Shown: in pieces, positions 1 to 32,849 of the stretch | How the letters are laid out: every line of letters begins with the position of its first letter | How positions within the stretch are numbered: the stretch's first letter is position 1 | Assembly (NCBI GenBank): GCA_034189135.1 | Contig: JAXHVO010000008.1 | Coordinates: 1-32,849 of the forward strand | DNA length: 32,849 nt | Direction: 5' to 3' | Source of the DNA: Thermodesulfobacteriota bacterium | GTDB taxonomy: Bacteria; Desulfobacterota; Desulfobacteria; Desulfobacterales; JAUWMJ01 | Program-made: the position numbers and the translations under genes | The notes under the pieces: model-generated | Told to the model about the DNA's origin: nothing | Seen by the model: only the letters and a program-made list of their open reading frames with translations | Database searches by the model: none

Positions 1-85
1 TTGGATTTTGGTCACAGAATCAGCGCTGTTACCTTTAATCCAAAAGGAGCATTTTTTAAATACTCAGCATAGCTTTTGCCATTCT

Positions 86-102
86 CCCCAGCTTAGCTGG
101 GG
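86..102. repeat. Perfect short inverted repeat upstream of the ferredoxin gene
   Basis: CCCCAGCT at 86-93 and AGCTGGGG at 95-102 are exact reverse complements around a single T, followed by GTTT. It could be a terminator of an upstream gene, or the end of a mobile or REP-like sequence. It lies 24 bases before the first possible start of the next gene, which has no visible Shine-Dalgarno sequence. The remaining bases 1-125 hold nothing else that I recognise. Confidence 0.5.
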
Positions 103-125
103 GTTTAGCTCTGTAATTATTAACC

Positions 126-1178
126 GTGATGCAGTCACGCCGGGGACCGTATACAGGGCTGGATATCCCTGAATTTTTCCAACTGGTGGAGGAAGTGTTC
201 ACCCCCGAAGAGGCAGAGGTAAACAATGCTCTTGGAAAGCAGCCGGAACCCCTTGAACAAATCGCGCAGAAATTAAACCGTGACCCAAAAGGACTTCGCC
301 CCCTGCTTGAAGCCATGGCGGACAAGGGACTGTGTGCCACTTTTATCAAGAGCGGTGAACGTGTTTATAAAGGCTTACCGTTTATGCCCGGCATTTTCGA
401 GTACCAGTTTATTGCGGGCAAAGACTCCACCCGATACCGCAAACTGGCTCGACTGATACATAATTACAAAAAAGCCTACAACTCATCCAAAGGCGTTGAA
501 AAAATAACCTTTCCCGTCACGCGAGTCATCCCCGTGGAAAAAACCATCGATGCAGGCAACCGGGTCCATACTTATGACCAGGTCGCCACCTATATTCAAA
601 AATATGATTCCATTGGCGTGGGTACCTGCTATTGCAGGCATGCCGCCAAGCTGTGTGGTGAAGATATTCATGATATGCCCATGGAGGTATGCATGTGGTT
701 CGGTCAGGCCGCCGATTACATGGTGGAGCGTATCGGTGGAAGAAAAGTAAGCAAACACGAGGCCATGGCGCTGTTGGACCGGTCGGAAAAGGCCGGATTG
801 ATCCATATGAGCCGAAATACCACCGATGAAATTGATTTTTTATGCAATTGCGACCGTTGGCATTGTGAGGTCGTCACTCATGTTCTGAAGCAACCCAAGC
901 CCGGATGGGTCTTTAACTCCGGTTACCAGCCCCGTTTCGACACGGACAGATGCGTCGCATGCGAAACCTGCCTTGACCGATGTCCGCCCCAGGCCCTTAC
1001 CATGGGAGAAGATCAGCATCCGACTTTGGATACGGACAAATGTTTCGGTTGTGCGGTCTGTGCGACCGGCTGCCCTGAAGGGGCTATTTCAATGGAGGCT
1101 AAGCCCGAATTCCCACCACCGCCAAAAAATGTTAAAGAACTGGTGGCGGCCTTAAAGGACAGCCTCTCACACCGATAA
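126..1178 (+). CDS. 4Fe-4S double-ferredoxin protein, probable AOR electron partner
   Basis: This 350-residue iron-sulfur protein ends in a bacterial 2[4Fe-4S] ferredoxin domain. Cysteines 276/279/282/286 and 306/309/312/316 form two CxxCxxCxxxC motifs, each followed by Pro. Two further cysteine groups, C168/C170/C177/C189 (CYCRH context) and C240/C242/C247, look able to hold another metal site. Residues ~25-75 resemble a winged-helix segment. The AOR gene follows 61 bases downstream on the same strand, so a role as its electron-transfer partner is likely (inference). The start is uncertain: GTG 126 or ATG 129, with a stop codon at 114-116 and no Shine-Dalgarno sequence. From memory, related proteins begin some 30-40 residues earlier, so the 5' end may be truncated by what lies at 1-125. 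Acts in the cytoplasm. Confidence 0.85.
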   Translation: MMQSRRGPYTGLDIPEFFQLVEEVFTPEEAEVNNALGKQPEPLEQIAQKLNRDPKGLRPLLEAMADKGLCATFIKSGERVYKGLPFMPGIFEYQFIAGKDSTRYRKLARLIHNYKKAYNSSKGVEKITFPVTRVIPVEKTIDAGNRVHTYDQVATYIQKYDSIGVGTCYCRHAAKLCGEDIHDMPMEVCMWFGQAADYMVERIGGRKVSKHEAMALLDRSEKAGLIHMSRNTTDEIDFLCNCDRWHCEVVTHVLKQPKPGWVFNSGYQPRFDTDRCVACETCLDRCPPQALTMGEDQHPTLDTDKCFGCAVCATGCPEGAISMEAKPEFPPPPKNVKELVAALKDSLSHR

Positions 1179-1239
1179 CAGCATATTGAATGTAATCAAC
1201 AGTACACTTGAAGGAATAAAAAAATAACCGGAATAGATT

Positions 1240-3093
1240 ATGACATCACCAGACAAAATAATTGAAATCGATCTCACTCAAAATAAGATCATGACTGAAG
1301 ATTACACCGAGGCCACGGCTTGCAAGTACCTGGCAGGTTTCGGGTTCAATATCAACACTCTTTTCCGGCGATTAACGCAACCATTCAACCCTTTGGGCGC
1401 CGAAAATGTGCTGATAATAACCCGGGGGTTGCTTACAGGAACAGCGGCCCCCGCCTCTTCAAGGATACACCTGAGTGCGTTATCCCCTCTTTCCGGACTG
1501 ATTGCCAGCTCAAATGTGGGAGGGTTTTTCGGTGCCAGGCTAAAAACGTTGGGCATCATGAGTCTGATCATCACTGGGAAAGCCCGCAATCCTGTTTATA
1601 TCCGAATAAGCTCAAAAGGAGTTGAAATCGAAGATGCGGGACAACTCTGGGGGCTGGACACTCGGCAAACAGAATCGAAGATAAAATCCGATCTGGGAGA
1701 TAATCGCGCCCAGATGCTGAGCATCGGTCCGGCTGGGGAAAATCAGGTTCTATTCGCCAGCGTTCTGGCCGGAAGAGACCATGCCGCCGGTCGAACCGGC
1801 TTAGGAGCTGTGTTGGGTTCCAAACATGTGAAGGCTTTGGTGGTCCAGGTTGAAAACAAACGGGAAAAAATGAATGGGGTTACGGCAAAAATTGTAAAAC
1901 ACTACATTAAAAATATGAAAACCAATGTGGGGCGATTTCATGATTACGCCACTTATGGCAGTGCGGGTGATGTACTCGAAACCAATCAGTGGGGATTGTT
2001 GGGAACCCATAATTACCGGCAGGGTCAGGTGCCCGGAGCTAAAGAGATCGACGGCCGGGGGCTGCAAAAATACGTAATTAAAAAGACCGGTTGCCACCGC
2101 TGTCCGGTACACTGCAAGGCAGAAATCAAAATCAGCGAGGGCAATTATAAGGATTTCCAGGGTGGGCGTCCCGAGTATGAAACTGTAATGAAGATGGGGC
2201 CGCTCTGCGGTCTTACCGACCCCCAGGCATTGTTATATTTGACCAATCTGTGCAACATTTTGGGCCTGGACACCATATCTACCGGTGGAGTCATTGCCTT
2301 CGCCATGGATCTGTTCGATCGTGGTATCATCACCCAGGAAGACACCGGAGGCCTAAAATTGCGCTGGGGTGATGCTGAAACTATGGAAACCCTCATTCAG
2401 CAGATTGCATCCTGTCGAGGCCTGGGGAAAATCTTGGCCGGTGGTGTTCGCCGGGCAGCCAAGACCTTTGGGAAAGAGGCTGAAAAATATGCCTATCACG
2501 TTAAAGGGGTCGAAATTTACGGAGCAGATCCGAGGGGGTTGATGGGAACGGCACTGTCCTACACCGTATCATTGCGAGGCGGCGATTTTACAAGTGTTTA
2601 CCCGATACCGGAATACAGATACAGCCCCGAAAAGGCCAAAAGGGAGTTCGGAACCGAACAAGTGGTGAATTTCACCGCAACTGAAGGAAAAGGAGCGCTG
2701 GTAAAAAAATGTATGATTGTAAGTATGGTCATCGACTCCCTAGGCCTTTGCAAAGTTCCCGCCTTGGCCATATCAGCGAATTACGATCTGGTGCTTGAGT
2801 CTGAACTACTCAAAGCAATAACCGGTTTTGATATATCTGCCGAACAATTGTTCTTCATCGGCGAACGTTTGGTGAACATGGAAAAAATGTTTAACCTGCG
2901 TCACAGCTCTGATTTCCACGCCGATGTTCTACCCGATTTTTTTGTCCATCAGCCTGTTGCCGAGGGACCGGCCAAAGGCCTCCAGGTAAACCTTGAGCCC
3001 ATGGTGCAGGATTTTTATCACTGTATGGGTTGGGACGATAGGGGAATTCCGACTTCTGAAACGTTGCGAAAGTTGGGTTTGGACTACAAATGA
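1240..3093 (+). CDS. aor: Aldehyde ferredoxin oxidoreductase (tungstopterin enzyme)
   Basis: A 617-residue AOR-family protein, the usual length. The N-terminal domain (~1-205) has the family's pterin-binding stretch around ASSRIHLSALSPLSG and the SNVGGFFG segment. The [4Fe-4S] cluster ligands are C285/C288/C292 (CHRCPVHC) and C504 (GLCKVP). The GGRPEYET motif (~309-315) holds acidic residues near the active site. These enzymes oxidise aldehydes to carboxylates, or reduce acids, with ferredoxin and a W-bis-pyranopterin cofactor in the cytoplasm. The substrate cannot be read from sequence. It pairs with the ferredoxin-domain gene just upstream. The start ATG at 1240 has only a distant AAGGA and is chosen because the N-terminus begins as AOR proteins do (short lead, then IIEIDLT). 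Confidence 0.93.
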   Translation: MTSPDKIIEIDLTQNKIMTEDYTEATACKYLAGFGFNINTLFRRLTQPFNPLGAENVLIITRGLLTGTAAPASSRIHLSALSPLSGLIASSNVGGFFGARLKTLGIMSLIITGKARNPVYIRISSKGVEIEDAGQLWGLDTRQTESKIKSDLGDNRAQMLSIGPAGENQVLFASVLAGRDHAAGRTGLGAVLGSKHVKALVVQVENKREKMNGVTAKIVKHYIKNMKTNVGRFHDYATYGSAGDVLETNQWGLLGTHNYRQGQVPGAKEIDGRGLQKYVIKKTGCHRCPVHCKAEIKISEGNYKDFQGGRPEYETVMKMGPLCGLTDPQALLYLTNLCNILGLDTISTGGVIAFAMDLFDRGIITQEDTGGLKLRWGDAETMETLIQQIASCRGLGKILAGGVRRAAKTFGKEAEKYAYHVKGVEIYGADPRGLMGTALSYTVSLRGGDFTSVYPIPEYRYSPEKAKREFGTEQVVNFTATEGKGALVKKCMIVSMVIDSLGLCKVPALAISANYDLVLESELLKAITGFDISAEQLFFIGERLVNMEKMFNLRHSSDFHADVLPDFFVHQPVAEGPAKGLQVNLEPMVQDFYHCMGWDDRGIPTSETLRKLGLDYK

Positions 3094-3112
3094 GGCCGGG
3101 CCGAACTGCCGT

Positions 3113-3218
3113 TATAGTGGTTGTCAAAAAAACGTTCCGTTATCGAAACGTTTTTTTCTACAACCACTTATACCGCAATTCCATATATCGGTACATATTT
3201 ATGGCAAGCGGTATAAAG
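3113..3218. repeat. 106-bp double-hairpin repeat, copy A
   Basis: Hairpin 1 is built from AGTGGTTGT (3116-3124) with ACAACCACT (3160-3168) and, inside, AAAAAAACGTT (3126-3136) with AACGTTTTTTT (3147-3157). Hairpin 2 is TTATACCGC (3168-3176) with GCGGTATAA (3208-3216). An equal-length copy lies at 31746-31851, with 97 of 106 positions identical by eye and no indels. The first hairpin carries T runs on both strands and begins 20 bases after the AOR stop, so here it may act as a terminator. A short open frame runs through both copies but is explained by the repeat. Confidence 0.85.
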
Positions 3219-3480
3219 TTCAACCGGAATATGACCAAGCTCATCGATACCTTCCAAATTTTCTATAATGAAAAATAGAAACCACTGCCGATTGAAACAG
3301 CCATTTTTTCCTTTTGCGGAAAATCCGTTGAATTTTAAAAAAACCAAATCACATTCAGGACGGTTCTTCACCACAAAGCATTTTTAACCCTTGACACAGC
3401 GCAGTTGATAAGCGAAACCTGTATTGCATAACAAATTAAATGTTCCCGCCTGTTAGAGAATGACATTAAAGCTCATATTT
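3219..3480. other. Gene-less stretch, no recognised content
   Basis: AT-rich sequence between two repeats. Short open frames on both strands show no family resemblance or ribosome binding sites. A TTGACA near 3390 has no matching -10 box at a usual distance. I see nothing else in it. Confidence 0.4.
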
Positions 3481-3667
3481 CTACTTTTTACCCAATCATC
3501 AAACTTGATGGGCTCGTAAAAAGTAGCGCCGATGGCTAAGTAGAAAGTTCCATATACAAGGCGCAGTGGTTTTTCAGGGATGAGGCAATACATGTAGTAT
3601 GCCGAATTCCTGAAAAAGTGCTGCAACGCAGTATATGGGACTTTCTACGACGCCATTAAATTTGATT
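3481..3667. repeat. Long palindromic repeat with nested hairpins
   Basis: The left end holds a hairpin, CTACTTTTTAC (3481-3491) with GTAAAAAGTAG (3516-3526), enclosing CATCAA/TTGATG. The main arms are 3540-3557 (GTAGAAAGTTCCATATAC) against 3631-3648, with one mismatch. Inward, AAGGCGCAG and TTTTTCAGG pair imperfectly with CCTGAAAAA and a TGCTGCAACGC segment, around a GGCAATAC/GTATGCC centre. The outermost ATCAAA.TT.ATGG at both ends extends the symmetry. The architecture, and the AAGGCGCA...TGCAACGCAG signature, recur at 26685-26828. I recall similar repeats from Desulfobacterales genomes, but this is memory only. Confidence 0.75.
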
Positions 3668-3687
3668 AACCGTTTAAGGAGGATACT

Positions 3688-3942
3688 ATGGCTTATGATC
3701 CTGAAATGGACAAGGTTCTAAAGAAATGGAAATGTGAACAAACCGGACTCGTTGTTTCCATCAACCGGTATGGCAGTGGAGAGGCAAAAGTTCAGATCGG
3801 CCCGAGGATTTTGCTTAAAAAAGACGGCAGTGAAAGAGCCCCTGTGAAAGCCGGCCGCCTTACCATTGAGGATTTGATGTGGTTTTACGACATTATCGAT
3901 GAGGTAAAAGATGAACTGTCAGGCCTTGCCAAGCCGGAATGA
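3688..3942 (+). CDS. Small PC4-like putative ssDNA-binding protein
   Basis: 84 residues with a clear AAGGAGGA ribosome binding site just before the ATG. The order is a charged N-terminal stretch, a run of predicted beta strands (VVSINRYGSGEAKVQIGPR), a basic turn (KKDGSERAPVKAG), then a C-terminal helix (TIEDLMWFYDIIDEVKDEL). This resembles the single-stranded-DNA-binding fold of the transcription coactivator PC4/YdbC family; the match is by pattern only and is tentative. It overlaps the next gene by 32 bases, so the two are probably co-translated. If PC4-like, it would bind single-stranded DNA or RNA. Otherwise it is a conserved hypothetical protein. Confidence 0.8.
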   Translation: MAYDPEMDKVLKKWKCEQTGLVVSINRYGSGEAKVQIGPRILLKKDGSERAPVKAGRLTIEDLMWFYDIIDEVKDELSGLAKPE

Positions 3943-4696
3943 TAAAAATGATGGCATCGTCATTCCTGTAAAGGGAAAAAATTCACCGAATTTGGGTCCC
4001 GTGGCAGTAATGGTGAGCGCTCAGGCTGATCTGGGCTTATTTTGTCACCTGATCGATGTGGATGAAAGCAAATACAGGAATTTGCTTGTCAGCCGGTTAT
4101 ATGCTGAAAAGGCTGCTGAGGCTGGATTGGCGGTGGTGGGACCTTTTGTCGGCGCACCATATGCAGTCATGCTGCTTGAGACACTGATTGCCTGGGGAGC
4201 AAAGCAAATTATATTTTTCGGGTGGTGTGGAGCCATTTCCCGCCATGTTAAAATCGGAGATATTATTATTCCCACCGGTGCGATTGTTGACGAAGGGACC
4301 TCGAAGCATTACCACCAAAGCAAGGATGGAATATCCTTACCCTCTTCTTATATTCTTAAAAATACCAAACAAGCATTAACCCAAGCAGGGCTTGATTTTC
4401 ACCAGGGTATGGTCTGGTCTACCGATGCCATTTACCGGGAAACCGGTGAAAAGGTAAAATATTATCAGGAAAAGGATGTTCTGGCCGTTGAAATGGAGCT
4501 GTCCGCTCTTTTTACGGTGGGAAAATTTCGCCATGTGCAAATGGGCGGCATTCTTGTGGTCTCTGATGAACTTTCAACTTTAACATGGCGGCCCGGGTTT
4601 AGAAACCAGCAATTTAAGGAAAGCCGCATGTCTGTGGCTAAAGCGATAATAGCAATATCTAACGTGTTAAATAAAGATAACTACTCAGGTGGATAG
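3911..4696 (+). CDS. Nucleoside phosphorylase (PNP/UDP family)
   Basis: A 261-residue PNP/UDP-phosphorylase-family protein. Visible family blocks are a glycine-rich stretch GWCGAISRHVKIGDIIIPTG, then AIVDEGTSKHY, a STDAIYRET segment, and AVEMELSAL, whose Glu-Met-Glu contacts the ribose in known enzymes. These proteins cleave nucleosides to base and ribose-1-phosphate, or hydrolyse methylthioadenosine-type substrates; specificity cannot be assigned. The start at 3911 lies inside the upstream gene and has GAGG close by at 3901, consistent with translational coupling. The first ~25 residues are not family-like, so an internal start is possible. An inverted repeat begins at the stop codon. Confidence 0.85.
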   Translation: MNCQALPSRNDKNDGIVIPVKGKNSPNLGPVAVMVSAQADLGLFCHLIDVDESKYRNLLVSRLYAEKAAEAGLAVVGPFVGAPYAVMLLETLIAWGAKQIIFFGWCGAISRHVKIGDIIIPTGAIVDEGTSKHYHQSKDGISLPSSYILKNTKQALTQAGLDFHQGMVWSTDAIYRETGEKVKYYQEKDVLAVEMELSALFTVGKFRHVQMGGILVVSDELSTLTWRPGFRNQQFKESRMSVAKAIIAISNVLNKDNYSGG

Positions 4697-4781
4697 ACTG
4701 AAGGTTGAAGGCTGAAGTGTATCGATCATTACGAGATGATTGATATACTTCAACCTTCAGTCTTCAACCTAAATACCTGAG
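4684..4781. repeat. Nested inverted repeat, possible terminator
   Basis: An outer CTCAGGT (4684-4690) pairs with ACCTGAG (4775-4781). Inside it, GACTGAAGGTTGAAG (4696-4710) pairs perfectly with 4748-4762 over 15 bp, then continues after a short bulge into TGTATC/GATATA. The GAAGGTTGAAGGCTGAAG unit is itself repetitive. It spans the phosphorylase stop and fills the gap before the ligase gene. There is no T run, so an intrinsic terminator is doubtful and a mobile palindrome is equally likely. Confidence 0.65.
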
Positions 4782-4802
4782 CGGTTACAAATATAGAATC
4801 AA

Positions 4803-6653
4803 ATGGAAAACATTGAAACTCTGGTTAAAACTTTAAAAGAATATAACGAGGCATACCGAAGCGGAAAACCGCTGGTGAGTGATCACGAATATGACCGCCT
4901 GGTTGAAAAGCTGAAAAAACTTGAACCCGATCATCCATTTCTGCAATTGGTGGAACCTGAAAAATTCAGTGGCAAAAGAGAAATCAGGCATCCAGCTCCC
5001 ATGCTTTCAACCGAAAAAGCATACAGCAAAAACGAGCTGATGCGATTTATAAACAGGGTTGAAAAAGAAGCCGTTGAAATAGGTATTAAACAAGTAATAT
5101 TTAAAGTCACTCCCAAACTTGACGGCCTGGCCGGGCGTGATGACGGAAAAATATTTGCCACCAGGGGAAACGGTGAAGTTGGCTACGACATCAGCAATGC
5201 CTTTAAAAAAGGGGTAATTCCTCTGGGTGGAAGGGGATTGGGTATCGGCGAAATTGTGATTGTTAAATCTTATTTTAATGAACATCTATCCGATCAATTT
5301 GAGCATCCCAGAAACATGGTGGTCGGAATTATTTCATCGGATACGCTGAATGAATTTGCCCAAAAAGCGCTTCAGGATAAAATGGTTGTTTTTGTTCCCT
5401 ATGGCATGCTCCCAACCTGGGAAGGAAGTGGGAATGAGCTTCTAGAAAATACAGATAAAATTATAGCGAATCTTATATCAAGGACGGATTACCCCACAGA
5501 TGGTGTGGTGGCAGAAATCACTGATGGTGAGGTTAAAAAATATATGGGAGCCACCGCTCACCATTACCGATGGCAGGTCGCTATTAAAAAGAAGGGAGAC
5601 ACCGCTGTTACGGTTGTTGAAGGAATCACCTGGCAGGTAGGAAGAACCGGGAATATAACCCCCGTTCTTGAAGTACGCCCGACGCGTCTTTCCGGAGCCA
5701 CCATCAGGCGGGTGACCGCCCATCACGCGGGCCTATTGCAGAAAAGACATGTTGGCATCGGTTCTGAAATTGAAATTGTACGAAGCGGAGAGGTGATCCC
5801 AAAGCTCGATAAGGTCATCCAAAAATCAGATCGCCTCAGCATTCCTCAACAGTGCCCCTCCTGCGGGTATACCTTAGAATGGAATAAGGACTTTTTAAAA
5901 TGCAACAATCCTTCCTGCAAAGCCAAAATCGAACAGGGTATCAGCCACTGGTTTAAAACCCTTGGCAATGCGGACTGGTTCGGCATAAAAACCATTCAAA
6001 AACTTGTAACTAATGGGTTTGACAGCCTTGAAAAGATCTATGCCATGGCAATTGATGATTTTATTGATATCGGTTTTGGACCGGTTCAGTCCAAAAATCT
6101 TGCAGAGGCGATTGATATAAGCATCAGTAAATCTGTGGAAGACTGGCGCTTTCTGGCTGCTTTCGGTGTTTCCGACCTTGGGCTGGGAGATAGCCGAAAG
6201 CTGCTTTCATACATCAGGCTGGAAGATCTTCTCAACGCAAAGGCTGAAGATATTGAGACCATACATGGCTTTGGATCCATCACCAGCCGGTCAATTTCAA
6301 CCGGCATAGACAGGATAAAAGAGACTATCCATCATATGCTGTCTTTGGGTTTTAATCTGGAAAAAAGCGTTCTTGAAACCGATAAAAATATTTCCCATAA
6401 TTTCTTTTTTGGTAAAAGAATCCTGTTCACCGGAAAAATGAAACAGGGCACCAGGGAATCCATGCAGGCAGCCGCCCGAAGACAAGGCGCAATGGTACAA
6501 AGTGCTGTTAGTAAAAATACGGAATATCTGATATGCGGAGAAAACCCGGGCCGGCAAAAAATTGCCAAAGCAAAAAAATGGGGAATCCGAATTATAGCTG
6601 AAAGCGAATATTTTGACATGTTGAAAAGACCGGGGGCTAAACGCCCCTCATGA
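4803..6653 (+). CDS. ligA: Divergent NAD+-dependent DNA ligase (LigA family)
   Basis: 616 residues with LigA domain order: an Ia-like segment (SDHEYDRL ~26-33), adenylation domain with KLDG nucleophile (K105), a TRGNGEVGYD block, GEIVI (~149), HPRNMVVG, DGVV (233-236), then the OB-fold start with GRTGNITPV (~280-288), a C4 zinc finger (C351/C354/C367/C372), helix-hairpin-helix repeats (~380-515), and a BRCT domain (~530-610). It should seal nicks using NAD+. It is shorter than the usual ~670 residues and divergent: after DGVV the normally conserved lysine is Glu (E238), and the HRVPMLS motif is HPAPMLS. It may be a second, specialised ligase (inference). The ribosome binding site is weak. Confidence 0.85.
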   Translation: MENIETLVKTLKEYNEAYRSGKPLVSDHEYDRLVEKLKKLEPDHPFLQLVEPEKFSGKREIRHPAPMLSTEKAYSKNELMRFINRVEKEAVEIGIKQVIFKVTPKLDGLAGRDDGKIFATRGNGEVGYDISNAFKKGVIPLGGRGLGIGEIVIVKSYFNEHLSDQFEHPRNMVVGIISSDTLNEFAQKALQDKMVVFVPYGMLPTWEGSGNELLENTDKIIANLISRTDYPTDGVVAEITDGEVKKYMGATAHHYRWQVAIKKKGDTAVTVVEGITWQVGRTGNITPVLEVRPTRLSGATIRRVTAHHAGLLQKRHVGIGSEIEIVRSGEVIPKLDKVIQKSDRLSIPQQCPSCGYTLEWNKDFLKCNNPSCKAKIEQGISHWFKTLGNADWFGIKTIQKLVTNGFDSLEKIYAMAIDDFIDIGFGPVQSKNLAEAIDISISKSVEDWRFLAAFGVSDLGLGDSRKLLSYIRLEDLLNAKAEDIETIHGFGSITSRSISTGIDRIKETIHHMLSLGFNLEKSVLETDKNISHNFFFGKRILFTGKMKQGTRESMQAAARRQGAMVQSAVSKNTEYLICGENPGRQKIAKAKKWGIRIIAESEYFDMLKRPGAKRPS

Positions 6654-6779
6654 AAATAGTTGGAGAGTATTATTCATTTGTTCTTATAAAACAGGTCAAA
6701 AAAAGCTTTTGGGGAATGCGTTTTTATTGTTTGCCATCAATTTTCATGCCCAACTGGCACAACGATGCATGAAACCTAA

Positions 6780-7019
6780 GGTTTGTCCGGGGAATCGCCG
6801 GTTTGCCCGGTACCAGACTTTACAATCTTATTTAGAAGTGAACGTACGGCAGCTATCTCGCTGAGATTAAATTTGAACCAGCCCCAAGGGGCAGAATCCC
6901 ACGGCGGCGTTGATCGTCTCTGTCTGTATCGGTTTCACTGAGAAGATAGGGGGCGTGTTCGATACCGATCTCATTTGTTAAGTCTGGTACCGGGCAAACC
7001 GGCGATTCCCGGACAAACC
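6780..7019 (-). repeat. Stem-and-core element, copy 1 (candidate structured RNA/DNA)
   Basis: Terminal arms 6780-6825 and 6975-7019 are reverse complements over 45 bp, with one bulged G and one mismatch. Between them lies a 117-nt core at 6842-6958 that matches the reverse complement of 14454-14570 at 107 of 117 positions without indels. The 16-nt spacers between arms and core are not conserved. On the minus strand the core can form ATCTC-AGC-GAGAT and a CUUG-capped GCCC/GGGC hairpin, and contains GGTTCAAAT, like a T-loop. The minus strand is favoured because the two base changes in these hairpins in copy 2 become G-U pairs only in that sense. No open frame of note. It fills most of the 471-base gap 6654-7124; the rest shows nothing. 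Confidence 0.85.
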
Positions 7020-7124
7020 GAACTAAGATTGAAAAACGAATTTTTGTTTCTAATGAATATATTCTGTTTCAAACCGGATGATCTGAATGCGGTTTTTAAC
7101 CTTAAACCAGGATAAAGGTGAGCC

Positions 7125-7406
7125 ATGGAAGATAAAAAAAGAGCCCATGTCATTATCAGCGGAAGGGTACAGGGTGTCTTTTTCAGAATGGAGACACTTA
7201 AAGCTGCCCGGCATTATGGTGTATCAGGGTGGGTTAGGAATAAAGCCGATGGAACCGTAGAAGCCCTGTTTGAGGGAGATACCAACAGTGTGGATTTAAT
7301 TCTGGCGTGGTGCCGGAAAGGTTCCCCCCCTGCGAAAGTGGAGAAGACGGAGGTCAATTGGGAAAATTATACCGGTGAGTTTACAGAATTTAAAATCACC
7401 TATTGA
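7125..7406 (+). CDS. acyP: Acylphosphatase
   Basis: A 93-residue acylphosphatase, the standard size. The phosphate-binding loop GRVQGVFFR (~14-22) holds the catalytic Arg, and GWVRNKADGTVEA (~36-48) supplies the catalytic Asn. The enzyme hydrolyses acyl phosphates such as carbamoyl or acetyl phosphate in the cytoplasm. The start is supported by AAAGGTGAG six bases before the ATG. It is a single gene: the element at 6780-7019 precedes it and it faces the HU gene convergently across a strong terminator. Confidence 0.95.
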   Translation: MEDKKRAHVIISGRVQGVFFRMETLKAARHYGVSGWVRNKADGTVEALFEGDTNSVDLILAWCRKGSPPAKVEKTEVNWENYTGEFTEFKITY

Positions 7407-7470
7407 CTCTATTTAAAGCTCTTCAAATGGAGCTTCCCGCCACAAGCGGACGGAATATAAGAAAAATAAA

Positions 7471-7505
7471 AAAGCGGTTTATTTGATTTTCAAATAAACC
7501 GCTTT
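7471..7505. terminator. Bidirectional intrinsic terminator between acyP and HU
   Basis: AAAGCGGTTTATTTG (7471-7485) pairs perfectly with 7491-7505 around a 5-base loop. An A run on the left flank (7464-7473) gives a U tract on the minus strand, ending the HU transcript 10 bases after its stop codon. It can also stop the acylphosphatase transcript. Confidence 0.9.
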
Positions 7506-7514
7506 GGAATTTGT

Positions 7515-7787
7515 TTATACCGCGTCTTTAAGCTTCTTGCCTGCGCGGAATTTTACCACATTACATGCCTTGATTTTAATCGGCTCGCCTGTTTGTGGAT
7601 TACGTCCCTTGCGTGCTTTACGGCGGACCTTTGCAAAGGTACCAAACCCGACCAAAGTCACCTTCCCGTCTTTTTTCTTCAGCGCTTTGGTGATGTTGGT
7701 CATAAAAGAGTTCAATGCATTAGAAGCTGCAACCTTGGAAATCTTTGCATCCTTTGCCATCTTTTCAACCAGTTCTGCTTTTGTCAT
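7515..7787 (-). CDS. HU-family DNA-binding protein
   Basis: A 90-residue HU/IHF-family protein. It starts [14 protein letters not shown], the N-terminal helical dimerisation region. The beta-arm region carries [24 protein letters not shown], with the conserved RNPQTG motif whose Pro intercalates DNA. It bends and compacts DNA as a dimer. HU is favoured over IHF because there is no subunit-specific extension. The gene is monocistronic, with a strong terminator downstream and a GGGGGAAAAGAAGA leader before the ATG. It has its own promoter region at 7826-7882. Confidence 0.96.
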
Positions 7788-7825
7788 TCTTCTTTTCCCC
7801 CTTTTGTTTAATTAATGGTAGACAA

Positions 7826-7882
7826 ACATAAGCCAATCGCCTGTTTGCTTATGTCAATATAGTAGGTGCTTTTTCATGTCAA
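7826..7882 (-). promoter_or_regulatory. Probable HU promoter with operator-like inverted repeat
   Basis: On the minus strand TTGACA (7882-7877) is followed after 15 bases by TATATT (7861-7856); weaker registers at 16-17 bases also exist. Just downstream, ACATAAGC and GCTTATGT (7847-7854 and 7826-7833) form a perfect 8-bp inverted repeat with a 13-base centre. It sits in the expected 5' untranslated region, so it could be an operator or an RNA hairpin. Confidence 0.5.
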
Positions 7883-8006
7883 CAGAATTCTGCATTTTCA
7901 AGCACTTTTTTTAAAAAAAATATGGTAGGCCCTCTAAAAACGAGCATTTGCAATACTAGTTTGCCGAAAAATAAGTATTATCAGTAGATGCCACGGATTG
8001 CAACTT

Positions 8007-8972
8007 TTAAAACAGGGCTTTTACAAATGCGACAGGATCAAAGTCCTGCAAATCATCAATTTGTTCTCCAACCCCGATATATTTCAGCGGAATTTTAAGG
8101 GCAGTAAAGATACTCACCACCACCCCGCCCCTGGCCGTTCCGTCAATTTTCGTAAGGGCAATAGCGGTGACATCAAGAGCTTCATTGAATAATTTGGCCT
8201 GAGATAATGCGTTTTGACCGGTGGTGGCATCAAGGACGAGCAGAATTTCGTGGGGAGCTCCCGGAAGTTTTTTGGAAATAGACCGTTTTATTTTTTTTAA
8301 TTCTTCCATCAGGTTTTTTTTGGTGTGAAGTCTTCCCGCAGTATCAACAAGCACGATATCACAATCTCTGGCTATGGCAGCCTCAACGCTGTCGTACGCA
8401 ACTGCGGCTGGATCGGTCCCTTCTCTTTGTCTAACGATTTCGGCCTTTGCTCTGTCGGCCCATATTTCAAGCTGTTCAATCGCTGCTGCCCGGAAGGTAT
8501 CGGCAGCCGCAACCAGCACCTTTTTTCCGCTAGAGGTGAACCTTGCGGCAAGCTTGCCGATACTGGTGGTTTTTCCGGTTCCGTTCACACCGACCACCAT
8601 AATCACATGGGGGTGGCCGACCATCTTATCATGAACCGGAGCTTGCACATCGAGAAATGAAAGGATCTCCGCTTTAAGCGTATTTTTCAACTCACCTGTA
8701 CCGTCTATGTTTAAAGATTTTTCAGAGATACGATTGATGAGTTCCATGGATGTCTGCACACCCATATCCGAGGTGATTAAAAGTTCCTCAAGCTCCTCTA
8801 ACATGTCGCTATCTATTTTTTTCTTTTTGGCAAAAAGGTCTTCAAGATCGGTGGTTAGAATTTGGCGGGTTTTGGACAGTCCCGCTCTCAGGCGTTTGAA
8901 ATGAATAGTTTCCCGATCCGATAGCTCTTCCTTATCTTTCGGAGCCTTTTTTTTTAGCCAGTTTATAGCCAT
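8007..8972 (-). CDS. ftsY: Signal recognition particle receptor FtsY
   Basis: A 321-residue FtsY, the receptor GTPase that docks ribosome-SRP complexes at the inner membrane. The N domain (~25-110) is followed by the G domain: GVNGTGKT (128-135, G1), DTFRAAA (158-164), DTAGR (210-214, G3), TKID (274-277, G4), and GVGEQIDDLQDF near the end, typical of FtsY rather than Ffh, which would also carry a C-terminal M domain. The acidic N-terminal A domain is very short. AGGA six bases before the ATG supports the start. smc lies upstream on the same strand, as in other bacteria, but here a 287-bp palindromic insert separates them. Confidence 0.96.
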   Translation of the reverse strand: MAINWLKKKAPKDKEELSDRETIHFKRLRAGLSKTRQILTTDLEDLFAKKKKIDSDMLEELEELLITSDMGVQTSMELINRISEKSLNIDGTGELKNTLKAEILSFLDVQAPVHDKMVGHPHVIMVVGVNGTGKTTSIGKLAARFTSSGKKVLVAAADTFRAAAIEQLEIWADRAKAEIVRQREGTDPAAVAYDSVEAAIARDCDIVLVDTAGRLHTKKNLMEELKKIKRSISKKLPGAPHEILLVLDATTGQNALSQAKLFNEALDVTAIALTKIDGTARGGVVVSIFTALKIPLKYIGVGEQIDDLQDFDPVAFVKALF

Positions 8973-8984
8973 AGAAATCCTGAT

Positions 8985-9271
8985 AACCGTTCACAGTTGT
9001 CGGTTCACAGTTCACATTTTTTCCAATGAACTATGCAGCGACTGAAGCATCAATCTAATGGTTATTGATTGACGCCGTTGTTAAAATCACAAACACTATA
9101 TTTCGCTTTGAAATTTTACTTTTACGCCTTACCGTCTGAGGCTTTTGATAAATTAGAAGGTGCAAAACCTGAATTTTTAAGATCTGAATCGTCAAAAGAG
9201 GACCCCATAATTTTCCTATGCTTTTTGTTTTTTCAACCGTAAACTGTATAACCGGCAACCGTGAACAGTTA
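8985..9271. repeat. Palindromic-ended insert between smc and ftsY
   Basis: Imperfect terminal inverted repeats at about 8985-9015 and 9239-9270 agree at roughly 25 of 31 positions, sharing GTTCAC.GTTG.CGGTT and ACAGTT.AC. They enclose ~220 bp with no convincing gene; a 67-codon open frame at 9055-9258 (-) starts inside the right repeat and has no family resemblance. The insert fills nearly the whole 304-base gap, ending six bases short of the smc stop codon. This is consistent with a small non-autonomous mobile element. Confidence 0.65.
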
Positions 9272-9276
9272 CAAAA

Positions 9277-12200
9277 TCAGTTTGGCATTTCTTCCTGTTG
9301 CTCAAAGTTTACCGAGACAACTTTTGAAATTCCTTTTTGTTCCATGGTAATCCCGAAAAGGGTGTCGGCAAACTCCATGCTGCTCTTGTTATGCGTGACC
9401 ATCACAATTTGAGACTTTTGACCAATAAGCTGGAGCAGGTCATTAAAACGATATACGTTCACATCATCAAGGGGTGCATCAATTTCATCCAGAAGACAGA
9501 AAGATGTCGGTTTGATTAAAAAAAGTGAAAATATAAAGGCGATGGCAGATAGCGCCTTCTCTCCACCTGAAAGAAGACTCATTCTGGTAAGTTTTTTACC
9601 GGGTGGATGAATCATAAACTCCACACCTGTTTCCAAAGGGTTGTCCGGTTGGGAAAGCACAAGCTTGGCTGTTCCCCCTTCAAAAAGACGCGGAAATACC
9701 TCGCAAAGTTTTTCATTCACCAGGCTTAGTGTATTCATAAATCGTTCTTGAGTGATCCTGTCTATTTTTTTAATGACTTTTTGCAGGTCTTCAACCGCTT
9801 TTACCAGATCGTCGTGCTGTTTGGAAAGAAAATCGAACCTGATTTTATGCTGTTCATATTCTTTTATGGCACTGAGATTAACATCACTGAAATTGTCTAC
9901 CTTTTTTTGTAAACGGGAAAGTTCTTCTTCCATTTCATCCGGTGACATCTTCACCGTCTGCTTCAGCTCCTTTGATATCTTTTCATTTTCCGCCTTTATT
10001 TGGGATATAGTCATGTGATAACGTTCTATCAGACGGTTTTCGATATTCTCCCGCTTTAAATGCCGCTGGGACTGTTCGAGTTCAAGCATACGAAACTTTT
10101 CCAACACTTTTTCCCGTTTCTTGCGAATGCCTGAGATATTATCATCGCTATCTTTCAGCGTTGAATCAATTTTCTGATAATCTTTCTCATTATTATCAAT
10201 GTCAAGCTGCAAAATCTTTATATCTTCGTAATTCGCGTAAAGCTTCTGTTCAGATTCCTTTATCTTCTGTTTAAGATAATTTTCTTTTTGATTTTTTCGG
10301 CTGATTTCAGCAATCAGCTGCTTAAGTTGCTCCACATTATCATCAAGAAATTCTTTAAGTCGATCGGCTGTATTGCGGTTGTTCTCCAGTCTTGCATTTA
10401 AAGAGGTCAGTTTGAGCTTCAGTTCCACGGTTTCCTGGTCAAAAGCGTTTACCTGGGCGGATATAGAATCCGCTTGGGCTGACTTTTCCGCCACTGTGTT
10501 CTGCAGGTTTTCAATCTGATGCGAAATATCGGCCAAAGCGTTATTATACTCTGCCATTTCTTCATCAGCATCGCTTTCTTCCCCCATCAACTGCTGCTGT
10601 TCCAAACCAACAATTTCAAGGTGATGCCGGCAGTGCTTTAAATCCTCAGAGGCTTTGTAAAAATCTTTTTCCGACTCAACTTCCTGCTGGGAAACCTTGT
10701 TTTTTTGTTCGATCAATTCCTGCAGGTCACTTTCCAAAATGCGAAGTTCAGACTCCATCTCGGTTTGATCTTGGCGGGCAGACTCCAATTTCCGATCTAA
10801 GTCATCAATACTGCGCTTTAAATCTCTAATTTCCTGTTTTTTGGTGAAGATACCGGTAAATTTGTCCTTGCTTCCACCAATGATCAAACCTTGATGGGAA
10901 AGCACATCGCCGTCTTTAGTGACTACGGTTTGCAGTGCCCCGTTTCTGTTGAAGATCGTTCTGGCTTCTTCCATATTGTCTGCTACAATAATGTGTCCCA
11001 ACAGCGCGCGGGTAATTTTTTCAAAGCCCTCTTTTACAGCGACATGGTTTAAAAGAAGTTTTGCAGGCGCAGGCTTTTTTTGCTGTCCATATTCAATCTG
11101 TCTGATGGTCGATATGGGAATAAATCCGCTGCGGCCGGCGCTGTTAGACTGAAGATAGTCCACAGCATCAAGGCCCGCCTGTTGGTCCTTGACCAATATA
11201 TACTGTAAAGATTCTCCCAGGGCGGCTTCCACTGCAGTCGCAAAGCCGGGCTTTGGATCGATAATATCCGCCATCAGGCATATGACCCCGTTTTGCAGGT
11301 TGACACCTTTGTTGTTGGTGTCTGAGTTTTGGCCCTCAGGTTTGGTGCCATGCGCTTTCATGATTGCCTGGACACCGTCCTTGTACCATTCAAATCCGTC
11401 CTCCATTTTCTTTAAGGCCGCATGGTTTGATTTAATATTGTTTTTTTCAAATTCCAGGGTCTGCACATGCTTTACCTGCCCGGCCAATGTCTTGCTTTTA
11501 TCATCCAGCTGTCTGCCGGTGATTTCAATGCGATTTGAAAGATCGCTGATTTTCTGTTTTAAAGATGCAAGCTTCTGTTTTGCTCCGGTTTCTCTTTTCA
11601 ATGCATCAGCAGCCTCTTTTTTTGCGATGGCTTCTTCTTCCTTTGCCCGTTTCAGACGTCTTTTAAGGTTTGCTTTGTTACTTGAGGCATTTTGATATAT
11701 GTTTTTATATCTGGCTTCCTGAGCCACTTTGTCCACCAGTTCCGTATTACAGCTTTCAAGCTCCCCATTAAGCACAGACAATTTTTCTTTTATGCCGGCT
11801 GAATCGGACTGCAATTTTTCCAGCACTATCCTGGTTTCATCAATGTCCTTTTGTATAATGCCGCTCTGGTTTTCACATCGGGCAACTTCAGATTCCATTT
11901 TACTTCTTTTTTCTTTCAGTTCTTCCCTTGCCGATTCAAGTTCTGCAGCCTCCATGGCAAGTCTTTCCACATCCTTTTTGAAATGCGCGAGATCGTTTTC
12001 GGTTCTGTCAATATCTCGCTGCATTTCATATTTATTTGTTTTTTGCGTCGATATTTCCTGATTTTTTTCCCAGCGCTGCAGTTTTATTTCTTCAATGGCC
12101 AGGTCAAGCTTTTCCAGCTGGGTCGAATGACCGATGTCTGCATCTTTCAACTCTTTTAACAAAGAATCTGCTTTATCAATATCTTGCGTAAAATTATCAT

Positions 12201-12909
12201 AATGGAACAGGGCCAGGCCGATGTCGAGTTGTTTGATACGTTCCTGGTGGGTTTTAAAAAGCTCCGCTTTTCTTGCCTGCCGCTTCAGGCTGGCCATTTG
12301 GCGCTTAATTTCATAAATAATGTCATTGATGCGTAACAGGTTTGCGTTAGTGGTCTTCACTTTCCGCAGGGCTTCCATCTTTTTACTTTTAAAGATGGTG
12401 GTCCCGGCAGCCTCTTCAATAAAAAATCTTCTTTCATCCGGCCCGGCATCAGTGATGGCACCGATATTTCCCTGCTGGATAACGGCATACGATTTTGCGC
12501 CCAAGCCACTTCCCAAAAAAACCCTTTGCACGTCTTTGAGCCTGCATGGCTGCTTATTTATTAAATAGGCACTTTCGCCGGATCGATACAGACGCCGGGT
12601 AAGCATAATTTCAGTAAAATCCTTTAATTCTTCCGGTGCAGAGCCGTTATCGTTTCTTAGCACTAAAGACACTTCTGCCATATTAAGAGGCATCTTACCT
12701 TTGGTACCGGCAAAAATGACATCTTCCATGGACTTGCCGCGAAGCGTTTTTACGCTCTGCTCGCCCATCACCCATCGCAACGCGTCAACCACATTGCTTT
12801 TGCCACAGCCATTGGGCCCAACAATTGCAGATATGCCTACCGGAAATTCAATACTCTCCTTTTCAAAAAAGGATTTAAATCCGGATATTTCAAGTTTTTT
12901 AAGCTTCAT
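9277..12909 (-). CDS. smc: Chromosome segregation protein SMC
   Basis: A 1210-residue SMC with the complete five-part architecture. The N-terminal ATPase half has Walker A GPNGCGKS (31-38) and the QQGN Q-loop region. A long coiled coil (~170-500) leads to a globular hinge (~520-680, starting around GVICLMADIIDPKPGFATAVEAALGE in two pieces). The return coil spans ~690-1020. The C-terminal half has the ABC signature LSGGEKA (1113-1119) and Walker B with LDEID (~1140-1144). It forms the condensin ATPase that organises the nucleoid, normally with ScpA and ScpB, which are not in this window. GGAG nine bases before the ATG supports the start. Confidence 0.97.
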   Translation of the reverse strand: MKLKKLEISGFKSFFEKESIEFPVGISAIVGPNGCGKSNVVDALRWVMGEQSVKTLRGKSMEDVIFAGTKGKMPLNMAEVSLVLRNDNGSAPEELKDFTEIMLTRRLYRSGESAYLINKQPCRLKDVQRVFLGSGLGAKSYAVIQQGNIGAITDAGPDERRFFIEEAAGTTIFKSKKMEALRKVKTTNANLLRINDIIYEIKRQMASLKRQARKAELFKTHQERIKQLDIGLALFHYDNFTQDIDKADSLLKELKDADIGHSTQLEKLDLAIEEIKLQRWEKNQEISTQKTNKYEMQRDIDRTENDLAHFKKDVERLAMEAAELESAREELKEKRSKMESEVARCENQSGIIQKDIDETRIVLEKLQSDSAGIKEKLSVLNGELESCNTELVDKVAQEARYKNIYQNASSNKANLKRRLKRAKEEEAIAKKEAADALKRETGAKQKLASLKQKISDLSNRIEITGRQLDDKSKTLAGQVKHVQTLEFEKNNIKSNHAALKKMEDGFEWYKDGVQAIMKAHGTKPEGQNSDTNNKGVNLQNGVICLMADIIDPKPGFATAVEAALGESLQYILVKDQQAGLDAVDYLQSNSAGRSGFIPISTIRQIEYGQQKKPAPAKLLLNHVAVKEGFEKITRALLGHIIVADNMEEARTIFNRNGALQTVVTKDGDVLSHQGLIIGGSKDKFTGIFTKKQEIRDLKRSIDDLDRKLESARQDQTEMESELRILESDLQELIEQKNKVSQQEVESEKDFYKASEDLKHCRHHLEIVGLEQQQLMGEESDADEEMAEYNNALADISHQIENLQNTVAEKSAQADSISAQVNAFDQETVELKLKLTSLNARLENNRNTADRLKEFLDDNVEQLKQLIAEISRKNQKENYLKQKIKESEQKLYANYEDIKILQLDIDNNEKDYQKIDSTLKDSDDNISGIRKKREKVLEKFRMLELEQSQRHLKRENIENRLIERYHMTISQIKAENEKISKELKQTVKMSPDEMEEELSRLQKKVDNFSDVNLSAIKEYEQHKIRFDFLSKQHDDLVKAVEDLQKVIKKIDRITQERFMNTLSLVNEKLCEVFPRLFEGGTAKLVLSQPDNPLETGVEFMIHPPGKKLTRMSLLSGGEKALSAIAFIFSLFLIKPTSFCLLDEIDAPLDDVNVYRFNDLLQLIGQKSQIVMVTHNKSSMEFADTLFGITMEQKGISKVVSVNFEQQEEMPN

Positions 12910-13004
12910 GCTTAAGATCTCCGATTATATTTCGCTATGTCGTGTTTTTTGCTTATATTTTAATCCTTAAATTTATAGCAGGAAAGATGTTGCTTGTAAA
13001 GAAA

Positions 13005-13075
13005 AAAACACAACAGAGGGTATGTTTTCTATTATAACATACAATATATGGTAGATTTTTTATTTGTTGTGTTTT
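13005..13075. promoter_or_regulatory. Nested inverted repeats in the smc / dehydrogenase divergent region
   Basis: AAAACACAACA (13005-13015) pairs perfectly with TGTTGTGTTTT (13065-13075). Inside lies GTATGTT (13020-13026) with AACATAC (13036-13042). The pair sits in the 309-base gap between two divergently transcribed genes, so it may be an operator or a small palindromic element. The rest of the gap 12910-13218 is AT-rich promoter-like sequence without a clear box. Confidence 0.5.
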
Positions 13076-13218
13076 GTGGTGAAAGATTTTATATGAAACT
13101 GAGGCATAAAATTATTGAGAAACCCAATTCTTAATTGCCCTATATCTTATTTCCCGTATTCGCAGACAGTTTGATTCTCCATTGAATACAGTAACTACCA
13201 ACAGAAAGGAGTAACGTA

Positions 13219-14361
13219 TTGAAAGTATTAATCCTTGGCGCCGGTTTGGTGGGGGGTCCCATGGCAATCGATTTAGCCAAAGATGCGGAATTCAATGTAA
13301 CCCTTGCCGATATAAATAGCGATTCTTTGAATAAAATTGGTGCGAAACACAATATATCCACCATTCAAAAGGATCTGTCGGATTCAACCAGTATACCGGA
13401 AATGGCTAAAGATTTTGATATGGTTTTAAATGCCATGCCCGGGTTCATGGGATACAGCACCTTAAAAGCGATCATTGAATCGGGTAAAGACGTGGTAGAT
13501 ATTGCCTTTTCCCCGGAAGATCCCTTTACCCTGGATGAACTTGCTAAAAAAAATAGTGTGACCGCGATAATGGACTGCGGTGTAGCGCCGGGAATGAGCA
13601 ATGTACTGATCGGATATGTTGATCATTTATTGGATAAAACAGAAACGGCATTGATTTACGTGGGTGGGCTGCCTGAGGTTCGGGAATGGCCCTATGAATA
13701 TAAAGCCGTTTTTTCACCCATCGATGTGATCGAAGAATATACACGTCCAGCTCGTTATGTTGAAAATGGAAACTTAGTTGTTCGTCCGGCATTATCGGAT
13801 GCTGAATATTTGGACTTTCCCCAAATAGGAACCTTGGAAGCGTTTAACAGTGATGGTTTGCGCACCCTGGCCAAAACCATCGATGCGGCAAATATGAAGG
13901 AGAAAACCCTGCGTTATCCCGGTCATGTTGAAAAAATGGCGGTTTTAAGGGAAACCGGATTTTTTAATAAAGAAGAAATAGATATAAAAGGTACAAGAAT
14001 TTCACCCCTGGAGTTTACCGCAAAATTATTATTTCCCCAATGGCAGTTAAAGGAGGGAGAATCTGATATTACGGTAATGAGAGTAATCGTTGAAGGAACC
14101 AAAGATGGTGAAAAATTAAGATATACCTATGATCTGTTTGATCGACTGGATAAGGAAACAAACACACATTCCATGGCAAGAACCACCGGATATACGGCAA
14201 CCATGGCAATAAGAATGCTCGCCAAAGGACTGTATCCCCAAAAAGGTATATCTCCCCCGGAATTTATTGGAAGAAAACCGGAGTGTGTCAGGTTTATATT
14301 AAAAGGATTGGAAGATCGTGGTATATTTTATAAGGAAAGTATAGAAAGCTTAACTACTTGA
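13219..14361 (+). CDS. Saccharopine dehydrogenase-family enzyme, L-lysine 6-dehydrogenase-like
   Basis: 380 residues with an N-terminal Rossmann fold (GAGLVGG 7-13, acidic LADIN at ~35 suggesting NAD(H)) and the saccharopine dehydrogenase C-terminal domain. The middle blocks YVGGLPEVREWPYEYK, FSPIDVIEEYTRPAR, GTLEAFNSDGLRTL and TLRYPGHVEKM resemble lysine 6-dehydrogenase and lysine-ketoglutarate reductase relatives. It should act on an amino acid in the cytoplasm; the substrate is inferred. The start is TTG at 13219, chosen because AAAGGAGT lies six bases upstream and the Rossmann motif starts at once. It stands alone, but an amino acid ABC transporter lies convergently downstream beyond the copy-2 element. 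Confidence 0.85.
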   Translation: MKVLILGAGLVGGPMAIDLAKDAEFNVTLADINSDSLNKIGAKHNISTIQKDLSDSTSIPEMAKDFDMVLNAMPGFMGYSTLKAIIESGKDVVDIAFSPEDPFTLDELAKKNSVTAIMDCGVAPGMSNVLIGYVDHLLDKTETALIYVGGLPEVREWPYEYKAVFSPIDVIEEYTRPARYVENGNLVVRPALSDAEYLDFPQIGTLEAFNSDGLRTLAKTIDAANMKEKTLRYPGHVEKMAVLRETGFFNKEEIDIKGTRISPLEFTAKLLFPQWQLKEGESDITVMRVIVEGTKDGEKLRYTYDLFDRLDKETNTHSMARTTGYTATMAIRMLAKGLYPQKGISPPEFIGRKPECVRFILKGLEDRGIFYKESIESLTT

Positions 14362-14390
14362 GGGGTCGGGGAGCTTTTCAATCTCTACTC

Positions 14391-14631
14391 GGTTCGTCCG
14401 GAGAAGTGCCCATTTGCCCGCATCAGCCTTAACAAATAAGTCCGGCACTCTGTACACGCCCCCTATCTTCTCAGTTAAATCCATACAGGCAGAGACGATC
14501 AACGCTGCCGTGGGGTTCTGTCCCTTGGGGCTGGTTCAAATCGAATCTTAGCGAGATAGCTGCCGTACGTCAGTTTCTTGAAATCATTGTTAAGGCTGAT
14601 ACGGGCAAATGGGCACTTCTCCGGACGAACC
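14391..14631 (+). repeat. Stem-and-core element, copy 2 (candidate structured RNA/DNA)
   Basis: Arms 14391-14435 and 14587-14631 are reverse complements at 44 of 45 positions. The core 14454-14570 is the inverted counterpart of 6842-6958 (about 91% identical). Compared with copy 1, both arms differ at about eight matched positions, and one base is missing from both arms at the same level, so the pairing survives. On the plus strand the core can form ATCTT-AGC-GAGAT and GTCC-CTTG-GGGC, both with a U-G pair where copy 1 has C-G. It occupies most of the 345-base gap 14362-14706 between convergent genes. No clear target-site duplication flanks either copy. Confidence 0.85.
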
Positions 14632-14706
14632 ACTAACAACCATTAAAGCGCAATGGGTTCACAGGAAAGGCCATTAATGAGAAACTCCTCGTGAGTCCTA
14701 AGCTTA

Positions 14707-15438
14707 CTAAAGTATCTGGCCTAAAAAAAGTTTTGTTCTTTCATGTTCCGGGTTTTTGAAAAAATGCTCCGGTGTGCCGATTTCCACAATCGCCCCTTCA
14801 TCCATGAAAATGACAGAATCACACACTTCCCTGGCAAATCCCATTTCATGAGTGACACAAACCATAGTCATTCCCTCTTTTGCCAGGTTTTTCATGACAT
14901 CAAGAACTTCACCGATCATCTCCGGATCCAGGGCGGATGTCGGTTCGTCAAAAAGCATTACCTTTGGATCCATGGCCAGTGCGCGGGCGATGGCAACCCG
15001 CTGCTGCTGTCCGCCGGAAAGCTGATCAGGATAGACTTTGGCTTTATCGCCAATACCGACTTTATCCAGCAAAACCATGGCTTTTTCTTTGGCTTCCGTT
15101 TTTGAGCGTTTACGGACAATACGTTGTGCAAGGGTTACATTTTCTAAAACCGTTTTATGGGGGAACAGGTTAAAGGACTGAAATACCATACCCATTTCCG
15201 CACGGACTGAATTAATGTTTGTTTTTTTACTGAAAATATCGACACCATCAACGAATATTTTACCATAATCCGCTGTTTCCAGGCGGTTCAAACATCTTAA
15301 AAAGGTGCTTTTACCTGATCCTGACGGCCCGATTGCAGCCACCACCTCACCGGCTTTGATTTTCACTGAAACATCCACGAGTGCTTTGACCTCATGGGGA
15401 ACATGGAATGTTTTAGATATATTTTGTACGTCAATCAA
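14707..15438 (-). CDS. Polar amino acid ABC transporter, ATP-binding protein
   Basis: A 243-residue GlnQ/HisP-type ATPase. It shows Walker A GPSGSGKS (37-44), Q-loop in [10 protein letters not shown], signature LSGGQQQR, Walker [13 protein letters not shown] and the switch His in [10 protein letters not shown]. It powers uptake of a polar amino acid through the permease encoded just upstream; the two genes overlap by 4 bases, typical of translational coupling. It is the last gene of the three-gene operon. Gln, Glu, His or a related substrate is possible. Confidence 0.96.
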
Positions 15439-16448
15439 TTTGTCGCCCCCCTTCTTTCCAGGTACTGCACGAACATGGAGAGTGAAAAAGTTAATATGAG
15501 GTATAACACTGCAACGGTCGTGAATATTTCAAAAGGTGTCAGGTTGGTAATAATGACCTCTCGGCCTGACCTGAGCAGTTCTCTGATGCCTATAATGCCA
15601 ATTAAAGAAGAGTCTTTGATTAAATTAATGAACTGTCCCGCCAGAGGAGGAAGGATACGTTTGATTGCCGGAGGGAGTATCACGTGCCGCATGCACTGCA
15701 AATAGGACATGCCCAGCGATCGGGCGGCTTCTTTCTGTCCAAAATGTATCGATTCGATTCCCGCGCGGACGATCTCCACCACATAAGCCCCGGTGAACAC
15801 CGAAAGGGCGGCGACCCCCCAGAAAATTGGATCTACGTTTTTATATCCAAACTTTGCCAACAACTGGTTGATCAATGTACCAATCACAAAATACCATAGA
15901 AATATCTGAACCAGGAGCGGTGACCCGCGGATTAGTTCAACATACACGATAGCCAACCATTTCAAGGCGAAGTTTTTTGATACCCGCATGATGCCACCGA
16001 CCAGACCCAGGATGATACCAAAAATAGTCGAGTATATGCTGACCTTCAGAGTGATCCAAAGTCCGATCAACATCACACCCGGTCTATATCCACCCTGATA
16101 TTCAGCGATGACCTCACCTTCTGAAATCATATCTCCTTCATCAATATCATAGGATTTCAACGGGACTGTATATGTTTCTTTCCCCTTTTCATAGGTAACA
16201 ACGATATCGGCTTGGTCACCCTTGATTTTTATTTCATCCACTTCCCCGTCCGATTCGGCCAGAATTTTAACATCCGCTTTATAAATAATATACTTGGGAA
16301 GTTGGTACCAGCGCCACTGATACTCTATTAGAACTGTGGCGTACCAGAATGTAATCATGATTGAAATAATGACCAAAACAAAAACGGCCACTGAAACATA
16401 GAATTTTACCGGTTGGCTTAAACGGTCAATATTGGTTTGTGGGTCCAT
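15435..16448 (-). CDS. Polar amino acid ABC transporter, permease with extra soluble domain
   Basis: A HisM/GlnP-type permease. The C-terminal half has the family's transmembrane bundle and the EAA-type loop ([25 protein letters not shown]). Unusually, after a first membrane helix (~14-38 from the chosen start) comes a soluble segment of ~75 residues (~45-120) with a lipoyl/HlyD-like beta pattern ([12 protein letters not shown]...[15 protein letters not shown]), probably periplasmic. The ATG at 16448 ([10 protein letters not shown]) is preferred. An upstream in-frame ATG at 16538 would encode residues through the hairpin at 16486-16529. The Shine-Dalgarno for 16448 is weak (AGGA 14 bases away), so the start is not certain. 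Confidence 0.9.
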
Positions 16449-16485
16449 GGTATGATTAATAATCCTGTTGGTTTTTGGGTGGGTT

Positions 16486-16529
16486 AAAAACAGGCCGGCA
16501 GAAATATGATTTTCCACCGGCCTGTTTTT
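16486..16529 (-). terminator. Hairpin terminator/attenuator between binding protein and permease
   Basis: AAAAACAGGCCGG (16486-16498) pairs perfectly with 16517-16529 around an 18-base loop. On the minus strand it starts 16 bases after the binding-protein stop and ends in a T run, the form of an intrinsic terminator. Partial readthrough would give more binding protein than membrane components, a common arrangement in ABC uptake operons. Confidence 0.75.
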
Positions 16530-16545
16530 TATTCTCAAGTTTTAA

Positions 16546-17376
16546 CTATTTTTTTACGTCTTTTTTCCAGTCGGTGTTGGCAAGCCATTTATCATAGGCC
16601 CTTTGCCATCTGCCGTCATTTTTATACTGGCGGATAAAACCGTTTAAGAAATTCAAGAAGTCCGGATCACCCCTGTTGATTGCCATTGCAAGGGGTTCGA
16701 AAGTAAACGGTTTGTCCAGGAAGAAGACTTTCCCTTTACCCTGCATTTCATAGGTGGCGGCGCAAAAGGGGAGGTCATATACGATTGCGTCCGCATTGCC
16801 GTTGAGGACTTCCAGGGCGGCTTCTGTCTGGGACTCAAATCCCTTATAGGTTGCTTTGGGGATATATTTTTTTATGGCTTCTTCCCCGGTGGTACCGAGA
16901 TGGCCGGTGACCACATATTTTTTATGGTTCAGGTCTTTGTAGGATTTGACTTTTCCTTTATTTCTGTTGTTTACCAGAATGGTCTGGCCGATCACGATGT
17001 AAGGATCGGAAAAGCATATCTGAAGGTTTCTCTTCTGGGTGATGGTCATTCCGCCGATAATCACATCGAATTTATCAGTCATGAGGCTCGCGATAATACC
17101 GTCCCATTGGGTATTGACCGGTACGAATTTTACGCCCATCGATTTGGCCAGCGCTTTGGCCATATCAATGTCAAATCCCATAAATTTACCTTTTTTATTC
17201 GTCATTTCAAAAGGCATGTAGCCGGATTCAAATCCTACGCGAAGTTCGCCTCTTTTAAGAATTTTTTCAATGGTTGATTTTTTTGCCAGATTAAGATCCG
17301 CCCCAATTGCAGGCAGGCAAATACAAAAAGAAAATAAAATGCTTACCGCCAAACCAATTACTAAACTTTTCTTCAT
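16546..17376 (-). CDS. Polar amino acid ABC transporter, periplasmic binding protein
   Basis: A 276-residue solute-binding protein of family 3. It has a Sec signal peptide (MKKSLVIGLAVSILFSFCIC..., cleavage likely after AIGA), then the opening KRGELRVGFESGYMPFEM, GFDIDMAKALA, and the ligand-clamp motifs WDGIIASLMTDKFDVIIGGM and GTTGEEAIKKY. A Cys in the signal peptide is probably not a lipobox. It captures an amino acid in the periplasm and delivers it to the permease. AAGGAGGAG directly before the ATG makes it the best-translated gene of the operon, consistent with the attenuator downstream. Confidence 0.95.
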   Translation of the reverse strand: MKKSLVIGLAVSILFSFCICLPAIGADLNLAKKSTIEKILKRGELRVGFESGYMPFEMTNKKGKFMGFDIDMAKALAKSMGVKFVPVNTQWDGIIASLMTDKFDVIIGGMTITQKRNLQICFSDPYIVIGQTILVNNRNKGKVKSYKDLNHKKYVVTGHLGTTGEEAIKKYIPKATYKGFESQTEAALEVLNGNADAIVYDLPFCAATYEMQGKGKVFFLDKPFTFEPLAMAINRGDPDFLNFLNGFIRQYKNDGRWQRAYDKWLANTDWKKDVKK

Positions 17377-17828
17377 TTTTCTCCTCCTTAACTAATTTTG
17401 TTTGGTCATATTGCAGCAAAACTTACTGTTTAGCCACCAAATGATATGACTTCCCCCAGCCCTTGAAATTTTTGTATAACCATGCCGTCACCATTCGGCA
17501 ATTTTGGTATGGTTGCCTTATGCAACAATATGCTTTTTTATACTTACACTTCGGCCAGAACACTTCCACCGATCTTTTCTACCCGACATGGTTATTCCTT
17601 TTCTAACAGTTGTCTATTTAACACAATATTATAAAATCGCAAGATGTTTTTTTAAACTGACTAAAAAAACTAACCGGCATTTACCCATTCTAACATTAAA
17701 GGCTAAACGTTTACCTTGACATGAATGTTGATGGAAAGTTATGGTTAAAGGACGGAAGGCCGGCAGCATGGATACCCTTGAGTTCCCCAGCTGCTAGGCA
17801 TTTATTTTTTAAACTTCATTAAAAATAG
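17377..17828. other. Divergent intergenic region between ABC operon and PPi-PFK
   Basis: About 450 bases without a gene. It contains AACCAT...ATGGTT and GCCG...CGGC inverted repeats around 17478-17514 and must hold the promoters of both flanking units. A candidate for the rightward unit is listed separately. Open frames here are short and unconvincing. Confidence 0.4.
17716..17744 (+). promoter_or_regulatory. Candidate promoter of the PPi-phosphofructokinase gene
   Basis: TTGACA (17716-17721) is followed after exactly 17 bases by TTATGG (17739-17744). The -35 box is consensus and the -10 box is weak. It lies about 95 bases before the translation start. Confidence 0.35.
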
Positions 17829-17840
17829 ATGGAGGAGTCC

Positions 17841-19925
17841 ATGCCTGATAAAACAATAAGCATTGAAAAACTTTTGAATCATGCAAAAGTTAAAAGGGTA
17901 ACCGATAATATCAATCGGGAAATCATGGAAAGAAGGGAAAGTATTCCACCCAAGTGTGGTGTCTTCTCCCAAAAATATACCATGTTAAGCGAAGATTTTG
18001 ACTACAATTTTGATATCAGTCAAGAGGCCAAACAAAGCCTGCCAAAAATTATCGCCAATAAGGTCCAAAATATTGTGGGTATTGATTCTCCGGACGAATC
18101 TTTCAAACAAGAATACTGCAAGAAACGGAATATCGGTCTTGTATTTTCCGGCGGGCCTGCACCAGGAGGTCATAATGTGATTGCAGGGCTTTATGATGCC
18201 GCAAAAAAAGCCAACGGAGATTCAAAGGTATTCGGCTTTTGGCTTGGGCCTGACGGGATCATTGAAAACGAGACCGTTGAACTGACCGGCAATATGGTGA
18301 ATGATTATAGAAACCTGGGCGGTTTTGGTATGATCAAGACCGGCCGGACCAAAATCGATACGGATGAGAAAATGACACTCTCCAAGGAGACCTGCAAACA
18401 GCTTGACCTTGATGCGCTGGTAATTGTGGGGGGAGACGATTCAAATACAAATGCGGCATTTCTCGCTCAGGAGATGTTTGAAGACGGTGTCCAGGTGATT
18501 GGTGTTCCCAAAACCATTGACGGTGATATCCAGGTCAGAGACGCCGGCGAGAAAGTTTTATGTGCCATGTCCTTTGGCTTTCACACCGCAGCCCGGTCTT
18601 TTGCCAATTCGATAGGAAATCTGTGCACGGATTGCAGTTCTGATGTCAAATACTGGCATATCTGCAAAGTCATGGGACGGGTGGCAAGTCATCTGGCGCT
18701 TGAGGTTGCCCTGCAGACCCATGCGAATATGACCCTTATCGGGGAAGACCTGGCCGACTATACCGATAAAGACAGAATTAAACGGGCAAAAAACCAAAAC
18801 ACCGTGGACTATACCGCATACGGTATGACACTACGGCATCTTTCCCGCACGATATGTAACGGAATTGTCAGGCGTGCGACGGTGGGTAAAAATTACGGCG
18901 TCATTGTCATACCCGAGGGCGTACTGGAATTTATAAACGAAATCCAGGTTTTTATTATCAAGCTAAATACAATTATCGCGGAATATAACAGATCCCATGA
19001 TACTCATTTTCATTCACACTTCCCCCTGCTTAAGGACAAACTGGAGTACCTGAGAGGACTTGCCCGACGTTCACGGGAGGATGAATCATTTACGGTATGG
19101 AACACCCGGGATGACGACCTGTTTAATGATATCCCCACATTTTTTCAGGAAGGGCTTCTTACGGAAAGGGACAGCCATGGAAATTTTCAGTTTTCGCTGG
19201 TTGAAACCGATAAAGTCATTATGGGTCTGGTCAAGGATTACCTCAATACTTTAAAGGAACAAGGAATTTACAAAATAGGAATTAAAAATTCCTATTTCAA
19301 AAAGACTCTTCAACAACAAGGACTCGATCCAAATTCGTTTGGCCCGTGCTTATTCAAGAATTACCCTGATGCTGATTTTCTACTGGTCAAAGCGGAAATC
19401 ATATCCATCAAAACCCTTAAACAGGCCCTCGCGGAGGGGGGTATAATAAAGAAAAACGAAAAAATTCCGCTTTCGGTGGAAAAAATTTATAAAAAATCGG
19501 TCCCAAACTTCAAAACTCAAACCCATTTTTACGGCTACGATGGCAGGGGAAACGATCCCACCCGGTTTGACTGCAATTACACCTACAATCTGGGACTGAC
19601 CGTATTCAGTTTAATCGCTAACAAAGCCACCGGTCAGATGGCTGCCATTAAGAATTTAGAGCTTGATTTTTCAAGGTGGGAACCGTTGGGAATACCGATT
19701 GCACCTCTGATGCATCTGGAGGAAAGAAAGGGAAAGCTGGCACTGGTGCTGGAAAAAAGTATTGTGGATATTAATTCGAATTCTTTCAGAATTGTGAAGG
19801 CTTTAAGAGAAAAATGGCTTGCCGCGGAGCCGGGGGAGGACAACTACAGAAGGCCGGGTCCGATACGCTTTACCGGAAAAAGCGAGGAGGATAGACCGAT
19901 TACTCTTGAGTTGAATGCCCTTTAG
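17841..19925 (+). CDS. pfp: Diphosphate-dependent 6-phosphofructokinase (long form)
   Basis: A 694-residue PPi-PFK of the long clade. Motifs (numbered from the ATG at 17829) are SGGPAPGGHN (107-116), GGDDSNTNAA (201-210), PKTIDGD (227-233, catalytic Asp) and MGRVASHLALE (282-292). The second Asp of GGDDS is the known determinant of pyrophosphate rather than ATP use. It interconverts fructose-6-phosphate and fructose-1,6-bisphosphate reversibly in the cytoplasm. I chose the ATG at 17841 because the upstream ATG at 17829 is part of the ribosome binding site (GGAGGAG). An inverted repeat (GAATGCCC, 19913-19935) overlaps the stop codon. Confidence 0.95.
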   Translation: MPDKTISIEKLLNHAKVKRVTDNINREIMERRESIPPKCGVFSQKYTMLSEDFDYNFDISQEAKQSLPKIIANKVQNIVGIDSPDESFKQEYCKKRNIGLVFSGGPAPGGHNVIAGLYDAAKKANGDSKVFGFWLGPDGIIENETVELTGNMVNDYRNLGGFGMIKTGRTKIDTDEKMTLSKETCKQLDLDALVIVGGDDSNTNAAFLAQEMFEDGVQVIGVPKTIDGDIQVRDAGEKVLCAMSFGFHTAARSFANSIGNLCTDCSSDVKYWHICKVMGRVASHLALEVALQTHANMTLIGEDLADYTDKDRIKRAKNQNTVDYTAYGMTLRHLSRTICNGIVRRATVGKNYGVIVIPEGVLEFINEIQVFIIKLNTIIAEYNRSHDTHFHSHFPLLKDKLEYLRGLARRSREDESFTVWNTRDDDLFNDIPTFFQEGLLTERDSHGNFQFSLVETDKVIMGLVKDYLNTLKEQGIYKIGIKNSYFKKTLQQQGLDPNSFGPCLFKNYPDADFLLVKAEIISIKTLKQALAEGGIIKKNEKIPLSVEKIYKKSVPNFKTQTHFYGYDGRGNDPTRFDCNYTYNLGLTVFSLIANKATGQMAAIKNLELDFSRWEPLGIPIAPLMHLEERKGKLALVLEKSIVDINSNSFRIVKALREKWLAAEPGEDNYRRPGPIRFTGKSEEDRPITLELNAL

Positions 19926-19935
19926 AGGGGCATTC
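19913..19935 (+). terminator. Weak hairpin over the pfp stop codon
   Basis: GAATGCCC (19913-19920) pairs with GGGCATTC (19928-19935) around a 7-base loop holding the stop codon. No T run follows, so termination would be weak or depend on Rho. Confidence 0.35.
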
Positions 19936-19948
19936 CTTCGGGACTTGA

Positions 19949-20000
19949 TGAGCGGAGCGACATCATTATTCGACGTTGGATGTTCGATGTTGAACATTCA
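19949..20000. repeat. Dispersed repeat, copy 1 of the GATGTTCGA family
   Basis: The segment beginning GAGCGGAGCGACATCATT resembles 25523-25575 (AGCGAAGCGATTTCATCATT and onward), with a shared run of TTCGA.GTT..ATGTT.GATGTT. Its inverted form appears at 25457-25487. Together these make three related segments in the window. Confidence 0.6.
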
Positions 20001-20036
20001 TCTTTCAGGACATCCGATCGAACTTAGAAAACAGGT

Positions 20037-20061
20037 TCTTCTCCAATTTAGTTGGAGAAGA
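20037..20061. repeat. Perfect 10-bp hairpin
   Basis: TCTTCTCCAA and TTGGAGAAGA form a perfect 10-bp stem with a 5-base loop (TTTAG), just left of the broken four-helix-bundle cassette. It may be a terminator for pfp or an element boundary. Confidence 0.5.
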
Positions 20062-20064
20062 GGG

Positions 20065-20516
20065 TCCAAGGATTCCAGGGGTCAAGGATTCAAGAGTTTG
20101 TTTTCTAACGACTTTATCAGTGCTTTTAACATTCTTTCGATTTCCGCTATGTTTTTGTTCAGGGTACTCAACTCATCTTTTTCAATTAAATCTAAATCCC
20201 CTGCTAATAATATCTGTGTCTCCAATTCGCACACAGAGCCATAAGATATGTAAAGCATTCTAATTTAATCCAAGGTTGTCTTTCTTCCATATCCTTCTGC
20301 TATATTTGAAGGAATAGAAACAACCGATCTTCTGATCTGTGAAGTCAGACCGTATCTTTCTTCTTTTGGAAATTTTGCCGTTATTCTATATATCTCTAAA
20401 CGGAGTTGGTATGACTTTTGCCAGACTTTCAACTCTTTATAATTCTATAGCATATTCCCCTGTTCTATGAAAAATCACTCGAATCCTGGAATCCCTGACC
20501 CCTTGAATCCTTTGGA
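20065..20516. repeat. Imperfect terminal inverted repeats around the four-helix-bundle pseudogene
   Basis: The left end (20065-20095) and the reverse complement of the right end (20481-20516) share TCCAAGGATTC-like, AGGGGTCA and GGATTC units in the same order with small gaps. They bracket the pseudogene exactly, starting about 17 bases beyond its last codon. This suggests the gene and repeats moved as one cassette. Confidence 0.55.
20082..20453 (-). pseudogene. Broken four-helix-bundle protein gene (23S rRNA IVP / Avd-like)
   Basis: Reading the minus strand from ATG 20453 in one frame gives a recognisable four-helix-bundle protein: NYKELKVWQKSYQLRLEIYR, then FPKEERYGLTSQIRRSVVSI, PSNIAEGYGR, and in the second half ISYGSVCELETQILLAG. 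Two in-frame stops break it: TAG at 20447-20445 (third codon) and TAA at 20267-20265, where relatives have a Tyr before Ile-Arg. There is no frameshift. The 124-codon length is normal for these proteins, which occur in 23S rRNA intervening sequences and as free cassettes and relate to the Avd protein of retroelements. The gene is probably dead, and recently so. Confidence 0.75.
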
Positions 20517-20583
20517 ACAACCCATTTGTTTTGCCTTAATTAACTACAACTAATCGGGAGATGATCCATAAAACATAATAACC

Positions 20584-21300
20584 CTATCGTATCAATGCAT
20601 CCCGCCCTTGATTCAGCATAACCCATTCATCTTTTTCTTCCAAAGGATCGAATGATACCGGTTTCCCGGGTTTTCCATCCGGACCTATATATAACTTTTG
20701 CAGTTTACCCAGAATGATTTCATCCCATTTTTCTTCCGATACCTGTCTGGGCCAGGCCATTTCTTCCTTTGGACCGCCTTCAACGATCAGCGGCGGACCG
20801 ACACCCACTTGGCCCTCATATACCTTTATTTCAGTGCTGTTGTCTGCACCTGCTGTTAAATTATAGGTCGTCCCCCGCACACCGGCAACCGCAGTAGGGG
20901 TGGAGGTATTAAAGGTTCCGCGTCTGCCTTTAAATACAGCGGTGACTTTTGCCCACATTTTTCCCATAAAAAGCCTGGAAGAAAACCTGCGCAGTTTATC
21001 TTTAGGGAAAAGCGCCTGATTCACCTTAAACAGGGTATCAGATGCCAAACGAACAACGGAACGATCCGGCATGGTTAATTCAACCATGCCGTCTTTCCCT
21101 GTTTTGATAAAGCTACCGGCTGCAACCGGCATACCGGATGTTAACGCATGCCAGGGCCCTTTTTCAGTTAAACCGATGGATGCCTCGCCTTTTTGCCAGG
21201 TCACCCGGATCTGCTCCAAACCGAAGACCGGCGTGGCTATGGCCGAAACTGTAAAAAATAATGCTGAAACCACAACTAGATAAAAAATCTTTTTAACCAC
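20584..21300 (-). CDS. Exported FecR-domain protein
   Basis: A 238-residue protein with a signal peptide (~1-27, hydrophobic run FYLVVVSALFFTVSAIA). A FecR domain follows: GSFIKTGKDGMVELTMPDRSVVRL (read in two parts), then TPTAVAGVRGTTYNL, the hallmark block. The C-terminal ~80 residues are unrelated and polar. FecR domains bind or sense at the envelope; without a transmembrane segment or an adjacent sigma factor, a periplasmic structural or binding role is more likely than signalling. The start is GTG at 21300, supported by GGGGAGG six bases upstream. Its upstream region is the nested palindrome. Confidence 0.88.
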   Translation of the reverse strand: MVKKIFYLVVVSALFFTVSAIATPVFGLEQIRVTWQKGEASIGLTEKGPWHALTSGMPVAAGSFIKTGKDGMVELTMPDRSVVRLASDTLFKVNQALFPKDKLRRFSSRLFMGKMWAKVTAVFKGRRGTFNTSTPTAVAGVRGTTYNLTAGADNSTEIKVYEGQVGVGPPLIVEGGPKEEMAWPRQVSEEKWDEIILGKLQKLYIGPDGKPGKPVSFDPLEEKDEWVMLNQGRDALIR

Positions 21301-21316
21301 GTCTGCCTCCCCATTT

Positions 21317-21668
21317 ATTATAACTCAAGTTTCGCACCCCGGTTTGGCGGAAAGCAATGCCCTGACGGCACGTAACATATAAAATCAGATGTGAATCGAA
21401 ACGGTTATATTTTTTTCTGTAAGGGGATATGTGGGTCATCTATTACCCCTTTTCGCCGTGTCCGGATATTTGGGATAGACCGTCCCTTTTATATTGTTTA
21501 GCAACGGATAGACTTTATCCCAAATATCCGGACACGCTGCAACTGATTCAATTCATATCCCCTGGAAGAAAATAATGTAACCGTTTCGATTCACACCTTC
21601 AACACCAATCTGCGCTTTAAGAATTCCATATTCACCGTAGATAGGGGATGCGAAACTTGAGTTATAAT
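21317..21668. repeat. Triple nested inverted-repeat element
   Basis: Three concentric inverted repeats fill the gap between two same-strand genes. Outer: a perfect 20-bp ATTATAACTCAAGTTTCGCA at 21317-21336 against 21649-21668, continuing imperfectly. Middle: ~40 bases at 21390-21430 against 21554-21595, including TGTGAATCGAAACGGTTA and GGGGATATG. Inner: a perfect 20-bp GTGTCCGGATATTTGGGATA at 21458-21477 against 21516-21535. There is no open frame of note. It resembles a MITE or several palindromes inserted into each other. Confidence 0.85.
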
Positions 21669-21709
21669 TCTAAAAAATGCAATACCGGTGTGGTTGATGG
21701 ACGTTTTTT

Positions 21710-23284
21710 TTAATGCCTGCAGACATTTTTGGTAATAATGATGACCCTCCCTTGAGACAGCGGACCTGACATATTGTTTAATTGAGCAATTTTATTTGCA
21801 TCTCCGGATGCAAGGACCAGCTGGCTTGGATTTTCGGCAACACGACCTGCATGGACAACAAGGGGTTGATCGCCCGTTCTTTGGTCCGTTTTCGCCTGAT
21901 CTAACGATGAGCTGTAGCCAGCCACACCGTATTGACGAACATAGGCCGGAGAAACCATGTCCGCACCGTAAAGTTCCCTGCCGTCAGGGCCCAGAAGCTT
22001 TGGGGTTAAAGACGGTTTAAAGGCCAGGTCGGATGCATCTATAATCAGCCCGGATACATGGCTCTCTACAACGGTTATATCCGGGGGCACCATTTTTCCA
22101 GGGACTTCACCTTCAAAAGCTATGCCATCAATAGGCGCTGCCAGCACAACTTCAGCTGATCCGTCTTTAAAATATTTTGCGCCGCAGCGAACGGCATTTT
22201 TGACCACTCCTTCAATTTGCCTGTAAGTGCTCAGGGTGTTTTTCAATATTTTATGATCGCCCACATTTATTTTCAGTATCAGCTCCAGAAGTTTTCTCTG
22301 GGCATCCACTTCCGCAGCCTTTTCCATCATACGCATACGGACTGAATCATCCATCTTCCGGGCAAAATTTACCCTGCCTGTACCCCGGGCAACCACTATC
22401 TTTCTTTCCCAGTCAATTCTCTGGTCAATCTCTGTTCCGGCCAGTCCTCTGCAATCGATTTTCCTTATCGGCGATGTAATAATGACTACCTTTCCGTTTC
22501 CTAAAAATGCGGGGGAACCGGCTAAAATTGAAGCTGACTTCCGATCCACCACAAGATCACCCGGAGACAAAGCGCCAAGGCCGGTGACCGTTGTTTTTAA
22601 AGGCCGGTGACCGACATGGTCCTTTTTAATGGCTTTCCGGTTTTCCACATATTTAACAGCGCCTCTCTTTACCACCACATCAAGTTTTACCTTTTCCTGA
22701 CTATAAAGAACCGTGCCGTCCGGCGCCAGTAACCTGGGGGCGATGGCCGGATAAAATGCAACCGTTGACGCATCAACAATCAGGCCGGTGTATTTCGATC
22801 TTGCGGAGGCAACATTTCTCCCTGCGTCAGGCAGGAGCGCCTTTACAAGTTCTCCGCTAAGGGGAACTTTTACCACCATATCCACCCCTCCGTCCGCATA
22901 GTATTTTGTTTTGCAGATTTTTGGCTGTCGCACGTATGCATTTATCCGCGAGATCACATGCGGACTGTCCGAAGCAAATGTGGTGCTGGTTACATTAAGC
23001 CCGTTAAGAACTCCGGCAATTTTTCGGTAAGCGTCAAGAGTGGCCGCCCTTTGAGTCTCACGTTTTATGACCGATACAGGTTTTTTCGGATCGGACAAAT
23101 TCGGTGCAGCGGTTCCCTGAGCCAGGATGGCATTTTCGGTCCATAAAATAAAGCCATGGCTGACTTTATCAGCTATACCGCCGCAATTATCCTGCGCTGC
23201 TGCCCCATAAGGCATGTTGAAAAAGACATAAAATATGAGCAAAAAAACTGATATGATGCTCCATCGACCTGTTCGCCTGTTCAT
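21710..23284 (-). CDS. Exported LPP20-like protein with two internal repeats
   Basis: 524 residues with a signal peptide (~1-30, ending GAAAQ). The mature part is a tandem duplication offset by about 245 residues: unit 1 ~70-270 and unit 2 ~315-518. Each has an LPP20-like helical start (RETQRAATLDAYRKIAGVLN; KAAEVDAQRKLLELILKINV), a Y-x-DG-beta segment, and the block GLIVDASTVAFYPAIAPRLL / GLIIDASDLAFKPSLTPKLL followed by PDG. Each unit ends in VVIIT/VIIIT. The function is unknown; LPP20 relatives are envelope-associated. AGAGG seven bases before the ATG supports the start. A FecR-domain gene follows on the same strand. Confidence 0.85.
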   Translation of the reverse strand: MNRRTGRWSIISVFLLIFYVFFNMPYGAAAQDNCGGIADKVSHGFILWTENAILAQGTAAPNLSDPKKPVSVIKRETQRAATLDAYRKIAGVLNGLNVTSTTFASDSPHVISRINAYVRQPKICKTKYYADGGVDMVVKVPLSGELVKALLPDAGRNVASARSKYTGLIVDASTVAFYPAIAPRLLAPDGTVLYSQEKVKLDVVVKRGAVKYVENRKAIKKDHVGHRPLKTTVTGLGALSPGDLVVDRKSASILAGSPAFLGNGKVVIITSPIRKIDCRGLAGTEIDQRIDWERKIVVARGTGRVNFARKMDDSVRMRMMEKAAEVDAQRKLLELILKINVGDHKILKNTLSTYRQIEGVVKNAVRCGAKYFKDGSAEVVLAAPIDGIAFEGEVPGKMVPPDITVVESHVSGLIIDASDLAFKPSLTPKLLGPDGRELYGADMVSPAYVRQYGVAGYSSSLDQAKTDQRTGDQPLVVHAGRVAENPSQLVLASGDANKIAQLNNMSGPLSQGRVIIITKNVCRH

Positions 23285-23564
23285 TGCAAAACCTCTTTTA
23301 TTCTTTGAAAAATGGCTGATGGGAAAATGATTCGGTTATCGTTAGCTGCCCTTTTTCTTCACATGATGCCTCCAGCTATGGATATATCTCCATTTTGCCG
23401 GGTGGGATGGGATTTAGCATAAACATCAAAATAACTATTTGAAAATTAATGGAATTTGAAGAAATGTTAAAAGAGTGATATGTATAACACCGGGCGACTT
23501 TGATGTCAAACAGGTTGTGGTTTTGGCAGGGTATTGTCAAAGTTGAAAGCCGGGCGTGTAAGTT

Positions 23565-24170
23565 TCAATCCATGGCGTCCGGTACTTGGAAACCGCTGTC
23601 TTCCAGTGCTTTTTTTATAATATCCGTTTTGCAGGCGGAAAGCCTAAAATAATATATTCGTTTACTGGTCTGTTGAGCTGTTATCCCCACATTAATGATG
23701 TCCCCGCCGTTATCATTGATAATCTGCAAAACCTTACTGAATAATCCGGGTTCATCTTTTATCACCACATCAATACGGGAACTGGCGGTAAGGATACCCA
23801 TCATATCGATAAACGCCCGAAGTATATCCGATTCAGTGATGATGCCTACCAGCTTATTTTTTTTAACCACCGGGATACCGCCTATTTTATGCTTGTAAAT
23901 AAGCTGTGCTGCAATTTCTATATCATGATCAGGATCTACCGTTATGGGGTTTTTTATCATTAGATCTGTTAGGGTCAAATCTCCCAGCATTGAAGGAATA
24001 AGGCCCTGTTTTAAATCAGCCAGTGTCAAAAAACCCTTCAGCATCTTTTGGCGTGACACCACCGGCAGGTGTCGAATAGAGTTGGCTTTCATCAGCTCAA
24101 TGGCATCGCTGACAGAGGCTTTTTCCGTAATGGTGATCGGGTCCGGAATCATTAAAGAATTGATTTTCAT
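23565..24170 (-). CDS. CBS-pair plus ACT-domain regulatory protein (AcuB-like)
   Basis: 201 residues. Two CBS domains (~1-60 and ~66-125) show the repeating pattern M-x-P-x-T-x..AIELM..IRHLPVV and GIITESDILRAF. An ACT domain follows (~131-201; DVVIKDEPGLFSKVLQIIND). CBS pairs bind adenosine nucleotides and ACT domains bind amino acids or other small ligands, so this should be a cytosolic ligand sensor. AAGGA eight bases before the ATG supports the start. It lies 42 bases downstream of ahbD on the same strand, so it may be co-expressed with heme synthesis. AcuB-like annotation is by architecture only. Confidence 0.9.
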   Translation of the reverse strand: MKINSLMIPDPITITEKASVSDAIELMKANSIRHLPVVSRQKMLKGFLTLADLKQGLIPSMLGDLTLTDLMIKNPITVDPDHDIEIAAQLIYKHKIGGIPVVKKNKLVGIITESDILRAFIDMMGILTASSRIDVVIKDEPGLFSKVLQIINDNGGDIINVGITAQQTSKRIYYFRLSACKTDIIKKALEDSGFQVPDAMD

Positions 24171-24212
24171 AGTATGGTGTCCTTGGTTTAAACAGTATAA
24201 TCGGCTATGGCT

Positions 24213-25331
24213 CTAGACTGCTCTTTTGCGCTCAGATATTAAAGCTGGCTGATAATTGCAAAGGGGTTCTTCGGCCAAAAAATCGCCGGTGGCTTCATAG
24301 GCCCTCGCCCTGCATCCACCACAGACTTTTTTATATTCGCAGGTACCGCATTTTCCCTTTAAATTATCAAAATCACGCAAAGATAAAAAGATATCTGAGC
24401 GGTTCCATATCTCGGCAAAAGAATTCTGGGTCACATCCCCGCAATTTAAATCCAGAAATCCGCAAGGCTGAACCACTCCGGTGTGTGAAATAAAACAAAA
24501 CCCGATACCCCCCAGGCATCCACGGGTAACCGCATCAAGTCCGTGTGATTTGAAGGTAACGGATTTATTTTCTTTTTTTGCTCTTTGCCTGAGTATCCGG
24601 TAATAATGCGGCGCACATGTCGCTTTTAGCTGCAGGGGGGTTTTTTCCCTCTGATCATAGAACCAGTTCAATGTGCTTTCATATTCATCTGCGGTAATCT
24701 CCTGATCCACAATATATTTCCCTCTGCCGGTAGGCACCAGGAGAAAAATATGATGGGCAACAGCGCCGAGTTTGATAGCGAGATCCTGAATTTGAGGAAT
24801 TTGATCCAGATTTGTCTTGGTAATGGTGGTATTGATCTGAAATTCAACCCCCGCTTTTTTTACCAGTTTTATACCGTTTAAAGCACCTTTAAAAGCGCCC
24901 CTGACCCCACGGAAGCGGTCATGACTTTCCGCTGTCGCACCGTCTAAGCTGATGCTTATTCTTTTGATGCCGGAATCGGCCATTTTCCCGGCATAAGCGT
25001 CTGTTATCAGGGTACCGTTCGGCGCCATAACCATTCGAAGGCCTTTATCAGTACCGTATCTGGCGATATCAAAAATATCGGGACGCAACAGGGGTTCTCC
25101 CCCCGTAAGGATGATAATCGGTTGGCCGACCTGTGCAATCTGATCCAAAAGGCGAAAAGAGGCCTGCGTGTCAAGTTCCCCGGCGTAAGGGCCTTTGGTT
25201 GCCGATGCGCGGCAATGCACACAGGTCAGGTTGCAGTTGCGTGTCGTTTCCCAGGCAACCAGGCGAAGGGTGGCTTCCTTTTTCTCACCGTGTGGATGAG
25301 GCGGTTTTTTATGCTCGGTTACTTTCATCAT
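24213..25331 (-). CDS. ahbD: Heme synthase AhbD (radical SAM)
   Basis: 372 residues. The radical SAM cluster motif is CNLTCVHC (C33/C37/C40) in the context LRLVAWETTRNCNLTCVHC, characteristic of AhbD. TGGEPLL follows for SAM binding. The C-terminal SPASM/twitch region has C272, C279, C290, C297, C328/C331/C337/C340 and C358, enough for auxiliary [4Fe-4S] clusters. AhbD turns the two propionates of Fe-coproporphyrin III into vinyl groups, giving heme, the last step of the siroheme-dependent route. hemB and ahbC lie upstream on the same strand. No Shine-Dalgarno is visible; ATG 25331 or 25328 is possible. PqqE- or NirJ-like relatives are the alternative. Confidence 0.88.
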   Translation of the reverse strand: MMKVTEHKKPPHPHGEKKEATLRLVAWETTRNCNLTCVHCRASATKGPYAGELDTQASFRLLDQIAQVGQPIIILTGGEPLLRPDIFDIARYGTDKGLRMVMAPNGTLITDAYAGKMADSGIKRISISLDGATAESHDRFRGVRGAFKGALNGIKLVKKAGVEFQINTTITKTNLDQIPQIQDLAIKLGAVAHHIFLLVPTGRGKYIVDQEITADEYESTLNWFYDQREKTPLQLKATCAPHYYRILRQRAKKENKSVTFKSHGLDAVTRGCLGGIGFCFISHTGVVQPCGFLDLNCGDVTQNSFAEIWNRSDIFLSLRDFDNLKGKCGTCEYKKVCGGCRARAYEATGDFLAEEPLCNYQPALISERKRAV

Positions 25332-25456
25332 TTTTTAATAATAAAGAATCCACGCCCCAAGGATGTGGCATTCATTTGCCCCTTGAGGTGACTTAAAAGT
25401 ATCGCAATTTATCCAGAGTACAGTTCAATATCAAGGGCATCACCAAAAAAAGAAAT

Positions 25457-25575
25457 GAACGTTCAACATCGAACGTCCAACATTGAATTTTGAATAATGT
25501 ATTCCTCCAATTTATAAATTGACAAAGCGAAGCGATTTCATCATTCGATGTTCAATGTTTGATGTTCGACGTTCA
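25457..25575. repeat. Inverted repeat between hemB and ahbD
   Basis: A left arm starting GAACGTTCAACATCGAACGT (25457-25487) is roughly complementary to 25545-25575 (ending GATGTTCGACGTTC). The right half, with the preceding AAGCGAAGCGA at 25525, resembles 19949-20000. It takes up about a third of the 335-base gap 25332-25666, where I see no gene. Confidence 0.65.
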
Positions 25576-25666
25576 AAAAAGACAAAACTTTTTAGGGTTG
25601 ATCAGGCATAGCCAGCGCTAAACTGGCCCAAAGAACCCGGTTTTTAAGGTTAAAATAATAGAAAAT

Positions 25667-26641
25667 TCAGCGGTTAAGTTCCTCTGCCGCTTCTACTGCA
25701 AAATAGGTCAGAATCATATCCGCACCTGCCCTTTTGATTGCCGTAAGGGTTTCCATCATCACTTTTTTACCGTCTATCCAGCCCATTTTTTCCGCAGCCT
25801 TGATCATGGCATACTCGCCACTGACGTTATAAGCTGCCAAAGGGAGGTCTATCTCATCACGGACACGACAGATAATATCCAGATAGGGCAACGCCGGCTT
25901 AACCATTATGATATCAGCACCCTCTTCCACATCCATGGTGACTTCCCTGATCGCTTCCAGAAAATTTGCCGGGTCCATCTGATACGTTCTGCGGTCTCCG
26001 AATTTCGGTGCTGAATCTGCTGCCTGACGAAAAGGACCGTAATAAGCCGAGCAGTATTTGGCTGCATACGACATGATGGGAATATTGCTCAGGCCGTTTT
26101 CATCAAGGGTGTTGCGAATTTCAGCCACACGGCCGTCCATCATGTCTGAGGGGGCAACCATGTCGGCACCCGCCTTTGCATGGGACAGCGCAGTCCTGGC
26201 AAGAAGATCCAAAGTAGAGTCATTGTCTATGATATTGCCTTCCACCACGCCGCAGTGGCCATGATCCGTATACTGACACAGGCAGACATCGGTGATCACC
26301 ACCAGCTCGGGCAATTTGTCTTTCAGCGATTTTACGGCTTTCTGGACGATGCCGTTGTTGGCATAGGCACGGGTAGCAAGGGGGTCTTTTTTATCCGGTA
26401 TGCCAAAAACCATGACGGCAGGGATACCCAGTTCAAACGCCCTTTGTGCCGTTTTTATAAGATGATCTATGGATAACTGAAAATGTCCGGGCATGGAGGG
26501 AATCGGATTTTTAATGTTTTTACCGCCGATGGCAAAAATCGGCAGGATCAGGTCATCGACACCAAGGCTTGTTTCGCGTATCATTCGTCTAAACGCATCA
26601 TTTTGCCGCAGACGCCTGGGTCGGTAATCGGGAAAGAGCAT
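25667..26641 (-). CDS. hemB: Delta-aminolevulinic acid dehydratase (porphobilinogen synthase)
   Basis: 324 residues. The N-terminal YRPRRLRQNDAFRRMIRET and LPIFAI segments are typical. The metal site DVCLCQYTDHGHCG has all three cysteines (C120/C122/C130), which marks the zinc-dependent form. The Schiff-base lysines are K195 (SYAAKYCSAYYGPFR) and K248 (MVKPALPYLD). It condenses two 5-aminolevulinates to porphobilinogen in the cytoplasm, the common precursor for siroheme and heme. AGAGGA about eight bases before the ATG supports the start. It lies between ahbC and ahbD on the same strand, separated from each by palindromic repeats. Confidence 0.97.
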   Translation of the reverse strand: MLFPDYRPRRLRQNDAFRRMIRETSLGVDDLILPIFAIGGKNIKNPIPSMPGHFQLSIDHLIKTAQRAFELGIPAVMVFGIPDKKDPLATRAYANNGIVQKAVKSLKDKLPELVVITDVCLCQYTDHGHCGVVEGNIIDNDSTLDLLARTALSHAKAGADMVAPSDMMDGRVAEIRNTLDENGLSNIPIMSYAAKYCSAYYGPFRQAADSAPKFGDRRTYQMDPANFLEAIREVTMDVEEGADIIMVKPALPYLDIICRVRDEIDLPLAAYNVSGEYAMIKAAEKMGWIDGKKVMMETLTAIKRAGADMILTYFAVEAAEELNR

Positions 26642-26684
26642 GGCATTGTCCTCTTGTTAGAAAAAACGGCTAAAATTCTTCATA

Positions 26685-26828
26685 AACCCGATTTCAGAAC
26701 CTCAGATAATGTTTGAGAGCAAGGCGCAATCCGATGAAAAAGCGGAGCATACACGTCAGTATGTGAGCATTTTGAATCGGATTGCAACGCAGCTGTCAGG
26801 CATTAGATGGTGTTATGAAACCGGGTTT
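26685..26828. repeat. Long imperfect palindrome between ahbC and hemB
   Basis: Arms 26685-26735 and 26775-26828 share AACCCG.TTTCA.AAC, TAATG..TGA.AGC and AATCCGAT in inverted order. The centre has GCATAC...GTATG symmetry. The AAGGCGCAATCCGAT...ATCGGATTGCAACGCAG signature matches the architecture of the palindrome at 3540-3648, with different stem sequence. The right arm reaches the ahbC stop codon at 26827-26829. Confidence 0.75.
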
Positions 26829-28005
26829 AAGTTATTTCTTCGTCTGTTAGATAACAAGCCGGGTCCGGGGCCCACACATCTCCGGTCACGGCTTCCGCGC
26901 GCACTCTAAAATTTCCTGCACAAATATCGAGCCATTTGCACCTGGCGCATCTGTCTTTGACGTACTTTTTCTTTTGTTTCAGCTTTTTCATCAGGGGTTC
27001 TGACGTATCTGTCCAGATCTGGGAAAACGGTCGATCTTTAATGTTGCCAAAATTGTAATGCCGCCAAAATTGATCGGCATAGACTTCACCATCCCAGCTG
27101 ATACAGCCGATGCCTCTTCCGGAATTATTCCCTTCATTCATCTTAAGAAGTTCAAGAACCTCTTTGGCACGCCCGGGATTTTCTTTAAGCAGCCTTAAAT
27201 ACAGGTATGGACCGTCCGCGTGATTATCAACGGTCAAAACTTCTTTCGGCTTTCCCTTTTCATGCAACATCTTTGTTCGATCAATGATCAGGTCCACCGC
27301 TTTTCTCGATTCTTCATGGGACAGGTCTTCATCAACAAGTTTTGAACCGCGCCCGGCATAGACCAGGTGATAAAAGCAGACCCGGGGAATTTCCATATCT
27401 TCAAGCAAATCAAATATCTGTGGAATCTCTGCCGCATTGAACTTGTTCATGGTAAATCGAAGGCCGACTTTTATGCCTGCGGCCTTACAGTTTTCAATTC
27501 CCTTAAGTGCGGATTGAAAAGCCCCTTTCACCCCCCTGAATTTATCATTGATCTCTTCCATCCCGTCTATACTAATGCCGACATAGGACAGGCCGATCTC
27601 TTTCAGCGTTTGGGCCATCTGAGGGGTAATCAGGGTACCGTTTGTTGATATCACGGCACGCATACCTTTTTTTACCGCATAGTCGGCCAGCTCAGGAAGG
27701 TCCTTTCGCGCCAGGGGTTCCCCACCGGAAAACAGCAGCACCGGCACGCCAAACTCCGACAGATCGTCTATCAGTCGTTTGCCTTCTTCGGTTGACAGTT
27801 CATTGTCAAACGACCGGTCTTTGGCCTGGGCATAACAATGAACACATTTTAAATTACATCTCCGGGTGATATTCCATACCACCACGGGTCGCTTATCACT
27901 GGAAAACTGAAGGAGATGTGAAGGCAGTTGGGATGACATCCGTCCATAGCGCAAAGCATCTGAAGGTTCCACGGTGCCACAGTATAGTTTAGAAATTCCG
28001 ATCAT
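26827..28005 (-). CDS. ahbC: 12,18-didecarboxysiroheme deacetylase AhbC (radical SAM)
   Basis: 392 residues. The N-terminus (GISKLYCGTVEPSDALRYGR) and the radical SAM motif CNLKCVHC (C50/C54/C57) with VVVWNITRRC before it are typical of AhbC. FSGGEPL follows. The C-terminal region has C301, C353/C356/C362 and C384 for an auxiliary cluster. AhbC removes the two acetate side chains of 12,18-didecarboxysiroheme as methyls, giving Fe-coproporphyrin III, the AhbD substrate. It is the first of the heme genes here (ahbC, hemB, ahbD in transcription order). AhbA/AhbB, which make its substrate, are not in the window. The ribosome binding site is weak. Confidence 0.88.
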   Translation of the reverse strand: MIGISKLYCGTVEPSDALRYGRMSSQLPSHLLQFSSDKRPVVVWNITRRCNLKCVHCYAQAKDRSFDNELSTEEGKRLIDDLSEFGVPVLLFSGGEPLARKDLPELADYAVKKGMRAVISTNGTLITPQMAQTLKEIGLSYVGISIDGMEEINDKFRGVKGAFQSALKGIENCKAAGIKVGLRFTMNKFNAAEIPQIFDLLEDMEIPRVCFYHLVYAGRGSKLVDEDLSHEESRKAVDLIIDRTKMLHEKGKPKEVLTVDNHADGPYLYLRLLKENPGRAKEVLELLKMNEGNNSGRGIGCISWDGEVYADQFWRHYNFGNIKDRPFSQIWTDTSEPLMKKLKQKKKYVKDRCARCKWLDICAGNFRVRAEAVTGDVWAPDPACYLTDEEIT

Positions 28006-28138
28006 ACAAATCTCGTGATTTATGGTGCTAAAATGCAGAAAGGGTATTGAATAATAACATATTTTTTAGCCTGCAACCGGTGACAAAAATCGGCAATGCT
28101 TTTTATGCGCAACAGCAGCAATCTTTTTGTCAAACCGT

Positions 28139-29893
28139 CTAAAGCGGATTTTTTACCAGTTCATCTTGAATCAATTCGCTGATAAAAGATTCAGGGTTCA
28201 ACAGCGCCTTTCTGGTAATAAAAAAGCGGTTTTTTTCTGTTTTTTCCCGAACCAGCTTCAGGCCCAGCTCAAAGTCCTTTGTCAACTGCTTATAAAAAAC
28301 ATCAATGTTCGTTTCGGAGGTAACGAGCTGCTCAATGATATAATCGATGGCATCCTCTTCCAACACAATATTAATGTCGTGTGTTTTAAAAAAGTACAGT
28401 TCGATTTTTTTAATTTCATCATAAAATGATTTAATTTTCTTTATGGTACTTCCGGTATCCATTATATGCCGGGTGTAATGCTCGGCGATAATGTCAATAC
28501 GGGATGGCGTCATCACCAGGTTGTATTTTTTTGACAGATCTTTTTTATTCGATTTTAAATACGCTTTAATAAATTCTCTTTCCTGGTTTGAAAGGGTGAC
28601 AAAAGACCGGCTTATTTTTTTCTCATCCGGTGACTCCATTAGTTCTTCAAGAGATGTTTCAGGGTTTTCAATGACCGCGGCAGTAACCGGGAATTTTTTA
28701 GTACCCTTGGATGGCAGCTTTTTCTCAAAAAGAAGCATCTTTCTTTCAATGGCACTGACCAGACCTCTTGCCCCTGTATTTTCACTAAAGGCATTTTTTG
28801 CCAAAATCCGCAGCGCCTCATCTTCAAATTTTATGTCAATGTCATAGGCGGCAAAATCGAGTTTTTTACTGATAGTTATGGGATTGTTGGGGTTTTTAAG
28901 AATTTCAAAAAGATCGTTTTCTGTAAGATTTTCTAAAACAGATCTGACCGGCAGACGGCCAACGAATTCAGATTCAAACCCATACTCGATGAGGTCTTCG
29001 GACCTGACATGTTTAAGCAGGTCGATATCTTTCTTAGGGCTGGTGATATTAGCACCAAAACCAATTTCCTGATCTTTTATACGTTTTTTAATAATTGGCG
29101 TCAGGTCATTAAAAGCGCCGCTCATGATAAACAATATATTTTTAGTATTGACCGTACGCTTTTCCCTCTTACCGGTTTTACGAAACCGTTCGATTTCCTG
29201 TATCATTGAAATGGGGTCATGGGGAACTTTTAAATCGATCTCGGTTTCTTCCATCGGTTTTAACAAAGCTCGCTGGACACCGGTTCTGGATACATCCGCA
29301 CCGATCAGGTTACGGCTGGATGCAATTTTGTCGATTTCATCAATATATACAATCCCATGCTGGGCAAGCTCTATATCATCATCCGCTTCATGAACCAGAT
29401 CTCGAATAAGATCTTCCACATCACCGCCCACATAACCTGTTTCGGAAAATTTAGTCGCATCGCCTTTTACAAAGGGAACACCGATTTTTTTTGCGATTAG
29501 CTTGATAATGTATGTTTTCCCCACTCCGGTTGGGCCGATCATCAGTACATTATTCTTTATGCTGCCCACCATATCGCTCAAATCATCCGGAGAATCCTGG
29601 GCTCGTTTTATTCGATTGAAATGAGTACATATTTTAGTGGCCAGGACCGCCTTGGCCTTGTCCTGCTTGACGATGTACTGGTCAAGATAAGCGATCAGAT
29701 CTTCAGGCAATAAATCAAAATTGATTTTTTTCACCTTTTGCGGCGATTCTTTGCCTTTTTCAAAAGTCAATTCCTGGGGCAACACCACGGGAGATATCAC
29801 CTTGACATTATCTTTGAATTTTTTAGATAAAAATTCGCTGATCTCTTTTTCGATCTCCTTGGGAGTCGGTATTTTTTCATTTTGTTTTTCCAT
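28139..29893 (-). CDS. ClpX-like AAA+ unfoldase without zinc domain, with C-terminal extension
   Basis: 584 residues with a ClpX-type AAA+ core: Walker A GPTGVGKT (120-127), pore loop GYVG (153-156), Walker B IVYIDEID (181-188), EFVGRLPV (309-316) and sensor-2 GAR (374-376). The IGF motif (IGFGA, 277-281), which docks ClpX on ClpP, is kept. It differs from ClpX in three ways. It lacks the N-terminal C4 zinc domain, having instead ~60 charged residues. The segment before NILFIMSGAF is enlarged (~224-250) and lacks the RKH motif. It also has a ~175-residue helical tail (410-584). It probably unfolds proteins for ClpP or acts as a chaperone; its substrates are unknown. No Shine-Dalgarno is visible. 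Confidence 0.85.
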   Translation of the reverse strand: MEKQNEKIPTPKEIEKEISEFLSKKFKDNVKVISPVVLPQELTFEKGKESPQKVKKINFDLLPEDLIAYLDQYIVKQDKAKAVLATKICTHFNRIKRAQDSPDDLSDMVGSIKNNVLMIGPTGVGKTYIIKLIAKKIGVPFVKGDATKFSETGYVGGDVEDLIRDLVHEADDDIELAQHGIVYIDEIDKIASSRNLIGADVSRTGVQRALLKPMEETEIDLKVPHDPISMIQEIERFRKTGKREKRTVNTKNILFIMSGAFNDLTPIIKKRIKDQEIGFGANITSPKKDIDLLKHVRSEDLIEYGFESEFVGRLPVRSVLENLTENDLFEILKNPNNPITISKKLDFAAYDIDIKFEDEALRILAKNAFSENTGARGLVSAIERKMLLFEKKLPSKGTKKFPVTAAVIENPETSLEELMESPDEKKISRSFVTLSNQEREFIKAYLKSNKKDLSKKYNLVMTPSRIDIIAEHYTRHIMDTGSTIKKIKSFYDEIKKIELYFFKTHDINIVLEEDAIDYIIEQLVTSETNIDVFYKQLTKDFELGLKLVREKTEKNRFFITRKALLNPESFISELIQDELVKNPL

Positions 29894-29966
29894 AATATCT
29901 AACTATAATCATGCCTGATTGAAAATGCAAGCGCAAGCGGTGAAACATACAGGAGAAATCGATTTT

Positions 29967-30962
29967 TCAAACCCTCCCGGTAATAATCCCCGAATCAGTC
30001 GGCCCCTTAAAAGAAAGTCGCCGGATCTCCTTTACACCGGCTTCAAATAGCATGCCGTTTATCTGTTTTTCAGAATAGGACTGACCGCCGGAGGTACCCA
30101 AAAACATATTAAGGGAAAACAGCGCAGGGAAAAGGGGTCCGTCCATTGAGTTGTTCAAAATAAAATCATGGACAATGATCATACCATCTGGCTTTAAAAC
30201 GGAGACTGCTTTCTGTATGATCCGCTGACAGTCCTTTTGGCCTTCACCATGAAGAATATGGGAAAGCCAGGCCACATCATATACCCCTTCAATGCCTTCG
30301 GTGACATAATCACCGTCAATGAAATCGATGCGGTCGGTAAGACCGAATTTTTTAATGGTTTTTTCCGCAAAAGGCCGGGTAGTGGGCAAATCATATACGG
30401 TGCCTTTAAGCTGGGAATTTTTCAGGCAAAAATGGATGGCATAGGTTCCGGGTCCGCCGCCGAGGTCAAGTAAGTGTTCTCGCCCGGAAAGATCTATGGT
30501 ATCTACCACCACTGGAGCCATGCTCATGGCCATATTAAACATTCCCATAAGAAAGCTTTCCCGCCACTCGGAACTTGTATGAGATGCACGTTCCCGGACA
30601 GGAGTTCCGGTTTTAACTGCCTGATCCAACTTGGCCCACGAATCCATCAGATGATGGTGATGAGAAATCATGTAGCCGATGTATCCCGGAGAGTCTTTTG
30701 TAAGAAAATCTTTGCCGGCTCGGGCGTTGGAAAAAAAATCATTTTCTTTTTTCAGCAGATCCATGGCGGTCAGTGCATTAAGCAACCGAACTGCGCCTTC
30801 TTGATTGACATTCAGCTTCTTGGCAATATCCCCTGCTGAAAGCTGCTGATCGCCTATGGCGGTAAACACATCAAGCTGAACAGCGGCATGAAGCGTACAG
30901 GTTGCCCAATACTGCCCGGATAATCGAAGCAGGGTTCCCGGATTCCATTGCTGTTTTTCCAT
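29967..30962 (-). CDS. SAM-dependent O-methyltransferase-like protein
   Basis: 331 residues. An N-terminal winged-helix dimerisation domain (~10-90; ATCTLHAAVQLDVFTAIGD...GAVRLLNALTAMDLL) precedes a Rossmann methyltransferase domain with SAM motif LDLGGGPG (165-172), a VYDLP segment, and HILHGEG. The fold is that of hydroxyneurosporene/acetylserotonin-type O-methyltransferases. The substrate is unknown. AAGGAGAG before the ATG supports the start. It lies upstream of the ClpX-like gene on the same strand with a 73-base gap. Confidence 0.88.
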   Translation of the reverse strand: MEKQQWNPGTLLRLSGQYWATCTLHAAVQLDVFTAIGDQQLSAGDIAKKLNVNQEGAVRLLNALTAMDLLKKENDFFSNARAGKDFLTKDSPGYIGYMISHHHHLMDSWAKLDQAVKTGTPVRERASHTSSEWRESFLMGMFNMAMSMAPVVVDTIDLSGREHLLDLGGGPGTYAIHFCLKNSQLKGTVYDLPTTRPFAEKTIKKFGLTDRIDFIDGDYVTEGIEGVYDVAWLSHILHGEGQKDCQRIIQKAVSVLKPDGMIIVHDFILNNSMDGPLFPALFSLNMFLGTSGGQSYSEKQINGMLFEAGVKEIRRLSFKGPTDSGIITGRV

Positions 30963-30989
30963 CCTTACTCTCCTTTTATTTATTTATAT

Positions 30990-31075
30990 TTTAACCACGG
31001 ATTTGCACGGAAATGACACAGATATTAAAAATTAAAATTCAGTGTCTCTCTGTGAAACTCCGTGGTAAATTTTTG
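30990..31075. repeat. Imperfect ACCACGGA...TCCGTGGT inverted repeat
   Basis: AACCACGGA near 30994 pairs with TCCGTGGT near 31060, with GACACAGA and AGTGTC inside. It is an example of the CACGGA-type palindromes frequent in bacterial intergenic regions. A second, TTGGAAA/TTTCCAA-type symmetry follows up to about 31130. Together they fill the gap between the methyltransferase and Nudix genes. Confidence 0.5.
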
Positions 31076-31156
31076 GAAAATTGGAAACTTGTTTCATCCC
31101 TTCCAAATTTCTACTTTCCAATTTCAAGTTTCAAGCCGTGAAGGGCTAAGATGCCA

Positions 31157-31732
31157 TCAAACCCGCCCGCTTTCAGCAAACGAGCTCAGAACCAGCCATG
31201 TTTTAACATCAAGTTTGATCTTTAAGTTTTTGCATAACTCCGACGCCTCTGACGGCGACACAAAAATGGTTGTTATGTCTTCAGAACCTTCATTGCCCTT
31301 ATTAGACGGTGTGCCATTACATTCCACATAAACCATTGAAACCGATTCGTCCGTCATTCCGCTGGAAGAATACGCCGGTGGACTTGTCTTTTTAATGCGG
31401 GTAACATTCAGGCCTGTCTCTTCTTTCAACTCCCTGATGCACGTTTGTTGAATGGTTTCACCCTTGTCGACAAGCCCTGCCGGAAATCCGTACTGATAAC
31501 CCCCAAGTGGCACCCGAAATTCCTTAATGATGACCAGTTTATTCTTTTCTTTATGAAAAGGCACGATCACCACCGCGTCGGGCATGTCGAATTGCCCTGT
31601 GACGCACTTTGGCTGATCGCCCCTGGACGCGATATGCCACGATTTTTCCATACCATTTCGATTAATGTATGATATCTCATACATATTCAGATGCCTGCAA
31701 TCGGTTATTTTCTCAACATGTTGAATTTTCAT
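31157..31732 (-). CDS. Nudix hydrolase, ADP-ribose pyrophosphatase-like
   Basis: 191 residues. A complete Nudix box spans 86-108 (GLVDKGET...RELKEETGL) with the catalytic REx2EE glutamates. The preceding strand (VVIVPFHKEKNKLVIIKEFR) and the VPLGGYQYGFPAG segment resemble NudF-type ADP-ribose pyrophosphatases. It hydrolyses a nucleoside diphosphate linked to another group, with Mg2+, in the cytoplasm. AGGAGG five bases before the ATG supports the start. The 106-bp repeat copy B lies immediately upstream. Confidence 0.93.
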   Translation of the reverse strand: MKIQHVEKITDCRHLNMYEISYINRNGMEKSWHIASRGDQPKCVTGQFDMPDAVVIVPFHKEKNKLVIIKEFRVPLGGYQYGFPAGLVDKGETIQQTCIRELKEETGLNVTRIKKTSPPAYSSSGMTDESVSMVYVECNGTPSNKGNEGSEDITTIFVSPSEASELCKNLKIKLDVKTWLVLSSFAESGRV

Positions 31733-31745
31733 TATTTTCCTCCTG

Positions 31746-31851
31746 TATAGTGGTTGTCAAAAAAACGTTCCGCTCTCTAAACGTTTTTTTCTACAACCAC
31801 ATATACCGCAATTCCATATTTCGGAACTTATTTATGAAAAGCGGTATAAAG
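31746..31851. repeat. 106-bp double-hairpin repeat, copy B
   Basis: Same length and structure as 3113-3218: a GTGGTTGT/ACAACCAC stem with inner AAAAAAACGTT/AACGTTTTTTT, then TATACCGC (31802-31809) with GCGGTATA (31841-31848). All nine differences lie in the loops or next to the stems; the stem bases proper are unchanged. Here it lies between the divergent Nudix and toxin genes, where no terminator is needed, which argues that it is a mobile or structural repeat. The rest of the gap to 32035 shows nothing else. Confidence 0.85.
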
Positions 31852-32035
31852 GCGTTTTTCGCAGCCGATTTCACCTCAATTGATAGCATTGAAAACGATC
31901 TAAAGCAACTGTCGAAAATTATCGTAAAGCTGTAAAGTCTTTTGTCTGAAAGGGTCGCCGGGCTTGATGTAACCTTCGGTTCTCACTGTCTTGAGCGTTA
32001 AAAGGTTTGAATTCAAATTCACCCAAATTAATAGA

Positions 32036-32064
32036 TTGACATCTATACGCCATTGACGTATATT
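32036..32064 (+). promoter_or_regulatory. Consensus-like promoter with operator for the toxin-antitoxin genes
   Basis: TTGACA (32036-32041), a 17-base spacer and TATATT (32059-32064) give a near-consensus sigma-70 promoter. Within it TATACG (32044-32049) and CGTATA (32057-32062) form a perfect inverted repeat that overlaps the -10 box, the expected place for antitoxin autorepression. The predicted transcription start falls at about 32070-32073, on the toxin ATG, so the mRNA may be leaderless. Confidence 0.75.
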
Positions 32065-32070
32065 TCAGGT

Positions 32071-32385
32071 ATGATATTCATCGAAACTTCGATATTCACA
32101 AAAGAACTGGTGAAACTGCTCCCTGATGATGAATACAGAATGTTGCAGCATAATCTTGTGATTAGACCAATTGCCGGTAGTCTCATTAAAGGAACCGGAG
32201 GTTTAAGAAAAATTCGCTGGAAATCATCTGGAAAAGGTAAAAGCGGTGGCTTGCGAATTATCTATTATTATGACCCACCCGACAAAATTTATATGCTTTT
32301 TCCTTATAAAAAATCTGATCGTGAAGACTTAACTTCAGCTCAGGTCAAAACGTTGAGCAAACTGGTCAAGGAGTTTTTATCATGA
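32071..32385 (+). CDS. higB: HigB/RelE-type toxin
   Basis: 104 residues of the RelE/HigB superfamily (a ribosome-dependent mRNA endoribonuclease). The core GGLRKIRWKSSGKGKSGGLR followed by IIYYYDPPDKIYMLFPYKKSD matches the beta sheet of HigB2-like toxins, with basic residues typical of the active site. The start ATG 32071 is chosen over TTG 32053 because the latter lies inside the promoter spacer. The gene overlaps the antitoxin by four bases (ATGA), with toxin first, the HigBA order. Confidence 0.88.
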   Translation: MIFIETSIFTKELVKLLPDDEYRMLQHNLVIRPIAGSLIKGTGGLRKIRWKSSGKGKSGGLRIIYYYDPPDKIYMLFPYKKSDREDLTSAQVKTLSKLVKEFLS

Positions 32386-32672
32386 AAGATAAAGAATTTT
32401 CAAAATTAGTCGCAAGTATTAAAGAGGCGGGACAAATTAAGCGCGGCTATAAAAAGGCAAGTCGGATTTTTGAAATCACCCCACCAAGCATCAAGGCTAT
32501 ACGCAAAAAGCTCAACCTCTCCCAAAGTGATTTTGCTTTGATGATTGGCGTCAGTATCAGCACACTTCAGAACTGGGAGCAAGGTCGACGAGAGCCTGAC
32601 GGCCCCGCAAAGGCTTTATTGAAAATTGCTTCTAAAAATCCTGAAGCTGTATTGGATGCTCTCCATTCCTAA
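32382..32672 (+). CDS. higA: HigA-type antitoxin with helix-turn-helix
   Basis: 96 residues. A Cro/C1-type helix-turn-helix spans ~37-80 (AIRKKLNLSQSDFALMIGVS, STLQNWEQGRREP). The preceding N-terminal part (~1-36) probably contacts the toxin. It should neutralise the HigB-like toxin and repress the promoter through the TATACG/CGTATA repeat. It overlaps the toxin gene by four bases, indicating coupled translation. Confidence 0.92.
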   Translation: MKDKEFSKLVASIKEAGQIKRGYKKASRIFEITPPSIKAIRKKLNLSQSDFALMIGVSISTLQNWEQGRREPDGPAKALLKIASKNPEAVLDALHS

Positions 32673-32752
32673 ATCGTTCTTGTGCAAATTCAAGCCAATC
32701 ACTTTTGTTCGGTCCTGTATGAAAAATGGTAATACCCCAATTGAGCGAAAAC

Positions 32753-32849
32753 TTATGCTGCTTTTTTAAATTCATTTTCGTTTAGAGTAGTACAAATGTT
32801 ACGATAAAGTAATTCAGTTTCATTGTTCTTTGTCAATTCGATGACTTTT
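32753..32849 (-). CDS. C-terminal fragment of an unrecognised gene at the window edge
   Basis: An open minus-strand frame enters from the right edge and ends at TAA (32755-32753). It gives 31 residues, KVIELTKNNETELLYRNICT then TLNENEFKKAA. There is no family match I recognise and the start lies outside the window. Codon use looks reasonable, but the piece is too short for certainty. Confidence 0.35.
   Translation of the reverse strand, partial: KVIELTKNNETELLYRNICTTLNENEFKKAA

Follow-up and report, generated by a model that had tools for sequence, protein, structure and literature searches.

Foldback transposons carry long inverted repeats around a middle domain, an arrangement also seen in the element described here, and HEARO and omega RNA elements place a structured RNA with a pseudoknot inside a mobile element, some copies of which have no gene. 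The attC sites have palindromic arms of variable sequence, another feature that recurs here. Prokaryotic MITEs, for example QMITE2 of Coxiella, are described in the review PMC10969869 as elements of less than 500 bp with terminal repeats that are mostly intergenic, are present in many copies and have no internal transposase, all of which holds for the present element; the direct repeats described in that review are found here in only one of two subfamilies (subfamily 2). REPINs and BIMEs, with which PMC3116915 and PMC2817692 deal, are high-copy extragenic palindromes, as is the element reported here.

We analysed a stretch of 32,849 nucleotides from a Thermodesulfobacteriota genome (the window), for which the initial annotation had proposed two copies of an arm-core-arm block, one at 6780-7019 and the other, inverted, at 14391-14631. 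Both copies are indeed at these places. Their cores are identical at 107 of 117 positions, as had been claimed (best ungapped 117-mer, starting at 6842), and the whole blocks are identical at 197 of 238 aligned positions. The claim that the two arms of each copy match each other was also borne out, with pairing at 44 of 45 positions in both copies; a repeat finder detected inverted repeats in both, 36 nt long at 97% in one case and 45 nt long at 98% in the other, which, judged from their length, are far outside chance. Between the two copies, the left arms agree at 36 of 45 positions and the right arms at 36 of 44. The ends of the element, however, are not at 6780 and 7019 or at 14391 and 14631: conserved outer ends extend about 30-70 bp more on each side, and the 240-bp block is the interior of a larger mobile element (Table 1). 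It is true that the arms vary more than the core, but the difference is modest inside one genome and extreme only between bacterial families. Mean between-copy identity of arm versus mid-core was 0.828 versus 0.883 in subfamily 1, 0.808 versus 0.837 in subfamily 2, and 0.814 versus 0.904 in the congener G001.

Table 1. Features of the two window copies; percentages of cells paired refer to the alignment of 83 cores.
Feature	Position	Strand	Remarks
Copy 1 outer end type A (long)	6735..6779	+	Also conserved next to an arm in other members of subfamily 1, to the left or to the right of the block
Copy 1 left arm (P1, 5' strand)	6780..6825	+	Pairs with 6975-7019, 44/45
Copy 1 conserved core	6842..6958	+ (sense as read on +)	107/117 versus copy 2; 97 genome matches
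Copy 1 helix P2, 5' side	6844..6848	+	Pairs with 6954-6958; 86.7% of cells paired; both-side changes at two outer pairs; weaker in 20 later copies
Copy 1 helix P3, 5' side GCAG	6849..6852	+	Pairs with 6920-6923; 97.3% of cells paired; compensatory changes at two pairs
Copy 1 helix P4, 5' side CCCC	6882..6885	+	Partner 6950-6953; crosses P3; almost no variation, 98.8% of cells paired
Copy 1 hairpin P5, tentative	6901..6917	+	ACG 6901-6903 with CGT 6915-6917; 70.4% of cells paired; poor in 20 later copies
Copy 1 helix P3, 3' side CTGT	6920..6923	+	One G-U in copy 1
Copy 1 P4 3' side GGGG (6950-6953) and P2 3' side (6954-6958)	6950..6958	+	From the sequence and the helices of the 83-core alignment
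Copy 1 right arm (P1, 3' strand)	6975..7019	+	Inverted repeat with left arm
Copy 1 outer end type B (short)	7020..7061	+	Conserved in subfamily 1; no target duplication found
Copy 2 outer end type C	14360..14390	-	Terminal repeat GAGGGGTCGGGGAGCTTTTC (+ strand reading), 14360-14379
Copy 2 arm	14391..14435	-	98% complementary to 14587-14631
Copy 2 conserved core	14455..14570	- (sense on -)	107/117 versus copy 1
Copy 2 arm	14587..14631	-	From the repeat finder
Copy 2 outer end type D (long), decayed terminal repeat	14632..14697	-	Resembles D ends of other subfamily-2 copies

The outer ends define two subfamilies. Window copy 1 belongs to subfamily 1, with outer ends A and B. Window copy 2 belongs to subfamily 2, in which end C is short and end D long; each of these two ends starts with GAGGGGTCGGGGAGTTT or with a decayed version of this repeat. 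Exact, AT-rich direct repeats of 7-10 bp adjoin 26 of the 55 subfamily-2 copies from G000 and G001 in which both terminal repeats were readable; 21 of the remaining copies have no direct repeat of at least 3 bp and 8 have one of 3-4 bp. When pairs were swapped between different copies as a control, repeats of at least 7 bp were seen in about 1%. These exact flanking duplications are the mark of a transposon. No target duplication was found in subfamily 1, whose ends differ from those of subfamily 2 and have indistinct boundaries. Intact subfamily-2 copies span about 325-350 bp from terminal repeat to terminal repeat, under the limit of 500 bp, and window copy 2, at 338 bp, is too short to hold a transposase. 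In length, terminal inverted repeats and flanking direct repeats subfamily 2 agrees with prokaryotic MITEs, a known transposase aside. The initial annotation had named a transposon or MITE family with conserved termini as what would speak against its reading, and this applies in part: conserved terminal repeats and target duplications are present in the subfamily of copy 2, while subfamily 1 is without duplications.

No transposase or autonomous partner was recognised at the four extra terminal-repeat sites of the genome, which resemble truncated or rearranged copies (open reading frames were listed for two of them). Nor was an autonomous partner recognised in 20 stretches from relatives, of which the terminal-repeat positions and five short sequences were inspected. 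No insertion shared with congeners was seen among the 30 longest matches of more than 350 bp; two of these matches fall in flanks, and there the insertions differ, in one case by lying on the other side of the gene and in the other by subfamily and distance. The same terminal repeats bound small elements that have another interior or are coreless in other genomes, for example L292 and L307. At L292 300-576 and L296 297-572 (G211) these terminal repeats enclose a different interior, in elements about 276 bp long, with a AATTAATT duplication at L292, and L307 222-377 (G002) is a coreless copy which, by eye, has kept the outer ends and both arms as a near-perfect arm hairpin with a 3-nt loop. A short terminal-repeat family, CTGTTTCTCATAAATATATTCCGTTTTAAA, is present at 49 places in G000, where several inverted pairs lie about 180 bp apart, and it resembles the outer ends of some subfamily-1 copies.

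There are 97 core matches, some of them partial, in this 4.6-Mb genome; fewer are present in some sulfate-reducing relatives and their kin, and the five other genomes that were counted have 9 to 25 each. Searches with the core gave matches in 5 of 96 relatives, in 14 of 389 genomes of the order (seven family codes), in 23 of 389 genomes of a class sample, some as single weak hits, and in 7 of 395 genomes of a phylum sample, four of them outside the order; each of these counts includes the genome of the window, and the samples overlap. Among the 80 listed of 102 core-bearing stretches, most are labelled Desulfobacterales, Desulfobacteraceae or Deltaproteobacteria, and one is labelled a Smithellaceae MAG. 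The core pattern was also seen at L187 284-359, in a MAG labelled Spirochaetes, which may represent a transfer or a misbinned contig. None of the viral contigs searched held the exact core pattern.

According to a crude ORF finder, 2 of the 88 copies placed in this genome are inside an ORF and 6 are at edges; all others lie between two ORFs, which are in tandem for 43 copies, convergent for 28 and divergent for 9. The background ORF pairs in 30 loci, which include the element-flanking pairs, numbered 43 tandem, 12 convergent and 7 divergent. By the same crude finder, 34 of 132 copies in other genomes were inside ORFs. The genes on either side of copy 1 encode an NAD-dependent DNA ligase and an acylphosphatase, and those on either side of copy 2 a saccharopine dehydrogenase and an ABC transporter; all four are ordinary neighbours. 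No sigma-70-like promoter was found at copy 1. A bias in transcription strand (30:13 or 29:14 in this genome) was set aside, as it was not repeated elsewhere (16:22). The window also contains a second repeat family, at 3113-3218 and 31746-31851, whose members are 92% alike and form a long AT-rich hairpin; seemingly the same repeat interrupts the core of L117 and, in L083 and L116, lies within the outer end. A further long inverted repeat at 21387-21598, with 45-nt arms at 87% and a 122-nt loop, adjoins a FecR-domain gene.

The arm-core-arm block is found in both orientations relative to the outer ends, at a ratio of about 1:1. With all cores read in one sense, the order of the outer ends in this genome was AB in 18 copies and BA in 16, and CD in 25 and DC in 22; elsewhere the two orders numbered 10 and 6 in the congener G001 and 1 and 0 in G002, and by eye both were present in families f4 and f30. 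The orientation counts and the first count of arm mismatches are based on 105 copies, seven of which lacked a clean pair of ends and three of the assigned ones being weak; dropped beforehand were copies with a score below 80, those at most 200 bases from the end of a locus, and 12 individually named copies that were truncated, interrupted or distant. The minimum number of orientation changes on trees was 13 in subfamily 1, 10 in subfamily 2 and 3 in G001, against shuffled means of 11.5, 15.8 and 5.0, so that orientation is unclustered in subfamily 1 and partly clustered in the other two groups.

Arm identity averages 0.92-0.93 within copies and 0.81-0.83 between them. Over 213 copies the median paired arm length is 40 bp (less than 22 bp in 12 copies) and the outer arm ends vary; greedy clustering yields 34 arm classes, in which no fixed crossover sequence is visible. 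Arm mismatches read on the core strand comprised 78 G-T and 101 A-C in a first cut, and in a second cut the ratio of G-T to A-C was 43:43 in this genome and 71:91 in others, so that neither cut shows the excess of G-T over A-C expected of a G-U bias. Excerpts of PMC8604942 report that in yeast template switching between inverted repeats homogenises the arms and inverts the spacers. Since arm homogenisation and core inversion are known products of this process, and since there is no G-U bias, variable but paired arms do not by themselves imply selection on RNA pairing. The mirrored arm changes from which such selection had first been argued are real, in that arms are alike within copies, but they are not decisive. 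Template switching or arm recombination would be the simplest cause of both the likeness of the arms and the inversion of the core. According to the same excerpts of PMC8604942, the spacers that became inverted were short ones and switching was more frequent when the spacer was short, whereas the spacer here is about 150 nt. By eye, the arms of different families have a loose motif, approximately GGGnATnGSC midway along the arm and RCAAnAA at its inner end.

These properties of the arms bear on the possibility that the element is a plain foldback MITE, inside which no fold is selected, the core being kept by ancestry or as protein-binding DNA and the arms being paired purely by template switching. 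The unbiased arm mismatches, the agreement of arm likeness and core inversion with the process in the extracts of PMC8604942, and the small difference between core and arm conservation within one genome all fit this explanation, as does the coreless G002 copy, L307, with its near-perfect arm hairpin. Copies with the lowest-scoring cores likewise still have arms that are about 0.90-0.91 alike (0.94-0.95 in those with the highest-scoring cores). Between families, however, most of the arms inspected differ in sequence yet pair (L321 and L323 have no clear arms), and the core between them retains its fixed blocks, its motifs and their spacing, which argues against this explanation.

In the fold proposed for the core, helix P3 (GGCA/TGCC) crosses helix P4 (CCCC/GGGG); helix P2 closes the structure, and P5 is added as a tentative hairpin. 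The pseudoknot was found by reading distant cores by eye, and the first scoring, on 63 cores, is hence not independent. These 63 of 131 parsed cores, from 19 genomes, were taken by similarity with per-genome limits, and cores with a replaced P3 hairpin are under-represented among them; 85.4% of their cells pair, and the covariation score is 0.149 versus 0.085 shuffled. A set of 83 cores (19 genomes of the phylum) was made by adding 20 copies fetched once the structure was fixed, which test the structure more fairly, although variants already seen in their genomes had in part guided the choice of these. In these later copies the four P3 pairs hold in 17, 20, 18 and 19 of 20, P4 is mostly kept, and AU-to-GC changes appear at one more P3 pair, in two genomes that belong to different families; of the weaker helices, the A-T pair of P2 holds in 12 of 20 and the C-G pair of P5 in 8 of 20.

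In the 83 cores the whole structure has a covariation score of 0.188 versus 0.108 shuffled. For P3 and P4 together, 98.0% of cells pair versus 94.6% shuffled, 17 cells have double changes versus 1.8±1.2, and covariation is 0.121 versus 0.057±0.005, each value being reached by 0 of 500 shuffles, and slid versions score at most 0.050. The mirrored P3 changes, at two positions and in three genomes, are AU to GC in 6 cells (G222, G524), GC to CG in 9 (G428, G524) and GC to AU in 1 (G222). The two measures that the scoring tool rates as least inflated by relatedness gave a less uniform picture. For the whole structure in 83 cores the number of double-change pairs was reached by 109 of 500 shuffles and that of pair types by 140 of 500; the corresponding figures were 53 and 13 of 500 for the whole structure in 63 cores, and 21 and 22 of 500 for P3 and P4 only in 83 cores. 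The alignments show compensatory base changes at P3, with P2 and P5 weaker and the relatedness controls mixed.

On the core strand G-T pairs are more frequent than A-C mismatches (46 versus 26 pair-by-genome cases, p 0.024; 46 versus 18 once two mostly unpaired columns are removed), but no such strand preference is seen for P3 and P4 by themselves (10 G-T and 8 A-C cells). A nested RNA fold was rejected, as RNAalifold finds none (covariation term -0.05 with 29 cores and -3.7 kcal/mol with 87 cores), and a mutual-information scan of the cores returned no helix. A coding core was also rejected, one-base length changes between lineages arguing against a conserved reading frame. In all 10 rows of one starred subfamily-1 clade a hairpin is in place of part of the 5' side of P3, which indicates that amplification does not strictly require P3 in the form drawn, although the tree included those columns. 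A GTCTGCCTGAGGCAGAC-type hairpin replaces part of the P3 5' side in 16 copies checked (L011, L013, L015, L019, L026 and others), and the 3' half of this hairpin contains a GGCAG or GGCGG that could serve as a substitute; in L385 (G222) a hairpin of this type follows the P3 5' side, at the same spot in a different family.

The proposal of a structured RNA or folded ssDNA in the initial annotation is supported by these results, mainly through crossing core helices with compensatory changes that are mostly kept in the later copies, and not through the argument from the arms. We lean, with modest confidence, towards a non-autonomous MITE-like element with a conserved folded and pseudoknotted module, probably transcribed, whose core is selected as a folded single strand. 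The module would consist of a palindromic stem, P1, of about 40-45 bp closing a core of about 117 nt in which P3 crosses P4, with closing P2 and tentative P5. Judging from the terminal repeats and, in one subfamily, the target duplications, the outer ends would be moved in trans by putative transposases, and template switching or arm recombination, both products of which are seen, may keep the arms alike while their sequence drifts and may flip the core. The folded single strand under selection is most likely an RNA transcribed in the core sense, and the module most probably binds a putative protein in trans; a possible role for the module, at a guess, could be to help the element persist or spread.

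The covariation at P3 and P4, the fold kept in later copies and the G-T excess on the core strand argue for a folded core. We count against the preferred reading that the relatedness-robust measures of the whole structure are unexceptional, that P4 is nearly invariant and that P2 and P5 are weak; further points against it are the RNAalifold and mutual-information nulls, the lack of a sigma-70-like site at copy 1, of a recognised transposase at the extra terminal-repeat sites and of a duplication in subfamily 1, the inconsistent orientation to neighbour genes, the clade with a replaced P3, and the length of the spacer beside the short ones in the excerpts of PMC8604942. The unexceptional whole-structure counts of pairs and pair types would also be expected of a plain foldback MITE; the mirrored changes of P3 would not, and overall we consider that explanation unlikely.

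A folded ssDNA substrate, in which the core-sense strand folds and is acted on by a recombinase or a replication protein in the manner of attC, is quite improbable: a G-T tolerance limited to one strand is as compatible with ssDNA as with RNA, and the arms are highly palindromic DNA in an element that is mobile, but terminal repeats with 8-bp-type duplications are a sign of double-strand transposition, and crossing helices are more usual in RNA than in ssDNA. An invertible switch, in which the neighbours would be controlled by a site-specific recombinase that turns the core around between its arms, is very improbable, for although the near 1:1 orientations in each subfamily and the loose arm motif seen by eye across families are in its favour, the arm classes display no fixed crossover sequence, the inversion fits a passive process too, and there is no consistent relation to neighbouring genes.

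If the element is a MITE-like carrier of a selected fold, as we favour, it would be a small bacterial transposon linked to a conserved fold of such age that several families of the phylum have it, and, if transcribed, it would found a new family of RNAs, for which a protein partner is likely. It may also offer a natural case of arm homogenisation and loop inversion acting together, and it warns that paired-but-variable arms alone are no proof of RNA selection. A broader proposal, which we advance tentatively and think rather doubtful, is that mobile structured RNAs (or folded ssDNAs) of a class not described before have spread across Desulfobacterota, with a pseudoknotted core on a drifting stem, unrelated transposon ends and a putative trans-acting protein needed for spread, in which the fold, rather than the orientation or the stem sequence, would be the heritable trait.

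The statement that the core is not a known riboswitch or ncRNA agrees with Rfam 15, in which the window has 0 matches at the gathering score. There were likewise 0 matches for 12 related loci and 0 for five loci with distant copies at values up to E 1, and window copy 1, at up to E 10, returned only STnc390, with 17.2 bits against a threshold of 50. HEARO was presumably among the Rfam models searched. Literature searches brought up no paper recognised as a description of this element, and the folded core in a flipping module is new to the literature and databases searched. Unlike in foldback transposons, the long inverted repeats are internal here, and separate outer terminal repeats exist. 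Compared with HEARO and omega RNA, the present element is without an Rfam match, has terminal repeats and target duplications, and has a free core orientation, and in contrast to attC its conserved part is the loop and not the ends. Set against REPINs and BIMEs, it is much larger and has a conserved core and target duplications. It differs from the MITEs of PMC10969869 in that its interior is a flipping arm-core-arm module, the core of which persists across families with mirrored pair changes while the arms are replaced.
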